A DNA stretch of 64,000 bases from Halocynthiibacter sp. SDUM655004. Lineage in GTDB: Bacteria > Pseudomonadota > Alphaproteobacteria > Rhodobacterales > Rhodobacteraceae. Numbering within the stretch: the first letter of the stretch is position 1; each line of letters opens with the position of its first letter. Location: contig NZ_JAPDUG010000002.1 in assembly GCF_026015885.1 (NCBI RefSeq), positions 992,001-1,056,000 on the forward strand. Reading direction: 5' to 3'. Positions 1-64,000 of the stretch are shown here, piece by piece. A model generated the notes under the pieces. The model worked only from the letters and a program-made list of their open reading frames with translations. It had not been told where the DNA came from and ran no database searches. The position numbers were made by a program, and so were the translations under genes.

Positions 1-753
1 TGCCAGAAGCCGTTCTGCACGTCCCTCAAAGAAGCTGAAGCCGTTGCAGCACTTGCGAAAAAACGCGGCTGCACGCTCATTATTCACGAGAACTTCCGCT
101 TTCAGCCGTGGTATCGGGAGATCAAATCGGTGCTCGAAAGCGGAGAGCTCGGCCATGTTTACCAAGCCCGTTTCGCGCTTCGGCCCGGTGATGGACGTGG
201 CAAAGATGCCTACTTGTCGCGGCAACCGGCTTTCCGAACCATGGACCGTTTGTTGATACATGAAACCGGTGTTCACTTTGTCGATCTGTTCCAATTCCTC
301 TTCGGTGACATTCAAAGCGTCTATGCAGATATTGAGAATCTAAACCCTGTGTTGGCGGGGGAAGACGCGGGCGTGATGCTGATGCAGCACACGACGGGCA
401 CCCGTACAATGCTCGACGGCAACAGGCTTTTGGATCACGCAGCAGAGAATACCCGCCACACGATGGGCGAAATGGAGATCGAAGCCGAGAACGGGACTTT
501 GCGTCTTGATGGATTTGGCAAGATCACAATGCGCAAGTTCGGAGAGCTGAGCTGGAGCGAACTTCCCGTTTCTGAGCCTATCGACGATATTCGGTTCGGC
601 GGTGGCTGTGTCGAAGCGCTGAACCGCCATGTTGTTGCTGCTCTTAACGGCACGAAGAAATTTGAGAACACCGCGGCAGAGTATCTATCCGTAATTCGTG
701 TGACCGATGCAGCTTATGTTTCCGCCGAAACCGCAACCAAACAAACACTTTAG
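1..753 (+). CDS. Gfo/Idh/MocA-family oxidoreductase (5' truncated by window edge)
   Basis: The reading frame is open from base 1, so the N-terminal Rossmann NAD(P)-binding half lies outside the window. The visible part begins in the segment equivalent to the family's EKP motif (here CQKPF), followed by HENFRFQPWYREIK, the typical start of the C-terminal alpha/beta substrate domain. HETGVHFVDLFQFLFGD matches the family's conserved His-containing D-x-x-x-H-like helix. These enzymes oxidise or epimerise sugars, inositols or sugar acids with NAD(P). Substrate cannot be told; the neighbouring xylose and sugar-acid genes suggest carbohydrate catabolism. The next gene's RBS overlaps this stop codon, so the two are probably co-transcribed. 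Confidence 0.85.
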   Translation, partial: CQKPFCTSLKEAEAVAALAKKRGCTLIIHENFRFQPWYREIKSVLESGELGHVYQARFALRPGDGRGKDAYLSRQPAFRTMDRLLIHETGVHFVDLFQFLFGDIQSVYADIENLNPVLAGEDAGVMLMQHTTGTRTMLDGNRLLDHAAENTRHTMGEMEIEAENGTLRLDGFGKITMRKFGELSWSELPVSEPIDDIRFGGGCVEALNRHVVAALNGTKKFENTAAEYLSVIRVTDAAYVSAETATKQTL

Positions 754-761
754 GAGCAGCT

Positions 762-1061
762 ATGTTCGCCGTTTGCGTCACATTCATCATTGAGCCATCT
801 AAGGCCGAGGCTTTCCACGCGCACATTAACCTAAACGCGAAAGCATCCGTAGAGATGGAAGCGGGATGCCAACTTTTCGATGTCTGCACAGACCCAAGCG
901 ACCCCGCCAAATTCTTCCTCTATGAAATTTACGACAGCGCCGCCGCGTTTGATGAGCACCTTGAAAGCGCGCATTTCAAGTCATTTTGCTCCGACATCGA
1001 GGGAATGGTCATCGACAAGAAGGTAGAGAGTTTTGAAAACGTAACGGCGGCACGCAAATAG
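762..1061 (+). CDS. ABM-fold small monooxygenase-like protein (YgiN type)
   Basis: A 99-residue protein beginning MFAVCVTFIIEPSKAEAFHAHI and containing FFLYEIYDSAAAFDEHLES-HFKSF, the hallmark ferredoxin-like fold of the antibiotic biosynthesis monooxygenase (ABM) family. Members are cofactor-free dimers that oxidise quinols or remove reactive carbonyls, but many have no known substrate. The start is an ATG eight bases after the previous stop, with the RBS AGGAG inside the end of that gene, so it is translationally linked to the Gfo/Idh oxidoreductase. It may process that enzyme's product; this is inference. Confidence 0.8.
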   Translation: MFAVCVTFIIEPSKAEAFHAHINLNAKASVEMEAGCQLFDVCTDPSDPAKFFLYEIYDSAAAFDEHLESAHFKSFCSDIEGMVIDKKVESFENVTAARK

Positions 1062-1098
1062 CGCACCGCCGTTCGTTTAGGCCCTAAAGAAAGATCGC

Positions 1099-1863
1099 TT
1101 ATGCGTCTTCTTTATTTTCATGCGGATGCTTGCCGAGAATAATCATCCCGAGCAAATCATCGTCCGTAACCTCATCAACATTCACAGTGCCAACAAGCTT
1201 GCCGTTCTTCATAACAGAAGCGCGGTCGCAGAGGTCCATAACATCGTGAATGTCGTGGCTGATGAGGAAGATACCAATCCCTTCAGACTTGAGCTGCTGA
1301 ATGAGTTCCGAAACCATCTGGGTTTCGTGCGGCCCAAGCGCGGCTGTTGGTTCGTCCATGATCAGGATTTTGGCGTTGAAGTATACCGCACGTGCAATCG
1401 CAACAGATTGGCGCTGGCCGCCGGATAGCGCTGAAACAGGGCTGCTGAACTTTTCGAAGTTCGGGTTCAGACGGCCCATGATCTTCCGCGTTTCCGCTTC
1501 CATCGCGTCATCATCAACCGTACCAACGTTGGTTACAATTTCGCGACCAAGGAACAGGTTTGACGCAGCATCGAGATTATCCGCCAAAGCAAGTGTCTGG
1601 TAGATCGTCTCGATGTTGTAGTTCCGCGCATCACGTGGGTTGGCGATATGCGCCTTTTCGCCGCTGATATAAATCTCGCCCGCATTTGCGTGATACGCAC
1701 CGGAGAGGATTTTGATCAGCGTGGACTTACCCGCACCGTTGTGACCCAGAAGGCCCACAACTTCACCTTCGTGCAGGTCAACCGACACGTCATCCACAGC
1801 CTTCACACCGCCAAAGGCGATGGAAATGTTCTTCATCTCGACGAGAGGGGTTTTCGTAGTCAT
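1099..1863 (-). CDS. xylG: Xylose ABC transporter, ATP-binding protein
   Basis: A 254-residue single-cassette ATPase: Walker [10 protein letters not shown], signature [14 protein letters not shown], Walker [13 protein letters not shown], then the [24 protein letters not shown] segment typical of CUT2 sugar importers. E. coli XylG has two fused cassettes (about 500 residues); this one has a single cassette like FrcA-type ATPases. It sits 14 bp downstream of the permease and energises xylose import with XylF and XylH at the inner membrane. I chose the second ATG at 1863 because the strong GGGAGG RBS is eight bases ahead of it, while the ATG at 1869 is only two bases from it. Confidence 0.88.
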
Positions 1864-1877
1864 TCTCATATCCTCCC

Positions 1878-3143
1878 TTAAACGCCGACTTTACGGCGAT
1901 AAACGATGTCGATCCAAACCGCGACAACCAGCACGAAGCCCACGACCATGTTTTGCAACGGTGCGTCAACGCCAACAGAGGCCATACCAGATTGCAAAGT
2001 TTGCATGATCGCAGCACCAATCACAGCACCATAGATCGTGCCGAAGCCCCCAGCGAGTGCGGTTCCGCCAATAACAGCGGCCGCAATCACACGAAGCTCG
2101 TCGAGCGTTCCGAGGCCCACGTCAACCGAACCAAGCCGCGCCGAGGCGACAACAGCAGAGATACCTGTAAGCGCGCCCATGAGCGCAAATACCTTGACCG
2201 TCAGCATACGCGTATTAATGCCCGAAAGCTCTGCGGCTTCTGGGTTGCCACCTGTTGCATAGATATAGCGGCCAAAACGCGTGCGCTTAGACACAATCGT
2301 CATGGCAACGGTCACCAAGAGCAGGATCACAACTGGAATCGCCACACCATGGTTCAGAGACAATGTATCGGTAAGCTCAAGCCCCCGCGCCTCTGCAACA
2401 CGTGCCCGCGCGCCTTTGGCAATTGGATAGGAATTGAGCGTCCAAACGAAGCCCATAATCAACCCTACGGCCAAAGCGATAAGAACACCCTCTGCCCAAA
2501 CAGGCTTCACAACAAAACCGTGGTTCGCTTTACGGCGGCGAGACAGAATGATCAGGACAACAGCAGCAAAAGACGCAAACAAGCCAAAGGCCCAACTCAG
2601 CGTTTCACCAAGTGTTCCCTCTGCACCGCCTCCAAGTAGCTTGAAGTTCGGATCAAGTGGAGAAACGGTTTGCCCCTCTGTGACCCACCACATAGCACCG
2701 CGATAGATCAAAAGCCCGCCAAGCGTAACGATAAAGGCTGGAACGGTCAGATAACCAATCACCCACCCCTGCGCGGCGCCGATAACAAGCCCCATCAGAA
2801 CCGCCGCAACTGAAGCGATGATCCAGATCGACCAATGCCCGAGCCCGACGATATCCGGCAGGACGTGCACTTGAAGCGCCGCGACGCTCATGCCGATAAA
2901 GCCCAATAGCGAACCAACCGATAGATCGATGTGTCGCGTCACAATCACAAACACCATTCCGGTTGCCATAATCGCAACGGATGAAGTCTGTACCGAAATA
3001 TTGAACAGGTTGCGCGGCGTCAGAAAGCGCCCACCGGTCCAGAGATCAAAAACCACCCAAAGAACGACAAGTGCGCCGATCATACCGAGCAGCCTTGGAT
3101 CAATGCCCACATTGGACACGAATTTTTTAGCTGAATCTTTCAT
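1878..3143 (-). CDS. xylH: Xylose ABC transporter, permease
   Basis: About 421 residues with roughly ten hydrophobic segments, belonging to the BPD_transp_2 (CUT2/XylH) family. Diagnostic stretches are [43 protein letters not shown]-like [16 protein letters not shown], and [19 protein letters not shown]. An internal hydrophilic insert near residues 210-270 lengthens it, as in XylH proteins. It forms the membrane channel for xylose uptake. The ATG at 3143 is preferred over 3167 because GGGAGAGGG lies just upstream of it. It lies between xylF and xylG on the same strand, with a hairpin between xylF and this gene. Confidence 0.88.
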
Positions 3144-3253
3144 GTGTTGCCCTCTCCCAAGCGGCAAAGCTTAGATACGCGTTTTGATACGTTCCTCTCT
3201 TTCTCGAGGACGCAGTACCAGAAATCACGTTTTTTGGAAAATTGTAAGGAGCA

Positions 3254-3280
3254 GAGCCCCCAGCTCAAGGCTGAGGGCTC
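3254..3280 (-). promoter_or_regulatory. Intercistronic hairpin between xylF and xylH
   Basis: GAGCCC (3254-3259) pairs with GGGCTC (3275-3280) and CAGC with GCTG inside it, around a five-base loop, with a single mismatch. It follows the xylF stop by about 10 bp on the transcribed strand. No pure T-run follows immediately, so it is better read as an mRNA-stabilising or attenuating hairpin than as a full terminator. Such elements commonly let a binding protein be made in excess over its permease. Confidence 0.6.
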
Positions 3281-3290
3281 GTTGTTTGGT

Positions 3291-4310
3291 TTACTTACAG
3301 ACGTCGAGTGTCGAACCGGCGCAAAGCGCTTCTTTCGAAATCCAACCCGCGTCGAGAACAACGTTGAGGTTGTCTGCAGTTACAGGAACCGGCTCAAGGA
3401 ACTTCGCCATCAGCGTTGTACCAGAAGGCGATGTCCACTCAGCAGCACCGTCGATCGTCGCGTTTGGATCTTCCGCGAGCGCAACAGCAATCTCACCAGC
3501 GGCTTTACCAAGCTCACGGGCGTCTTTCCAAACCGAAACGGTTTGTGTGCCGATCGCAACGCGGTTCAGCGCAGCGTGGTCACCGTCCTGGCCGGATACT
3601 GGAATACCTTCCATACCCTGAGCAGTAAGAGCAGCAACAACACCACCAGCAGTACCGTCGTTGGACGCAACAACAGCATCAACATTGTTGTCGTTGGCTG
3701 TCAGGATTTGCTCCATGTTGCGTTGCGCATTCGCAGGAACCCAGCCGTCAGTGTAAGCTTCGTCAACGATGGTGATATCACCCGCGTCGATTGCAGCTTG
3801 AAGCACTTCTTGCTGACCGCCGCGCAGGAAGTCTGCGTTTGGATCAGTTGGCGAGCCTTTGATCATCACGTAGTTGCCTTTTGGCTGTGCAGCCAAAACA
3901 GCACGTGCCTGCATACGGCCAACTTCAACGTTGTCGAATGTCAGGTAGAATGCACGCTCGTCTTCGATCAGACGGTCATAAGCAATTACAGGAATGCCTT
4001 CGTCAGCAGCAGCCTGAACAGCAGGGCCAACAGCAGATGTGTCTTGTGCCAGAACGATCAGCGCATTTGCACCCTGAGCAATCAGAGATTCAATGTCAGA
4101 AAGCTGCTTGGCAGAAGAAGATTGTGCGTCAGCGGAGATGTAAGATGCGCCAGCCGCATCCAGAGCTGCAACAATCGCAGCCTCGTCAGTTTTCCAGCGT
4201 TCTTCCTGGAAGTTCGACCAGCTCACACCAACGACAACACCGTCAGCAAGAGCAGTTGTTCCCAGAACAGCAGCCATAGCGACCGCAGCGAAACCAGTTA
4301 CTTTTTTCAT
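3291..4310 (-). CDS. xylF: D-xylose periplasmic substrate-binding protein
   Basis: A 339-residue periplasmic binding protein with a clear signal peptide ([23 protein letters not shown]). The mature part follows XylF closely: [81 protein letters not shown] and ISGQD-like [20 protein letters not shown]. It captures xylose for XylH/XylG. The frame runs open further upstream, but the ATG at 4310 is the start because GGGAGG sits just before it and it yields the signal peptide. First gene of the xylFHG operon, divergent from the ROK regulator. Confidence 0.93.
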
Positions 4311-4386
4311 TTGATCCTCCCTTTCAAGATCGTACGCACCCCATAATACAGTTTGGAATCGGGGTGTGCCCAAAATTGATAGCACC

Positions 4387-4411
4387 ATTAAATTCAGAGG
4401 TCTAATTAAAT
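4387..4411. promoter_or_regulatory. Candidate XylR (ROK) operator between xylF and xylR
   Basis: An AT-rich imperfect inverted repeat, ATTAAATTCAG then a four-base spacer then CTAATTAAAT, in the 230-bp divergent intergenic region. It resembles the TTTTAAT-N6-ATTAAAA palindrome ahead of xylB at 12,429-12,448, consistent with one ROK repressor governing both xyl transcripts. Binding is inferred from position and similarity only. Confidence 0.5.
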
Positions 4412-4543
4412 CCGCGCACCTCTTCTCACGAAATTGAAAATGATTGAAAAACCAAGAAAAAACTGGTTTGAATACAATATGCTCGAGAAATCGAAATAAT
4501 GGATTCTGCTTGGAGCAAGCATTTGGGGAGGAATGATTTCTTG

Positions 4544-5767
4544 GTGAAGAACGACAAAATTTCATCGTCATCCGACCAGCGCGAATCAGGGCGTCAGCAG
4601 GTGATCAGCGCGATTCGTAAGGCTGAACAGATCGCCCGAATCGACATTGCTTCGCAGACGGGCTTTAGCCCAGCAACGGTAACATCCATCACAAGCGAAC
4701 TCCTCAACGCGGGCTTAATCGAAGAGGTTGCGGCATCCGAGCAGCGCGACACAAAACGAGGCCGCCCAAGGGTTGCGCTCAAAATTCGAGGGGACTCCCA
4801 CTTCGTTGCTGGCATAAAAGTCGCCAACACCTCTGCTACTGTTGCCCTGATGAATTTTGAGGGGCAGACCATTGCGGAATCCGAAATTCCTCTGCCGAGC
4901 AGCCAACTTTCGGGCCCTGAGATGGTCAGCTTTATCCGCAAGGCTCTTGAAGACACTTTGGAGGACACCGAGCTTTCAATAGAAAAACTTTCAGGCCTTG
5001 GCCTTGGCGTTGCGGGTATCATCGATGCACCGCGTGGCTTCGTGTATTGGTCGCCCTCCATGACCGAAAGAAACGTGCCACTTCGTGATCTGATCGAAGC
5101 CGATATCCCTCTTCCCGTATTCATCGACAACGACGCGAACCTTGTTGCCAAAGCCGAGCAGCTTTTTGGCATGGGCAAGTCCTACAGCGACTTTATCGTC
5201 GTCACCATTGAACACGGTGTCGGTATGGGCATCGTGATCGACGGCCAAATTTACCGCGGTACGCGAGGTTGCGGCGCCGAGTTCGGGCACACAAAGGTTC
5301 ATTTGAATGGCGCTCTTTGCCGATGCGGGCAACGTGGGTGCCTTGAAGCCTATGTCGCCGATTATGCGCTCATGCGCGAAGCCGAGATCATGGGCTCCGG
5401 TGGGAACGAAGAGCTCTCAGAAAACCGCCTCGCCCAACTCTTCACAGACGCGAAATCCGGTGACTCTCTCGCCCAATCCATTTTTCATCGCGCAGGTACC
5501 ATGTTTGCCATGGGGCTTGCCAATATCGTTAACATTTTCGACCCAGAGCTTATCATCCTCTCTGGTGAACGGATGCAGTTCGATTACCTCTATGCCGACG
5601 ATGTAATTGAAACCATGAAGAAATCAGTCGTTCAGATAGACGCCCCACTCCCGCAGGTCAAAATCCACAAATGGGGAGATTTGATGTGGGCCAAAGGGGC
5701 CGCCGCCTTTGCGATGGAAGGTGTGACAGAACTTGCCATACGAGAGATTACCCACAATGCGGTGTAG
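4544..5767 (+). CDS. xylR: ROK-family transcriptional regulator of xylose genes
   Basis: About 407 residues. An N-terminal winged helix-turn-helix ([30 protein letters not shown]) is followed by a sugar-kinase-like ROK domain: [80 protein letters not shown] with the CXCGXXGCXE zinc site. It probably represses xylFHG and xylBA in the absence of xylose. The ORF extends to an ATG at 4499, but the RBS GGGGAGG at 4526-4532 points to the TTG at 4541 or the GTG at 4544. Divergent from xylF; its 3' end overlaps the next gene. Confidence 0.88.
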
Positions 5768-7271
5768 CACGGCCCTCCTAACCACACTCCTTGCCACACC
5801 GATTTTCGCAAACCCAAGCTTCGAACCGATCTCGATTGAGGCGCATGAATACATTGGCGGCTGGGAGTTCTATGTCGGCGGCGGGCTTGCTTCGTTTGAC
5901 TGCAACGATGATGACTTGCCCGAACTTTACGCCGCTGGTGGCGAGGCCCCCGCTGCGCTGTTTGTGAACACAAGCACCAAAGCGGCGTTGGACTTCCGCA
6001 AAGAAACGCCAGAGGCACTGGCAATTCAAGGCATGACTGGCGCTTACCCAATCGATATCGACAGCGATGGCATTACCGATCTCGCCATCTTGAGCGTCGG
6101 TGAAAATATGCTTCTGAAAGGCGAAGGCAATTGTACGTTTCGCCCGTTCGACGCGCTCGAATTCTCAAGTAGCAGCCATTGGACAACATCATTTTCAGCA
6201 ACGTGGGAAGCCAACAACTCATTGCCAACTCTCGCCTTTGGCAACTATGTCGACCGAGAAGATCCGAACGGTCCTTTTGAGACCTGCGACGTCAACACGC
6301 TCTACCGCCCAAATGGCAAAAGTTACGCCACCCCGTTCGAACTATCGCCTGGATATTGTACGCTCTCGATGCTCTTTTCTGATTGGGGGCGCAACGGGCG
6401 CGCTGATCTGCGGGTGTCAAATGACCGACACTACTATGTGAAAGGCGGCGAAGAGCAGATGTGGGCGATGGAGGAAACACCCCGTCTGTACACGCAGGAA
6501 GATGGTTGGGAATCCTTCTCGATTTGGGGCATGGGCATCGCAAGCCGTGACCTAACTGGGGATGGGCTTGCCGAAATCGCGCTCACTTCGATGGGCGATC
6601 AAAAAATCCAGTCGCCTATCGACCGATCTGCGCCACGGTTTACCGACTACACGTTCGAGCGTGGAACGACAGCTCATCGCCCCTATACCGGCGGTGACGG
6701 ACGCCCCTCAACTGGTTGGCATGTCGCGTTCGGCGATATCCAGAACAACGGCAGAGACGACATCTTCATCGCGAAAGGAAATGTCGAACGCATGCCTGGC
6801 GCGGCGATGAAAGACCCAAACAACCTGCTAATTCAAGGTGAGGATGGGAACTTTACCGAGTTCGGTGACGTTGCTGGCATTGCCTCGCTTGTGCGGAGCC
6901 GCGGTGCGGTGCTTGCTGATTTAAACAATGATGGGCTTTTGGATCTCGCTGTGAACAACCGCAAAGCGCCGCTAGAAGTATATCAAAATACTTCAACAGA
7001 AACCGGAAATTGGCTTGCGGTGCAGCTATCCCAGAACAGCACCAACACTGACGCGATCGGCAGTGTGATTGAGGTCAAAACCCAGTCTGGAATTCAAACC
7101 CGAGAAGTTACCATCGGGGGCGGCCATGCAGGCGGCAGTTTGGCAGCGCAGCACTTTGGTCTTGGCGATCATACTGACGGAGAACTGCGCGTGATTTGGC
7201 CGGATGGAACAGAAGGTGCTTGGCAGGCATTTAAGGCTGGTCAAAAGATCACCGTTCGGAATGACACCTAA
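5757..7271 (+). CDS. Secreted CRTAC1/FG-GAP repeat protein (ASPIC/UnbV C-terminus)
   Basis: A 504-residue exported protein: signal peptide [18 protein letters not shown], then beta-propeller FG-GAP/VCBS calcium-loop repeats such as IDIDSDGITDLAI, DLTGDGLAEIALTS, DIQNNGRDDIFIAKG and DLNNDGLLDLAVNN. It ends in an ASPIC/UnbV domain (WLAVQLSQNSTNTDAIGSVIEV, HFGLGDHTDGELRVIWPDG). Such proteins are extracytoplasmic; their molecular role is mostly unknown. It overlaps the xylR stop by 11 bp and is convergent, 13 bp apart, with the diheme peroxidase gene. CRTAC1-like and MauG/peroxidase proteins may act together; that is inference. Confidence 0.82.
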   Translation: MRCSTALLTTLLATPIFANPSFEPISIEAHEYIGGWEFYVGGGLASFDCNDDDLPELYAAGGEAPAALFVNTSTKAALDFRKETPEALAIQGMTGAYPIDIDSDGITDLAILSVGENMLLKGEGNCTFRPFDALEFSSSSHWTTSFSATWEANNSLPTLAFGNYVDREDPNGPFETCDVNTLYRPNGKSYATPFELSPGYCTLSMLFSDWGRNGRADLRVSNDRHYYVKGGEEQMWAMEETPRLYTQEDGWESFSIWGMGIASRDLTGDGLAEIALTSMGDQKIQSPIDRSAPRFTDYTFERGTTAHRPYTGGDGRPSTGWHVAFGDIQNNGRDDIFIAKGNVERMPGAAMKDPNNLLIQGEDGNFTEFGDVAGIASLVRSRGAVLADLNNDGLLDLAVNNRKAPLEVYQNTSTETGNWLAVQLSQNSTNTDAIGSVIEVKTQSGIQTREVTIGGGHAGGSLAAQHFGLGDHTDGELRVIWPDGTEGAWQAFKAGQKITVRNDT

Positions 7272-7284
7272 GCCATACGCACAA

Positions 7285-8598
7285 TCACTGCGTAACCGCA
7301 TCGAGCGGCAACCCACTCGGAACAGACTCCGGCACGCCGAGGCGCCCTCGTCCGTCATTATCGTCCTTGAGCGCTGCTAAAAAGGCAAGAATGTCATCCA
7401 CTTCAGCATCGCTAAGGCCGGAATTTGGTGCGAGTGAATTCGCATCGGCAATGGCATTCACTTCCGCTTCATTCTCGACAATATGCCAATCCTCTGCCTC
7501 AGCGAACTCAGGTAGAGCAGCGCGATCTGCGGAATAGGCCCGAAGAGATGCGACCGGATCAAGATGGTGCTCCACCACATCGCGCAGGTCAGCATACGCA
7601 CCCGAATGACCATAGGGCGCAGTCACTGTAACGTTGCGAAGGCTCGGTGTACGGAAGGCATAAGCATCCGCTTCCGCTCCGGTCACAAGCATTCGGCCTG
7701 TATCGCGAAAGTGGCTTTCAAAGGGTGCAGATTTGCCAGGGCCGATCTGGGGCATCGCAATGGCATGAAAATCATGGTCTGTTTGGAACTGGCCGCTATG
7801 GCAACTGTCGCATTCCGCCTTGCCATAAAAAAGTTCCATGCCGCGCAGTGCTCCGCCACTAAGGCTAGCTTCGCCTTTGATGTGCCGGTCAAACGGGCTG
7901 TCATCCGAGCGCCACTCAAACGCAATAAAATCTGCAAGGGCATTCGCAATATCAACATAGCCTATCGGTTGATCCACCCCGATTATCGCGTCAAAGCGCT
8001 CCCGATATTCTGGAATGCTCGCAACGCGCGTTGCGATGATATCCCAAACTCCGCCTTCCTGACTGTTTTGCCCAAGCCTTGCAGCTTTGGAAATATCGCT
8101 CTCGGAGTAGTGACCTGCCATTTCATCGCCAGATAGCACAGGGAACATGGCCTGAACCGCTAGAATATTTTTGGCGCCAGCCAACATCTCTTCGCCAAGC
8201 GGAGTGCGCACGCCGTTTGGCTCCGCTGGATCGAGCTCTACACGCCCGTCATGGAACATCCGCGTAAATTCGGTAGCGCCCAAATTCCACAATGCTGGCG
8301 CATTGCGCGGAATTCTTTCTTCCGGCGGGTTTTCTGGGTCAAACATCCGATGCAACCCAAGACCAAATCCGCCCTCTCCAATCCCTAGCGACACCCCATC
8401 AGAGGTGCCGAGTGTTGGGTGGTGACAGGTTCCACAAGAAATATTCTTGTTACCGCTCAAAATCGGGTCATAGAACAGAAGCTGCCCGAGCTCTGCGCTT
8501 TCAAATGAAACCTCTGGGAACACTGCATTCGCATCTGGGAGCGGACCGGCGAGCGCCGGTACTGCGATGGTAATTGCAAGTATCCCTGCCAATCTCAT
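7285..8598 (-). CDS. Diheme cytochrome c peroxidase / MauG-family protein
   Basis: A 437-residue periplasmic protein with signal peptide MRLAGILAITIAVPALAG and two c-type heme motifs, CGTCH (near residue 55) and CDSCH (near residue 263), the pattern of bacterial cytochrome c peroxidases and MauG enzymes. LFYDPILSGNKNISCGTCHHP and FRTPSLRNVTVTAPYGHSGAYADL are family signatures. It reduces peroxide or performs high-valent heme chemistry on a partner. Its ATG overlaps the galM stop by four bases, so it is translationally coupled to the end of the xylB-xylA-galM operon, an unusual place for a redox enzyme. Confidence 0.88.
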   Translation of the reverse strand: MRLAGILAITIAVPALAGPLPDANAVFPEVSFESAELGQLLFYDPILSGNKNISCGTCHHPTLGTSDGVSLGIGEGGFGLGLHRMFDPENPPEERIPRNAPALWNLGATEFTRMFHDGRVELDPAEPNGVRTPLGEEMLAGAKNILAVQAMFPVLSGDEMAGHYSESDISKAARLGQNSQEGGVWDIIATRVASIPEYRERFDAIIGVDQPIGYVDIANALADFIAFEWRSDDSPFDRHIKGEASLSGGALRGMELFYGKAECDSCHSGQFQTDHDFHAIAMPQIGPGKSAPFESHFRDTGRMLVTGAEADAYAFRTPSLRNVTVTAPYGHSGAYADLRDVVEHHLDPVASLRAYSADRAALPEFAEAEDWHIVENEAEVNAIADANSLAPNSGLSDAEVDDILAFLAALKDDNDGRGRLGVPESVPSGLPLDAVTQ

Positions 8599-9599
8599 TC
8601 GCGACCCTCTTCGATTGTTACGGTAAGCTTCTGTTTATAAGGCACATCCGGCGTAGCAAACCTTGCTTCGAAGCCTGCTTGGTTCAGCGCATTCGGAAAG
8701 GTTTGCGGCTCAAGGCAGATGCCACCATGCTTCACATGCTCCCTGCCATTTAACCCAGCAACGCTATTGTCCAGATAGGCACCAGTGTAAACCTGAAGCC
8801 CCGGCTGTTCTGTTTCAAGCGTGAGCGAAAGTCCGTTTGGCGCGTTTAGGACGGCAGCGGGGGCGCTGCCTTCCAGTACAAAGTTATGATCAATCCCGAG
8901 CTGTTCGGAATCTGCATCTTTGATTAATGTTGGCTGTCGAAAATCAAATCGCGAATTTGCAATGCCAAGAATTTCGCCCGTTGGGATCAAGGCATCATCA
9001 ACAGGGGTATATCGATTTGCCGCGAGGTGCAGCTTATGATCCCAAATCGTACCTTCCCCCATCAGGTTATAGTAGTTGTGCTGCGCCATATTAATTGGCG
9101 TCACCTGATCTGATCGTGCCTCCATCTCGTAGGTAAGCGCGGCACCATTCAGTGAAACCGTAACTGTAAAATCAACTGCGCCAGGGAACCCTTCTTCGCC
9201 ATCTGCGGAGTGGTAAGTAAACCGCGCAGCGTTGTTCGCAGTATCAAGCGCAACAGTCCAAAGCCTACGGGCGAGGCCCAACGCTCCGCCATGGAGCATG
9301 TTCTCGCCCTCGTTCTGTGTGCATTGGTAGCTCTTGCCATCCAGAGTGAAACGGCCACCTGCGGTACGATTTGCCACGCGCCCCGCGATTGCGCCGAAAT
9401 AGGACGGGTTTTCAAGATAAACCGCGGGATCGTCATAAGACAGAACAACGGGAATTTCGCGGCCTTTGTGACTGACGCGCCAGTCCCGTGTCGCAGCACC
9501 CGCCGTAAGAAACGAGACCGAGGCGACATTGCTTTCCAATGTCACCTCGTCAATGCTCGCACCATCAGAAGTGCGAGCAACTGTTTTAAGCAAAGCCAT
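8595..9599 (-). CDS. galM: Aldose 1-epimerase (mutarotase)
   Basis: 334 residues of the GalM fold. Seen: ENPSYFGAIAGRVANRTAGGRFTLDG with the conserved GRxANR, NMLHGGALGLARRLW with the substrate-binding His, NMAQHNYYNLMGEGTIWDHKL with the catalytic His, and VYTGAYLDNS plus HGGICLEPQTFPNALNQAGF with the catalytic Glu. It interconverts alpha and beta anomers so the isomerase receives the right form. Third gene of the xylB-xylA-galM-peroxidase operon, 30 bp after xylA. Confidence 0.92.
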   Translation of the reverse strand: MALLKTVARTSDGASIDEVTLESNVASVSFLTAGAATRDWRVSHKGREIPVVLSYDDPAVYLENPSYFGAIAGRVANRTAGGRFTLDGKSYQCTQNEGENMLHGGALGLARRLWTVALDTANNAARFTYHSADGEEGFPGAVDFTVTVSLNGAALTYEMEARSDQVTPINMAQHNYYNLMGEGTIWDHKLHLAANRYTPVDDALIPTGEILGIANSRFDFRQPTLIKDADSEQLGIDHNFVLEGSAPAAVLNAPNGLSLTLETEQPGLQVYTGAYLDNSVAGLNGREHVKHGGICLEPQTFPNALNQAGFEARFATPDVPYKQKLTVTIEEGRE

Positions 9600-9629
9600 G
9601 TAACGCTTTCCTATAGGCTGTGTTGCAAC

Positions 9630-10940
9630 CTAAACGAAGCGGTTAACAACATTCTCCAGATACTCTTGTTTTCCAGAACGCGGCTCCGGATTTACATCTT
9701 CAGCTTCAACGTATTTCTGAATATCTTCAAGCGTATAGTCGCCCTTGAGCATCTTTTGCGCTTCGTCGCTTTCCCAGCCCGCATAGCGATCGGCAAGCTC
9801 TTTATCGAGCGTTCCGTCTTCGATCATCGCTGCCGCTGCTTTGAGACCGCGTGCACAGATATCCATTCCGCCGATGTGACCGTGCAACAGGTCCGCAGGA
9901 TCGACCGACTGACGACGGATCTTCGCGTCAAAGTTCGTTCCGCCTGTCTTTAGGCCGCCATCCTTGAGAATGTGGTAATAGGCGAGCGCAACTTCAGGAA
10001 CATTGTTCGGGAATTGGTCTGTATCCCAACCGGATTGATAATCGTTCCGGTTCATGTCGATGGACCCAAGAATTCCGAGTGCTGCAGCAGTTGCGATCTC
10101 ATGTTCAAAGCTGTGGCCGGCGAGGATTGCGTGGCCTTGCTCAAGGTTGAGCTTTACTTCGTTCTCAAGACCGTGGCGCTTAAGGAAGCCATAACATGTC
10201 GCGGCATCGTAATCATACTGGTGCTTGCTAGGTTCCTGTGGCTTAGGCTCTACAAGGATTTCGCCCTTAAAGCCGATCTTGTGCTTGTATTCGACAACCA
10301 TATTGAGCATCCGGCCCATTTGCTCGTCTTCCTTGCGCAAGTCGGTGTTCAGCAGCGTTTCATAGCCCTCACGACCGCCCCAAAGCACATAGTTCTCACC
10401 ACCCAGACGCATCGTTGCATCCATACAGGTTTTGATAGTTGCCGCAGAATAGGCAAACACATCAGGATCAGGGTTCGTGGACGCACCAGACATAAAGCGC
10501 GCTTGGCTAAAGAGGTTCGCCGTACCCCAGAGAAGTTTAACGCCAGTTTCGGCTTGTTTTTGCTCGAAGAGATCAACGATTGCGTTGAGGTTCGCTGTGT
10601 TCTCGGCAAAGTTCTTCCCTTCTGGGCGAACGTCGGCGTCGTGGAAACAGTAGTATGGCACGCCAAGTGCTGTGAACATTTCAAACGCAATGTCGACTTT
10701 CTTCTTGGCGAGGTCCATGTTGTCTTGTGGGTACCACGGGCGGTCAAATGTGCGCCCACCGAAGGGGTCTCCGCCTTCCCACGCGAAGGAGTGCCAATAG
10801 GCTGCGGCAAAACGCAAGTGGTCTTCCATACGTTTGCCCATAACGATCTCGTCAGGGTTATAGTGACGGAAAGCCAGCGGGTTTGTGCTGTCTGGGCCTT
10901 CGTATTTGATCTTGTCTACTGGGAAAAATCCGGTGCTCAT
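9630..10940 (-). CDS. xylA: Xylose isomerase
   Basis: 436 residues, the full length of class II xylose isomerases. Visible landmarks: [13 protein letters not shown] with the catalytic His and Asp, [40 protein letters not shown] with metal-ligand Glu and the Lys, [38 protein letters not shown] and [18 protein letters not shown]. It converts D-xylose to D-xylulose in the cytoplasm using two divalent metals. Its start overlaps the xylB stop by four bases (ATGA). Confidence 0.97.
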
Positions 10941-12391
10941 TTTGTGATCGCCTTTATTGCTGGATAGAGCGCGCGATAGGTTTCGTAGGCCTCGTTATAG
11001 GCCGCCGAAAGCTCTTTGCGCGGGTTTACGGTTTTGGCCACTTTCGGGCCGGTCATTATATCTTTTGGGGCAGCGCCAGTGTCTCCGACAATGGCAAGCC
11101 GCGCCGCTCCGAGGGCCGCGCCGAAATCGCCCGCTTCGGGCAGATCGATTGGCATATCCAAAACAGTCGCCAACATCTCGACCCAATAAGGGCTCGCGCT
11201 GCCGCCGCCGATGGCCAGAACGCGCTTGAGATCGGTTCCGGTTGATTTCAGCGCCTCAAGATTGTCGCGCAGTGCGAAGGCCACCCCCTCCATAACGGCT
11301 TGCGTCAGGTCGGCATGGGTTGTGCCAACACTCAGGCCAATGAAGGATGCACGAATTGTGCTGTCGTTATGGGGCGTGCGTTCGCCTGATAGATAGGGCA
11401 AGAATTGGATCGAACCCGGGCCTGAGATCGTGTCTCCAAGCTGCGCGGAAAGTTCCGCCGGTTTTGAGCCGAGTGTTTTTGCGAGCCAGTTCATGCAATC
11501 GGTCGCCGCAAGGATAACACCCATCTGATACCATGTGTCGGGAATGGCGTGACAGAATGTGTGAACGGCGCTTTCGGGCTTGGGCGAAAAACGGTCTTTC
11601 GCCGCCAAAAGCACTCCAGACGTTCCGAGAGAGACAAAACCGTCCCCTTCAGAGAAACACCCGACGCCACAGGCCGCAACAGCGTTATCACCACCGCCCC
11701 CAACGCAAACAACCGGTCCTTCTATTCCCCAATCGCTGGCCAAAGCCGCGCGCAACATTCCTGCGGGCGCACTTCCTTCAACGAGATCGGGCATCTGGTC
11801 GCGACGCATTCCTGATTTCGCCAGCAACTCGTCTGACCAATCGCGCGCGCCAACGTCAAACCAGCTTGTTCCAGCCGCATCCGACATATCGCCAAAATAC
11901 TCGCCTGTTAGCCAATAGCGGAGGTAATCTTTCGGCAGAAGAACCTTGTGAATTTTGGCAAAAACTTCAGGCTCGTTGTTGGCGACCCAAGCAACTTTTG
12001 GCGCTGTAAATCCTGGAAACACAATGTTGCCAGATATTTCGCGGAACCCTTCGGTTGCGTCAAATTCAGCCGCCTCTTTCGCGCTACGCGTGTCGTTCCA
12101 AAGCATGCAAGGACGCATGACTTCGCCGCTGGCGTCAACAAGCGTAGCACCGTGCATATGGCCAGAGATACCGATCCCTTTTAACGCAGCAAGTTCTTTT
12201 GGGTGAGATTTCCGCAATGCGGTAATGGTCTTTTCGCAGGCATTGATCCATTCCTGCGGGTCTTGCTCGCTCCAACCTGAATGCAGATGAGACACATCAT
12301 AGTGCGCCTCTTCAGAGGCTAAGATTTGCCCTGAAGCATCAGCAAGAACAGTGCGAAGCCCCGATGTCCCGAGGTCCAGCCCAAGATACAT
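10937..12391 (-). CDS. xylB: Xylulokinase
   Basis: 484 residues of the FGGY kinase family: N-terminal [16 protein letters not shown] phosphate loop, [65 protein letters not shown], and C-terminal [11 protein letters not shown] and [24 protein letters not shown]. It phosphorylates D-xylulose to xylulose-5-phosphate for the pentose phosphate pathway. First gene of the operon, with a promoter and a perfect palindrome just upstream. Confidence 0.96.
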
Positions 12392-12428
12392 ATTACCCCT
12401 CCCAGAGACTGAGCCAATCGCGACTCAG

Positions 12429-12477
12429 TTTTAATTTAGCGATTAAAATATATTCACGGGAAGTTCGGTCTTGTCAA
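12429..12477 (-). promoter_or_regulatory. xylB promoter with candidate XylR operator
   Basis: On the minus strand a perfect -35 TTGACA (12,472-12,477) and a -10-like TATATT (12,447-12,452) are about 19 bp apart. A perfect inverted repeat TTTTAAT-N6-ATTAAAA (12,429-12,448) overlaps the -10 end and the start region, 38 bp before the xylB ATG. That placement suits repression by a ROK-type XylR. Confidence 0.65.
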
Positions 12478-12547
12478 CGGCGGCAAGAGAAAACTGGCAC
12501 AAAAATCTTACCAATCCGGCGCATTCCCTCAATGAGCGCAACAAAAA

Positions 12548-12569
12548 AGGGCCGGCAAGTGCCAGCCCT
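12548..12569 (-). terminator. Rho-independent terminator of the MalK-like ATPase gene
   Basis: AGGGC-c-GGC, loop AAGT, GCC-a-GCCCT form a hairpin. On the minus strand it is followed by six T residues (A-run at 12,543-12,548 on the plus strand). It lies about 20 bp beyond the ATPase stop codon. Confidence 0.8.
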
Positions 12570-12590
12570 ATTTAGAAAATTTCGCGTTTC

Positions 12591-13646
12591 TTAGCGAATG
12601 CGCGCTTCTGACGATTTGTCAAAGAACATCGGCGTACCATCAGAGATTTTAACGCCAACCTTCGCACCCGCACGAACCGGCTCGTCCTCGCGCGCCTCTA
12701 CGATCAACCGCTCGCCGTTGTCCGCGGTCAGGTAAACATAGGAAATACCGCCGAGGGACTCTGTAATGTCGACAGTGTGGGTTGCTGCATCCTTATCAAT
12801 CTCAAGATGGTTCGGACGCACGCCAACAATCACCTCGCCGCCCGCTGGCAAGTTGACATCGGCCTCAAGCATGAGGCCCAGCCCCGCTGCGTTAACCTTA
12901 CCCAAGGCCACAGTTCCGTCGACAAAGTTCATGGCAGGGCTGCCAATGAAACCCGCGACGAATTTGTTGTCAGGATCACGGTATAGCTCGAGCGGCGCGC
13001 CCACCTGCTCGATCCGCCCATCGCGCAGCACAACGATCTTGTCCGCAAGCGTCATCGCCTCGACCTGATCGTGTGTCACATAGATCATGGTTGCGCCAAT
13101 CTCTTTGTGAAGCCGCGCAATCTCGACCCGCATCTCGACACGGAGTTCAGCGTCAAGGTTGGAAAGCGGCTCGTCAAACAAGAAGACTTCGGGCCCACGA
13201 ACGATTGCACGCCCAATTGCAACCCGCTGCCGCTGACCGCCAGAAAGCGCCTTTGGCTTACGGCCCAGATAATCATCCAACTTAAGGATTTTGGACGCTT
13301 CGCTGACCTTCTCCTTGATCTCGGATTTGTTGTGGCCCGTCATTTTCAGACCAAAGCCCATATTTTCCTCGACCGTCATATGCGGATAGAGCGCATATGT
13401 CTGAAAGACCATCGCAACGCCACGATCCGCAGGATCAACATGGGTTACATCTCGCGTGCCAATTTCAATTTTGCCACCAGTGGTTTCTTCAAGGCCAGCA
13501 ACCATCCGCAAAAGTGTGGACTTACCGCAGCCAGATGGCCCGACAAACACGCAAAATTCACCATCATCAACCGTCAGATTAACGCCATGGACGACTTGGA
13601 CATCACCATATTTCTTGATTACATTCTTGAGAGTTACACCTGACAT
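12591..13646 (-). CDS. Sugar ABC transporter ATP-binding protein, UgpC/MalK type
   Basis: 351 residues: cassette domain with Walker A VGPSGCGKST, LSGGQRQRVAIGRAIVRGP signature, Walker B FLFDEPLSNLDAELR and switch His in VTHDQVEAMTLADK, followed by a C-terminal MalK/TOBE regulatory domain (about residues 240-351, GVRPNHLEID). It energises a CUT1-type carbohydrate importer. No permeases or binding protein stand next to it, so it may serve a transporter encoded elsewhere, as MsmK-like ATPases do. It lies directly after the IclR regulator gene on the same strand, which suggests shared control. Confidence 0.9.
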   Translation of the reverse strand: MSGVTLKNVIKKYGDVQVVHGVNLTVDDGEFCVFVGPSGCGKSTLLRMVAGLEETTGGKIEIGTRDVTHVDPADRGVAMVFQTYALYPHMTVEENMGFGLKMTGHNKSEIKEKVSEASKILKLDDYLGRKPKALSGGQRQRVAIGRAIVRGPEVFLFDEPLSNLDAELRVEMRVEIARLHKEIGATMIYVTHDQVEAMTLADKIVVLRDGRIEQVGAPLELYRDPDNKFVAGFIGSPAMNFVDGTVALGKVNAAGLGLMLEADVNLPAGGEVIVGVRPNHLEIDKDAATHTVDITESLGGISYVYLTADNGERLIVEAREDEPVRAGAKVGVKISDGTPMFFDKSSEARIR

Positions 13647-13663
13647 ATGCGCTATTCCAATCG

Positions 13664-14488
13664 TTATTTGGTGAATGTTTGATCAGGAAAGCGCCAATTC
13701 TGGACCTCTTCCTGAATGTCACGGGCCGCTTCTCGCATGCGAGGAACGAAGCTTGCCAGACCGTTGAGATCGGTCTTGTTTGTTGTACTTGTCACGGAAA
13801 TTCCCCCGAGAACGCGCCCGCTACTCGACAAGAGCGGCAGAGCAACACAGATGATTTCCGGTTCGTGTTCCTCGTCGTCGAAACCATATCCACGATCTCT
13901 GATCGCTTGAAGTTCCGCTTTGAGGCTTTCTGCATCGGCCAAAGTTTTTGGCGTGAACCGATGAAATGATTGTTGTGAAACGATCTCGTCAAGCTCATCC
14001 TTCGGCAGGAAAGCCATCATCGTTTTTCCGACGCCCGTACAATAGGCGGGCCCGACCTTTCCAGCTTGAGAATACATCGGAATGGTCTCGCCGGCATTTC
14101 TTTTGTCAATGTACAGCACCTGCGCGTTATCGAGCTGCGCAAGGTGAACCACCTCGCCAAGATCACGGGACAGAGCGTCGATATGCGGCCGAACAACAGG
14201 CGCGATGGAACTGCTCGCCCAAGCGACATGTGCCAATTTCACCAGCCGAATGCCGAGGCGGTAATACTGGCTTTCAGGATCGTAAGACAGCATGCGTTGA
14301 TTGGTGAGCGTTTGAACGAGTCGGTAGAGAGTCGCCTTTGGATAAGGGCTCGCCTCAAGAAGCTCGGAGAATCGAATTGGCCGCTCGAACGACGCAACCA
14401 TATCAAGCACTTCAAGCGCCTTTCCTACGGTACCATCTCCGTTATTCGAGCTTTTCAAGCCGTATTTCCTCCACTTAGTCTTCGCCAT
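13664..14488 (-). CDS. IclR-family transcriptional regulator
   Basis: 274 residues: N-terminal winged helix (GTVGKALEVLDMVASFERPIRFSELLEASPYPKATLYRLVQTL) and a C-terminal IclR effector-binding GAF-like domain (ALSRDLGEVVHLAQLDNAQVLYIDKRNAGETIPMYSQAGKVGPAYCTGVGKTMMAFLP; later ALPLLSSSGRVLGGISVT). It stands divergent from the SDR-dgoK-dgoA-lactonase operon and upstream of the MalK-like gene, so it probably regulates both in response to a sugar-acid intermediate. Confidence 0.9.
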   Translation of the reverse strand: MAKTKWRKYGLKSSNNGDGTVGKALEVLDMVASFERPIRFSELLEASPYPKATLYRLVQTLTNQRMLSYDPESQYYRLGIRLVKLAHVAWASSSIAPVVRPHIDALSRDLGEVVHLAQLDNAQVLYIDKRNAGETIPMYSQAGKVGPAYCTGVGKTMMAFLPKDELDEIVSQQSFHRFTPKTLADAESLKAELQAIRDRGYGFDDEEHEPEIICVALPLLSSSGRVLGGISVTSTTNKTDLNGLASFVPRMREAARDIQEEVQNWRFPDQTFTK

Positions 14489-14532
14489 TCTCAGACGAAA
14501 CTATTGCATTCATACCCTAAAACCCACTATAG

Positions 14533-14565
14533 TTTCAATATATGAAATTTAGTTCCAAATATTGG
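14533..14565. promoter_or_regulatory. Two palindromes in the IclR/SDR divergent region (candidate operators)
   Basis: TTTCA-N5-TGAAA at 14,533-14,547 and CCAA-ATA-TTGG at 14,555-14,565 lie between the divergent iclR-type gene and the SDR start. IclR proteins usually bind short A/T-centred palindromes in such positions. The first overlaps the non-preferred upstream ATG of the SDR frame, which supports the downstream start at 14,593. Confidence 0.45.
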
Positions 14566-14592
14566 GACCAAAAATATCTCACGGGAAGAACA

Positions 14593-15363
14593 ATGACAAC
14601 ACAACCTGTCTACCCTGACCTCAAAGGGAAATCCGTATTTATTACTGGCGGCGGTTCGGGCATCGGCGCCGAACTTACCAAGGCGTTCTTGCTTCAAGGG
14701 GCAAAGGTTGCATTCGTGCAGCGCTCCGACGCGACGGCTTTCTGCGACGAGATGGAAAAGGAAACAGGCAACCGACCGCTTTTTATCCCAACTGACATCA
14801 CCGACATTGCAGCGCTGAAATCATCGATTGCAAAAGCATCAGACGCCCATGGCCCTGTAACGGTTCTGGTCAACAATGCTGCCAACGACCAACGTCATGC
14901 AACTCTCGAAACAGACGAGGAGTTTTGGGATTGGTCGCAATCAATCAACCTCAAGCCCTACTTCTTCGCGTGTCAGGCCGTCATTCCAGGCATGCAGGAG
15001 GCTGGCGGCGGTAGCATCATTAACTTCTCATCCATCTCCTACATGATGGGAGCCGGGGGCTTTCCGGCCTACACAACCGCAAACTCGGGAATCAACGGCC
15101 TCTCGCGCAGCCTCGCTCGCGAATTCGGGCCAGACCGTATTCGTGTAAACGCTTTGGCTCCAGGCTGGGTCTTCACCCAAAAACAACTGGACAAATGGGC
15201 AACGCCAGAAGGCGTGGCAAAACACCTTGAGCTGCAGTGCCTCAAAGACAAACTGGTTCCCGAAGATATCTCCGGCGGTATTTTGTTCTTGGCCTCTGAC
15301 AGCAGCAAAATGATGACTGGCCAGATGATGGTGATTGACGGCGGCGTGGTGGTGACAGGTTAA
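14593..15363 (+). CDS. SDR-family sugar dehydrogenase (candidate galactose 1-dehydrogenase)
   Basis: About 256 residues with the classical SDR pattern: cofactor loop TGGGSGIG, NNAAND (the NNAG position), catalytic Ser in INFSSISYMM, and YTTANSG replacing the usual YxxxK with Y-T-T-A-N. The Lys of YxxxK is therefore Asn here, an unusual substitution at a catalytic residue. C-terminal WVFTQKQLDKWATPEGVAKHLELQCLKDKLVPEDISGGILFLASDSSKMMTGQ is typical of sugar SDRs. First gene of a De Ley-Doudoroff-type operon, so oxidation of D-galactose or another aldose to its lactone is likely. Start chosen at 14,593 because GGGAAGAA precedes it. Confidence 0.82.
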   Translation: MTTQPVYPDLKGKSVFITGGGSGIGAELTKAFLLQGAKVAFVQRSDATAFCDEMEKETGNRPLFIPTDITDIAALKSSIAKASDAHGPVTVLVNNAANDQRHATLETDEEFWDWSQSINLKPYFFACQAVIPGMQEAGGGSIINFSSISYMMGAGGFPAYTTANSGINGLSRSLAREFGPDRIRVNALAPGWVFTQKQLDKWATPEGVAKHLELQCLKDKLVPEDISGGILFLASDSSKMMTGQMMVIDGGVVVTG

Positions 15364-15365
15364 TC

Positions 15366-16274
15366 ATGACTTCTGAACAACCAGACTGGATCGCAGTTGA
15401 TTGGGGCACATCGCACGTTCGCGCTTGGGCCATGACTAATGCAGGCAAAATCATAGCAGAGAACGGCTCTGCCAAAGGCATGGGATCGCTTGCAAAAGAT
15501 GAGTTTGAACCCGCGCTTCTTGAATTGGTAGAACCGTGGCTTTCAGCGCAAACAACGGTTGTAGCCTGCGGCATGGTCGGCGCACGGCAAGGCTGGAAAG
15601 AAGCGCCTTATGCCGAGGTTCCCTGCCTTCCTTTTGATGGCAAAACGACGAAAGTCGAGACACATGATAGCAGATTGGACGTCCACCTGCTTTCGGGTTT
15701 AAGCCAGATGAAGCCCGCTGACGTTATGCGCGGCGAAGAAACCCAAATCGCTGGTTTCATCGCCGCAGAGCCAGATTTCGACGGCGTGGTCTGTTTACCT
15801 GGCACGCATACCAAATGGGCTCGGATATCCGCAAAGGAGGTCGTGAGTTTTCAGACCTTTATGTCGGGTGAACTCTTTGCTTGCCTAAGCAATCACTCCG
15901 TTTTGCGCCACTCGGTCGCGGGCAAGGCGTGGAACGACGAAACATTTGAAACCGCAATCAATGACGCTATCTCGCATCCTGAGAAACTCGCTGGCCGACT
16001 ATTTTCCCTGCGCGCGGACTCTCTTTTGCACGATCTGGGAAATGCAGAAGCTCGCGCGCGCTTGTCGGGCCTGTTGATCGGCGCAGAAATCGCAGCAGCC
16101 CGCCCTTATTGGCTGGGCATGGATATCGCGATTATCGGGGCTGACACGCTGTCTGGCCTTTATTCTCGCGCATTGGAGCTACAAGGATGCGCGCCACGGT
16201 GTCCGGATGCCGAAAACCTTACGCTCGCTGGCTTGGCCGCCGCCTACCTTACCCTAAAGGAGACCTCTTCATGA
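15366..16274 (+). CDS. dgoK: 2-dehydro-3-deoxygalactonokinase
   Basis: 302 residues matching DgoK: N-terminal WIAVDWGTSHVRAWAM phosphate loop, VVACGMVGARQGWKEAPYAEVPC, DVMRGEETQIAGFI, CLPGTHTKWARI, and VVSFQTFMSGELFACLSNHSVL. It phosphorylates 2-keto-3-deoxy-galactonate at C6. Two bases after the SDR stop, and its stop overlaps the dgoA start, so translation is coupled. Confidence 0.94.
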   Translation: MTSEQPDWIAVDWGTSHVRAWAMTNAGKIIAENGSAKGMGSLAKDEFEPALLELVEPWLSAQTTVVACGMVGARQGWKEAPYAEVPCLPFDGKTTKVETHDSRLDVHLLSGLSQMKPADVMRGEETQIAGFIAAEPDFDGVVCLPGTHTKWARISAKEVVSFQTFMSGELFACLSNHSVLRHSVAGKAWNDETFETAINDAISHPEKLAGRLFSLRADSLLHDLGNAEARARLSGLLIGAEIAAARPYWLGMDIAIIGADTLSGLYSRALELQGCAPRCPDAENLTLAGLAAAYLTLKETSS

Positions 16275-16888
16275 GCCGTCCTATCATCGCCATCATCCGT
16301 GGCGTCAAACCCGACGAAGCAACCGACATAACAGCAGCACTCATCGAAGGCGGCATTGACCGTATCGAAGTGCCGCTGAACTCGCCCTCGCCGTTTGAGA
16401 GCATTAGCGCAATGGCAAAGAAGTTTGGCGACAAAGCTCTAATCGGCGCTGGAACTGTGCTCACTGTTGATGACGTAAACGCTGTTGCCGATGCTGGCGG
16501 TAAGCTCATCGTATCGCCGAACATGGATGTCGATGTAATTCGCGCATCCAAAGCGCGCGGCCTCCAGAGTTTCCCTGGTGTACTCACACCAACAGAATGT
16601 TTCGCCGCACTACAAGCTGGCTCTGATGGCCTTAAGATCTTCCCATCGTTCTTGCTTGGCAGCGCAGGATTGAAAGCCATCCGCGCCGTTCTCCCTGCCG
16701 AGACGCCGATTTATATGGTCGGTGGTTTTGGGCCCGCGAACTTTGCCGAGATGCTCGCTGCGGGCGCCCAAGGGTTCGGGATGGGTACAAAACTATATCA
16801 ACCCGGCTATACCGCCGATGAAGTCTATAAACGCGCTGTCGAAACCGCCGAAGGGTACGACAAAGCGCTTGAGGAGGTAAGCAATTGA
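16271..16888 (+). CDS. dgoA: 2-dehydro-3-deoxy-6-phosphogalactonate aldolase
   Basis: 205 residues, the KDPG/KDPGal aldolase fold: IIRGVKPDEA, Schiff-base region DGLKIFPSFLLGSAGLKAIRAV with catalytic Lys, catalytic Glu region IEVPLNSPSPFESI, and VGGFGPANFAEMLAAGAQGFGMGTKLYQPG. It splits 2-keto-3-deoxy-6-phosphogalactonate to pyruvate and glyceraldehyde-3-phosphate. The ATG at 16,271 is preceded by AAAGGAGA and overlaps the dgoK stop; the frame is open further upstream but without a better start. Confidence 0.95.
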   Translation: MSRPIIAIIRGVKPDEATDITAALIEGGIDRIEVPLNSPSPFESISAMAKKFGDKALIGAGTVLTVDDVNAVADAGGKLIVSPNMDVDVIRASKARGLQSFPGVLTPTECFAALQAGSDGLKIFPSFLLGSAGLKAIRAVLPAETPIYMVGGFGPANFAEMLAAGAQGFGMGTKLYQPGYTADEVYKRAVETAEGYDKALEEVSN

Positions 16889-17760
16889 CACACGCAACGC
16901 TTTTTGATGATCGTCAGTGCACGCTTGGCGAAGGGCCGCTTTGGCATCCAAAGCGCGAACAATTCTTCTGGTTCGACATTCTTGAAAAGAAGCTCTACTC
17001 CAAAGATGAGACTGGCCCGCTCGAGTGGGAGTTTGACGAATGCGTCTCTGCTGCTGGCTGGGTTGACCACTCCACTCTCCTAATCGCAAGCGAAACCTCG
17101 CTCTTCCTCTTTGATGTCGACAAAGGCGAAAAGGGTGAAACGCTCGCACAGATCGAAGCCGACAACGAAATAACACGATCCAACGATGGCCGCGCTGATC
17201 CGTTCGGTGGCTTTTGGATTGGCACGATGGGCTATGACGCAGAGCCGAATGCGGGCGCAATCTACCGCTACTACAAAGGCGAAGTGCGCTGTATCTTCCC
17301 AGAGATCACCATCACCAACGCGATCTGTTTCTCTCCGGACGGTAAGTTCGCCTATTTCTGCGACACCGCCGAAAAGGTTATCCGCCGCCAGAAGCTTAAC
17401 CAAGAAAACGGCTGGCCAACGGGCCCAAGCGAAGTATGGCTCGATTTCACCAATGAAGATTTTGGCGCTGACGGCGCTGTCGTCGACTCTCGCGGTTGCC
17501 TTTGGAATGCACAATGGGGCGCGAACCGCGTTGCGTGCTACAGCCCTGAAGGCGTTTTGCTCGAAACCATCGCGGTTCCTGATGCGAGCCAGACCTCCTG
17601 CCCTGCATTCGGCGGGAAAGACCTGACAGACTTGTTGGTCACAACAGCTCGTGTCTTGCTGTCAGATGAAGCACTTGCAAAAGAGCCACTAGCGGGCTCG
17701 ACCTTCATTTCGCTCAATGCCGGCAAAGGCCAAGCGGAGCACCAAGTTAAGCTTCCGTAG
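16885..17760 (+). CDS. SMP-30/gluconolactonase-family sugar lactonase (TTG start)
   Basis: 291 residues of the SMP-30/regucalcin beta-propeller: LGEGPLWHPKREQFFWFDI with the metal-ligand Glu, RSNDGRADPFGGFWIGTMG, ICFSPDGKFAYFCDTAEKVI, and DGAVVDSRGCLWNAQWGANRVACYSPEG with ligand Asp. It hydrolyses the aldonolactone made by the upstream dehydrogenase. It begins with TTG, overlapping the dgoA stop, behind GAGGAGG, so the rare start codon is compensated by a strong RBS. Last gene of the operon. No galactonate dehydratase (DgoD) is present in the window, so the pathway must be completed elsewhere. Confidence 0.92.
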   Translation: MTHATLFDDRQCTLGEGPLWHPKREQFFWFDILEKKLYSKDETGPLEWEFDECVSAAGWVDHSTLLIASETSLFLFDVDKGEKGETLAQIEADNEITRSNDGRADPFGGFWIGTMGYDAEPNAGAIYRYYKGEVRCIFPEITITNAICFSPDGKFAYFCDTAEKVIRRQKLNQENGWPTGPSEVWLDFTNEDFGADGAVVDSRGCLWNAQWGANRVACYSPEGVLLETIAVPDASQTSCPAFGGKDLTDLLVTTARVLLSDEALAKEPLAGSTFISLNAGKGQAEHQVKLP

Positions 17761-17783
17761 ATAGCACCAAACGCGTTTCCATA

Positions 17784-17815
17784 GGCTCGAGGCAATCATT
17801 GCTTCGGGCCTTTTT
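17784..17815 (+). terminator. Rho-independent terminator after the lactonase gene
   Basis: GGC-t-CGA-g-GCAA, loop TCA, TTGC-t-TCG-g-GCC followed by TTTTT at 17,811-17,815. It lies 24 bp after the lactonase stop and just before the convergent FtsX gene end. Confidence 0.85.
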
Positions 17816-17827
17816 AATTTCCGCGCC

Positions 17828-20365
17828 CTATTCTTTTGCGCGCAAGACCTGAGCGGGCCGCGCAGAAAGTGGCCGCCACGCAAAGAGCAGCCCTGCAAGA
17901 AGCGTGATCAGCGCACCACCAAAGACAATCCCGAGAGCAGATGGGATATCAAAATTAAAGTCGGTCTCCATTACGAACGTCATCACGGCCCAACCTGCAA
18001 TGCCTCCCGCAAGAATTGCAACTCCGCCAGCAGCAGCGCCAAGAACAGCAGAACGCAGCGCAAAACTTGCCAAAACCGTTGCCCGAGAAGCGCCAAGAGT
18101 TCGTAGAACCGCAGCTTCAAACACGCGAGCGGACTCCCCTGCGGCGGCGGCACCGATCAAGACCACAAATCCTGTTATCAGCGTCGCAGCGGCACCGAGG
18201 GATGTGGCTGTCGCGATCGAGCCAAGCGCCTCTGACACACGATCAATGGCATCTCGAACACGAATGGCCGTTACATTCGGGAACTCTTTTGAAATCTCCC
18301 GAACCAATCCTGCCTCTGCGGATTCTTCGGCATAAACGGTTGCGATATGACTGTGGGGGGCGCCTGCGAGAGCAGACGGGTTGAAAATCATGATGAAGTT
18401 CATGCTTATGTCGGAGAAATCGACCGCGCGGAAACTGGCAATCTCGACCGTTAGATCGCGGCCAAGAATATTGACCGTCAGCGTATCTCCTAGCTTCAGC
18501 CCCATTTCTTCGCCTTCAACTTCAGAAAAGCTAACAAGGGGCGGCCCCGAATAGTTTTCCGGCCACCATTCTCCCTCAACAATTGCTGAGTTCTTTGGTG
18601 GGGCGTCCGCATAAGTCACCCCCCGATCTCCACGGAGCACCCAATGTTCACCGGCCACATCTCGCGCGGGTTGGCCATTAATTTTGGTGATAATACCGCG
18701 CAGCATCGGTGCGGTTTGAATGTTGTCTACGCCAGTCGTGTTAAGCGTTTGATCTCGGAAAGGGTCGATCTGGTCGGGTTGGATATCTACAAAGAAATAG
18801 CTCGGCGCGATCTCTGGAAGGCCGCGCGCGATGGCATCTCTCAGGTTCGCATCGATTTGGCCGACCGACGCCAAAATAGACAAACCAAGTCCGAGCGAAA
18901 GGACCACGGATGTCGCCGCACCGCCTGGTGCACCGATGGCGGAAAGCGCGAGCCGCAGCGCGCTTCTCCCATGAGCAAACCGCGCAGAATGACGGGCAAA
19001 TACCCGCACTCCTGCAGCGCAAATCGCCAAAAGGACCAGCGCCCCGGTCACGCCAACAGCCGCCCAAATCGCTAGTTTCGGAACACCTGAAAAATATGCC
19101 GCCGCACCAATCAGAGCGGCAAGAATGCCTGCTGTGATGACGATATAAACGGGCCTCGGCCATCCACTCGGACCGCCAGAGACTTCACGGAACAAAGCAG
19201 CCGCACGAATTTTCTCGGACCGCGCCAATGGCCAGAGCGTGAACAGGCTTGCGGCCAAAACGCCATAGATCGCCGCCTCAGCAAGCGCACCCCAATGCAC
19301 CTGTACAACCGCCGGAATTGGCAAGCGGGCTTCCAATATTGGTGCAACAGCAAGAGGCAGCACAGCGCCAAGAACTAGGCCGATGGCAACACCAATAACA
19401 GATAGTATCCCGATCTGAATGACATAGGCTCCGAAGATCACGCGCCGCTCAGCGCCGAGCGTTTTCAGGATGGCGATAACTTCTGTCTTTTTCTCAAGAT
19501 AGGCGCGAACCGCAGCAGAGACCCCCACACCACCGACTGCAAGACCAGCGATCCCGACCAGCACAAGAAAGGCTCCGATCCGATCAACGAACCGCGAAAT
19601 TCCCGGTGCGCCGTTTCGCATGTCGCGCCACCTTGCGCCGTTATCACCGAAAAGGTCGAGCGCCTCCTTCTTCAGGGCCTCAAGGTCAGAACCCTCTGGA
19701 AGTTTTAGTCGGTATTTCGTTTCAAAAAGCGTTCCCGGTGCAAGCAAACCGCTTTCGGAAAGGTCTTCTTTCAACACAATCGTACGCGGCCCTAGCCCAA
19801 ATCCCATACCCGCGCTGTCTGGTTCTTTCTCAAGGATCGCACCGAGCCGAAACTCCTGAAGGCCAAGTGAAAACCTGTCTCCTAGCGCAAGCCCCAACCG
19901 ATCGGCCAAAATTTGATCCATTGCCGCGCCAGGTGTTCCGTTTTCATCAGAAAAGGCGTCTGACAGTGTTCCAACGGACAAACCCACGTCTCCGTATAAC
20001 GGATAGAGCCCATCAACCGCCTTTATCTGCGTCAAGCCACGCTCTGCGTCATCTCCACTACCTTTAACAGCCATGGAGCGGAAATCTGCAATTTCCGATA
20101 CCGCAAGCGCCGTGTCTTCCATCCATTCACGCTCTGCATCATCTGCAAACCTGTAAGTAAAGGTCAGCTCCGCATCGCCACCTAAGATTGCTGCGCCCTC
20201 GTTTTCCAGTCCTTGTTGAAGTGCCTCGCGCACAGAGCCAACGGCCGCAATCGCGGCAACCCCAAGCGCAAGGCACAGGAGAAAGACCCTAAAACCTGCG
20301 ATACCACCACGCAATTCGCGGCGAGCAATGCGGGCGGATTGCGTCAATTGGCTCCACAGTTTCAC
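17828..20365 (-). CDS. FtsX-type ABC exporter permease (YbbP-like)
   Basis: 845 residues with two FtsX/MacB permease units. An N-terminal TM segment (GFRVFLLCLALGVAAIAAVGSVREALQQG) is followed by a periplasmic domain, then TM clusters near residues 255-420, 465-500 and 710-840 (GVSAAVRAYLEKKTEVIAILKTLGA, AAVLRTLGASRATVLASFALRSAVLG). This is the YbbP architecture, acting with a YbbA ATPase and often linked to a TesA esterase, as here. Its ATG overlaps the ATPase stop by four bases. Substrate unknown. Confidence 0.9.
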   Translation of the reverse strand: MKLWSQLTQSARIARRELRGGIAGFRVFLLCLALGVAAIAAVGSVREALQQGLENEGAAILGGDAELTFTYRFADDAEREWMEDTALAVSEIADFRSMAVKGSGDDAERGLTQIKAVDGLYPLYGDVGLSVGTLSDAFSDENGTPGAAMDQILADRLGLALGDRFSLGLQEFRLGAILEKEPDSAGMGFGLGPRTIVLKEDLSESGLLAPGTLFETKYRLKLPEGSDLEALKKEALDLFGDNGARWRDMRNGAPGISRFVDRIGAFLVLVGIAGLAVGGVGVSAAVRAYLEKKTEVIAILKTLGAERRVIFGAYVIQIGILSVIGVAIGLVLGAVLPLAVAPILEARLPIPAVVQVHWGALAEAAIYGVLAASLFTLWPLARSEKIRAAALFREVSGGPSGWPRPVYIVITAGILAALIGAAAYFSGVPKLAIWAAVGVTGALVLLAICAAGVRVFARHSARFAHGRSALRLALSAIGAPGGAATSVVLSLGLGLSILASVGQIDANLRDAIARGLPEIAPSYFFVDIQPDQIDPFRDQTLNTTGVDNIQTAPMLRGIITKINGQPARDVAGEHWVLRGDRGVTYADAPPKNSAIVEGEWWPENYSGPPLVSFSEVEGEEMGLKLGDTLTVNILGRDLTVEIASFRAVDFSDISMNFIMIFNPSALAGAPHSHIATVYAEESAEAGLVREISKEFPNVTAIRVRDAIDRVSEALGSIATATSLGAAATLITGFVVLIGAAAAGESARVFEAAVLRTLGASRATVLASFALRSAVLGAAAGGVAILAGGIAGWAVMTFVMETDFNFDIPSALGIVFGGALITLLAGLLFAWRPLSARPAQVLRAKE

Positions 20366-21051
20366 TGGGCAGCCTCGGCAAGTTCGGCCAAACGCCCATC
20401 AACCAATCGTACCACGCGATCACATTTCGCCGCCAAGGTGTTGGAATGTGTGACCATCACGAGCGTCGCGCCGTGCCGATCGCGCAGCCCCATCAGCAAG
20501 TCCATAATTGCGGCACCGTTCTCGCCATCAAGGTTTCCGGTTGGTTCATCCGCGAGTAAAATTTCTGGTCTCGGTGCGGCGGCGCGGGCAAGTGCAACGC
20601 GCTGTTGTTCCCCGCCAGAGAGCTGCGCCGGATAGTGACCAACACGCGCCCCAAGCCCAACCTGTTCCAATTCGGCACGCGCCTTGTCAAACGCATCTCG
20701 ATCTCCGGCGAGTTCAAGCGGCGTGGCGACGTTTTCAAGCGCGGTCATTGTCGGAATAAGGTGGAAAGACTGAAACACGACGCCCATATGATGCCTGCGG
20801 AACCGCGCAAGGGCATCTTCATTCATGACTGAGAGGTCTTGGCCCAACGCAAGGACACGCCCCGAACTGGCCTGCTCAAGGCCACCCATGACCATAAGCA
20901 ACGAGGACTTCCCCGAACCCGACGGCCCAACCAATGCCAAAGTCTCAGAACGGGTGACATCAAGAGAAATCCCCTTCAAAATATCCACTACTCCGACGTT
21001 CCCCGAAAGCGAGAGCGTTACATCAGAAAGCGAGAGTACCGTGTCGGCCAT
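20362..21051 (-). CDS. ABC transporter ATP-binding protein (YbbA/LolD-like)
   Basis: 229 residues: Walker A GPSGSGKSS, Q-loop VFQSFHLIPTMTALENV, signature LSGGEQQRVALARA, Walker B ILLADEPTGNLDGENG, switch His VMVTHS. The MacB/LolD-class cassette pairs with the FtsX permease that follows with a four-base overlap. It is divergent from the TesA-like esterase gene, reproducing the conserved tesA/ybbA/ybbP arrangement. Confidence 0.92.
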   Translation of the reverse strand: MADTVLSLSDVTLSLSGNVGVVDILKGISLDVTRSETLALVGPSGSGKSSLLMVMGGLEQASSGRVLALGQDLSVMNEDALARFRRHHMGVVFQSFHLIPTMTALENVATPLELAGDRDAFDKARAELEQVGLGARVGHYPAQLSGGEQQRVALARAAAPRPEILLADEPTGNLDGENGAAIMDLLMGLRDRHGATLVMVTHSNTLAAKCDRVVRLVDGRLAELAEAAQ

Positions 21052-21097
21052 TAATCTTTTCCCTGTTCAAGGCGTATCAATTCTATATGGGGCGGCA

Positions 21098-21754
21098 TTG
21101 TCGGCTCGCAACGTCTTATTCGGCATAACATTTTCGTTGGTTGCAACTGTACAATCAGTTTCAGCGCAAACCGTCACAATCGCCGTCCTCGGAGATAGCC
21201 TGACGCATGGATATGGCCTCCCCGCTGAAGAGGGGCTGGTATCCCAACTTCAGCGCGAGCTGGACGATGCAAACGCAGATGTGGTCCTTATCAATGCCGG
21301 TGTTTCCGGGGATACCACCGCAGGTGGACTTTCACGCATCGACTGGACAATGACGCCCGAAACCGACGCCATGATCGTGGCGCTTGGTGGCAATGATCTC
21401 ATGCGCGGGATCGACCCGAAACAGAGCCGCGAGAACCTTCTTCAAATCATCGAACGGGTTCAGGCCAAAGGGTTACCGCTGCTTCTTGTCGGCATCGAGA
21501 GCAGCAACAACTTCGGCCCGGAGTTTAAGGCGGAATTTGACGCGATATATCCCGAACTCGCTCAGGAAACAGGCGTGCTGTTATATCCGGATATCTTCGC
21601 TGCGTTCCGAGATGAGTTAACCGACCCAGCTGCGCTCCGCAAATATATGCAAAGTGACGCGATCCACCCGAACAAAGACGGCGTTGCACTCATCGCCGAG
21701 GAACTTACGCCGAAAATCATCGAGCTTGCGGAACAGGTACGAACAGGCGAATAG
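21098..21754 (+). CDS. TesA-like SGNH/GDSL arylesterase (likely TTG start)
   Basis: SGNH hydrolase with block I VLGDSLTHGYGLPAEEGL (catalytic Ser), block II INAGVSGDTTAGG, block III VALGGNDLMRGID, and block V DAIHPNKDG (catalytic Asp and His). It hydrolyses short-chain esters or thioesters in the periplasm. The frame is open from far upstream inside the divergent ATPase, so the start is uncertain. TTG at 21,098 gives 218 residues and a good signal peptide (SARNVLFGITFSLVATVQSVSA then Q). GTG at 21,041 is the alternative. Confidence 0.85.
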   Translation: MSARNVLFGITFSLVATVQSVSAQTVTIAVLGDSLTHGYGLPAEEGLVSQLQRELDDANADVVLINAGVSGDTTAGGLSRIDWTMTPETDAMIVALGGNDLMRGIDPKQSRENLLQIIERVQAKGLPLLLVGIESSNNFGPEFKAEFDAIYPELAQETGVLLYPDIFAAFRDELTDPAALRKYMQSDAIHPNKDGVALIAEELTPKIIELAEQVRTGE

Positions 21755-21813
21755 ATGTTTAATCCCGCCTGTCTTGGCGCTACATTCTGAAAACGCTGTA
21801 AGAGGAAGATCAC

Positions 21814-23097
21814 GTGTTGTTGCGCCTATATCTCGGGTTTGCTGCGCTGAATGCGCCTCTCTGGCGCATGATCCTCCGCAAGCGGCTAAAAATGGGGAAA
21901 GAAGACCCCGCCCGCATGGCCGAGAAATTGGGCGATAACCTCGCTACGCGACCTGCTGGGCCTGTCGTCTGGGTTCATGGCGTAAGTGTCGGCGAAAGCT
22001 TGTCATTACTCACTCTCCTCAAAGAGCTCGGCGAAGCGCGGCCAGACGTTAGCTTTGTGCTGACAACGAACACACGAACCTCCGCGGATATGCTTGCCAA
22101 AATCGATCTGCCGCCGCGCGTCATCCATCAATATCAACCAGCAGATACTACTTCTGCGGTAAGAAAATTCTTGGCGCATTGGCAGCCTGATCTTGCCGTG
22201 TTCTCGGAATTGGATATGTGGCCCTGCCTACTCTGGGAAACGCATAAATCGAGCGTACCCATGTTCCTCATTAACGCGCGCATGAGTGATCGAAGCATGC
22301 ACAAGCGCCGTTTTGGCCGTGGTCTATATCGCTCTTTGGTTTCGATGTTCGACATGATCTTTTGTCAAGAGGACGTCTCGCGCGCGAACTTTATTACTCT
22401 TGGTTCCGCACCGGAGAAAACAATCGTCACAGGTCCGCTGAAAGTAGCTTCCGAACCACTGCCGGACAACGAGCAGGAACGCCAGAAGCTGGGAGAGGCA
22501 ATTGGCAACCGGCCATATTGGCTCGCAGCTTCAACACATCACAGCGAAGAAGATCGTATTTTTGAAGCCCATCAAATTGCGCGGAAAACCCTTCCGGATT
22601 TACTTCTGGTAATAGCGCCTCGTCATCCGAAAGACAGCGAACAAACCCGCGCAAAGTGCCTTGGTTATTTCTCCCGCATCGCGCGGCGAAGCAAGGGCGA
22701 AGCAATTCAGCCTGATACAGAAGTCTATATCGCCGACACGCTCGGCGAACTCGGGTTGTTCTTCCGCCTATCACCGGTAAGCTTCATCGGGCATTCGTTA
22801 CCTTCTGTTGGCGCGCCATTGCCGGGGAAAAATCCTTATGAAGCGATCACGCTCGGCTCTGTGGTCATCCACGGGCCGGAGTACAGCGACTTCACCTATA
22901 TTTACGACACGCTTCACGGAAACGGCGCAACGATCAAAATCGAAACAGAGCGAGAGTTGGCTTCAGCCGTGATCAACGCGCAGGACCCAACGTGGCGCGC
23001 GCCCTACCAATCCGCTGGTGAAATGGCAATGACGAACGCCAAGTCCGCCCTAACCGTCCCGCGTGATCATATTCTTTCTGCCTTGCCAGTTGCTTGA
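21814..23097 (+). CDS. waaA: 3-deoxy-D-manno-octulosonic acid (Kdo) transferase
   Basis: 427 residues of the KdtA family: RPAGPVVWVHGVSVGESLSLLTLL with the catalytic Glu, VLTTNTRTSADML, PDLAVFSELDMWPCLL, LINARMSDRS, GPLKV, WLAASTHHSEEDRIFEAH, LLVIAPRHPKDSEQ, and GAPLPGKNPYEAITLGSVVIHGP. It adds Kdo to lipid A at the inner membrane. A GTG start at 21,814 follows AGAGGAAGA. Confidence 0.95.
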   Translation: MLLRLYLGFAALNAPLWRMILRKRLKMGKEDPARMAEKLGDNLATRPAGPVVWVHGVSVGESLSLLTLLKELGEARPDVSFVLTTNTRTSADMLAKIDLPPRVIHQYQPADTTSAVRKFLAHWQPDLAVFSELDMWPCLLWETHKSSVPMFLINARMSDRSMHKRRFGRGLYRSLVSMFDMIFCQEDVSRANFITLGSAPEKTIVTGPLKVASEPLPDNEQERQKLGEAIGNRPYWLAASTHHSEEDRIFEAHQIARKTLPDLLLVIAPRHPKDSEQTRAKCLGYFSRIARRSKGEAIQPDTEVYIADTLGELGLFFRLSPVSFIGHSLPSVGAPLPGKNPYEAITLGSVVIHGPEYSDFTYIYDTLHGNGATIKIETERELASAVINAQDPTWRAPYQSAGEMAMTNAKSALTVPRDHILSALPVA

Positions 23098-23158
23098 TTG
23101 ACCAGTATCTCAATTGCCCAACCTACAACGCGCGCTCCAACATCAAAGAAACAGCTCC

Positions 23159-23860
23159 ATGCAAGAAGAACACCGTACAATCGCACGTGAATCACTTTTG
23201 CTTTCGAGCATCCCTGATGATCTGGCAAACGAGATTCTGAGCGAAACAAAGACCCGCCGCTTTAAGCACGGGCAAATGATTTTCTCGCATGGCGATGTTG
23301 CATCGAGCATTTTCGTTGTGATCGAAGGCTGGGTAAAGCTCTTCCGCGTCACGCCAAACGGTTCAGAGGCCGTTGTGGGCGTGTTTACGCAAGGAAGCAG
23401 CTTTGGTGAGGCCGTTGCGTTCAAAGGCGATCAATATCCGGTGAGCGCAGAGGCCGTGACGGATGCTGTTGTTGTTCAGGTGAGCGCCAGCAAGCTTCTA
23501 GAACTGATGCAAGCGCGGCCCGAGGTTTGCACTGCTATTTTGGCTGCGACCTTTGCGCATCTGCACGGGCTGGTTTCGCAAATTGAGCAACTCAAAGCCC
23601 AAACCGGCGCACAGCGGGTCGCCGAGTTTCTACTGACCCTTTGCCCGAAAGATCACATCGGGGAATGTTCGGTCACGCTTCCTTACGACAAGGCACTCAT
23701 TGCGGGGCGCCTCGGAATGAAGCCCGAAAGCCTGTCTCGTGCCTTCGCAAAGCTTCGCGCCATCGGCGTCACCATTCAGCGGAACCATGCTGTTATTGCC
23801 GATACCGAAGACCTTGCTGAATATGCCGAACGCGACCCAGCAGAGGCTTGGAGCAAATAA
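23159..23860 (+). CDS. Crp/Fnr-family transcriptional regulator
   Basis: About 233 residues: cyclic-nucleotide-type beta-roll (FKHGQMIFSHGDVASSIFVVIEGWVKLFRVTPNGSEAVVGVFTQGSSFGEAVAF) and a C-terminal HTH_Crp (KALIAGRLGMKPESLSRAFAKLRAIGVTIQRNHAVI). There is no N-terminal cysteine cluster, so it is not an oxygen-sensing FNR; it resembles the DNR/NnrR-like regulators of roseobacters. A TTG 15 codons upstream is the alternative start. Confidence 0.85.
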   Translation: MQEEHRTIARESLLLSSIPDDLANEILSETKTRRFKHGQMIFSHGDVASSIFVVIEGWVKLFRVTPNGSEAVVGVFTQGSSFGEAVAFKGDQYPVSAEAVTDAVVVQVSASKLLELMQARPEVCTAILAATFAHLHGLVSQIEQLKAQTGAQRVAEFLLTLCPKDHIGECSVTLPYDKALIAGRLGMKPESLSRAFAKLRAIGVTIQRNHAVIADTEDLAEYAERDPAEAWSK

Positions 23861-23890
23861 AAAGGCCCCGCACTTGCGCGCGGAGCCTTT
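23860..23890. terminator. Bidirectional terminator between crp-type and binding-protein genes
   Basis: AAAGGC-CCCGC pairs with GCGGa-GCCTTT around a short loop between two convergent genes. An A-run precedes it and a T-rich stretch follows, so both directions can be terminated. Confidence 0.75.
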
Positions 23891-23911
23891 GGTAATTTCG
23901 TTTAAAGCGGC

Positions 23912-25048
23912 CTACATCTTACATTCAGCAGCATAAGCATCAGCGTGATCGCTTAGGCCGACACCGATGATCTTGTTTGTGAACACGTCGCCTTCCTGAA
24001 CAACTTCTCGCACATAGATATCCTGAATCGGGTGGTGGTTTGGCCCGAAAGCAAAGTCACCACGTACCGAAGCAAAATCGGCTTCTTTCAAAGCAGCGCG
24101 GAACGCGTCCTGATCTGCTACATCGGCCTTGTCCGCAGCACTGATCAGAAGGTTTGCTGTATCAAACCCTTGGCTTGCATAGAGAGACGGCAGACGGCCG
24201 TACTCTTCTTGGAAACTTGCAACAAATGCCGCGTTTGCTTCGTTGTCAATATCTTTGCTCCACTGCGAAGTGTTGGTCACACCCAATGCCGCAGGGCCAA
24301 CCGCTTGCAAAATCCCTTGGTCAAAGCTGAACGCAGGGCCGATTACAGGAATATCAACGCCGGAATCCGCGTACTGCTTGAGGAAGGAAATCCCCATACC
24401 ACCAGGCAGGAAGAAATAGACGTTCTCGGCTCCGGAAGCGCGGATTTGCGCGATCTCTGCGGCGTAATCGGTTTGGCCAAGCTTGGTGTAAAGCTCGTCG
24501 GTGACATCACCTTCGAAGAACCGCTTGTAACCAGTAAGCGCGTCTTTGCCCGCAGGATAATTTGGCGCGAGAATAAAGCTGCTCTTGTAGCCTGCTTCAT
24601 TCGCAGCAGCACCCGCAGCTTCATGCAGGTTGTCGTTCTGCCATGCCACGTTGAAATAGTTCTTGTGACAGCCCTTGCCAGCAAGCGCGGAAGGGCCCGC
24701 GTTGGGCGACAGATAGAATTTGTCCTGCGCAACGGCGCTCGGCACAACGGCCATAGCGAGGTTAGACCAAATGATGCCAGTCAGAACATCTACCTTCTCG
24801 GATTGGATCATCTTATCGGCAAGCTGAACAGCGACATCAGGTTTACGCTGGTCGTCCTCGATCACAACTTCCATGTCTGAGCCGGCCTGTTTAACCGCCA
24901 GCATGAACCCATCTCGCACATCAAGCCCGAGTCCAGCACCACCGCCGGAAAGTGTGGTAATCATCCCAACTTTAAGTGGCTCGGCATTTGCCGTTGCTCC
25001 AATTGCCAGCGCGCCCAGCGCGACGGCACAGTTCTTCAGAATCCCCAT
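23912..25048 (-). CDS. ABC transporter substrate-binding protein (LivK/Peripla_BP_6 type)
   Basis: 378 residues with signal peptide MGILKNCAVALGALAIGATANA and type I periplasmic-binding fold: LKVGMITTLSGGGAGLGLDVRDGFMLAVKQAG, VDVLTGIIWSNLAMAVVP, FYLSPNAGPSALAGKGCHKNYFNVAWQND, and APNYPAGKDALTGYKRFF. It probably binds amino acids or aromatic acids. No permease or ATPase genes accompany it, so it is an orphan binding protein here. It is 24 bp downstream of the RAM-domain gene and probably co-transcribed. Confidence 0.9.
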   Translation of the reverse strand: MGILKNCAVALGALAIGATANAEPLKVGMITTLSGGGAGLGLDVRDGFMLAVKQAGSDMEVVIEDDQRKPDVAVQLADKMIQSEKVDVLTGIIWSNLAMAVVPSAVAQDKFYLSPNAGPSALAGKGCHKNYFNVAWQNDNLHEAAGAAANEAGYKSSFILAPNYPAGKDALTGYKRFFEGDVTDELYTKLGQTDYAAEIAQIRASGAENVYFFLPGGMGISFLKQYADSGVDIPVIGPAFSFDQGILQAVGPAALGVTNTSQWSKDIDNEANAAFVASFQEEYGRLPSLYASQGFDTANLLISAADKADVADQDAFRAALKEADFASVRGDFAFGPNHHPIQDIYVREVVQEGDVFTNKIIGVGLSDHADAYAAECKM

Positions 25049-25072
25049 TGTAGTCTCCCTCGTTTGTTTTTC

Positions 25073-25309
25073 TTAGAATGCTTTGAAAGTCAGCGTCGTT
25101 AGCGAGCGCTCGATCCCCTCAATATTGAGGAGATTATCATTGATGAACTTACCCACGTCCTGCCCTTCTGGAATGTAGAGCTTCATCAGAAGGTCATAGT
25201 CCCCGCTCGTGGAATAAAGCTCGGAATGGATTTCGCGCAGCGTGATTTCATTTGCGACGGTATAGGTTGTTCCCGGCTTGCAGCGGATCTGAACAAATAC
25301 GCAGGTCAT
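25073..25309 (-). CDS. Stand-alone Lrp/AsnC ligand-binding (RAM) domain protein
   Basis: 78 residues, MTCVFVQIRCKPGTTYTVANEI and YDLLMKLYIPEGQDVGKFINDNL, followed by GIERSLTTLTFKAF, matching the RAM/AsnC_trans_reg domain without the DNA-binding helix-turn-helix. Such small proteins form oligomers that bind amino acids and can act as sensors or partners of full Lrp proteins. It precedes the amino-acid-type binding protein gene. Confidence 0.85.
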   Translation of the reverse strand: MTCVFVQIRCKPGTTYTVANEITLREIHSELYSTSGDYDLLMKLYIPEGQDVGKFINDNLLNIEGIERSLTTLTFKAF

Positions 25310-25392
25310 ATCGGCACCCCCAAGTTGTGCAATATCAGTGGTTCAGACCGCACTATGCGCAACGGTCAGAATTTTATCCACCCCCAAACGCA

Positions 25393-25418
25393 AAACGCGA
25401 GGCCAAGGCCCCGCGTTT
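25393..25418 (-). terminator. Rho-independent terminator of rplY
   Basis: AAACGCG-a-GGCC-aa-GGCC-c-CGCGTTT hairpin, about 28 bp after the L25 stop. On the minus strand it runs into TTTTGCGTTT. Confidence 0.8.
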
Positions 25419-25445
25419 CATAAATCATACAGTAGAAAGAGAAGA

Positions 25446-26099
25446 TTACTCTTCTGTTGCTGCTGCTTCTTCTGTGGCTTCTGCCTCTTCGCCTTCTGTC
25501 TCCTCTTCTTCGTTGTCGGAAGAACGGAGGCTCGATGGAGCGGAGATGTTTGCAATAACGAAGTCACGGTCGATTGTCGGCTTCGCACCTTCTGGAAGCT
25601 TGATGTCGTTGATTGTGACAGTGTCACCAACTTCAAGACCAGTAAGATCAACTGTGATGCTTTCAGGAATATCGCCAGCAGTAACAGTCAGCTCGACTTC
25701 AGGACGAACCGCGTTCAGAACGCCGCCGTGCTTGAGGCCTGGGCACTCTTCTTCGTTGATGAATTCAACGTGGATAAAGAGCGCGATCTTGCTGGTACGC
25801 TTGAGGCGCATCAGGTCGAGGTGCGTTGGAAGGTCTTTCACTGTGTGACGCTGAACGTTCCGGCAGATAACGCGAACGTCCTCTTGGCCTTCAACTTTCA
25901 GGTTGAACAGTGTCGAAAGAAAGCGACCTTCTTTCAGCTTTTTGTAAAGTACGTTGTAAGGAACGTTGATGGGTTGCGGATCTTCGCCACCACCGTAAAC
26001 GATACCTGGAACGAGTCCATCACGGCGTGCTTGACGAGCGGCCCCCTTGCCTGTCCCCGTACGAACCGTAACTTCTAGGTCTGGAATTTGGCCAGCCAT
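25446..26099 (-). CDS. rplY: 50S ribosomal protein L25/general stress protein Ctc
   Basis: 217 residues: L25 N-terminal 5S-rRNA-binding domain ([35 protein letters not shown]) and the Ctc/TL5 C-terminal beta domain ([54 protein letters not shown]), ending in an acidic low-complexity tail (about 30 residues of E, A, T). It stabilises the 5S rRNA region of the large subunit. RBS GGAG precedes ATG at 26,099. Confidence 0.96.
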
Positions 26100-26247
26100 A
26101 TTGATTCTCCTAAGTTAGAGAGCCTTCCTCCAAGGGTGTAAGGCTCGATGAAGTCGCGCGTATATGTGAGAATCTCGCAATTGAAAAGTCTTTTTTGACG
26201 CTCGCTGTCTTTGGGACTTGCGTTGCCAATTTTTCCATGCGAACGCG

Positions 26248-27405
26248 ATGCATATGAACTGGACCCATTCTCTCTATCTTTCCCGACATACCGCGCTTGG
26301 CTTTATGGCACAGGGTATCGTTTGGGGCAGCTTTGCCGCCTACGCCCCCGCGATCAAAGCTCAGATTGGCGCAACTGATGCAACCTTTGGAACTGTCCTG
26401 CTCTTCGGCGCCATTGGTGCAGTAACCGCCATGTGGCTTGCGCCAAGGTTTGATCGGGCGTCTGGAAGGTTTGGGCTTCCGATTGCTGCGCTCTTTCTGG
26501 CGTTGGCCTATCAGATTCCCGTACGCCTCGAATCTCCCCAAGCCTTTGCGGCAGCGCTTTTCTTCGTAGGTGCCGCGTCTGGGTTGCTTGATGTGGTCAT
26601 GAACGCGCGACTTTCAAACATTGAGAACCGTAACAACACGTCTCTCATGAATCTCAACCACGGGCTTTTCTCTGTGGCTTATGCAACCGCGGCCATTAGC
26701 GCGGGATTGCTTCGGGATTCAGGAACCGGAATCTCGACGACCAGTTTGATTGCGTTCGCGGTCATAGGCACCTCTTGCCTGTTTATGAGTGAGCCGCGTG
26801 AAGATTTTGGCGTAGAAAACGTCAGTACCCCAACAGGAAAACCTGCGCTCGGCGGTGCCGTTTTCTGGGGCGGTCTGATTGTATTTGCTGCATTTCTTTC
26901 CGAAAACGCTGTCGAAGGGTGGTCCGCACTTCACATCGAACGCAGTCTTGGCGGCGGCGCGGCAGAGGGCGCGCTTGGCCCTGCGATGCTTGGCATCACC
27001 ATGGCAATTGGCCGTCTCTCTGGGCAAGCGCTCGTTCAATGGTTCAGAGAAGCAACGGTCGTATTTTGGGCTTCGCTGCTGGCAGCATCCGGCGCACTCA
27101 TTGCGGCCGCAGCCCCGACCCCGATGGTTGCTTATGTCGGCTTTGGCGCGTTGGGGCTAGGTGTTTCGGTGATCGGGCCAATGGTCTTTGCACTTGTTGG
27201 CCGACGTGTACCGGATGACATCCGCTCGCTTGCAATCTCGCGCGTTGCAGTCATCGGTTATCTTGGCTTCTTTGTCGGGCCGCCCGTTGTCGGCTTCCTT
27301 GCCGAACTCATTGGGCTACCCGCCTCATTTGTATTCGTGGCACTCGTTCTCGCGGCCGTGCCGGTGCTTCTTATGCTACTCCGGCGCGACCCGCGAATTG
27401 ACTGA
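26248..27405 (+). CDS. MFS transporter
   Basis: About 385 residues with twelve hydrophobic segments; LGFMAQGIVWGSFAAYAPAIKAQIGA (TM1), WLAPRFDRASGRFGLP loop between TM2 and TM3 resembling the MFS motif A, and a GxxxG-rich second half ending FVFVALVLAAVPVLLMLLRRDPRID. It belongs to the YbjJ-like MFS group. Substrate unknown. Starts at 26,248 or 26,254 are equally plausible; an upstream TTG at 26,218 is less likely. Confidence 0.85.
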   Translation: MHMNWTHSLYLSRHTALGFMAQGIVWGSFAAYAPAIKAQIGATDATFGTVLLFGAIGAVTAMWLAPRFDRASGRFGLPIAALFLALAYQIPVRLESPQAFAAALFFVGAASGLLDVVMNARLSNIENRNNTSLMNLNHGLFSVAYATAAISAGLLRDSGTGISTTSLIAFAVIGTSCLFMSEPREDFGVENVSTPTGKPALGGAVFWGGLIVFAAFLSENAVEGWSALHIERSLGGGAAEGALGPAMLGITMAIGRLSGQALVQWFREATVVFWASLLAASGALIAAAAPTPMVAYVGFGALGLGVSVIGPMVFALVGRRVPDDIRSLAISRVAVIGYLGFFVGPPVVGFLAELIGLPASFVFVALVLAAVPVLLMLLRRDPRID

Positions 27406-27407
27406 GG

Positions 27408-28571
27408 CTATTCCCACTCGCCGCCAAAGTTCTTCGGTACAAGCAGGATGTCGCGATCAACGTTGTTGATATCGCGGTGACCACAGAGCGCCATTGTGTA
27501 GTCCAGCTCTTTGTGGATCACTTCGAGCGACTTAGTCACACCCTCTTCGCCCATCGCACCAAGCCCATAGATATAGGCGCGACCGATGAAAGTGCCCTTT
27601 GCTCCCATAGCGATTGCTTTGAGAACGTCTTGACCAGAGCGGATACCACTATCCAGATGCACCTCAACCTTATCACCAACAGCGTCGAGAATTGCCGGAA
27701 GCATCCGGATCGAAGACAGCGCGCCGTCAAGCTGACGGCCTCCGTGATTTGACACAACGATCGCATCAGCACCCACTTCAAGCGCCATACGTGCGTCGTC
27801 CGCATCCAAAATACCCTTGAGGATCAGTTTGCCGCCCCATTCGTCCTTAAGACGTTTCACCCAATCCCAGTTCATACGCGGATCAAATTGCTCATCCGCC
27901 CAGCGTGACAGCGAACCGAGATTTTCCACACCTTTGGCATGGCCAACAATATTGCGGAACGTGCGGCGCTTTGTTCCCATCATCTCTAGGCCCCACTTCC
28001 AACGGCGCGACAAATCAAGCGCTGTTTGCGGTGTAAATTTGGGCGGCGCTGTGAGGCCGTTTTTCAGGTCTTTGTGTCGCTGTCCCAAGAGCTGCAGGTC
28101 GAGCGTCAACACAAGTGCTGAACAGTTTGCCGCTTTCGCTCGCGCGATAAGACCAGACACAAACTCCGCATCCCGCATCACATAGAGCTGGAACCAGAAA
28201 GGCGTGCTCGTTGCTTCGGCCACATCCTCAATCGAACAAATCGACATAGTAGATAGAGTGTATGGAACGCCGAATTTCTCTGCGGCACGGGCGGCTTTGA
28301 TTTCGCCATCTGCGCGCTGCATCCCTGTCGAGCCGACTGGCGCAAGAGCCACCGGCATTGCAACATCCTGCCCAATCATCTGGGTCTTGGTCGTACGGCC
28401 TTCCATATTGACCGCAACGCGCTGCCGCAGACGGATTTTCTCGAAATCACTGGTGTTCTCGCGGAATGTCTGCTCGGTCCAGCTTCCGCTTTCACAATAG
28501 TCATAGAACATTTTAGGCGAGTGCCGTTTGTGCAGGCGCTTCAGATCATCGATGCAGGTAATAACGGGCAT
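27408..28571 (-). CDS. lldD: FMN-dependent L-lactate dehydrogenase / alpha-hydroxy-acid oxidase
   Basis: 387 residues: MPVITCIDDLKRLHKRHSPKMFYDYCESGSWTEQT start, APVGSTGMQRADGEIKAARAAEKFGVPYTLSTMSICSIEDVA, LILKGILDADDARMA with the FMN-binding Lys, and VVSNHGGRQLDGA with the catalytic His and substrate Arg. Oxidises L-lactate to pyruvate, passing electrons to quinone. Its stop is three bases from the convergent MFS stop. A perfect palindrome lies just upstream of its start. Confidence 0.92.
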   Translation of the reverse strand: MPVITCIDDLKRLHKRHSPKMFYDYCESGSWTEQTFRENTSDFEKIRLRQRVAVNMEGRTTKTQMIGQDVAMPVALAPVGSTGMQRADGEIKAARAAEKFGVPYTLSTMSICSIEDVAEATSTPFWFQLYVMRDAEFVSGLIARAKAANCSALVLTLDLQLLGQRHKDLKNGLTAPPKFTPQTALDLSRRWKWGLEMMGTKRRTFRNIVGHAKGVENLGSLSRWADEQFDPRMNWDWVKRLKDEWGGKLILKGILDADDARMALEVGADAIVVSNHGGRQLDGALSSIRMLPAILDAVGDKVEVHLDSGIRSGQDVLKAIAMGAKGTFIGRAYIYGLGAMGEEGVTKSLEVIHKELDYTMALCGHRDINNVDRDILLVPKNFGGEWE

Positions 28572-28589
28572 TTCAGGGCACTTTCGTCA

Positions 28590-28616
28590 ATATTGGTAAC
28601 TTTCGTTTACCAATAT
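28590..28616. promoter_or_regulatory. Perfect palindrome upstream of lldD (candidate LldR/GntR operator)
   Basis: ATATTGGTAA (28,590-28,599) and TTACCAATAT (28,607-28,616) are a perfect 10-bp inverted repeat with a seven-base spacer, 19 bp from the lldD start. TTGGTnnnACCAA-type sites are bound by LldR/PdhR-group GntR regulators, although the spacer here is longer than usual. No regulator gene is adjacent. Confidence 0.6.
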
Positions 28617-28680
28617 CGCCATTTCCGTGCAATGCAACATGAATCTGTACCGAAGAGCGAACAGGCGCGTTTCAGCAAAC

Positions 28681-28710
28681 AAAAAAGGCGGCCCCAACCG
28701 GAACCGCCCT
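28681..28710 (-). terminator. Rho-independent terminator of trpA
   Basis: GGCGG (28,687-28,691) pairs with CCGCC (28,704-28,708). On the minus strand it is followed by six T residues (A-run 28,681-28,686). It lies 24 bp past the trpA stop. Confidence 0.8.
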
Positions 28711-28733
28711 CAAATTCTACAGTTTGAAAGTTA

Positions 28734-29525
28734 TCAGGCGCGGTGCGCGCCCTCCGCCAACTTGGCCACAAACTCAAGAACGTCATCCGCAGATTTACCC
28801 GCGCCGATTTGGCCAACAATCGCAGAACCAACGACACACCCATCTGCTGTCTTGGCAATATTCTCGGCCTTCTCTGGTGTGTTGATACCGAAACCAACGA
28901 TCACAGGAAGTTCGGTTTGCGATTTAATCCGCGCCACTTCCGGCCCCACGTCACCCGCCTCTGCTTCGGCGGCACCCGTCGTTCCGGTAACCGAAACATA
29001 GTAAACAAATCCGGAGGTATTCTGGAGCACTTTGGGAAGGCGCTTATCATCGGTTGTTGGTGTTGCCAGACGAATAAAATTCATCCCTGCGTTTTGCGCG
29101 GGAATACAAAGCTCTGTATCCTCTTCTGGCGGAAGGTCGACAACAATCATCCCGTCTATACCAGCTGCCTTAGCGTCCTCAAGAAACGCATCCACGCCAC
29201 GGCTATAGATCGGGTTATAATACCCCATCAGTACAATCGGCGTTGTTGTATCTGTCTTGCGAAACTCCGCAGCCAACTCAAGCGTTTTCGCCAGTGTCAT
29301 ACCGCCATCCAACGCGCGCTGTCCTGCAAGTTGAATTGTAGAGCCATCCGCCATCGGATCGGTAAATGGCAGCCCAAGCTCGATCACGTCGACGCCTGCC
29401 TTTGGCAAGCCCTTAACGATCTCAAGCGACGTTTCGTAATCTGGGTCACCCGCCATAACATAGGCCACAAACGCCTTTTTATTCGCCGCACGCAGCTCTG
29501 AAAACTTGGCATCAATTCTTGTCAT
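28734..29525 (-). CDS. trpA: Tryptophan synthase alpha subunit
   Basis: 263 residues: [33 protein letters not shown], catalytic Glu in [18 protein letters not shown] with the catalytic Asp region near residue 60, [14 protein letters not shown]-like [24 protein letters not shown], and [14 protein letters not shown]. It cleaves indole-3-glycerol phosphate to indole. The ATG at 29,525 is used because AAGGA is six bases ahead of it; the ATG at 29,531 touches the RBS. It stands alone, without trpB next to it. Confidence 0.95.
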
Positions 29526-29668
29526 GGTCATTCCTTCGCGCGGGCCATAGTGCGGCACAGTATTTTCCAAGCGTTTTGCGCGAAAACAGGCCGGAAATCA
29601 ATGCCCCGCTTGACCTTGCCCCCTCTGCGCCACTACATGCGTCCAATCAACTGCCACCGGAGAGTTTC

Positions 29669-30766
29669 ATGGGTTTCAAAATGGGTATCGTCGGTTTGCC
29701 GAATGTAGGCAAATCCACTCTGTTCAACGCACTTACCAAAACCGCTGCTGCACAGGCCGCAAACTTTCCGTTCTGCACCATTGAACCGAACGTTGGTGAA
29801 GTCGCTGTACCGGACGCGCGCCTCGACAAGCTCGCGGCAATTGCTGGCTCTAAACAGATCATCCCCACGCGCATGACATTCGTCGACATTGCGGGCCTCG
29901 TAAAGGGTGCAAGCAAGGGCGAAGGGCTCGGCAACCAGTTCCTTGCCAACATCCGCGAATGCGATGCGATTGCCCATGTTCTTCGCTGCTTCGAAGATGG
30001 AGACATAACGCACGTTGACGGCCGCGTTGACCCCGTTGAGGACGCAGAAACCATCGAGACCGAACTCATGCTTGCCGATATGGAAAGCATCGAGAAACGC
30101 CTTCAGGGCCTATCGCGCAAAGTTCGCGGCGGCGACAAAGAGGCCGTTCAGCAGGAAAGACTGCTCAAAGCTGCCCTCGAAGCGCTCGAGAACGGTAAGC
30201 CTGCGCGCACAGTTGAAGTTGACGAAGAAGACGCTCGCGCATGGTCGCTCCTTCAACTACTGACCTCTAAGCCGATCCTCTTTGTCTGCAATGTCGAAGA
30301 ATCCGCAGCAGCAGAAGGTAATGCCCTTTCCGCCAAAGTCGCTGAAATGGCTGATGCCCAGGGCGCCGCGCACGTGATCATTTCCGCTGCGATCGAAGAA
30401 GAAATCAGCCAACTCGAGGACGAAGAAGCCGAAATGTTCCTCTCCGAAATGGGCCTCGACGAAGCTGGCCTGGATCGCCTCATTCGCGCTGGCTACACTC
30501 TTCTTGATCTCAAGACCTACTTCACAGTCGGCCCCAAAGAAGCCCGCGCATGGACTTTCCCTGCCGGTGCCCTTGCTCCGAAAGCCGCAGGAGTAATCCA
30601 CGGCGACTTTGAAAAGGGCTTCATCCGAGCCGAAACAATCGCCTATGAAGATTATGTCGAACTCGGCGGCGAGGCCGGTGCAAAAGAAGCAGGCAAGATG
30701 CGAGCAGAAGGAAAATCCTACGCCGTAAAGGACGGCGATGTGATGCATTTCCTCTTCAATACCTGA
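29669..30766 (+). CDS. ychF: Redox-regulated ATPase YchF (Obg-family)
   Basis: 365 residues, the exact family length: MGFKMGIVGLPNVGKSTLFNALTKTAAAQAANFPFCTIEPNVG with the G1 P-loop, DIAGLVKGASKGEGLGNQFLANIRECDAIAHVLRCFED (G3), an altered G4 giving ATP preference, and the C-terminal TGS domain LKTYFTVGPKEARAWTFPAGALAPKAAGVIHGDFEKGFIRAE. Binds ribosomes and hydrolyses ATP. The frame is open upstream but this ATG follows GGAGAG. Confidence 0.97.
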   Translation: MGFKMGIVGLPNVGKSTLFNALTKTAAAQAANFPFCTIEPNVGEVAVPDARLDKLAAIAGSKQIIPTRMTFVDIAGLVKGASKGEGLGNQFLANIRECDAIAHVLRCFEDGDITHVDGRVDPVEDAETIETELMLADMESIEKRLQGLSRKVRGGDKEAVQQERLLKAALEALENGKPARTVEVDEEDARAWSLLQLLTSKPILFVCNVEESAAAEGNALSAKVAEMADAQGAAHVIISAAIEEEISQLEDEEAEMFLSEMGLDEAGLDRLIRAGYTLLDLKTYFTVGPKEARAWTFPAGALAPKAAGVIHGDFEKGFIRAETIAYEDYVELGGEAGAKEAGKMRAEGKSYAVKDGDVMHFLFNT

Positions 30767-30773
30767 CATCCCC

Positions 30774-30817
30774 AACAAGCGCAAAAAAATGCCCGCAAAC
30801 GCGTTTTTGCGCTTGTT
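30774..30817 (+). terminator. Rho-independent terminator of ychF
   Basis: AACAAGCGCAAAAA (30,774-30,787) pairs perfectly with TTTTTGCGCTTGTT (30,804-30,817) over a 16-base loop, eight bases after the ychF stop. It also ends before the tRNA-Ser gene. Confidence 0.8.
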
Positions 30818-30849
30818 TCCCCCTATGCGCCGCTGATAGACGGGTCAGC

Positions 30850-30939
30850 GGAGACGTGGCCGAGTGGTCGAAGGCGCTCCCCTGCTAAGGGAGTAGGCGG
30901 GAAACCGTCTCGAGGGTTCGAATCCCTTCGTCTCCGCCA
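30850..30939 (+). tRNA. tRNA-Ser (anticodon GCU)
   Basis: A 90-nt type II tRNA with a long variable arm: acceptor GGAGACG pairs with CGTCTCC, D-arm GCCGAGTGGTCGAAGGC, anticodon loop CTGCTAA giving anticodon GCT (reads AGC/AGU), T-arm with GGTTCGAATCC, discriminator G and encoded CCA. It serves as integration site for the adjacent island, whose integrase begins 143 bp downstream. Confidence 0.97.
30926..30937 (+). other. Island left attachment site (attL) in tRNA-Ser 3' end
   Basis: The 12 bases CTTCGTCTCCGC in the acceptor end of tRNA-Ser recur exactly at 53,817-53,828. With an integrase gene immediately downstream, this is the expected geometry of attL, where the island restores the tRNA end. 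Confidence 0.6.
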
Positions 30940-31027
30940 CCAGATCGATGGCATTCTGAAAATTATTCAATCAAATCAACTAAACACACCAGCCCCACAA
31001 ACAAAGGCGCCCTAACCTCCTTGATCT

Positions 31028-31059
31028 GCTACCCTTTTTGCGCCACATTTTGCACCACA
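31028..31059 (+). repeat. Candidate integrase arm-site repeat, left end
   Basis: GCTACCCTTTTTGCGCCACA (31,028-31,047) matches 18 of 20 bases with 53,726-53,745 at the far end of the island. It is directly followed by TTTTGCACCACA (31,048-31,059), an imperfect tandem copy of its second half. Position between the att core and the integrase start suggests arm-type integrase binding sites. Confidence 0.55.
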
Positions 31060-31081
31060 TTGAGGCAAAGGTGAGTGGCAT

Positions 31082-32434
31082 ATGGTCAATCTGGTTCGGC
31101 GTGGAACGACATGGTATTTGAAGCGACGGGTTCCTGTTCAGTTTGCCAAGATCGAGCCCCGCAAGATCATCTGGATCAGCCTCAAAACAGATTCTCAATC
31201 CCTTGCCCGCATCAGAGCGAATACGATTTGGGCTGAACAGGTAGCGCTGTGGGAGGCAAAGCTTCTGGGACGTGATGGTTCCGAAGTGGAAAAGTATCGC
31301 GCCGCCCAACAGATCGCTTCTGCGCATGGCTTTACGTTTCAACATCTCTCAGAACTGCAAACCGCACCGCTGGAGGATATTCTTGAGCGCGTTGAAGAGT
31401 TGGCAGCCACCAGTGGAACGCCGGACAAAGAGCTTGCAACCGCTCTCTTAGGCAATGTTACGGCTCCAACGCTTAAGCTCTCCGGTTTGGTGGACCACGT
31501 TCAGGACCTCAACGCACACGACAATCGCTTCAAAAGCCCCGAACAAATGCGGCTTTGGCTAAACCCTCGTAAGCGAGCTGTTGGTAATCTTATCAAGGCT
31601 CTGGGAAAAGATTGCGATGTTATTGCTGTTGGCACCCCCGAAGCGCGCCGTCATCGAAAATGGTGGCAGGCGAAGATCGAACGAGAGGGGCAGTCGGTCA
31701 AAACAGCGAACAAAGATTTTCATTACCTTTCCGGGATGCTCGCGCGATTTTACGATGACCTTGATCATGAAGATCCTCCCAGGCCCTATGCCGGTGTTGC
31801 CATTCGTGATCGCCATGCAAGCAGCAGCCGTAAGGCAGAAGTGCCGGTTGAGTGGATTACCGAGAAGTGGTTTGCGCCTGGCGCATTCAATGGGTTGAAC
31901 GCCGAAGCACGGGATATCTTGCTTATGTCGATTGAGACGGGATGCCGACAAAGCGAGATCTATAACCTTCCGGCCTCCGCCCTGAAGCTGGATCACCCAA
32001 TCCCCCATATCGAGGTTGTTAATGAGGCCTCAGACGATCCGGACAACCGCCGCGAAGTCAAAAACCAATCCTCGCAACGGCAAATTCCATTGGTTGGCGT
32101 TGCGCTTGAGGCCGCGAAGCGTCATGCGGAGGGCTTCCCACGCTATCGCAACAAGAGCAGCTATAGCGCGACGGTTAACAAATTCTTACGCGAGAGTAAG
32201 CTGCTTCCCGAAGGCGTCACCATCGGTGGTCTGCGTCACAGTTGGGAGAGCCGGATGAAGAAAGCGGGCTATGATACAGACGACCGCGGCGAACTCATGG
32301 GCCACTCGCTGAAGGGGCGACGTGGGCGCGAAGTCTACGGTGACAGCATGCCCCTCGCAGAGCGGCAGGAGATTGCACTGTCGGTTATGCTGGACGTACC
32401 GGAGCATCTGATGGGGACAGCGGAAAACGGATAG
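31082..32434 (+). CDS. int: Tyrosine-type site-specific integrase
   Basis: 450 residues. The N-terminus MVNLVRRGTTWYLKRRVPVQFAKIEPRKIIWISLKTDSQSLARIRANTIW resembles the DUF6538 domain of alphaproteobacterial island integrases. The C-terminal catalytic domain shows Arg I in SIETGCRQSEIYNLP, the box II GGLRHSWESRMKKAG (His, Arg), and MGHSLKGRRGREVYGD carrying the late His and the Tyr nucleophile (Y around 430). It sits 143 bp after tRNA-Ser in the same direction and would catalyse integration and excision at the tRNA 3' end. Confidence 0.93.
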   Translation: MVNLVRRGTTWYLKRRVPVQFAKIEPRKIIWISLKTDSQSLARIRANTIWAEQVALWEAKLLGRDGSEVEKYRAAQQIASAHGFTFQHLSELQTAPLEDILERVEELAATSGTPDKELATALLGNVTAPTLKLSGLVDHVQDLNAHDNRFKSPEQMRLWLNPRKRAVGNLIKALGKDCDVIAVGTPEARRHRKWWQAKIEREGQSVKTANKDFHYLSGMLARFYDDLDHEDPPRPYAGVAIRDRHASSSRKAEVPVEWITEKWFAPGAFNGLNAEARDILLMSIETGCRQSEIYNLPASALKLDHPIPHIEVVNEASDDPDNRREVKNQSSQRQIPLVGVALEAAKRHAEGFPRYRNKSSYSATVNKFLRESKLLPEGVTIGGLRHSWESRMKKAGYDTDDRGELMGHSLKGRRGREVYGDSMPLAERQEIALSVMLDVPEHLMGTAENG

Positions 32435-32817
32435 CCATGGCCTTCTGCTTCCAAGGCACTCCTCAACAAGCTCACCGGGTTTGGCGAACGAACCGCAGAT
32501 ATTCCTACCCCGCGGTCCGGCAAAATGTTGATAGAAAGCGGGCTGTTGCGAAGCACCAGTTCTCACCCACTCCTCATTTGCAGTAAACCTGATATGCAAG
32601 ATTACCGAACTGGGTCAGTTGGGACGAGGAGAGCGCCTTTAGTTTCGCGTTGCGAAAATAGCTTTTCGTTGCGGCGATCTCACACATACTTTGGCTAAAT
32701 TACAGAAAACTTGTTGTTGATCTGCCGACCGACATCACACCCTCAATTGATGCCAGCCCCATCCCATTTCACCCCATTCAAAAAAAGTCGGTCCGCGAAA
32801 AAACCTGTGGATAACCC
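32435..32817. other. Non-coding region with DnaA box and repeat structure (possible oriT/control region)
   Basis: A 383-bp region between integrase and mobilisation genes, with no convincing gene. It holds a CGTTGCG direct repeat (32,648-32,654 and 32,667-32,673) enclosing the inverted repeat CGAAAA-TAGC-TTTTCG, and a perfect DnaA box in TGTGGATAA (32,806-32,814). The position just before a relaxase operon makes it the natural place for oriT, but no nic site can be recognised. Confidence 0.35.
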
Positions 32818-33042
32818 TTGGAAGCAGCCTTGGGTTCGCGGCACTCGGTCATTCTCATATCGAAACTCGATCAGCTTCTCGCGCAGCAGCTTGAGATTGC
32901 GCAGGCCATCGATGCCGCCGGCGATAATCTCGACTGTACAATGTGTCTGGCCCAGCTTGAGCGGCTGGAGCAGATGTTTACCTCCCTCCTCCCGGACTAT
33001 GACCCGCGCACCGCCGTGGCCTGTGAGGATAGCCCCTTATGA
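32818..33042 (+). CDS. Small protein coupled to relaxase (possible relaxosome accessory)
   Basis: A 74-residue frame with regular helix-forming composition: KLDQLLAQQLEIAQAIDAAGDN-LDCTMCLAQLERLEQMFTSLLPDYDP. Its stop overlaps the relaxase ATG by ATGA, the usual sign of translational coupling. There is no ATG start; TTG at 32,818 or 32,830 must be used, since an in-frame stop lies at 32,812. MobC-like accessory proteins occupy this position in other mobilisation operons, but I see no clear homology. Confidence 0.5.
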   Translation: MEAALGSRHSVILISKLDQLLAQQLEIAQAIDAAGDNLDCTMCLAQLERLEQMFTSLLPDYDPRTAVACEDSPL

Positions 33043-35156
33043 TGATCGGCTGGTCCAGGCATATGGAGGCACCGGAACCGCGCATCCCGATTGATTATGC
33101 GCTGGCGCCTTCGGTGCTCAAACCCGGCGTTGGGAATGTGGCGCGCACCCCGGCTCCCGAGCTGCTGCACGGGCGTCCACAACTGCTGTTATCAACGCTG
33201 CATGCAATCACAACCCAAACCAAAATCCGCACGATGGTCTTATCGTTCCATGAGCATGATATCGATCAGGAGGCCTTTAACCGCGGCGACCCTGCGCTCC
33301 GACAGAAAGTGGCGCGGGTGCTGTTTGCGGTCGACGCTTTTGCCCATGCGGGGATTCCGCAGCACGCGCGTCTGCCATTTATGGTGACGACGCACACCCA
33401 TGCAAAGAGGTTCGAGCTGAATGTGCTTTGGCCGCGCTGCGTGATGGGAGGCCATGGGCGTCCATTAAACATCAACCAGCACTCCCTCTCGGAAGGCACT
33501 AAGGCCCATTGGAACAGTCTAGAGGATTTCCTGAACCACCACTTCGGCTTTGCAGATCCTCGTGATCCAGAGCGCAAACTCGGGCTTACCGGCCCGGACA
33601 AGCTCGAGAAGGAAGTGATCGAGGCCACACGTGCAGGCATCACGTTTGGCCCTGACAGGCCCAGAGAGATGGTGGTGCAGGCACTGCAGAAGCTGCGCCA
33701 TGCAAAAACCCCTCTGCAAGACATGCTGAACCGCATAGGAGAGATACTGAGGACACTGGGCTGGGGTCCCCAAGACATACCGTCGTCCAAACCAGACAAG
33801 GACGCCCTACTGCTTGGCGCGCCGGGCGCGCCGCGCCGCGATGGCGTTGTGGTGACCGGCTTGATCATGGACGGTCCCGGAGATGAGGCGAAGCTGCAGC
33901 GGGCTTTGCGGAACCGCCAAGCCTATTTAGACGGGGCCGCACCCCGCCTTGTCTCCAACTGGCAACGACGCGTGAGCTATAACCACCGCTACTTCGGCAA
34001 AGGGAATTGGCCAGCGCCGCGGTCGGCCGAAGAGATCGTTGCGATGATCGGCTCTGCGACGAACAACACCGCGGCGCTGCCGATCCCGCGCGTTCACCCT
34101 GACTTTAAGCCACGCCCTGCCCTGAACATATCTGCGACGGTGTCCCGTGCGTCCGCCCTACGTGGGGCCGACGTGCTTCTGGCGCGGCTTCACCGGATTT
34201 TGGACCATATCAATGCCCGGCGGCAGCAGTTGCTGTTTGACAGGTTCTGCGCAGCCCTCACACCACAGCTTACGAACATCGCCACTCAACTGGAGTCTCG
34301 CCATGACCGAAGAACCCATCTCACCACATCCCTCTCAGCCCAATCAGCACAGTCAGGCCAGTCAACCCAAGGTCGCGACCTCCGCTCCGGACACAGCCGA
34401 GCGGCTGGATTATCTGATCAATCTTCTCGAGCAGTTGCTGAACGCGCGGGACGCCTCACCTCTGAACGACAACATCGCTCAGGCACTCCAGCTTCTGACC
34501 CGGATCGCTACGGAACTGGAGAAACCGGCGGATTACTCGGAGTTGAGCAAGCAGATCGACGAGAAGTTCGCGACACTGGGGCACCAGCTCAACGAACAAG
34601 CGCAACAGATAAAGAAGCTGAACGAGCATCTCGACGCGCAGAAGAAAGAGATGAAGGCGCAAACACAGATTCTGCAACAGCTGCAGAACTGGCTCACGGT
34701 CCCGGTGCGTTCAGACCCGACAAATACAGCCGCGGCGAAAGACTAAAGGCCGCTCACGCCGCACTGCAGCAGATCTTTCCGGGGGAGCTATTCCGCATGC
34801 GCTTCTGGCATATATCGCAGGTCGGCGAAGTTCTTGCGATCCGGCTCGCCGGCGGTGTCATCGTTCTCACGACAGCGGAATTACTCCATGCCAAAACGCA
34901 AATCCCCTCCCGTAAGTTGGCCGCGCTCGGTGCCGAACTCGGTCTTTCCTATTTGCCACCACGGGGACAAAGGGTAAGGCCGAGGCCGGAACCAAAACCT
35001 GACCAAAAACCTGCGCCGCAACCAGAGCCGAGCCCGGTGCCTCCCCCAGAACCTGAGCCGGCCCCCGAAGCGCCGGAGGATGAAGATACCACCGAGGAAA
35101 CCTACGGCATCGACATTCCTGACGCTCCCGACGATCCCTCGCCGGATTTTTTCTAG
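33039..35156 (+). CDS. Relaxase/mobilisation nuclease
   Basis: 705 residues. The N-terminal third carries the relaxase core: RTMVLSFHEHDI, then MVTTHTHAKRFELNVLWPR with the metal-ligand H-x-H near residues 119 and 121, and GRPLNINQH followed by LEDFLNHHFGFADPRDPER. This matches the relaxase family pattern HTxxGRxELHFVxxR...GRxLNxxPP...LxDxxNxxHGWAxPxDP. Residues about 420-580 are an uneven Ser/Arg/Gln/Ala-rich linker that overlaps another gene. Then comes a compact domain (ELFRMRFWHISQVGEVLAIRLAGGVIVLTTAELLHAKT) and a Pro/Glu/Asp-rich tail. It would nick oriT and pilot the strand for mobilisation. ATG at 33,039 or 33,042. Confidence 0.65.
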   Translation: MMIGWSRHMEAPEPRIPIDYALAPSVLKPGVGNVARTPAPELLHGRPQLLLSTLHAITTQTKIRTMVLSFHEHDIDQEAFNRGDPALRQKVARVLFAVDAFAHAGIPQHARLPFMVTTHTHAKRFELNVLWPRCVMGGHGRPLNINQHSLSEGTKAHWNSLEDFLNHHFGFADPRDPERKLGLTGPDKLEKEVIEATRAGITFGPDRPREMVVQALQKLRHAKTPLQDMLNRIGEILRTLGWGPQDIPSSKPDKDALLLGAPGAPRRDGVVVTGLIMDGPGDEAKLQRALRNRQAYLDGAAPRLVSNWQRRVSYNHRYFGKGNWPAPRSAEEIVAMIGSATNNTAALPIPRVHPDFKPRPALNISATVSRASALRGADVLLARLHRILDHINARRQQLLFDRFCAALTPQLTNIATQLESRHDRRTHLTTSLSAQSAQSGQSTQGRDLRSGHSRAAGLSDQSSRAVAERAGRLTSERQHRSGTPASDPDRYGTGETGGLLGVEQADRREVRDTGAPAQRTSATDKEAERASRRAEERDEGANTDSATAAELAHGPGAFRPDKYSRGERLKAAHAALQQIFPGELFRMRFWHISQVGEVLAIRLAGGVIVLTTAELLHAKTQIPSRKLAALGAELGLSYLPPRGQRVRPRPEPKPDQKPAPQPEPSPVPPPEPEPAPEAPEDEDTTEETYGIDIPDAPDDPSPDFF
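34303..34746 (+). CDS. Overprinted coiled-coil gene nested in the relaxase (MobB-like position)
   Basis: A 147-residue gene lying wholly inside the relaxase gene in the +1 frame. From an ATG at 34,303 with GGAG seven bases ahead, it encodes an acidic, helix-rich protein: TAERLDYLINLLEQLLNARDASPLNDNIAQALQLLTRIATELEKPADYSELSKQIDEKFATLGHQLNEQAQQIKKLNEHLDAQKKEMKAQTQILQQLQNWL, clear leucine heptads over about residues 28-130. Meanwhile the relaxase frame over the same bases is low-complexity, as expected where the nested frame carries the constraint. ColE1-type plasmids similarly nest mobB in mobA. Function by analogy: relaxosome accessory. Confidence 0.7.
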   Translation: MTEEPISPHPSQPNQHSQASQPKVATSAPDTAERLDYLINLLEQLLNARDASPLNDNIAQALQLLTRIATELEKPADYSELSKQIDEKFATLGHQLNEQAQQIKKLNEHLDAQKKEMKAQTQILQQLQNWLTVPVRSDPTNTAAAKD

Positions 35157-35171
35157 AGCCGAACACGCCTA

Positions 35172-35195
35172 AAAGACTCTGTTAACAGAGTCTTT
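35172..35195. terminator. Perfect palindrome terminator after the relaxase gene
   Basis: AAAGACTCTG and CAGAGTCTTT flank a TTAA loop, a perfect 10-bp stem 15 bp past the relaxase stop. Terminal AAA/TTT pairs permit bidirectional termination. Confidence 0.75.
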
Positions 35196-35278
35196 GGAAG
35201 GGCAAAAGTTGTGGCCCTGCGCTGCCGGACCACAACAAACCATTGAAAGAAAGATATAGATTTAGAGGAAGATATAAG

Positions 35279-36040
35279 ATGACGCAGGCAGAACACACAG
35301 AAGCCGTTGCGACAGAGCGCCAAACCTCAAAGCACCAGCCTACCGCAGATCAAGTGGAATTATTCTTGCACAAACTGTCGTGCCTGTCCCAGCGGCGCAA
35401 GGTGTGGGAATCCACCGCGCGCGATGAGCTCTACGCGATCCTAACCGACTGCTTCAAGTTCTATCAGGTTGTTCAAAGAAAACCCGCGTTGATCGCGCAG
35501 GTCAGAGCGTTTTTGCAGACCGAGAACCTGCCGATGCGCAAAGACAGCAGCCCTGCGGTTCTGATCGTTCGGGCCGTGTTTGGAGATTGCGGCCCAAAGG
35601 CCTTCACCTATGCGAAGCTTCTTGAGTTGGCCTATCAGGAAAATCCCGATGAAACCGATTTAAGGGCCTTCATCAAAAGGAACGGTGGCCTTGATGCCAT
35701 TCGCCGAGCCAATGTCAAAGGCATTACATCGGGCTCGGATGATGCGGCGGCGTTCCGCAAGATGGTGGCGTCCCTGCCTCACGACCCTGAACGCCCCTCC
35801 GGCATCCAGATTACGGATGAGGTCGCGACCAGCGAAGAAGGTCTGACGCTCTTGCTGGTACAGCGCGACGACAGTGGCGAGGACCGCATTGTTTATGCCA
35901 CAGGTGAACGCAAAGCGCTCACACCGTTTTTGAAGAAGGCGGTGCAAGCAGCGGGAGGTGCTGAGGGTATGGCGGATGATGCGGAGGGTGCAACGCTGGC
36001 GCAGGTTTCCATGCCTGCCACAGGACAGACGCAAGCGTAG
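35279..36040 (+). CDS. Hypothetical island protein
   Basis: 253 residues, unrecognised. It is soluble, with an alpha-helical N-terminal part (ADQVELFLHKLSCLSQRRKVWESTARDELYAILTDCFKFYQVVQ) and a middle with KAFTYAKLLELAYQENPDETDLRAFIKRNGGLDAIRRANV. It has an Ala/Gly-rich C-terminus, and no signal peptide or membrane segment. Its length and island position suggest a backbone gene of the element, perhaps DNA-associated, but nothing diagnostic is visible. ATG at 35,279 follows AGAGGAAG; the longer frame from 35,243 lacks an RBS. Confidence 0.75.
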   Translation: MTQAEHTEAVATERQTSKHQPTADQVELFLHKLSCLSQRRKVWESTARDELYAILTDCFKFYQVVQRKPALIAQVRAFLQTENLPMRKDSSPAVLIVRAVFGDCGPKAFTYAKLLELAYQENPDETDLRAFIKRNGGLDAIRRANVKGITSGSDDAAAFRKMVASLPHDPERPSGIQITDEVATSEEGLTLLLVQRDDSGEDRIVYATGERKALTPFLKKAVQAAGGAEGMADDAEGATLAQVSMPATGQTQA

Positions 36041-36128
36041 CGTCACGCAGGCACGACAGCCACGCGCTGCGGCATCAAAGACAGTTTTGACGAGGTGGAA
36101 GGCGCCATCTATATGGCCCCGCCTCTCT

Positions 36129-36302
36129 TCAGCCGTCTTTCTTCTCCACGCTATGCGCTTGTAAGCCAAGTTCAATCAGACGCCGGATGGCCTCGTTCTC
36201 TGAATTAATACGCTCGGAGAACCGGTAGTCCGCGATCCGTTCAGCCTGTTCTTCGGTTAGGTTTACGAGCTTCTTGATATGATAAACTGTATTTTTTGCC
36301 AT
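36129..36302 (-). CDS. Small ribbon-helix-helix-like protein
   Basis: 57 residues, MAKNTVYHIKKLVNLTEEQAERIADYRFSERINSENEAIRRLIELGLQAHSVEKKDG. The pattern of a short strand, then LTEEQAERIADYRF, then NSENEAIRRLIELGL is that of ribbon-helix-helix DNA-binding proteins such as plasmid CopG/MobC-type regulators. Divergent from the next gene, it may autoregulate or control the element's transfer genes. No toxin gene is adjacent. Confidence 0.7.
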   Translation of the reverse strand: MAKNTVYHIKKLVNLTEEQAERIADYRFSERINSENEAIRRLIELGLQAHSVEKKDG

Positions 36303-36429
36303 AAATAGCAAATAAGACATATGCAGCATGTTGACAATATGCTCGCAGCAAAATATATTAAGACGAGCTGAGACGGTGTTGGCGCACCCTCCCAGCCCTA
36401 ACCAAAGCAATCTCGGATCGGAGATCACG

Positions 36430-36999
36430 ATGACTAAGAAATCACTTAACACGCAGGCTTGCGTGACAAAAGAGCCGAACACGGCATTCATGGCAGCTTT
36501 ATTGACCCGCGCTTCGGCACCCGGTTCACACAAGACCTCCCCCACAACAGACACGCTTCCCTCAGGCGCAAAGCACTTTGCTGCGCTGGTTGATGCGGTG
36601 CAAGAAGCACTGCTGATCGAGGAAGACCTGCTCAACCCTCTGAGCTGGGATCCCGCTACAGACGGGTTTTATGCCGACGCTACCGCGCAGTGGCAGCACT
36701 GTCTCGATCTATCACAGGTCTATGATGCGCTTTATCGCGCTTTGGGGCCGGTAAACCCGCTCTGGACGTTGGGCATGTATCTGCACAAGATCCTCAAAAC
36801 CGAGGCCGTGGATGAGATGCGCTATTATCAGGCGCGGCTCCAGAGCTGCTGTGCACAGATGACTGCGGCAGGCACTCTGGCGGACGCCCAAGCGGATCCT
36901 GCACTTGCCGCGCTCAGCAGCACTGTGCTGCCGCGCGCCGAGGGGCTCGTAAACCGTCTGGTTGAACTGGCCGAGGCTGAAGAGATGCTTCTCGCATAA
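36430..36999 (+). CDS. Hypothetical island protein
   Basis: 189 residues, not recognised. A disordered N-terminus (about 45 residues) precedes a predominantly helical body: HFAALVDAVQEALLIEEDLLNPLSWDP, WQHCLDLSQVYDALYRALGPVNPLWTLGMYLHKILKTEAVDEMRYYQARLQSCCAQMTAAG, ending LVNRLVELAEAEEMLLA. It is cytoplasmic, with no motifs. The ATG at 36,430 follows GGAG; the frame is open upstream to 36,328. Confidence 0.7.
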   Translation: MTKKSLNTQACVTKEPNTAFMAALLTRASAPGSHKTSPTTDTLPSGAKHFAALVDAVQEALLIEEDLLNPLSWDPATDGFYADATAQWQHCLDLSQVYDALYRALGPVNPLWTLGMYLHKILKTEAVDEMRYYQARLQSCCAQMTAAGTLADAQADPALAALSSTVLPRAEGLVNRLVELAEAEEMLLA

Positions 37000-37322
37000 C
37001 ACGCAGCTCCTGGTTTTGGGTTGGCTCTCTTAGGCCGCCCACCTCCCGGCTTTCCTCAGAACCTATCGCAACACGTTCGGCATAGGGGCCGCTTCAAAAG
37101 AGAGGTCCCTTTCGGGCGCCTCGACGTCCTTGAACGGTTCACGCTGTTCAGGCGGCGGCGCTCCGCACTCTGCTCAGATATCTCTGCGCGCCTCGTGTTG
37201 CACCACATTCCCCTTGCATGCGCTGCACGCTGCGGGGCTGTCCAGCGATGCCGTTGGCCAGCCTGCAACCCTCTCCGCATGTCCAACTCAATTCGCATGT
37301 CCAACTCAAAATGGAGCTTCTT
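37000..37322. other. Intergenic region with an 18-bp tandem repeat
   Basis: No gene is visible. Just before the next start codon an 18-bp unit beginning CGCATGTCCAACTCAA occurs twice in tandem at 37,276-37,311. It may be an operator or duplication scar for the zinc-ribbon gene downstream. Confidence 0.5.
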
Positions 37323-38276
37323 ATGAGCATCACAACGTCACCATCAGCAACACTCTCCTCAACACCGCCAGCAACACCGCCAGCAACACTGTCTACACCG
37401 GGTATCCCCCAAGCCATCCATGCCCGTTGGCAGGAGGCCGCCAAGGCCAAAGGCTTTGACATTCTCGCGCGGGTCAAAGACCGCTTTCATCTCTCTATCC
37501 GCTGTACAGCCTGTCATCGGGCCCATGACACACGGATCAATGTGGTGCGTGATCACCAGCCGCTTTGCCCTCACTGTATCGAAGACCGTTGGCGCGCAGA
37601 TGCAAAGGCCGTTGGGCTGGTCTGGGAGGGGCGCGACCCGGAGGATCCACTTGCCGCCTTCTATACCGCCCCCTGCGGTCATCGCCTCCGTCGCCAGTTC
37701 GAGCTGATCAAGCGCGTCAAAGCCGGAACCTGCTCCTATCGCTGCGAGATCTGCCACAAGGCCAAGGAGGAAGCCGAAGCGGAGGCACGGGGCTGGACGC
37801 TCCTCGGGCCGGATCCGGAGGGGAATCCGAACTATCGCCTTTATGAACACAAAGACTGTGGTCATCAGCAGCGTATCGCCCGCGCCAATATGCAATCAGG
37901 GCGCTTTACCTGCGCCAGTTGCGACGCGGGTTGGGCTTCAGAGCCAAGCTTTATCTATGCCATGCGCTTCGTGCTTCCTGACGGGACCCGCCTTGCCAAG
38001 CTCGGCTTCTCCCGTGATCCGCAGTCGCGTCTTACCTATCAGCTCAAGCGCAGCCCCGATCTCGTGGCCAGCGTACTTCTCACCGTGCCCTTTGCCACGG
38101 GCCATGACGCGCTCTGTCAGGAAAAGGCACTGCATACCGCACTGAAGGCCCGTCATCCAGACGCCGTGGTGCCCGCTGCCACCTATGCGCCTTGGATCAA
38201 CGTGCGCTCCGAGATCTATAACGGGGCGCTGGAACCAGAGATCCTCAAGGTGCTGACCGCGCTTTTGCCAAGCTAG
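37323..38276 (+). CDS. Zinc-ribbon GIY-YIG-like nuclease-family protein
   Basis: 317 residues. Short Thr/Pro-rich start (repeats of PPAT), then three Cys/His modules: CTACHRAH with CPHC, CGHRLRRQ with CEICH, and CGHQQRIA with CASC, each separated by about 60 residues and resembling repeated zinc ribbons. The C-terminal domain SFIYAMRFVLPDGTRLAKLGFSRDPQSRLTYQLKR looks like the GIY-YIG/T5orf172 fold, with the Y-x-M strand, K-L-G-F-S and Arg. The catalytic Glu may be in the later HDALCQEKALHTALK. Island proteins of this kind may act in DNA maintenance; function is inferred. Confidence 0.65.
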   Translation: MSITTSPSATLSSTPPATPPATLSTPGIPQAIHARWQEAAKAKGFDILARVKDRFHLSIRCTACHRAHDTRINVVRDHQPLCPHCIEDRWRADAKAVGLVWEGRDPEDPLAAFYTAPCGHRLRRQFELIKRVKAGTCSYRCEICHKAKEEAEAEARGWTLLGPDPEGNPNYRLYEHKDCGHQQRIARANMQSGRFTCASCDAGWASEPSFIYAMRFVLPDGTRLAKLGFSRDPQSRLTYQLKRSPDLVASVLLTVPFATGHDALCQEKALHTALKARHPDAVVPAATYAPWINVRSEIYNGALEPEILKVLTALLPS

Positions 38277-38423
38277 GCGGCAGGGTTTCCAGGGCGGCGC
38301 GTTGCTGGGTCACCGCACACGCTGCCCAGTTACCCCCCCCCTCGCGCCCAAACCCAATCTGCCCTCTTCCCTCTTCTCACGTCACCACGCTCCTGCCCCA
38401 AAACATCTGCAAAGGACATTTCC

Positions 38424-40769
38424 ATGACCGTTTTATCCTCACCCTCTGCTGCATCCGCCACTGCCGCTTCCAAGTCTACTCAGGCGTCACCAGCGCGCGC
38501 CTCCGCAGCTGCAGTCTCCCCGTCACACGCCACCACCACCTCCTCTGCCTCGCCCAACGCGCTCATGCGCCGGCGTCCGGAGTGGTGGAGCTTTGCCCAA
38601 GAGGTCATCACCCGTTTGCGCAAGGCGCAAATGGAGAAGTTAAAGCTGCAAGCGGCCGAGCGGGCCGAGGCACAGGCAGCGCTGCAAGCCCATGCGCAGC
38701 GCAAGCCGTCCACTCCGCGGCCCAGCTTTGGCGCAACCTACCAGCCCCCTCTGCACCAGAGCCCATTCCTTCAGGCGCTTTTGGAGCACGCAGGGCCAAC
38801 CCAGAACCTGCCCGAGGTTACAGAGGCCATTCGTGCCGAGGGTGGCGATCCCTATGCCACCGATACAGAGGGCCGCGCCATGCCCGCGCCCGCCCTGCCC
38901 CATCGGGAGTTGCTCATGGCGCTGCGGCTTGCTGTAAGCTTTGGCAGCAGCGCGTGCATTACCCGCGCCCTCGCCCCCGGTTCCCTCACTCTCATTCTGG
39001 GGCATGAAGGCGGGCGCTTGGTGGAAAAACTCATGTCCAACATCCTTCTGCCGGATGGCTGGGACAGCTGTGGGCCGATCCCCACAGCCTTTGAACCGCG
39101 ACGGCTTTATATCCCCGACACCATGTCGCCGAAGGATCTGAAGCACATCCTCGCCACCCGCACCCCGATCCTGTGCTTTGCCGAGACCGAGGAGGAATTG
39201 CCTCCGCTCCTGCAAGACACAGCACCGCAACAAGCGCGTCTCTCCCTTGCGCCCGTCACCCAAGACCTGCTGCTCGCCGTCCTGCGGGCAAGCCACAGCG
39301 CCACAGGGCGGGTCGACGAGGCTGCGGTCTGCAAAGCGCTACCGGATGAGGTGGTCCTCGCTGAGATGAACGAGGTCGAGCTTCTCTTTGCTCTCCGTGC
39401 GCCGACAGCTCTTGAGGCGGCCGAGAGTCTGGCGATGCTGGCGGAGAGAAAGCGCGCAACACCTGGTCCGACCCCTGACCCGACAGCTTTGATGGGCACC
39501 ACCACCGCTCATCAGGCCGCGCGACGGATCATGTCTGACCTCAAGCTCTGGACCGCGCGCCAGCAGGAGAGCTCCAAGCAAGCTCCTATTCCATGGGGAG
39601 AGCTCACCCGCTCCCTGCTCATCCACGGTGCCCCAGGCACCGGCAAGTCCTATATGGCGCGGCAAATGGCGCGTTATGCGGGCGCGACCCTTGTTGAAGC
39701 CAGCTTTGCCACATGGCAGAGCGCAGGACATCTTGGCCAGATGCTCAATGCGATGCGCGCCAGTTTTGATGAGGCGCTCAAAGCCTCCCCTGCGGTGCTG
39801 TTCATCGACGAGATCGACGCCGTCGGGTCCCGCTTCGGCAGCGATCACAACGGCAAATCCTATCGGGTGCAGGTGATCAACGGCTTTCTGGAGCAGGTCG
39901 ACCGTTTGGCCCGCCACGAGGGGGTTATTCTGGTGGGCGCTTGTAACCGCGTGGAGTCGCTTGATCCAGCGATCCAGCGCCCCGGTCGGTTTGACGAGAT
40001 CATCGAGATGCCCCTGCCCGATCTGCACGACATCACCGCCATGCTGCGCGGTGCTCTTGGGCAGAGCTGCGATAAGGCTACAGTCACCTCACCCGCAATC
40101 ACGTCTCTCGCTCACTCTTGCGTTGGCCGCACGCCGGCTGTGATCGATGCGGCCCTGCGCGCGGCAAAGTCCGAGGCGCGCCTAAACAGCTGTGCGCTTG
40201 ATCTACCCACGCTGGAGAAGCATCTCGGGGCCACGCAAGAAGACCCCGCTCGTCTGCGGCGCATCGCGCTCCATGAGGCGGGGCATGCGCTGGTCAGCGC
40301 CCTGCTCACCGGACAGCTCCCCCAGCGTATTGTGATCGCGGCCGACAGCGGCTTTGTCGAGGAAGCTCGTGCCACGCCGCCCAGCACGCGCCAGGAGTTC
40401 GAGGACCGCGTTGCGATCCTGCTGGCCGGTCGCGCAGCCGAGCACCTGATGCTTGGGGAGGTCTCGAGCGGATCGGGCGGCGGGACCAAGAGCGATCTCG
40501 CCCGCGCCACCCTGCTCCTCACGCAGATGAGCCGCGAGCTCGGCCTCGGTCTCCACGGCCCTCTCTGGCTCGGCCCCATCGTCCCGCAGAGCCTCAGCGA
40601 CAAAGAGCACAACGACATCACCGCCAAGCTCACACGTCAGCAAGACCGCGCTCGTGATTTGCTTGCGCCTCGGAAAGGGCAGATCGAGAGGCTGGCGGAC
40701 GTGCTTGTTGCTGAGCGGGAAGTTAAGCGCGAGAGACTGGTGGGGTTGTTTAAGGATATGGAAGTCTAG
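38424..40769 (+). CDS. Soluble FtsH-like AAA+ zinc metalloprotease
   Basis: 781 residues. The N-terminal half (1-370) is Ala/Ser/Pro-rich then unrecognised, with no membrane span. The AAA module has Walker A GAPGTGKS (402-409), Walker B AVLFIDEIDAVGS (near 458-467) and the second region of homology VGACNRVESLDPAIQRPGRFDEIIEMPLPD. The C-terminal M41 peptidase has HEAGH (617-621) and the third ligand region SGGGTKSDLARATLLLTQMSRELGLG. FtsH itself is anchored by N-terminal TMs; this one is not. Probably an element-borne, ATP-driven protease for DNA-associated or replication proteins; target unknown. The FtsH pore motif is altered (ASFATWQSAG). Confidence 0.85.
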   Translation: MTVLSSPSAASATAASKSTQASPARASAAAVSPSHATTTSSASPNALMRRRPEWWSFAQEVITRLRKAQMEKLKLQAAERAEAQAALQAHAQRKPSTPRPSFGATYQPPLHQSPFLQALLEHAGPTQNLPEVTEAIRAEGGDPYATDTEGRAMPAPALPHRELLMALRLAVSFGSSACITRALAPGSLTLILGHEGGRLVEKLMSNILLPDGWDSCGPIPTAFEPRRLYIPDTMSPKDLKHILATRTPILCFAETEEELPPLLQDTAPQQARLSLAPVTQDLLLAVLRASHSATGRVDEAAVCKALPDEVVLAEMNEVELLFALRAPTALEAAESLAMLAERKRATPGPTPDPTALMGTTTAHQAARRIMSDLKLWTARQQESSKQAPIPWGELTRSLLIHGAPGTGKSYMARQMARYAGATLVEASFATWQSAGHLGQMLNAMRASFDEALKASPAVLFIDEIDAVGSRFGSDHNGKSYRVQVINGFLEQVDRLARHEGVILVGACNRVESLDPAIQRPGRFDEIIEMPLPDLHDITAMLRGALGQSCDKATVTSPAITSLAHSCVGRTPAVIDAALRAAKSEARLNSCALDLPTLEKHLGATQEDPARLRRIALHEAGHALVSALLTGQLPQRIVIAADSGFVEEARATPPSTRQEFEDRVAILLAGRAAEHLMLGEVSSGSGGGTKSDLARATLLLTQMSRELGLGLHGPLWLGPIVPQSLSDKEHNDITAKLTRQQDRARDLLAPRKGQIERLADVLVAEREVKRERLVGLFKDMEV

Positions 40770-40906
40770 GTGTCGCTATAAAAAGCAAGCACGCGGGCGG
40801 CGAAAAAGCCCGCTGCTTGGGGCTTTATGAGAATTCCAGAGGCTCGCATGGCACAGGTTTGCGAAATAAAATAACGCAAATACAAAGTATTACATAAAAT
40901 ATTCCC

Positions 40907-40915
40907 TGTGGATAA
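40907..40915 (-). other. DnaA box in AT-rich intergenic region
   Basis: TGTGGATAA, the complement of the consensus DnaA box TTATCCACA, lies in a strongly AT-rich stretch after the protease gene. With its flanks (CTGTGGATAAC) it repeats the box at 32,805-32,815 in the same orientation. No replication initiator gene is nearby. Confidence 0.45.
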
Positions 40916-41053
40916 CGTCGCTTTTTTGCTGAAATACGATTCCGCCCGCTTTATATTGAACACATCAACTCCGAAAGACTTCGGTCAACCCCCAAACCCT
41001 AGACGCGCAAGGCCTCCCCCTGCGCGAACCATGGAGCACGGCCTAAATTGCAG

Positions 41054-41338
41054 ATGCGGCACAACATAACGCCAGCACCCCACAGCGGGTCGCAGAGCAC
41101 TGTTGCATCTGGCACGTCCCCGGCAGCCAACACCCGCCGGATCCGCAACGCCATACGTATCGTGGCCAAGCTCCTCGAGGCCGACACCGCCTATTTGCCG
41201 CTCTTCCAAAGGCTTGAGGTGGACCTCAAAGCAGCAGAGGAGCAAGAGCACGCGTTGGAAAGGGCGATGCGGTGGGTAGCGCAGGATCAAACATACGCTG
41301 AAGATGACGCCTTCCGCAGTAAGAGTGGCTCAGGTTAG
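41054..41338 (+). CDS. Small hypothetical protein
   Basis: 94 residues from ATG 41,054: N-terminal Ser/Thr-rich 25 residues then [52 protein letters not shown], a strongly helical, charged region with conserved-looking spacing. Unrecognised. No clear RBS, so it may be a degenerate or weakly translated gene. It overlaps the convergent manC fragment by four bases. Confidence 0.45.
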
Positions 41339-41643
41339 CCCCTCGCCCCTTGGCCGCGCTCATAAACATCTTCGTAGCGGTTAATATCATCCTCACCGAG
41401 ATAGCTGCCCGTTTGAACCTCAATAAGAGTTAGCGGTACTTTGCCGGGATTTTCTAAACGTTGGACCGCTCCGAGAGGTGTGTAGACGGACTGGTTCTCG
41501 GCTACTAGCGTCTCATCACGATCAACTGTAACCTTTGCCGTGCCTTCGACAACGATCCGATGCTCCTCACGGTGATGATGGCTTAGTAGCGAAAGCGCCG
41601 CACCAGGGTGAACCACGATACGTTTCACTTGAATGCGCGTAAA
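41335..41643 (-). pseudogene. C-terminal fragment of mannose-1-phosphate guanylyltransferase/isomerase (ManC)
   Basis: The conserved cupin end of type II ManC/AlgA enzymes is present: [85 protein letters not shown]. The N-terminal nucleotidyltransferase two-thirds is missing, cut off where the sequence runs into IS481 flanks. It marks an older GDP-mannose capsule gene destroyed at the junction of the mobilisation module and the polysaccharide cargo. A GTG at 41,628 could start a 97-residue protein, but it would be a lone isomerase end. Confidence 0.85.
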
Positions 41644-41745
41644 ACGACGAGGCTACTGACAGGTGTCCGACGTCAGCGCCTATGGGTCCCAATAACATTA
41701 TTTTCTAAGGGAGGGTTTCTGACTCATCGTAACCACTGTAGATAT

Positions 41746-42729
41746 GCCGTTACTCACGAGACATATCCTTTAACCTCCCCGTATTGGAAAGAAGGAGATA
41801 TTCTTGAACAAGGATCAACGCGAGATTCAACGTAAGCTGCTGGTACTGTGATACGCAGAAGAGATCGGCCATGTAGCAAAAGCTTGCCGTTATTTTGGGA
41901 TTGGCCGCGCCCATTATTATCGTTGGCGCAAAGCCTGCGCCAAACGCGGAGACGGTGGCCTGATCAATGCGCCCCCCCCATCCCCAAAGGCACGCCAACA
42001 GGACGCCGCCCGAGCGAGAGGCGAAGGTGCTTTACCTTCGTCGCAAGTACCACCTCGGCATAATACGGATCGTAAGGTATCTTGAGCGCTTTCGCGGCAT
42101 CAAAATGTCTGTGGCGACGGTCTCACGCATTCTGCGTCGCCATTGGATGAGCCGTCCCCCTCGCGGAACCCCGCACGCGCAAAGCGCACACCAAGCGCTA
42201 TCAGAAACAGGCACTCGGACATCACATCCAGATGCATTTCAAGCTACTGACTTGCAAAGAAAAGTAGGGCCCAAAGGTTCGCCGTATTTATTAAAAATCC
42301 ATAGATGATGCAACACGTGTACGGGCGCTAAAGATTTGCGACAGGCACTCCCAGACCAATGCCAAAGACTTCTCAGATCACATCATCGAAAAGTTTCCTT
42401 TCCGCATCCTTGAAATACAGACGGACAACGGCCAAGAGTTCCAAGCGAAGTTCCACTGGGACGTCGGGGACCTTGGCATTCGCCAAGCTTATTATAAACG
42501 TGGCACGCCGCAGTTGAATGGGAAAGTAGAACTATTCCATCGCTCAGACGGGCAAGAGTTCTACCAGTTGCTCAACTAAAAAGATGATGTTGATCTCGAA
42601 GCTAAACTGGATGAGTGGGAGCGCTATTACAACTCCATCGGCCTCACGGTGCGCACAACGGTAAGACGCCTTACGAAGCCCTCGTTGAAAAGCTATAGTC
42701 AGCAGAAGGAAAGTCTCACGAGTAACGGC
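41746..42729 (+). mobile_element. Decayed IS481-family insertion sequence
   Basis: A 984-bp element bounded by inverted repeats: GCCGTTACTCACGAGAC at the left (41,746-41,762) and its near complement GTCTCACGAGTAACGGC at the right (42,713-42,729). The single transposase frame inside is broken. No convincing target-site duplication is seen, suggesting an old insertion. Confidence 0.75.
41804..42698 (+). pseudogene. IS481-type transposase remnant
   Basis: Starts LNKDQREIQRKLLVL from a TTG behind GAAGGAG, hits a stop, then HVAKACRYFGIGRAHYYRWRKACAKRG. A shifted frame continues with KVLYLRRKYHLGIIRIVRYLERFRGIKMSVATVSRILRRH. Then come, after more breaks, PFRILEIQTDNGQEFQAKFHWDV (DDE-domain second Asp), GTPQLNGKVELFHRSDGQEFYQLLN, and finally the shifted terminal TPYEALVEKL. 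At least three frameshifts or stops make it inactive. In the active family it catalyses cut-and-paste transposition. Confidence 0.8.
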
Positions 42730-42894
42730 GCCTTACGCAAGTGATCAATGCTCTGAAAATCCGAAGCCCCGTACATTGCGATGGAATTTTGCAAACTGAT
42801 AGCGCAAAGATAAAATAAAGGATAACAATTCAGCTTACCACACCACAATGCAACGCGTATTCTCAACCAAGAAACTAGGGGAGAAATCAGTAAG

Positions 42895-44409
42895 ATGTTA
42901 CAAACGGTCCGGGAGGTTCAAATACCTCTAATCAAAGCGCTCTTGGACACTTCAAAAGACCTAGGTGCGCAAGTTTACCTAGCAGACACAGTAATGTCGG
43001 CACGCCCAACTTTTTGGTTTTGCGGTTCGACTGAACAGCGTGCGAATTTAATCTCAAGATTAAATGCAAAGCATATCCGCATATTTGCCTTACAAGGCAG
43101 GAAACGATTAGAATTTGAAACCTCTTCTAAAGAGGCAATAAGCGCAGTTGCATATCAAAAATACGTCAATAATGGCGTAGTTATTCATGGTGCGGCCTCA
43201 GGAATAGAAATCGAATTCTGCTCTTTTGATCCTAAGGCAGACATGTGGAAAGCTCGCCGGGCTGGAGTTGAAAGTGAAGCAAGCACGACATATTTATCCA
43301 CTTTGAAAATGGTGGATTTTTTGGGTTTCCGTGTCCAAATGTTAAAGAATGCCGTGTCAATACAAAAACAATGCTCGTCGTTAAGAAAAATTGATCTTGT
43401 ATACACTTGGGTCGACGGCTCTGACCCGGAGTGGATGGCACGTAAAAGAGAAACAGAAAAGCAAATAGGTAAGTTCACGGCAACTATTGACGCCACTCAT
43501 CCTACTAGGTTTGAATCACACGAGGAATTGCTCTACGTCGTGCGGTCAGCGCTTCGTTATTTCGTTGATGTCGGCAACATCTACATTGTCACAGACCAAC
43601 AAACACCATTGTTCTTAGGGGACTTAAGTGATCGCGTCTCGATCATAGATCACAAAGATATATTTCCGAAGAATGACTATCTTCCATGTTTTAATTCGCA
43701 CGCTATTGAGGCAAACCTGCACAGAATTCCAAATCTTAGTGAACACTATCTTTATCTAAATGATGATGTTATTTTTGGGAGTGCAATGTCAGCTGCTGAT
43801 TTTTTCGATGAATTTGGTCGCTCTCGTCAGTTTCACTCAAACGCCGCTTGTCTTCCAAACGAACCATCAAGTTCAGGCGAACTTGCGGTAAATGCCGCTG
43901 GTATCAATAATCGAAAACTGCTGGAAAAAGAATTTGGGTATTTTTCTTTCCGAAAATTTAAACATGTAGCGTTCGCCACTCGCAAATCGGTCATGAGACA
44001 AATGGAGAAGGATCTTCCTGAGGCTTGGGCAGCGACTTTGCCGAATAAGTTTCGATCACCGGAAGATTACTCAATAGCTGGAGCTTTATACCAGCATTAC
44101 GCAGCAATTACCGGCAAAGCAGTGTCTAGTTCAATACGATATAATTATTTTGATACGACTCAAGCGGCCAATACAGAGAATGCAAAGCTACTCATGGACG
44201 ATGACTGGAGGCGCGCTCAAATGTTTTGCGTCAATGATACATTACCAACGAATGAGTCTGAAAGGACTAAGAGCCATATAATGTCCATCGTGAGTAGAGT
44301 GGTAACAAAAAATGGTGGCCAAGTTCAACCACTGAAGTTTGCCCACCCCTCCCCTCCGAGACGGTGGAAATTTTTTGGTCCGAGAGAAAAGCTACCGAGC
44401 TATGAGTGA
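42895..44409 (+). CDS. Stealth-family capsular polysaccharide phosphotransferase
   Basis: 504 residues. After an unrecognised N-terminal 160 residues come the Stealth conserved regions: CR1 IDLVYTWVDGSDPEWMARKR (about 166-185), CR2 RFESHEELLYVVRSALRYFVDVGNIYIVTDQQTP (about 205-240), CR3 HYLYLNDDVIFGSAMSAADFFDEFG (about 283-307), and a likely CR4 near FRSPEDYSIAGALYQHYA. Such enzymes transfer sugar-1-phosphate to make phosphodiester-linked capsules. The G+C is clearly lower than in the chromosomal core, suggesting transfer. RBS GGGGAG precedes the ATG. Confidence 0.88.
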   Translation: MLQTVREVQIPLIKALLDTSKDLGAQVYLADTVMSARPTFWFCGSTEQRANLISRLNAKHIRIFALQGRKRLEFETSSKEAISAVAYQKYVNNGVVIHGAASGIEIEFCSFDPKADMWKARRAGVESEASTTYLSTLKMVDFLGFRVQMLKNAVSIQKQCSSLRKIDLVYTWVDGSDPEWMARKRETEKQIGKFTATIDATHPTRFESHEELLYVVRSALRYFVDVGNIYIVTDQQTPLFLGDLSDRVSIIDHKDIFPKNDYLPCFNSHAIEANLHRIPNLSEHYLYLNDDVIFGSAMSAADFFDEFGRSRQFHSNAACLPNEPSSSGELAVNAAGINNRKLLEKEFGYFSFRKFKHVAFATRKSVMRQMEKDLPEAWAATLPNKFRSPEDYSIAGALYQHYAAITGKAVSSSIRYNYFDTTQAANTENAKLLMDDDWRRAQMFCVNDTLPTNESERTKSHIMSIVSRVVTKNGGQVQPLKFAHPSPPRRWKFFGPREKLPSYE

Positions 44410-44670
44410 AACTGGTGTTCGGGCGATTTGAATGACGGCGATGCATCTGGTTGGATTGATGTTGCAACACATCCAGCCAACCATTCGTGGACGCACCACC
44501 ATGGATGTCACTACCGTCATTAATTTCACTGGTCGAGACACGTTCGCTGACTCGCGGACAGTTCGCTTGCTCAAATGCGCTTGGGACTTGCTGCAAGCTG
44601 CTATTGGAGCCGAACGTGATGCCTTTCTCGCCAAGTTTGCCGAATGACGCACAACGGACGGTCGCACCGC

Positions 44671-45899
44671 TGTCTAGCCCCCAATTTCAGTACCACTAAT
44701 TTTGGGTTTCTCTAGTAAGGTTTCGGGCAAGGGTGGTCGCAATCCGAGCGCATGGCGAGGCCTGATGTGATTGTATTCCTTGAGCCAAATACTGATCGCA
44801 ATCCGAGCCTGTTTGATGCTGTGGAACCATTCAGCGTTTAAGGCTTTTCGGCGCAGAGTGCCGTTGAACCGTTCGTTATATCCGCTCTCCCGGGTTAGAT
44901 TTGGATCGACTTAACCTCAATCTTCCTAAACCAATCTTGAAGTTTTTGTACAATGAACTTCCCGCCATTGTCAGAGCGGATAAATTCAGGTTTTCAGTAT
45001 TTCAAAAGCAGGCGATGCATCACTTCCAAAACATCGTCTGCCCCATTCTTTCTTTCACCTCAACACAAAGCGCTTGGCGGGTTTACTCGTCCAAGACAGT
45101 CAATTTCTTAGAACTCCGCCCTTTACTCAGCTTGTCGTGGATCGAGACATTGGGAGCGCCATTGGTCCGAGCGACAATGGCGAGCATCGATTGCCCAGAC
45201 GTGACTTGGATGGGTGGGGCGTAGGCGAATGATTGAGCTGTCTTTGTGGTAAAGCCGCCGTCGCTTCTTATGTCGCTCAGGCAGCTTGAGCTCCTCTTCA
45301 CGCCACAAACGCTCAACTTACTTGTGATTGACCCGCCAGCCTTCGACCCGCAGCAACTTAGTGATTTTACGATACCCATATCGCCCATACCGCTTGGCCA
45401 AACGGATCACAGCCAAGCGCAGCGCTTCATCATCGCGAACCTTGGTTTGATAGTGTAGACTGGATCGTGACATGCCCAGAACGGCGCAGGTTCGACGCTC
45501 TGAAGTGCTCAACCTTTGACGGGTGTGGATCACGGCCTGACGCAACTCCTCGATCGTCAGACCTTCGACTTTAAATAATCAAGGCTCTCCTTCAGGATCA
45601 CCTTGTCCAGCTGAAGATCCGCAACAATTTACTTCAGCCGATCGTTTTCCTTCTTGAGTGCCTTCATCTCGGAAAGCTGCGGGCGCCCCAGACCGCCGAA
45701 CTTCTTGCGCCAATAGTAATAAGTCTTATCGGAAATACCCACTTTGCGACACGCGCTGACAACATCAAGCCCATCGTGTAAATGGACATCAATCTCGCGC
45801 AATATCTTAAGCGCATCTTAATCTGAATACCGTTTCCGCGCCATTCTTTGGAACTCCCTTCGTCAACAAATAGTGGCACTATTTTAGGGGGCCAAGACA
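44671..45899 (-). mobile_element. Decayed IS3-family insertion sequence
   Basis: About 1.23 kb between imperfect terminal repeats TGTCTAGCCCCC (44,671) and TGTCTTGGCCCCC (complement, ending 45,899), both continuing into a CCACTA block, the TG...CA ends typical of IS3. On the minus strand OrfA starts MARKRYSD, then a stop, then DALKILREIDVHLHDGLDVVSACRKVGISDKTYYYWRKKFGGLGRPQ and a second stop. OrfB starts with RRTCAVLGMSRSSLHYQTK and continues RLAKRYGRYGYRKITKLLRVEGWRVNHK before further frame breaks. Inactive. Confidence 0.8.
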
Positions 45900-46041
45900 C
45901 AACAAACCCTCCATTAGCAAATTGCCCTAATTGGTCCCATAAGAGCTGACGTCATACAAATCGAACCACCACAGAGTTCAACATAGTGGATTGCGGACAA
46001 ACCTTTCTTAGCCTAAAGGTAAGGCAAAAATTGGTGATTAG

Positions 46042-47214
46042 ATGTTCGATAATTGCGTACTCCACATTGGCACAGAAAAGACAGGGACAACCTCTATTCA
46101 GGGGTTCCTCAATCTCAATAGAAAAAAATTGTCCGCTCAGGGATTTCATGTTCCTATTTCATTCGGAAGAAAAGAGCATATCCAACTAGTCAATCTATTT
46201 GCAAATAATCTAAAGAGATTTTCAAAGCGCAATAACCTCGGGCTAAACACTCCAGAAAAGATTGATGCATACAAAGCCACTCTTGGTGACAAAAGCCGGA
46301 GAGAATTGCGCGATCTATCCAAGCGCGGAGGAACATTGCTCTTAAGTTCTGAACGCTTGCTTCCATATATTACTACAGAGAATGAAATCCGGGCACTTTC
46401 AGACTTTTTATACGAGCATTGCAAAAAGGTGCGTATCGTTTGTTACATTCGCCCTCAGCATGAGTTCGCTATAAGCTATTTTTCGACAGCGTTACGGACT
46501 GGGCACGAAAAAGAGAGTATTTTACCTTCGGTTGAAATACCGAGTGATTTATACAAGCTTGATTACAATACCGTCTTGAACTTTTGGCAAAAGTATTTTC
46601 CTGCGGCAGACTTTTCTGTTCGAATCTTTGATCGGCGCGAACTCGTAAACAGTAATGTTGTGTATGATTATTGTGATGCCTCAGGAATCACAATTGACAA
46701 TTTTTTGATGCCGAAATCTGTCAACAAGTCTTTGAAGTGGCAGGCACAAAAATTTCTTATGGAGTTAAATAAGTGTGGCCCGGCAAAATATCGCGGGGTT
46801 AGAGACACCGTGTTAGATGAACATTTTAGCGGTAAAGGAATGCTGCCTACGAGCGCTGAAGCAGAGGCGTTTTTTCGGGTTTTTGATTCTTCAAATGAGT
46901 TGGTTCGACAAAGATTTTTTCCAAGAAGGTCACAACTTTTCGAGGTGGACTTCAGTAGTTTTCCAGAGAAGCAACCAAATTATGAACTTACATGCGCAGA
47001 AGCTTATAGGATCTTTCATACGTTATTTTATGAAACTGCCATCGGTTTAGAGAAGCAGAGAAAACAGCTTATCGAGAAAAACAAACAGCTTATCGAGAAA
47101 AACAAACAGCTTATCGAGAAAAACAAACAGCTTATCGAGAAAAACAAACAGCTCGTCGAGAAAAATAAACAGCTGAGCAAGAAAAGAAAGCCCTGGAAAC
47201 TGAAGTTAAGGTGA
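46042..47214 (+). CDS. Sulfotransferase-like protein with C-terminal heptad repeat
   Basis: 390 residues. The N-terminus CVLHIGTEKTGTTSIQGFLNLNRKKLSAQGFHVP is the P-loop-like 5'-phosphosulfate-binding motif of PAPS sulfotransferases, followed by KKVRIVCYIRPQHEFAISYFSTALRTG, resembling the 3'-phosphate-binding Arg/Ser region. The last 50 residues are six consecutive KQLIEKN-type heptads predicted to form a coiled coil. Probably modifies surface polysaccharide with sulfate. Low G+C, island cargo. RBS is weak. Confidence 0.72.
   Translation: MFDNCVLHIGTEKTGTTSIQGFLNLNRKKLSAQGFHVPISFGRKEHIQLVNLFANNLKRFSKRNNLGLNTPEKIDAYKATLGDKSRRELRDLSKRGGTLLLSSERLLPYITTENEIRALSDFLYEHCKKVRIVCYIRPQHEFAISYFSTALRTGHEKESILPSVEIPSDLYKLDYNTVLNFWQKYFPAADFSVRIFDRRELVNSNVVYDYCDASGITIDNFLMPKSVNKSLKWQAQKFLMELNKCGPAKYRGVRDTVLDEHFSGKGMLPTSAEAEAFFRVFDSSNELVRQRFFPRRSQLFEVDFSSFPEKQPNYELTCAEAYRIFHTLFYETAIGLEKQRKQLIEKNKQLIEKNKQLIEKNKQLIEKNKQLVEKNKQLSKKRKPWKLKLR
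47062..47187 (+). repeat. 21-bp tandem repeat (six units) encoding heptads
   Basis: Six in-frame 21-bp units inside the sulfotransferase-like gene. Units 1-4 (47,062-47,145) are identical and encode KQLIEKN; unit 5 encodes KQLVEKN and unit 6 the diverged KQLSKKR. The unit size preserves the frame, so slippage would alter coiled-coil length without inactivation. Confidence 0.95.
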
Positions 47215-47410
47215 TGTTTTTACTAAATTGACAGCCGCACCAGAGTTGAATGTCAATAGAGTAAAAAATTTTGAACCAGAGCTATCCTTATATGTAATAA
47301 ACGAAGACACTAGATAGTAGCTCCTATCTAAATAAGACATAGTCCTTTCATACATCCGCTGATTTCATTCATAAGTGAAACAAGCCCAAAGTTTATCTGA
47401 AGCAGGAAAA

Positions 47411-48166
47411 ATGGCAATCGTATCGTTTGAAAATAATTTTATTTTTGTGAAAACAAAAAAGGTGGCTGGGACAAGTGTTGAAGGTTTACTGCGAACTTTC
47501 TGTGGTAGTCGCGACATTATAACGCCCTTTACACCTAGAGACGAAGTCGAGCAAATAGATCGAGGTTTGCCACCTCAGAACTACGCAAAGGTTCGAGAGA
47601 ATGAATTAAAATTTAACGATCTCATAGCTGACGGGCACTTGGAAGATGCAATAGATTTCCTCGGTAAAATGCCAAAGAAGCTAAATAACCACGCTCGCGC
47701 CAAGAAATTAAAGGCGTTCGTCGGGAGCGAATTCTGGCAAAACTCATTTACGTTTTCAATTGAGAGGCATCCATATAGCTTCATTGCCTCTAAGCTGAAT
47801 TTTAATACACGCAATTATAATAGTTGTACGGATACGATTTCGAAACAACCAAATCTCTCTCAAAAACTCCAAGCAAAGATTGATGCAGGGATACTGCCTA
47901 ATATGGGAAATTCTAGCTGGTATCGTGACGAAGATGGCGCAATTTTAGTAGACCGTGTCCTTCTCTATGAAAATTTAGAAGAAGAATTAACCGAAGTTTT
48001 ACAAAGATTAGGATTGGAGGCTAGTGCTGTCGAATCTATGCCTGAATTCAAATCATTAAGGCGCTTCACTGTTGATGATGCCAAAGCCATTTTTACTGAA
48101 AATCAACTTGAGTGCATTTACAATGCGTTTCGAGAAACTTTCGATACATTCGGCTACGAGAGCTAA
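47411..48166 (+). CDS. Sulfotransferase-family protein
   Basis: 251 residues from ATG 47,411, behind CAGGAA. NFIFVKTKKVAGTSVEGLLRTFCG is the PAPS 5'-phosphosulfate-binding loop of the Sulfotransfer_2 type (KTxKVAGTS). FTFSIERHPYSFIASKLNFNTRNYNS is the 3'-phosphate-binding region, with Arg in ERHP and a Ser/Lys following. Probably transfers sulfate to a carbohydrate of the surface polymer. A GTG at 47,375 gives a 12-residue longer product. Confidence 0.8.
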   Translation: MAIVSFENNFIFVKTKKVAGTSVEGLLRTFCGSRDIITPFTPRDEVEQIDRGLPPQNYAKVRENELKFNDLIADGHLEDAIDFLGKMPKKLNNHARAKKLKAFVGSEFWQNSFTFSIERHPYSFIASKLNFNTRNYNSCTDTISKQPNLSQKLQAKIDAGILPNMGNSSWYRDEDGAILVDRVLLYENLEEELTEVLQRLGLEASAVESMPEFKSLRRFTVDDAKAIFTENQLECIYNAFRETFDTFGYES

Positions 48167-48348
48167 GTGAGCAGCCACTGCTTGAGCGGTCCAATTTGAA
48201 AGCTAGTGCATGACTGGCGTTTGGTCCATCTGAATGAAGGCCTCTTGTTCTGCTAGAATCTGGACTCATTTCAGTAGAACGTTATTTTGCAAGCGGCGCT
48301 CCGTGCCCAGGTAATCCCCCCATTTTTAATGGGGCTCAGCCGTAGAAT

Positions 48349-48762
48349 TCACGCGGCTGTTTTCAGTTTCATAGCGGGTGACATGCCGCCGATGCCCATG
48401 TTGGGCCGCTCGTTGTTGTAAGTCCAGAGCCATTCAGTCGCTTGGTCTTGTGCCTCTTCAATGGTTTCAAAGATATATTGGCCCAGCCATTCGCCGCGAA
48501 CCGTGCGGTTGTAGCGTTCAATGTAGGCATTTTGTTGTGGCTTGCCCGGCTGGATGTATTCCAGTCGAACATTGTGTTTTTCGGCCCATTCCAGCAGCTT
48601 GCCGCTGATATATTCCGGGCCGTTATCGACACGAATTGTCTGCAGTTGGCCGCGCCATTCAATGATCTGGTTTAAGCTTCTGACGACCCTCTCTGCGGGC
48701 AGTGAGAAGTCCACTTCGATGCATAGGCCCTCACGATTGAAGTCATCCAGCACGTTCAATGG
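48349..48762 (-). pseudogene. IS3-family OrfB transposase C-terminal fragment
   Basis: Reads on the minus strand [95 protein letters not shown], the DDE integrase core with the second Asp and the Glu, to its natural stop. The N-terminal part is missing, cut at 48,762 where an oppositely oriented IS3 piece begins. Confidence 0.85.
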
Positions 48763-49318
48763 TAATCCCCCTGATCGATACGGAGGAGAACCAGCGATCG
48801 TGGCTGACAACACACTAGATCGGCAGTTTGAGGTGAACACCCCAGACACAGTTTGGGTGACCGACATCACATACATCAAAACCCATGAGGGTTGGTCGAA
48901 TCTGGCAGTCATCAGTGATCTGTTTTCAAGGCACCTTGTCGGTTGGTCCATGCAGTCACGCATGACAACATACCATGCCTTGCTGGCATTGCTGAGAGCC
49001 GAGTAACCGCGTAAACCAATGACAAAGGTGACGATCCACTCCGGTCAAGGGTCGCAATTAATTGGCAAAGAGTGACAATCGTTCTTGGATAAGCACCACT
49101 TGGATGCCAGCATGAGCCGCCGTGGAAATTGCCACGACAACGTCGTGGCGGAGAGCTTCTTTCAACTCTTGAAGCGCGAACGGATCAGGCGGCGGACATA
49201 CCTCACACGCTACGCCGCAAGGCAGGACATGTTCAACTACATCGAGATGTTATACAATCCGACACGCAAGCACACGAACAACGGCCTGTTGTCACTGATT
49301 GACTATGAAATGTAACAG
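48763..49318 (+). pseudogene. Second IS3-family transposase fragment, opposite orientation
   Basis: [56 protein letters not shown] then a stop, a frame change, [12 protein letters not shown]-stop-QSFL, and DKHHLDASMSRRGNCHDNVVAESFFQLLKRERIRRRTYLTRYAARQDMFNYIEMLYNPTRKHTNNGLLS. This is the DDE core of an IS3 subgroup different from the neighbouring fragment. The 5' part is missing and there are internal stops. Confidence 0.82.
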
Positions 49319-49453
49319 CAGAATATGGACAAGACGGATGTCTAGAAAACTAGGGGCACCTCACACCAACGCACTGAACTGCAAAAACACACCCTTCGCT
49401 CGCCACGATGCTGGGGCCAGAACTAGTCTGTCACCGTGTCCCTAATCTAGACC

Positions 49454-49555
49454 TGCAAACTCAACGGAATTGAACCACATGGCTATCTGATCGCCATCGC
49501 AGCTGGACACAAACAAACGTATATCGATGATGTTGCCGCCCTGAAACTACGCTAA
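49454..49555 (+). pseudogene. IS66-type transposase C-terminal scrap
   Basis: A short frame TCKLNGIEPHGYLIAIAAGHKQTYIDDVAALKLR then stop resembles the IS66 end (ETCKLNGVDPxAYL...IDDLLPW). Only the last 34 codons are present. The assignment rests on one short motif. Confidence 0.45.
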
Positions 49556-49588
49556 CTCAATGTGACCGGCACACCGTTAACGGTGTAA

Positions 49589-51019
49589 TCATTTTGATTC
49601 AATATTGGTAACCCTTGCAAGCTGCTCCGTAAACTCAGCCAAAGCCCCATTGGGGAATCTACCAAGTGAATACGACAGTACTTTTTGACGTTCTGACCGA
49701 AGGTCATCGCTGATTTTAATCGAAGTAATTAAATTGATTACTTCTCCTGGATCGCCCAGAATATAGGCTGCGCGAGAGGATGGATAAGTTCGAGCTAGTT
49801 TCTCCTGCGTCTCGTCGGAAGCGTTGCAAAGAATTACTGGTTTCTCAGTGACCAAGTACTCATTTAGCACGCTCGATATATCAGTAATGAGCACATCAGA
49901 TTGATTCATTGCTGAGTGTAGACTATCATCTTTTCCTAAGACCGGAATGTCCTCCTGTGCGCAAAATGCGTTAATCCTTTTGAGTTCGCTCATTGTTTTT
50001 TTGCAGCGTGTCCCGGTCATCGGATGAGGCTTAAAAGTAACCGACACATTGGGGAGTTGAGCAAGTTGTTGAACAATCGCAAGCCCCCAATCCCGCACAG
50101 AACCAAAATTAGCTTCTTCGGTAAAGCCCTCCCATGTCGGAGCGTAGAGAATGTTAGCGATGTCTTTAGACGCAATCTCTTTTTCAAGCGCCATTTCCGC
50201 TTGCGGACGCCCGACAAAAACAACTTGATTATCTCGAATTGGGAGGCCTGCGTCAATGAGCCTATCCTTGGCCAACTGCCCACCAACAAAAAGATAGTCA
50301 TACGCCATCAAGAATTTGCTTTGGTTTACAACCTTGTCGCTTTCGCCATGATTAATGAAAATATGCTTGCACTCAATGTGGCGAAGAACTTGGGAATTAT
50401 GGATTCCATTTCCTGGATATAAAACACCGCGAACACCAGAGTTGATAATTTGAGAGACATGTTCTGGCTTTCTAGCATGAATAACCGGTATCGAGCCGCC
50501 TTTGATTTTGGAGCAAAGTGCTAGATGACGCCCAATAATTGCTGTACGAAATGGAAGTTGTTCCAAAACAGGCACCCATTGATTAACTTGATAGGATGAC
50601 GTTACAGGTCCGGATACGTGTACAACAAGTTCAAAAGGCTGAGCGCTTAAGTCACTACAAAGCCGTTCGTGGTTCTTTAAAAACTGCCTACGCAACAGAA
50701 GAGATTCATATAGCTTTAAAGCAGCAACACTAAGAGCGACGCAAAACGCTCCTATGCCTATTTTGGGATCGAACATCCAAAACCACGCGGCGGCGACGAA
50801 AGCAAGGGGCGAATAAGCTAGAAGTTTTGAACAATTATCGCTTGCGTTTATGTAAAATAGCTCTTCAACTTTTGAAAGGTGTCGCTCTAAGTGCTTAAGT
50901 AAAATTAAAGAAATTAGGGAAGCAAGCAACAGCGCAACCTGAAAGCCCCCAATGGGCGACACAAACAACCCAATTACACAGAATGAAATAACCAATAGTA
51001 GAGCACTGCGTGTCGTCAT
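49589..51019 (-). CDS. CDP-glycerol glycerophosphotransferase-like protein (TagB/TagF type)
   Basis: 476 residues. The N-terminus has membrane segments (ALLLVISFCVIGLFVSPIGGFQVALLLASLISLIL and a second hairpin near 65-100). Then the GT-B-like catalytic part: GVLYPGNGIHNSQVLRHIECKHIFINHGESDKVVNQSKFLMAYDYLFVGGQLAKDRL, ILYAPTWEGFTEEANFGSV, VTFKPHPMTGTRC and SDVLITDISSVLNEYLVTEKPVILCN, with the HG and HP motifs of teichoic-acid glycerophosphotransferases. It would polymerise glycerol-phosphate from CDP-glycerol, made by the cytidylyltransferase encoded divergently at 51,783. Confidence 0.85.
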   Translation of the reverse strand: MTTRSALLLVISFCVIGLFVSPIGGFQVALLLASLISLILLKHLERHLSKVEELFYINASDNCSKLLAYSPLAFVAAAWFWMFDPKIGIGAFCVALSVAALKLYESLLLRRQFLKNHERLCSDLSAQPFELVVHVSGPVTSSYQVNQWVPVLEQLPFRTAIIGRHLALCSKIKGGSIPVIHARKPEHVSQIINSGVRGVLYPGNGIHNSQVLRHIECKHIFINHGESDKVVNQSKFLMAYDYLFVGGQLAKDRLIDAGLPIRDNQVVFVGRPQAEMALEKEIASKDIANILYAPTWEGFTEEANFGSVRDWGLAIVQQLAQLPNVSVTFKPHPMTGTRCKKTMSELKRINAFCAQEDIPVLGKDDSLHSAMNQSDVLITDISSVLNEYLVTEKPVILCNASDETQEKLARTYPSSRAAYILGDPGEVINLITSIKISDDLRSERQKVLSYSLGRFPNGALAEFTEQLARVTNIESK

Positions 51020-51261
51020 TGCCGTAATTCCTCGTCATACGATACTATATGCTCTAACGATGAGGCAACACGCTTGCAAGCGTGCTTACCTGGAAGTTGT
51101 CTCTTCCATGAAGCGACGTGTTAATTCGCTTGAAATTAACCTACTGAGGCTAATTAGATCGGCCGAACCCGAGGTTCTCAAATTATTGATCAGCTAATTG
51201 CCCAATGTACTGAACGCGCTTCGTTCGACAATCTTGAGGCAGGAACCCGCGTTGCCCCCCC

Positions 51262-51429
51262 CAAAAAAAACTTCAACGAAGAATTCAAGCTTGATGAGGT
51301 CAACAAAATCACGGTGCGTGGATACACTGTTCGTGAAATTTCAGAACTATTGTAAGGCCGCACACTCTCTCTGAAAAACGGGAGGCGGTGTCTGCGCAGG
51401 TTGTGGAACTAAGGCAAGCCCGGAGCGAT
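51262..51429 (+). pseudogene. IS3-family OrfA remnant
   Basis: NFNEEFKLDEVNKITVRGYTVREISELL matches the OrfA start of IS3 elements, followed by a stop. In the shifted frame VRPHTLSEKREAVSAQVVELRQARSD resembles the continuation (helix and leucine zipper). The rest of the 760-bp gap (51,020-51,782) shows no gene; an open frame at 51,388-51,771 has no protein-like character after this motif. Confidence 0.6.
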
Positions 51430-51782
51430 TCAGGGACTGAATTGTGTTCTTGTAGAGACAAATTCCCAGTCAAAGCGCCGAACCGAGTCGTCGGTCGAGC
51501 GTATCGGGATATTTCTGTACGCCGACAGCCAGATGCCAAATCTGCCATTCTATTCGCCCACAGGACTTATTGCTTTCGGGGTGTCGTTGGTTTAGAGGCA
51601 ATCATTGCCTGTGAGGCAGACCATAGCTGGTGCGCTAGCCATTTTTCGATTGCGGTCAATCGTTCAAGCACTCTGAGTATTTCTGTTGAAATCTCTGAAC
51701 AATTGAGTTTGGTTGTTGGCGATCCGAGACAATTCCTATTGTTTAAAAACAAGCGTTCAGGCTTAGAATGAAGGAAGTTATA

Positions 51783-52190
51783 ATGAAAACTGTAATTAGT
51801 TATGGAACTTACGATTTGTTTCATTTGGGCCACGTGCGTCTGCTACGCCGATTAAAAAGTTTGGGCGGTCAGCTTGTAATTGGGTGTTCCACTGACGAAT
51901 TTAATGCATCGAAAGGCAAGCAATGCATTATGTCCTACGAGCAGCGAGTAGAAATTTTAAGATCGTGCCGTTACGTAGACGCGGTATTCCCAGAGCAGAG
52001 CTGGGATCAAAAGCGCGACGATATCTTACGCGAGAAGGCTGATATTTTCGGTATGGGGTCTGATTGGGAAGGTAAGTTTGACGACTTGAAGGATATCGTA
52101 GATGTTATTTATCTCCCCAGAACTGAGGGGATTTCCACAACGTTCTTGCGACATGAGGTGATAAGAAATTATACGGTACCGAAAGCCTGA
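51783..52190 (+). CDS. tagD: Glycerol-3-phosphate cytidylyltransferase (copy 1)
   Basis: 135 residues: MKTVISYGTYDLFHLGHVRLLRRLK with the HxGH nucleotide-binding motif, VIGCSTDEFNASKGK, RVEILRSCRYVDAVFPEQSWDQKRDDI, IFGMGSDWEGKFD, and YLPRTEGISTT with the RTxGISTT motif. Makes CDP-glycerol from CTP and sn-glycerol-3-phosphate. It is about 90% identical in protein to the copy at 59,408-59,815. ATG 51,783 follows AAGGAAG. Pairs with the divergent glycerophosphotransferase gene. Confidence 0.93.
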   Translation: MKTVISYGTYDLFHLGHVRLLRRLKSLGGQLVIGCSTDEFNASKGKQCIMSYEQRVEILRSCRYVDAVFPEQSWDQKRDDILREKADIFGMGSDWEGKFDDLKDIVDVIYLPRTEGISTTFLRHEVIRNYTVPKA

Positions 52191-52552
52191 CCGCTAACGT
52201 ACTGAGAAGTTTCTGCCAAACTGATTGGTAAACGATTTAAATGAATTATTCCCAATGATGTCATGACGCATTCGCTTCACTGCTAGACCAGCTTAAAAGT
52301 GGCTGTTCGAAGAACGTCTTGCGAACAATTGGCACTGCTTGGGCGTTGTGATGGTGGATAGGGCAGTTACAACGGCATCAGCGACTGGTCAATGGAAGGT
52401 GAAAAACTTTTGAGCCCGCACCTATGGCCCAAAAAACTCTAACGACAAACAGAGCTCATCGGCTGAATCTCTTAAGTTGCTCAGCATCATAAATATGTTA
52501 CAAACCCTACCGCCTGTATTCCTCTTAAAACAGAATAGATGAGATTTAATTT
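52191..52552. other. Intergenic region, probably degenerate
   Basis: A 362-bp stretch with no intact gene. Short open pieces occur in several frames but nothing is recognisable; it may be decayed mobile DNA. The promoter of the LicD-like gene presumably lies in its AT-rich last 100 bp. Confidence 0.4.
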
Positions 52553-53557
52553 ATGCCTAAGCTTTGGCGACCACGAGTTCTACCAGTGCAGAAACGGGAC
52601 CTAAGCCAGAAATCGTGGGCTTCGCTTAGGGCTTGTGACGAGGAGTTACTCAATCGCGAGTTAGTTGATAAAAGCACGGTAAAATCCCTACGAAAGACCA
52701 TCAATAAAGTGCCACGAGCAGAGCGGGGCGTAGACTGGGTTGAACGAGTAATCAGTATCTATGCCGTAAAGGAGGCAAAACGCAAAAGATGGCTAAGTTT
52801 AATATATTCAATTGAGCGTACGCGGATTGAAGCAGGTGAACATGAAAAGTTCAAAGAATTCAAAAGCCGTCTAACATCACAACTGAGCATCGCAGACACA
52901 GAGAAAAAGTTCAATTTGATCTTCGAACTCAGCGATCATGCGTCTGCATTGGAGCAACTCAGGACCCTGTTCGATCGCTTGCACACAGAGGAGTACAAGG
53001 CCTTCGTGAACTCTGGAACGCTTCTGGGAGCGGTTCGTGAGAAGGATTTCATTGCGCATGATTACGATGCTGATATTGCTGTACTGCTTGAAGGTAATAC
53101 GGATTCCGAGCTTGTCGACAGCTTCAATCGGCTATTCTACGATTTACACAAACACTATGGAGATGAGTTACGCCCCAGAGCAGAGTGTAAACAGCCGCAT
53201 GTAAAAGTTAAGACCAAGAGTGGACTGGCGATTGATGTGTTCCCAGCCTGGCAACGGGACGGTAGCATCTATATCTGGCCCCATACATTCGGCGAACTTA
53301 AGATGAGTGATATTTTGCCTGTGAAGGAGTGTATGATCAAAGGCGAGACGTTTCCCGCGCCTGCAAACCCCGAAAAGATGCTGGCGCTAAATTATGGAGC
53401 CGGCTGGAATACACCGGACTCGAAATTTAAATTCCCTTGGGAAGAGGCGGAGATCAAGTTCGCCGGCTTTCTGGATGCGTTTTGCGCGGACACCAAAAAA
53501 CACATCAATGGCACCAAAAAACAGTGGTTCTCAAGCCTCTTCAATTGGAAAGCCTGA
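52553..53557 (+). CDS. LicD/FKRP-like phosphotransferase
   Basis: 334 residues. The N-terminal about 145 residues are charged helices. The catalytic part reads ALEQLRTLFDRLHTEEYKAFVNSGTLLGAVREKDFIAHDYDADIAVLL, the LicD-type pattern (GTLLGAVRxxxFIPWDxDxDI) with the D-x-D, then KPQ-like KQPHVKVKTKSGLAIDVFPAWQRDG and PANPEKMLALNYGAGWNTPDSKFKFPWEE. Family members transfer phosphocholine, ribitol- or glycerol-phosphate to glycans, fitting the CDP-glycerol genes next to it. Island cargo close to the proposed right end. Confidence 0.85.
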   Translation: MPKLWRPRVLPVQKRDLSQKSWASLRACDEELLNRELVDKSTVKSLRKTINKVPRAERGVDWVERVISIYAVKEAKRKRWLSLIYSIERTRIEAGEHEKFKEFKSRLTSQLSIADTEKKFNLIFELSDHASALEQLRTLFDRLHTEEYKAFVNSGTLLGAVREKDFIAHDYDADIAVLLEGNTDSELVDSFNRLFYDLHKHYGDELRPRAECKQPHVKVKTKSGLAIDVFPAWQRDGSIYIWPHTFGELKMSDILPVKECMIKGETFPAPANPEKMLALNYGAGWNTPDSKFKFPWEEAEIKFAGFLDAFCADTKKHINGTKKQWFSSLFNWKA

Positions 53558-53713
53558 ACTATCTGGCCTCTGGCAGCGGATCGACCGTGCACTTGTTCGC
53601 GCACAAGCGGTCTGACGCAAACCTCAGAGAAAGTCTTCATTCAAATTAAGGGAAGTCGCACGAGTAATTGCACCCCAAACAACGAAAAGGTTCCTATCAG
53701 CCCCGGCATTCTT

Positions 53714-53745
53714 GCTACTCATTTTGCTACTCATTTTGCGCCACA
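53714..53745 (+). repeat. Candidate integrase arm-site repeat, right end
   Basis: GCTACTCATTTT (53,714-53,725) is followed by GCTACTCATTTTGCGCCACA (53,726-53,745). The latter matches 18 of 20 bases with 31,028-31,047, next to the integrase. Same orientation, and 72 bp from the attR core. Confidence 0.55.
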
Positions 53746-53816
53746 CCTATACTCAGAAAAAGTATTTATTATTTAAAATCAATAAATTAATGTGATCGCG
53801 AAATTTGAATGGCAGA

Positions 53817-53828
53817 CTTCGTCTCCGC
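53817..53828 (+). other. Candidate island right attachment site (attR)
   Basis: CTTCGTCTCCGC is an exact copy of the tRNA-Ser 3' end (30,926-30,937). The next bases (ACTAG against CACCAG) are similar but shifted. The rest of the gap 53,558-54,070 has no gene. Confidence 0.5.
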
Positions 53829-54070
53829 ACTAGACTGTCCATCGAATACCGCATTTCTAATTCAACACGTCAGCAAAAAATTGTAACGCGCACTACAACA
53901 AAGTTTCTTTGTTCTGCTTCCAAGTCACTAATTTACCACTGCTATCTCAAGGTTTTCAGAAGAGTTATTCAAGCAAGTAGAATGAACAAGGCTAGCGATC
54001 AAATCAAAAATAAACTAACAACCAACTTGTACCACAAATATTTGGCTGGTCGGATTCAAGAGGGTATTTT

Positions 54071-54706
54071 ATGGACTTAGTTGTCGTCGGCACTGGGGGG
54101 CTCGCGAGAGAGTTTTCTGCTTTCTTTTCTGAAGAAGTAAACATTGTTGGCTACTCTTCGACCAACCCAGAAGAATTCGAAGAGTTCGCCCTACCTGGGA
54201 AGTACTTCGGAAGCGACATAACTCCAAACAGTGTTGGAACCAAATATGCGGTACTAGCAATAGGAAGCCCCGCTACAAAGAGAGCGGTTTCAGACAAGCT
54301 CAATAAGTTAGGGTTCGTATTTCCTAACTTAGTGCATTCATCAGCCGTTACGGCAACAAACGTAATAGAGGCTGATTGCGAAGGAGTAATCATCTCTCCG
54401 AACTGTGTTGTCGGCACTAACGTCCATTTTGGAAACCATGTTTACATTAACTTTATGGTCGGGGTCGGTCACGACGCTACATTCGATAACTTCGTTCAAG
54501 TGAACCCGGGAGCGCAAATTGGTGGCGCCGTTTCAATCGGCGAAGAGGTCTTGATTGGTTCAGGCTCCACCGTTTTACAAGGGCAGAAGATTAATAAGTC
54601 CTCAACCGTCGGCTCAGGGGCCGTTGTATTCTCAACTGTTGCTGAAGATTCTACCGTAATTGGAAATCCCGCAATGCGTCTAAAACTTCCGCGGCGCGAA
54701 GAATAA
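54071..54706 (+). CDS. NeuD/PglD-like sugar O-acyltransferase
   Basis: 211 residues: an N-terminal Rossmann-like PglD_N domain (MDLVVVGTGGLAREFSAFF, VGYSSTNPEEFEEF, VLAIGSPATKRAVSDKLNKLG) and a left-handed beta-helix of hexapeptide repeats (VIISPNCVVGTNVHFGNHVYINFMVGVGHDATFDNFVQVNPGAQIGGAVSIGEEVLIGSGSTVL), with the catalytic His in VGHD. Acetylates sugar hydroxyl or amino groups using acetyl-CoA. RBS GAGGG precedes the ATG. First gene after the proposed island end. Confidence 0.88.
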   Translation: MDLVVVGTGGLAREFSAFFSEEVNIVGYSSTNPEEFEEFALPGKYFGSDITPNSVGTKYAVLAIGSPATKRAVSDKLNKLGFVFPNLVHSSAVTATNVIEADCEGVIISPNCVVGTNVHFGNHVYINFMVGVGHDATFDNFVQVNPGAQIGGAVSIGEEVLIGSGSTVLQGQKINKSSTVGSGAVVFSTVAEDSTVIGNPAMRLKLPRREE

Positions 54707-54908
54707 CCAGCTCGACAGCAAACTACAGAAAGAAATCAACTTCCTTCCCTTAATAAGGGACTAGATTGGTTGCGGAACAATATAGCCCCATAATCAGCTT
54801 ACTAATGCCCTAAATTCCTTTAAATTCTAGTAAGAGTGGTTTTTACCGTATCTAAGGCTGTTATTTATTTTTAGCAGAACAGTTATCGTGCACAAAAGGA
54901 TTTGAATT

Positions 54909-55154
54909 ATGGCAGACTCGCAGGTCATTCTCGACAAGGTAACAGAGATTATCCGGGAGTTATTCGATGAGTATGACGGCCCCGTCACCATGACAACGAC
55001 AGCAGATGATATCCCTCAGTGGGATAGTCTTGCGCACGTCCGTTTGATGATGATGATTGAGATGGAGCTCGGTGTGCAATTTAGCACATCAGGTATGTTG
55101 GGGTTCGAAAACCTCGGCGAGATGGTTGAAGAAGCGGCAAAGCAAAGCACATGA
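54909..55154 (+). CDS. Acyl carrier protein
   Basis: 81 residues with ADDIPQWDSLAHVRLMMMIEMELGVQFS; the Ser of DSL is the phosphopantetheine site. Discrete ACPs next to FkbH proteins carry a glyceryl thioester. Its stop overlaps the FkbH ATG by four bases, so the two are coupled. Confidence 0.92.
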   Translation: MADSQVILDKVTEIIRELFDEYDGPVTMTTTADDIPQWDSLAHVRLMMMIEMELGVQFSTSGMLGFENLGEMVEEAAKQST

Positions 55155-57046
55155 CAAACTGCAACTTTCCTTGGCGGCCACCTCTGGCCAAAGACTGGGC
55201 TGAGCGTTTAACTGAAATTGAGGCAACTCTCGCCGAGGAACGAGCGCCAGACTATTCAACTGTTAAAACACTCGCCAATCAGCAATTGGGCCGACGCGAG
55301 CAGCTTCTGGTAGAACGCTTAGCAAAAAAACTCAAGAAGGCGGCCCTGATTGACGATGCGTTTGCGCCCATGACCATCGGGTTACTCGGCAATCGCACAT
55401 TAAGCTATCTTCCTGACCCTTTGGCGGCAGCCGGGTTGGCTCGGGGCCTCTCTATTTCCTCTGTAGAGGCACCATACGACAGCGTAGCGAGCTTTGCCTT
55501 CTCGCCTGCCAACTGTTTCGCCCAATCTCTTGATGCGGTCTTGGTTGTGCTAAATGAAAGTGCTCTTGCAAGCAAGCGGCCTCTGCTTGATGTTTCGGCC
55601 GAGAAGGAAGCTCTTGCGGATGCTGAAGAGCTGTTTGTCGCACTGGCATCAGCAGCAAAGCAAAAAACGGGCTGCCCAGCGATTTTTGCGACGCTCCCCG
55701 CCGCGCTTCAGGTCTCATCTGCGGAGTTAGCGACGCCCGGTTCAAGTGCGCGGTTTAGGCAACGCATTAATCTCTTGCTCGCAGAAGGTGCAATCGAAGG
55801 AAAGTGGTTGTTGTGGGATCAGGCCGCGCTGGCAAGCAGGGTTGGGCTTGAGAATTGGCTAGACCCAGTTCGGTACCATGCTGCAAAAATACCCTTCAGC
55901 CTAGAAATGTGCCCATTGGCGGCGGACAACATAGCAAGCATACTAGCGGCGATGAAGGGCAAGTCCGCACGCGGACTTATTCTAGATCTCGACAACACAT
56001 TGTGGGGCGGTGTCATTGGTGACGACGGGCTAGCAGGAATCAAGCTTGGACAGAATTCGCCTGAAGGTGAAGCTTTCGTCGCGTTTCAGAATTTCGTGTT
56101 GGGCTTACGTGAGCGTGGTGTTGTTCTCGCGGTTTGTTCCAAGAATACCGATGAAATCGCCCGCGAGCCGTTCCGTGAACATTCCGAGATGGTTATCAAG
56201 GAAGACCATATCGCCGTGTTTCAGGCCAACTGGAGCGATAAAGCGACAAACATCAAGTCCATCGCCGAAACGCTTAGCTTGGGCCTCGAATCTTTCGTGT
56301 TCATCGATGACAATGCGGCAGAGCGCGAGCGCGTTAGACAGGAGCTGCCTCTAGTCTCGACAATCGAAGTCGGTGAGGACCCATCCTTTTATATTGAGCG
56401 GATCGCCCAGTCTGGCCAGTTTGATCATTTACCTTTGAATACTGAAGATATTTCACGGGCTGAAAGTTATGGTGGGCGCGCTGCAGCGGCTGAAATTAGA
56501 GCCAAGATCGGAAATTACGACGATTATCTGACCACCCTCGAAATGCGTATGACGATCTCTCCCTTCGATGACGTAGGGCGCGCGCGCATCACCCAGTTGA
56601 TCAATAAATCGAACCAATTCAACCTGACAACAAGGCGCTATGGAGAAGAAGATGTCAGGGCAATTGAGAACGACCCCGATCAACTAGGTTGGCAAGTTCG
56701 TCTGGACGACAAATTCGCTCAGCACGGCATGATCGGTGTCGTGATTGTTCGGCAAGATAGCAAGGAATGGATGATTGATACTTGGCTGCAATCCTGTCGT
56801 GTCTTGGAACGGGGCGTAGAGCAGCGCGTGATGGATAGCCTGTTTGAGGAAGCCGCGAAGGCAGGCGTTGAGAATATAGTCGCGCAGTATATTCCGACAG
56901 ACCGTAACAAAATGGTGTCCAGCTTCTATTCGGACATGGGTTTTAACGTTGATTCAGAAAACGATGACGGCTCGGTTGATTATTCTTGTAGCGTACAAGA
57001 CTATGAACCGCATCGAACCTTTATCGATGTTAGCTTAGAGAAATAA
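55151..57046 (+). CDS. FkbH-like HAD phosphatase-acyltransferase
   Basis: 631 residues: an unrecognised N-terminal SGNH-like region (to about 270), then HAD IIIC domain ARGLILDLDNTLWGGVIGDDG with nucleophile Asp near 278, VLAVCSKNTDEIAREPF, FIDDNAAERERVRQELP. A GNAT-like end follows (ITQLINKSNQFNLTTRRYGEEDV, MIDTWLQSCRVLERGVEQRVMD, YIPTDRNKMVSSFYSDMGF). FkbH dephosphorylates 1,3-bisphosphoglycerate and loads D-glyceryl on an ACP. With the adjacent ACP and acyltransferase this suggests a glyceryl decoration of a glycan; that is inference. Confidence 0.92.
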   Translation: MTNCNFPWRPPLAKDWAERLTEIEATLAEERAPDYSTVKTLANQQLGRREQLLVERLAKKLKKAALIDDAFAPMTIGLLGNRTLSYLPDPLAAAGLARGLSISSVEAPYDSVASFAFSPANCFAQSLDAVLVVLNESALASKRPLLDVSAEKEALADAEELFVALASAAKQKTGCPAIFATLPAALQVSSAELATPGSSARFRQRINLLLAEGAIEGKWLLWDQAALASRVGLENWLDPVRYHAAKIPFSLEMCPLAADNIASILAAMKGKSARGLILDLDNTLWGGVIGDDGLAGIKLGQNSPEGEAFVAFQNFVLGLRERGVVLAVCSKNTDEIAREPFREHSEMVIKEDHIAVFQANWSDKATNIKSIAETLSLGLESFVFIDDNAAERERVRQELPLVSTIEVGEDPSFYIERIAQSGQFDHLPLNTEDISRAESYGGRAAAAEIRAKIGNYDDYLTTLEMRMTISPFDDVGRARITQLINKSNQFNLTTRRYGEEDVRAIENDPDQLGWQVRLDDKFAQHGMIGVVIVRQDSKEWMIDTWLQSCRVLERGVEQRVMDSLFEEAAKAGVENIVAQYIPTDRNKMVSSFYSDMGFNVDSENDDGSVDYSCSVQDYEPHRTFIDVSLEK

Positions 57047-57544
57047 GAAAGCCTGGATGGTCAAATCGAGCGTTTCCCTCTTTTAGGTGGCGCAGCCTAA
57101 AGTTGACGGAACATGGGCAACGGGCCGTCGACAGGATTTGAAATGCGTAATACTCGCAGACATTCCGTGCTAAGGTTTTAGCTCAATTTGGTGCTGAAAA
57201 CCGTTCAATGCTTGCACTGCGTGTAGAACCGATTTGCTGGCGATCTGGCTTTTCATTCGGGAACATTTAGAAACCAATCAATCCCAACTGAAAATTCGTT
57301 CAAACCATTAGAATTTTCATCGTGGTATGTACATCATGCACGATGCTCTCAATACATCTCGTATAAATTAGTACATCCGTAACCGTTGTTTAAGTTTAGA
57401 GCGTGGTTCCCAATAATGCTAGTCGGGCAACTGACAGTGGTTATGCAATGTGACACTTAATGATTGCACAGCCGAGTAGAGCTTAGATTTCATAAGCATT
57501 TCTATTTATGTCACAATCTATTTACTAACGCCGTTAATCGTCGT
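57047..57544. other. Non-coding 498-bp gap
   Basis: AT-rich, between convergent FkbH and exporter genes. No gene, repeat or clear terminator is seen. The fragment near 57,090 may be remnant DNA but I cannot assign it. Confidence 0.5.
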
Positions 57545-59353
57545 TCAAGTAGATGAGGTCTCTGTATTTTCACCCGCTGCAGATTCAAATTGTTGATCAA
57601 CCAAAGCTCGAAACGGTCCGTTTTGATTGAGGAGATCGCTTGGTCGACCCGCCTCGATGACCTCACCCTGATCTAGAACATAGATCATATCTGCATTCAT
57701 AACGGTACTTAAACGATGCGCTACAACGATTGTTGTACGATCAGCAATATTACTTTGCAGAGCGGACTTTACTCGGGTTTCGGAGTTTGCGTCCAGGGCA
57801 CTCGTCGCCTCGTCTAAGATAAGAATCTTACTGTTTCTAAGCAAAGCTCGTGCGATTGCGAGACGTTGCTTTTGTCCTCCAGACAAAAACGCACCGTTTT
57901 CACCTACTGGAGTTTTGTAACCCTTGTGAAGGTCCTTAATAAAATCTTCTGCGCTCGCTGCGCGTGCTGCGGCGTAAACTTCTTCATCGGTTGCATCGGG
58001 GCGACTACATTTAATGTTCTCAAAAACTGTTGAGGAAAACAAAAATGTATCCTGATCTACGAAGGAAATTTCTCTATGAATCGACGCCATGGTTGCATCA
58101 CGTAGGTCCATATTGTTGATTTTAACAGAACCTTCGCTTGGATCGTATAGACGCATAATCAAGTTCAGAATAGACGATTTTCCGCCACCGGAAGAGCCAA
58201 CCAGAGCGGTCATTTTACCCGCTTCAAAGGTTAGATTTATGTGATTAAGAATTGGCTTATCTTCTCGGTAACCAAAACTTACATCTTCAAATCGAACCTC
58301 TCCATCGCCCTCGGGCAATGGCTTCGCGTTCGGTTGATCCTCAATCAATAATGGAGCATCAATTAGCTCAAACAATTGACGTGTGATAACCAGTTTGGTC
58401 TCTATTGATACTCGCATGCGAGACAGACGCTTGGCAGGCTCGTAAGCCATCATCAGCGCTGTCACGAAAGACATCAGCTCACCCGCTGACAACGGCTGCG
58501 CATTAAATGACTTTAGTGTGCTAACGATCAGAATGCCTGCTATTGCAAAGCCCGCCAAGGTTTCCATCAATGGGCCGGTTATAGCTTGTAAGCGCACGAT
58601 TTTATTCGCTCGATTTTCTACATCAGAAACAGCTTGGCGCATTTGGCCACGCATCTCACCTTCGAGGTCGAAAACCTTGATAACTCGCGCGCCCTGCATC
58701 GATTCTTGGGCAAGTTTGATAATCTTGGCGTGCGCCGCCATCTCATTCGACATCACGTCGCGAACAGCCGAAATAAGTTTGCGTACGCCAAGGACTGCAA
58801 CTGGTCCGAAAATCAATGTTACAAGTGAGAGTACGGGTTGCTGATAGTACATCACAGCGACCAATCCAATCAGCGACAGCAAATCTCTTACATAAGAAAC
58901 GACAATCGTCTCGACCAGCGATCGAGCGGCACGAACGCTTTTTGTTAGCCGGTTAAGGATGCCAGAAGATTCGTTCGTATTGTAATACGCTGCTCCTTGT
59001 TGAAGCATTTTCTCGAACAACTCATTCTGCTTGCGAGCTACAATTCGATTACCCGCACGCTGCATGAAAACTGTCTGAATATATGTGGCAACTCCTTTTA
59101 ACGAGAATATGCCGACAATCATCAGAGCTACTGAATAGACGTGACCACTACCCTCGCTTTCGGTGAGCGCATTCACGATCCCTTCCATTGACCATGCTGT
59201 GAGAGCAGTGGTGATTGCGACTACAACCATTGCAACCATGGCGATCCCGTATTGGCGCCATTCCAATGCCATGCTTTCTTTAAGCAAACGCTTAATGATC
59301 GGATCTCGTAGCGGAACGAGAGCGCCGAATAGTTTTTTAAGCTTTGTTTTCAT
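57545..59353 (-). CDS. MsbA-like ABC exporter (fused permease and ATPase)
   Basis: 602 residues. An ABC_membrane domain with about six TM segments (IAMVAMVVVAITTALTAWSM, VYSVALMIVGIFSLKGVATYI, LLSLIGLVAVMYYQQPVLSLVTLIFGPVAVLG, LAGFAIAGILIVS) is followed by a cassette with Walker A VGSSGGGKSS, signature LSGGQKQRLAIARALLR, Walker B ILILDEATSALD, and His in VVAHRLST. Likely flips lipid-linked or lipid A-like substrates; its location suggests export of the surface polymer. Transcribed in the same direction as the second cytidylyltransferase, 54 bp away. Confidence 0.9.
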   Translation of the reverse strand: MKTKLKKLFGALVPLRDPIIKRLLKESMALEWRQYGIAMVAMVVVAITTALTAWSMEGIVNALTESEGSGHVYSVALMIVGIFSLKGVATYIQTVFMQRAGNRIVARKQNELFEKMLQQGAAYYNTNESSGILNRLTKSVRAARSLVETIVVSYVRDLLSLIGLVAVMYYQQPVLSLVTLIFGPVAVLGVRKLISAVRDVMSNEMAAHAKIIKLAQESMQGARVIKVFDLEGEMRGQMRQAVSDVENRANKIVRLQAITGPLMETLAGFAIAGILIVSTLKSFNAQPLSAGELMSFVTALMMAYEPAKRLSRMRVSIETKLVITRQLFELIDAPLLIEDQPNAKPLPEGDGEVRFEDVSFGYREDKPILNHINLTFEAGKMTALVGSSGGGKSSILNLIMRLYDPSEGSVKINNMDLRDATMASIHREISFVDQDTFLFSSTVFENIKCSRPDATDEEVYAAARAASAEDFIKDLHKGYKTPVGENGAFLSGGQKQRLAIARALLRNSKILILDEATSALDANSETRVKSALQSNIADRTTIVVAHRLSTVMNADMIYVLDQGEVIEAGRPSDLLNQNGPFRALVDQQFESAAGENTETSST

Positions 59354-59407
59354 TTTTGATTGTTTTACCGATCATAATCGCAATTCGTTATCCAAACGAG
59401 ACATGCA

Positions 59408-59815
59408 TTAGTTTTTGGGGACTGTATAGTTTTTGATAACTTCTTGACGTAGCATGGAAGTCGATATTCCATCCGTCCTAGGCAAATATACGACGTCAAC
59501 GATATCCTTGAGATCGTCAAATTTCCCTTCCCAATCAGAGCCCATACCAAAGATATCTGCTTTTTCTCGTATGATATCCTCACGCTTCTGATCCCAACTT
59601 TGCTCCGGGAACACCGCGTCAACATATCTGCAGGATCTTAGAATTTCCACGCGTTGCTCATAGGACATAATACATTTTTTACCCTTCAAGGCATTAAACT
59701 CATCAGTTGAGCAACCAATAACAAGTTGGCCCCCAAGGCTTTTCAAACGACGCAGCAAGCGCACGTGCCCCAGATGAAACAGATCAAACGTGCCATAACT
59801 AATCACAGTTTTCAT
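59408..59815 (-). CDS. tagD: Glycerol-3-phosphate cytidylyltransferase (copy 2)
   Basis: 135 residues, same length as copy 1: GTFDLFHLGHVRLL with HxGH, RVEILRSCRYVDAVFPEQSWDQKRED, IFGMGSDWEGKFDDL, YLPRTDGISTS. Differences from copy 1 cluster near the C-terminus. It supplies CDP-glycerol. It sits outside the proposed island end and is opposite in orientation, so an ancestral chromosomal copy and an island copy may coexist. RBS AGGAAG. Precedes the exporter gene. Confidence 0.93.
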   Translation of the reverse strand: MKTVISYGTFDLFHLGHVRLLRRLKSLGGQLVIGCSTDEFNALKGKKCIMSYEQRVEILRSCRYVDAVFPEQSWDQKREDIIREKADIFGMGSDWEGKFDDLKDIVDVVYLPRTDGISTSMLRQEVIKNYTVPKN

Positions 59816-60007
59816 CTTTTCTTCCTGCCTAGTAGTATCATCTGCGAACCCATTGAAACGACCAAACCAGCATTAATTGGATTGAATTGACCCATAGTGA
59901 TCGCCCATCCCTTCAAGCACCTAAATGTACTTCTGTTCAAGGCGCAAACTTATGATCGATCAGAGGGAAAAGCACTCACTTTTCAACGGAAAGTCCAATC
60001 TGTGCCA

Positions 60008-60190
60008 CTATGCACTCACCCAATCTTCAAGGCCTAAGCTTTTTAGCCGAACATAGAGCTCGTCATTATGGGCCCGATGCACGCGCCCTATTTCAAAGGC
60101 ATGTGCGGATGGATGGGCATGCTTAACGCTGCAACCAAAAGTTCGGCTTGCTACCAATGCGATTTCTTCTGCTTCTCTAGAACCGCCTTT
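60008..60190 (-). pseudogene. Truncated C-terminal gene remnant of unknown family
   Basis: A 60-codon frame without a start, immediately after an in-frame stop: GGSREAEEIALVASRTFGCSVKHAHPSAHAFEIGRVHRAHNDELYVRLKSLGLEDWVSA then TAG. It has protein-like composition and codon use matching core genes, so it looks like the tail of a once longer gene. No family recognised. It lies in the 413-bp gap between the second tagD and the zinc operon, and would mark a recombination edge. Confidence 0.4.
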
Positions 60191-60228
60191 CTAAACGTCA
60201 GTTCAAAATAGGCATTGATTTTCGCAGT

Positions 60229-60735
60229 TCAATAAAACGGAGCAATCTTCTCAGCAGAGATTACATATCCGACATCAGCGATCTGAAGGGAGGACGCACT
60301 CGCTCCGAACATCCCTGTTACGTTCACAGCCTCAAACAAACCTTCGGATTCATAGGGTTCGTTGGTTTGAACAAGTACAAGTTGATTGGCTGGTGGAGGC
60401 GGAACATGTACGCAGGCACCGATAAATGGCACGAGCAAAAATGCCGTTACCCCTGTGCCTTCATACTCGATGGGCACCATGTACCCCGGAAGTCGCACAA
60501 TCTTTCCGTTCCAATCAGAGCGGAAACCTGTGGCTTCAGGTTGCTGGCTTGCAAGCGCAGATTGGTCATGCTGAACAACCCCCTGAAGAGATTGCGCAAG
60601 ACCGGTTTGGCCCTCAGGCAAGAGGTCATCCCAATTCAAATCCACAACTTCTTCGGCCGCGCCCAGCTTTGGCATCACTACGGCCGCTGCGGCAATCGCA
60701 AGCGCTTGCCTGCGGCTAAAGGTGCTTATTCCCAT
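60229..60735 (-). CDS. DUF3299 protein with Tat signal (copy B)
   Basis: 168 residues. N-terminal twin-arginine signal FSRRQALAIAAAAVVMPKLGAAEE, then LNWDDLLPEG, the DUF3299 core VRLPGYMVPIEYEGTGVTAFLLVPFIGACVHVPPPPANQLVLV, and a C-terminal NVTGMFGASAS-YVISA. The core His/Cys (GACVH) and Pro run are conserved with the upstream copy. Found with ZrgA-type zinc genes. Overlaps the neighbouring copy's stop by 10 bp; last gene of the operon. Confidence 0.85.
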   Translation of the reverse strand: MGISTFSRRQALAIAAAAVVMPKLGAAEEVVDLNWDDLLPEGQTGLAQSLQGVVQHDQSALASQQPEATGFRSDWNGKIVRLPGYMVPIEYEGTGVTAFLLVPFIGACVHVPPPPANQLVLVQTNEPYESEGLFEAVNVTGMFGASASSLQIADVGYVISAEKIAPFY

Positions 60736-61235
60736 TCGTACAGCTCCATATGGTCAGCAACCAAGCTATAGCCTGTATCTGCGACCTCGGTCGATAGGGA
60801 CTCCGTACTCATTCGGCCGCTAACCCAAACCGCAGCCCAAAGATCGGTATCTGGCCAAGGTTCTTTGCTATGTACGAAAACAAGTTGGTTTGCTGGCGGT
60901 GGAGGCGTGTGAATGCAAGCGCCGACGTAGGGAACAAGCACAAACTCTGTTACGCCTTCCGATGTCATCTCAAGCGGAATAATATAACCCGGCATGCGGA
61001 TATAGGCGCCATCTAACAGGTCGTTTACTTTGGCGCCGTTGTCATCATAAATCGGGCGCCAATAGTCACTCGCTTCATCAAGCTCACCTTCACCGATGAT
61101 TTCGGCGTATGGAACACCAGGTGGGATCAAATCTTCCCACATAATCTCTGTCGCTCTCTCGGATAGAGAGATCGATGGGAAAGACACAGCGGCGAGTGTC
61201 GTTGCGAGTAAGTCGCGTCGGTTTAGTTGGCTCAT
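60726..61235 (-). CDS. DUF3299 protein with Tat signal (copy A)
   Basis: 169 residues. LNRRDLLATTLAAVSFPSIS is a Tat-type signal, followed by IMWEDLIPPGVPY and the core IRMPGYIIPLEMTSEGVTEFVLVPYVGACIHTPPPPANQLVFVHS, then VWVSGRMSTESLSTEVADTGYSLVADHME. It is clearly paralogous to the next gene. The start overlaps the ABC permease stop. Folded export through Tat suggests a metal-binding periplasmic protein; inference. Confidence 0.85.
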   Translation of the reverse strand: MSQLNRRDLLATTLAAVSFPSISLSERATEIMWEDLIPPGVPYAEIIGEGELDEASDYWRPIYDDNGAKVNDLLDGAYIRMPGYIIPLEMTSEGVTEFVLVPYVGACIHTPPPPANQLVFVHSKEPWPDTDLWAAVWVSGRMSTESLSTEVADTGYSLVADHMELYEWE

Positions 61236-62482
61236 GATTTCACGATCATACCATCAGCGAGTGAAAGGCGGAAAGCTCGGATTGCAGGCACCATGCTCAC
61301 AATCGCGCCAGCACAGACAACAGTAATAATCACCCAAAGCTCGCTCATTCCAGGAGGTGTTATCGGTAAGTACAGCCCGAATGCCTGATCAACGATCGGC
61401 TGCGCAACAAACAAGCCCACGTAGAGAATACCGAGCCCTAACACAGCGCCACAAAACGCCGTCAGCGCAGACTCCAGCACGAGCAGTCCTAGTATTGTGA
61501 AAGGGCTAGCTCCCATTGCACGCAATATAGCCATCTCACGCCGGCGCTCGTTCAAGCTCGACAAGATTGTGGCCATCATTCCAAGCAGCGCAGTCACAAC
61601 CACCATAACCGAAACGGCCAGCAGCGCTGTTTCGGCGATTCCGACAATCGCCCAAAGTTCCTGCAGTGCAACACCCGGCAATATCGCCAATAGCGGCTCT
61701 TCGGAATACTCATTGATGGCGCGCTGAAGCGCGAAAGTTTGAAGGGGGCTATTCACGCCGACCAATGCGGCAGTGATTGAACTTGGGGTGAGGTCCATCT
61801 GCCGAATGATCTCTTCCGGCGTTGACTGTCCGGGAACGCGCGCGCCGCTCTTCCAGTCAACATGGATCGCCTCAATCGCCTCAAGCGAAACGATCACCGT
61901 TCGATCAACGGGCGTTCCTGTCTTTTCTAGAATTCCTGATACACGAAATGGCTGATCTTTGTGCTCGGAGAAAGATGCAATGCCGTGCGCCACAACAATT
62001 GGGTCACCCGTATTATAGCCAAGCGTCCGTGCAACATCCGCCCCAATCACGGCATCAAACAGATCGCCCATAAGCTCGCCCTGCTGAATGGCAAGGCTTC
62101 TTCCGTTTCGGTATTTGTAATGTTCAAAAAACGCCTCCGTGGTCCCCATAACGCGGAACTGACGGTGGCTATCCCCAAGCGAGATCGGCACGATCCAATC
62201 CACTTCAGAACGCGACGCAATATCTTGGTAGCTTTCCCAAGTCACGTTGTTCGTTGCGTTCCCAATTCGGAACACCGAATAGAGCAACAATTGCACAGAC
62301 CCCGACCGCGCACCGACAATCAAATCTGTACCCGAAATCGTATCAGCGAAACTTGCCTTTGCCCCTGTACGAACCTTCTCCACTCCCAGAAACAACGCAA
62401 CCGAGAGCGCAATCGCCAGTATGGTCATGCCTACAGTGAGTGCACGCGCCAAGAGCGAACCGAAAGCAAGCCGCAAGATCAT
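61232..62482 (-). CDS. FtsX/MacB-type ABC permease of the zinc-linked operon
   Basis: 416 residues: one N-terminal TM (LLARALTVGMTILAIALSVALFLGVEKV), a large periplasmic MacB_PCD domain (about 40-260), and three C-terminal TMs of the FtsX domain (IAETALLAVSVMVVVTALLGMMATILSSLNERRREMAILRAMGASPFTILGLLVLESALTAFCGAVLGLGIL ... LWVIITVVCAGAIVSMVPAIRAFR). Works with the ATPase that precedes it with a four-base overlap. Confidence 0.87.
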   Translation of the reverse strand: MILRLAFGSLLARALTVGMTILAIALSVALFLGVEKVRTGAKASFADTISGTDLIVGARSGSVQLLLYSVFRIGNATNNVTWESYQDIASRSEVDWIVPISLGDSHRQFRVMGTTEAFFEHYKYRNGRSLAIQQGELMGDLFDAVIGADVARTLGYNTGDPIVVAHGIASFSEHKDQPFRVSGILEKTGTPVDRTVIVSLEAIEAIHVDWKSGARVPGQSTPEEIIRQMDLTPSSITAALVGVNSPLQTFALQRAINEYSEEPLLAILPGVALQELWAIVGIAETALLAVSVMVVVTALLGMMATILSSLNERRREMAILRAMGASPFTILGLLVLESALTAFCGAVLGLGILYVGLFVAQPIVDQAFGLYLPITPPGMSELWVIITVVCAGAIVSMVPAIRAFRLSLADGMIVKS

Positions 62483-63177
62483 GCCTGCCTCCCCTCTACA
62501 CTCACAACGTCTTTCATATAGACAACCCGATCAAACCGAGACGCAAGCCTTGGGTCGTGACTTACCATAAGCAGCGTCGATTTTTGCGCTGCAACTTGAG
62601 CGAACAACAAGTCGAGAAAATTTTCCTGACTGGTTTCATCAAGCGAAGATGTCGGCTCATCAGCAATCAGAATTGGTGGCTCACCGATAAGCGCGCGAAC
62701 AACAGCAACGCGCTGTTGCTGGCCAACACTTAGGTTCGCTGCCTTCGATTTCTCAACACCTTCGGGCAATCCAAGCAGTTTGCACATCTCAATAGCTTTC
62801 GCTGCTGCATCCGGGCAGCGTGCGCGGCGCTTTGGTGCAAACTTTAGCGGCAGCAAAATATTGTCGAGTACGGTTCCAAAAGGTAGGAGATTAAACTGCT
62901 GAAAGATGATGCCGATTTGCTCGGCTCTGAATCTATCTCTAGCCCATCCCGACAGCGAATTCAGGTTGGTTCCACCGACATTGACCTCGCCGCTGTCGGC
63001 AAGGACCGTCCCACACATCAAAGACAATAGGGTCGATTTTCCCGATCCACTTTCCCCGAGAAGCAGAACAGTCTCGCCCTGTTCGATTTGCAACTCTGGA
63101 ACGGAAATCGCGAATGATGATCGGGATGACCACCGAAAGCGGACATCCCGCAATTCTATTACAGGGCATTGAGACAA
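62479..63177 (-). CDS. ABC ATPase (LolD/MacB type) of the zinc-linked operon
   Basis: 232 residues: Walker A LLGESGSGKST, Q-loop IFQQFNLLPFGTVLDNI, signature LSVGQQQRVAVVRAL (with the unusual LSVGQ), Walker B ILIADEPTSSLDE and MVSHDPRLASRFDR. It pairs with the FtsX-type permease. Five bases downstream of the His-rich protein gene. Confidence 0.9.
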   Translation of the reverse strand: MSQCPVIELRDVRFRWSSRSSFAISVPELQIEQGETVLLLGESGSGKSTLLSLMCGTVLADSGEVNVGGTNLNSLSGWARDRFRAEQIGIIFQQFNLLPFGTVLDNILLPLKFAPKRRARCPDAAAKAIEMCKLLGLPEGVEKSKAANLSVGQQQRVAVVRALIGEPPILIADEPTSSLDETSQENFLDLLFAQVAAQKSTLLMVSHDPRLASRFDRVVYMKDVVSVEGRQA

Positions 63178-63182
63178 GCTTA

Positions 63183-63851
63183 TTATAGTCCGCTCAAGTC
63201 AAGTTCAGGATTTGCGCGTTCGACCTCGAAGGCTTGTGCTCCGTTTGGACCAATAGCCTGCACCTCGAGTTCGAGTGCGTTCTCGAAAGTTTCAAAATAG
63301 TCGAAAGTGATCTTAGTCAGAGCTTCAGGGTTTTCGCAAGTAAAGCTGTATTCGGCATGAAATTCGGAGTGAGCCGCACCATGTTCGTGGTCATCGCCGT
63401 GCTCATCATGCTCATGTTCGTCGTGCTCGTCATCGTGGCCGTGTTCGTCGTCGTGGCCGTGCTCTTCACCGTCTTTGTCGTGATCATCATCATGATCGTG
63501 CGCTTCATCATGCTCTGAATGGTCGTCGTCATGATGATCATCTTCCTCTAGGCCCGCATGGACATCAACTACTGCGCAGCCCGCCGCATCTGGGAGAACA
63601 AACAAACTCTGCGGCTCTTTCAAAACTGCGACTGCAGCCTCGACTTTTGCTCTATCTTCGGCGCTTTCCGCCATATATTCAAACCCAACAATATCCGCAC
63701 CAGGCGCATGTAACTCCATCGCAAGCGTGTTGCCATCGATTGCAAGATTGAGCTCACCAACGCCATGCTCATGGCTATCAAGTTCACGGGTTTCGTCGGC
63801 AAATACGGCGGTCGGGACAAGCGCCAAAAGGCAGACAATCGGTCGATACAT
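63183..63851 (-). CDS. ZrgA-like His-rich DUF2796 zinc-binding protein
   Basis: 222 residues: signal peptide MYRPIVCLLALVPTAVFAD, then LDSHEHGVGELNLAIDGNTLAMELHAPGADIVGFEYMAESAEDRAKV (DUF2796 start), a stretch of about 60 residues almost purely H, D and E (near 105-165), and a C-terminal AEYSFTCENPEALTKITFDYFETFENALELEVQAIG. It binds zinc in the periplasm for the ABC system encoded downstream, as in the zrg operon of Vibrio (from memory). ATG 63,851; a longer frame from 63,935 is open but has no signal. Confidence 0.88.
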   Translation of the reverse strand: MYRPIVCLLALVPTAVFADETRELDSHEHGVGELNLAIDGNTLAMELHAPGADIVGFEYMAESAEDRAKVEAAVAVLKEPQSLFVLPDAAGCAVVDVHAGLEEDDHHDDDHSEHDEAHDHDDDHDKDGEEHGHDDEHGHDDEHDEHEHDEHGDDHEHGAAHSEFHAEYSFTCENPEALTKITFDYFETFENALELEVQAIGPNGAQAFEVERANPELDLSGL

Positions 63852-63915
63852 ATCAAACTTCCAAATTGATTTCGCAATGGCGGCACAATGGCCGATCCAT
63901 CTGGAACTTTCAATC

Positions 63916-63928
63916 GTTATGTTATCAC
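63916..63928. promoter_or_regulatory. Zur-box-like operator of the zinc operon
   Basis: GTTATGTTATCAC is a near-perfect match to the alphaproteobacterial Zur palindrome core GTTATRTTATAAC (one mismatch), 65 bp before the ZrgA-like ATG. It predicts repression by Zur under zinc sufficiency. The Zur gene is not in the window. Confidence 0.65.
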
Positions 63929-64000
63929 ATTCCAATCATCGCAGATGACCGAACAAAATCAAACCTGTTATCTGTAAAATGCTAGCTTTTGACCACCGCC

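Follow-up and report, generated by a model that had tools for sequence, protein, structure and literature searches.

The closest described systems are the ColE-type mobilization regions, such as that of pSNC3-Kan or of canonical loci like L002, in which mobC lies just upstream of a MOB-HEN relaxase gene, mobA, and small accessory genes with their own starts are placed wholly inside mobA in the +1 frame. For pSNC3-Kan, the available text of PMC9282650 gives the coordinates of both mobB and mobD within mobA, each in the +1 frame. The HEN form of motif III is the mark of the ColE1 MbeA class of relaxases, according to the accessible parts of PMC12857230 and PMC9282650. MobB of RSF1010, whose gene lies within mobA/repB in a different frame, is required for mobilization (PMC2200642, available in part). 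RSF1010 resembles our locus by description, not by sequence, in carrying an accessory mobilization gene in a second frame of the relaxase gene, but it belongs to another relaxase family, MOBQ, and its host gene continues into a primase. Overlapping mob ORFs, mobA-mobB-mobC, were also described for the Paracoccus plasmids pMARC2 and pAES4, typed as MOBP5(HEN) and similar to Aeromonas pAsal2 (PMC3832669, in the sections available); here too the likeness is one of description and not of sequence, and it comprises the alphaproteobacterial host, the relaxase type and the overlapping frames. Nested +1 mobB and mobD genes in MOB-HEN relaxases are thus already known. What is new in this work is the family of nested genes designated N.

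The window, i.e., the whole 64-kb stretch of DNA that was analysed, carries a mobilization module next to a tRNA-Ser gene (30850-30939). The tRNA gene adjoins a tyrosine integrase gene (31082-32434, + strand), assigned by domain search, and on the basis of these two neighbours the module is considered part of an integrative element. No direct repeat of at least 14 nt to the region 30850-31080 was seen elsewhere within the window. A short MobC-like ORF of 74 aa (32818-33042, + strand) overlaps the relaxase start in an ATGA. When compared by eye with L024 and L031, it matched only the C-terminal half of the MobC of the relatives, which is about 112 aa long, and inspection by eye of 32430-33060 in its three forward frames revealed no ribbon-helix-helix-like MobC half. 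Since the MobC-like ORF is short, the mobilization module of the window may be impaired. Two VirB4 and two VirD4 homologues are encoded elsewhere in the same genome, outside the window, and could act as helpers for transfer. The genome also contains a canonical mobC-mobA locus with nested MobB and MobD, L002 (G000:C4:122618-126007). Two further genes of the window were recorded: a Cys-rich protein at 37218-38276, which matches the endonuclease phrog_681 (E 5e-10), and, in the GC-rich stretch after the relaxase, a 781-aa FtsH-like protein with an AAA ATPase and an M41 peptidase part and a low-complexity N-terminus at 38424-40769.

The host frame of 705 aa (33039-35156, + strand) was assigned, from its motifs and a modelled fold, to the MOB-HEN (MOBP5) relaxases, the class of ColE1 itself, of which it is a divergent member. 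The predicted catalytic Tyr20 of motif I (codon 33096-33098, + strand) is invariant across the 15 rows of alignment A5. Motif III (33393-33422, + strand) has the residues H119, E126 and N128, that is HEN and not 3H; the first two are invariant in A5 and N128 is conserved in at least 90%. The spacing is the same as in the HQD-x4-ELNF given in the available text of PMC9282650. An AlphaFold2 model of residues 1-334 had a mean pLDDT of 69, with the best blocks above 90. Foldseek placed relaxases at ranks 1-26 with this model, at a best E of 0.004 and none at or below 0.001; in VIA-align, which only re-ranks the Foldseek matches, the best 27 rows were all relaxases with Z from 7.5 to 9.7, the next fold being at 4.8. 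The top match was R1162 MobA (Z 9.7, rmsd 3.5, 142 aligned). Searches with tblastn tied the protein to annotated relaxases of small plasmids, and residues 35-180 were 33% identical to the canonical MobA of L002. No Pfam match was obtained at E<=1, NCBIfam gave two unspecific matches only, the relaxase profile found nothing among PDB sequences at E<=1, and scans of genome contigs and viral contigs found no relative. Profile A2 reached canonical MobA at about 1e-20, yet a midpoint-rooted relaxase tree of 37 rows put the window's family, which makes up 31 of the rows and includes two without N, on a branch separate from canonical MobA (97/98).

The nested ORF starts with ATG at 34303 and its stop ends at 34746 (+ strand), giving 147 residues wholly inside the relaxase frame and in the +1 frame relative to it, (34303-33039) mod 3 being 1. 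A Shine-Dalgarno-like GGAG lies at 34292-34295 (+ strand), 7 bases before the ATG. The complete gene of this size, frame and upstream signal announced by the original prediction is therefore present, and so is the arrangement it had likened to mobB in mobA of ColE1, i.e., a gene with its own predicted start in the +1 frame of a MOB-HEN relaxase. The open frame extends back to 34126; the GGAG and the alignment with relatives make 34303 the likely start. The leucine heptads, predicted as well, were recovered in residues 75-132, where a single heptad register has 17 a/d positions that take up 11 of the 13 L/I/V/M/F residues. AlphaFold2 predicts helices only (28-48, 54-72 and 75-132; mean pLDDT 73), and with a pTM of 0.38 the model supports no tertiary claim. 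Pfam, NCBIfam and PHROGs returned only weak matches to N, mostly with coiled-coil families and below the curated cut-offs where such exist. The absence from Pfam is uninformative, because Pfam missed the canonical nested proteins as well. A tblastn search of plasmids with the nested protein of the window gave no match at E<=0.01.

In the overlap the relaxase frame is of low complexity, as had been expected, and rich in Arg (15%), Ala (14%), Ser (11%) and Gly (11%); of the Ser/Arg/Gln richness originally described, the Gln part applies only to the first part of the overlap. Beyond the nested stop the relaxase continues (34749-35156, + strand) with approximately 75 ordered-looking residues, followed by a Pro/Glu-rich end. 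Such a further C-terminal region after the nested gene distinguishes the window from canonical MobA, most frames of which have around 520 codons. We set aside frameshifting or recoding as the source of this C-terminus, because 28 sources show an uninterrupted relaxase frame.

The +1 frame could be open by chance, or because the relaxase linker is of low-complexity composition, with no protein being made from it. The length of the ORF gives this reading some room. Synonymous shuffles of the relaxase contained an ATG ORF of at least 147 codons in 3.1% of cases, and the nested stretch of the window stayed open in 3.2% with the codon usage of the upstream relaxase part, so that length alone reaches only P=0.03, which is too weak to build on. 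With the relaxase residues fixed, the probability of an open nested stretch was 0.03 in the window and 0.22-0.91 at the other loci, i.e., an open frame is common in many relatives; the product over 17 representatives, 4.6e-6, is approximate as it takes these as independent. Composition is strong evidence to the contrary. Upstream of the overlap the relaxase of the window has a GC content by codon position of 0.66/0.46/0.69, whereas in the overlap the relaxase frame shows 0.72/0.64/0.35 and the nested frame 0.64/0.35/0.71. The coding signature of the window thus follows the nested frame, and the same was observed in the overlaps of all 25 tabulated loci; in the upstream relaxase the GC-poorest codon position was the second in each of them. 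Together with the GGAG, the conserved protein profile, the suppressed third-position divergence and the free-standing copies of N behind a shorter relaxase, all described below, this leaves the absence of a protein very improbable. The reverse calculation concerns the host. Given the nested protein, the relaxase frame had a probability of being open of 0.002 in the window and, with the same approximation of independence, of about 5e-40 over 18 representatives. Since it is open against such odds, the relaxase is also read through the overlap.

Profile A4, built from 17 nested proteins, detected N in 34 of 40 sources: the 17 that supplied the profile, 6 near-copies of those and 11 others, found at E from 6.7e-24 to 3.8e-6. 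All twelve left-out sets were recovered in leave-out tests (weakest L075, E 3.5e-3), and a profile built without the window placed its nested protein in the family at E 6.4e-7 among 4658 frames. The identity of N between the window and its relatives is only 14-22%, and alignments of coiled coils are loose. N was open and in the +1 frame at every one of the 25 tabulated loci, and GGAG was found within 18 nt upstream of its start in 22. Stop codons in the nested frame of related loci had been named beforehand as the observation that would count against the gene, and none occurred. The frame and the position inside the relaxase gene are common to the relatives, and N is linked to this relaxase: across 394 genomes, 11 of the 12 matches to the N profile were at loci of this relaxase, the remaining one being a weak match in a 867-aa frame (G098, 1.1e-5). 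In 28 of the 34 sources N lies inside one continuous relaxase frame. The others comprise L073, where the relaxase is interrupted further upstream, L098, where it is broken, and L077 (4251-4850), where the relaxase frame stops before N; downstream lie N and a frame similar to the C-terminal region of the relaxase, and relative to this frame N is still +1. In the remaining three, L070, L096 and L102, N is un-nested and lies downstream of a shorter relaxase, with an ATGA overlap in L070. Six sources were without N. Among these, L032 and L068 belong to the canonical side of the relaxase tree, L072 is a fragment, L107 lies at a contig edge, and L101 and L103, inside the window's relaxase family, have short relaxase frames.

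Selection was compared among relatives, in nine pairs that come from four clusters, share sequences and do not include the window. The divergence at relaxase third positions was lower in the overlap than upstream in all nine pairs (Fisher P 3.5e-2 to 2.4e-9), for example 0.08 against 0.33 in L024/L025 (P 5.9e-8), 0.29 against 0.62 in L024/L028 (P 2.4e-9) and 0.02 against 0.15 in L104/L105 (P 2.6e-5). The excess conservation at relaxase synonymous sites that the original prediction called for was hence observed, in relatives only. In seven of the pairs the nested protein showed higher conservation than the residues encoded by the relaxase frame in those columns; in L026/L030 and L104/L105 the relaxase-frame residues were marginally better conserved. 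Constraint acts on both frames in these relatives; the window copy itself has no close relative, the nearest relaxase being 35% identical. Related bacteria keep both frames intact, so that one stretch of DNA appears to specify two proteins.

Canonical MobA loci were scanned in the +1 frame for comparison (29 loci, repeat fetches of the same places left out). A nested MobB-like ORF of 142-155 aa, shortened in L019, was found in 28 of them, a MobD-like ORF of 95-104 aa in 23, and nothing in L018. N could be a MobB or MobD that has diverged strongly, or a tandem duplicate of the nested MobD, and so belong to the usual nested genes of the ColE1 type. The host gene class, the +1 frame and the coiled coil agree with this. 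Furthermore, a small nested ORF just upstream of N, here called D-like, is present in 12 of the 40 sources of the window's relaxase family, and in hhalign it matched MobD at 93.9% (E 1.5e-7) over the first 22 columns, the reversed control being at 0.5%. On this profile match the D-like ORF is regarded as a MobD homologue. The D-like profile reached N at 9.9% (reversed control 0.7%), and the N profile weakly touched the D-like ORFs of L030 (4.5e-3), L098 (8.7e-3) and L097 (2.1e-2). On the other side, N itself scored 0.3% with canonical MobD and 0.8% with canonical MobB, with reversed controls of 0.2% each, the MobB comparison covering 12 canonical MobB of this bacterial family. No homology of N to canonical MobB or MobD is detectable by these profile comparisons. 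The best 19-residue hydropathy of N was 0.34-1.54 (n=25; 0.34 in the window) against 1.73-2.38 for canonical MobB (n=12), thus by hydropathy N is without the membrane-like stretch of MobB. Moreover, N and the MobD homologue coexist in the same gene. We therefore consider a diverged MobB or MobD rather improbable. In view of the faint D-like link, N may nevertheless have arisen from a MobD copy. The unrelated look of the family, pointed out earlier, holds for N, which differs from the ColE-type nested genes in forming a separate family by profile comparison and in being placed after the MobD position. It does not hold for the surroundings, as the host is a divergent ColE1-class relaxase and several relatives carry a nested MobD homologue. 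The window itself is without MobB or MobD, and no match to a D-like ORF was found in it.

In the relaxase tree the window pairs with L099 (96/93). The tandem loci L070, L096 and L102 form one clade (100/99), placed among nested loci, which indicates that nesting is probably older in this family and un-nesting derived. We tentatively propose, at slightly less than even confidence, that N represents a third, independent class of gene nested in relaxases, with no kinship to MobB or MobD; that the N frame, and not the relaxase frame, shaped the overlap; that the relaxase tail grew through the accessory gene or was kept only for it; and that one clade freed N by truncating the relaxase.

As to function, our favoured reading, which we hold to be somewhat better than even, is that N is genuinely overprinted, that its gene belongs to the mobilization module of an integrative mobilizable element, and that its product most likely serves as a dedicated relaxase accessory protein. 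One mRNA would span mobC and the relaxase gene and hold an internal ribosome-binding site, from which N would be translated in the +1 frame as a second protein. N would be soluble and mostly helical with a long coiled coil, and should oligomerize. It may then contribute to relaxosome assembly or to docking with a helper type IV secretion system, while the relaxase frame in the overlap would be a flexible passenger linker from the nuclease part to the C-terminal region. We infer this operon, translation, oligomerization and transfer role; the accessory role is the most likely one because N is linked to the relaxase, a helical coiled coil is predicted and RSF1010 MobB sets a precedent. N may alternatively be translated and serve outside transfer, in entry exclusion, control of relaxase level or element maintenance. 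ColE1 MbeD has been linked to exclusion, and no catalytic motif or known domain was found in N with Pfam, NCBIfam or PHROGs, both of which leave space for such a role. The linkage of N to this relaxase favours the relaxosome, and we regard a role outside transfer as rather improbable.

The relaxase and its nested genes are poorly represented in existing records. In the PLSDB gene tables, which are incomplete by their own description, eight of 11 plasmid records (L024-L031, L033-L035) list one or more nested ORFs without the relaxase, three list the relaxase without a nested ORF and none lists both; seven of these plasmids are typed as non-mobilizable. For pYEE3, the plasmid of locus L027, a MOBQ relaxase was assigned, and the available text of PMC6209633 names MOBHEN for pYEE6 only. 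No description of family N was found in the open-licence literature, including the accessible portions of PMC9025767, PMC11578231, PMC3447787 and PMC5864857. This is thus a little-annotated relaxase family with apparent dual coding, badly handled by present pipelines. If N is indeed a third class of nested gene, some relaxases of the group would encode two accessory proteins inside them, N being one and a MobD homologue the other. The clade in which N is un-nested offers a natural overprinting experiment, in which the same protein occurs both with and without a second frame to serve.
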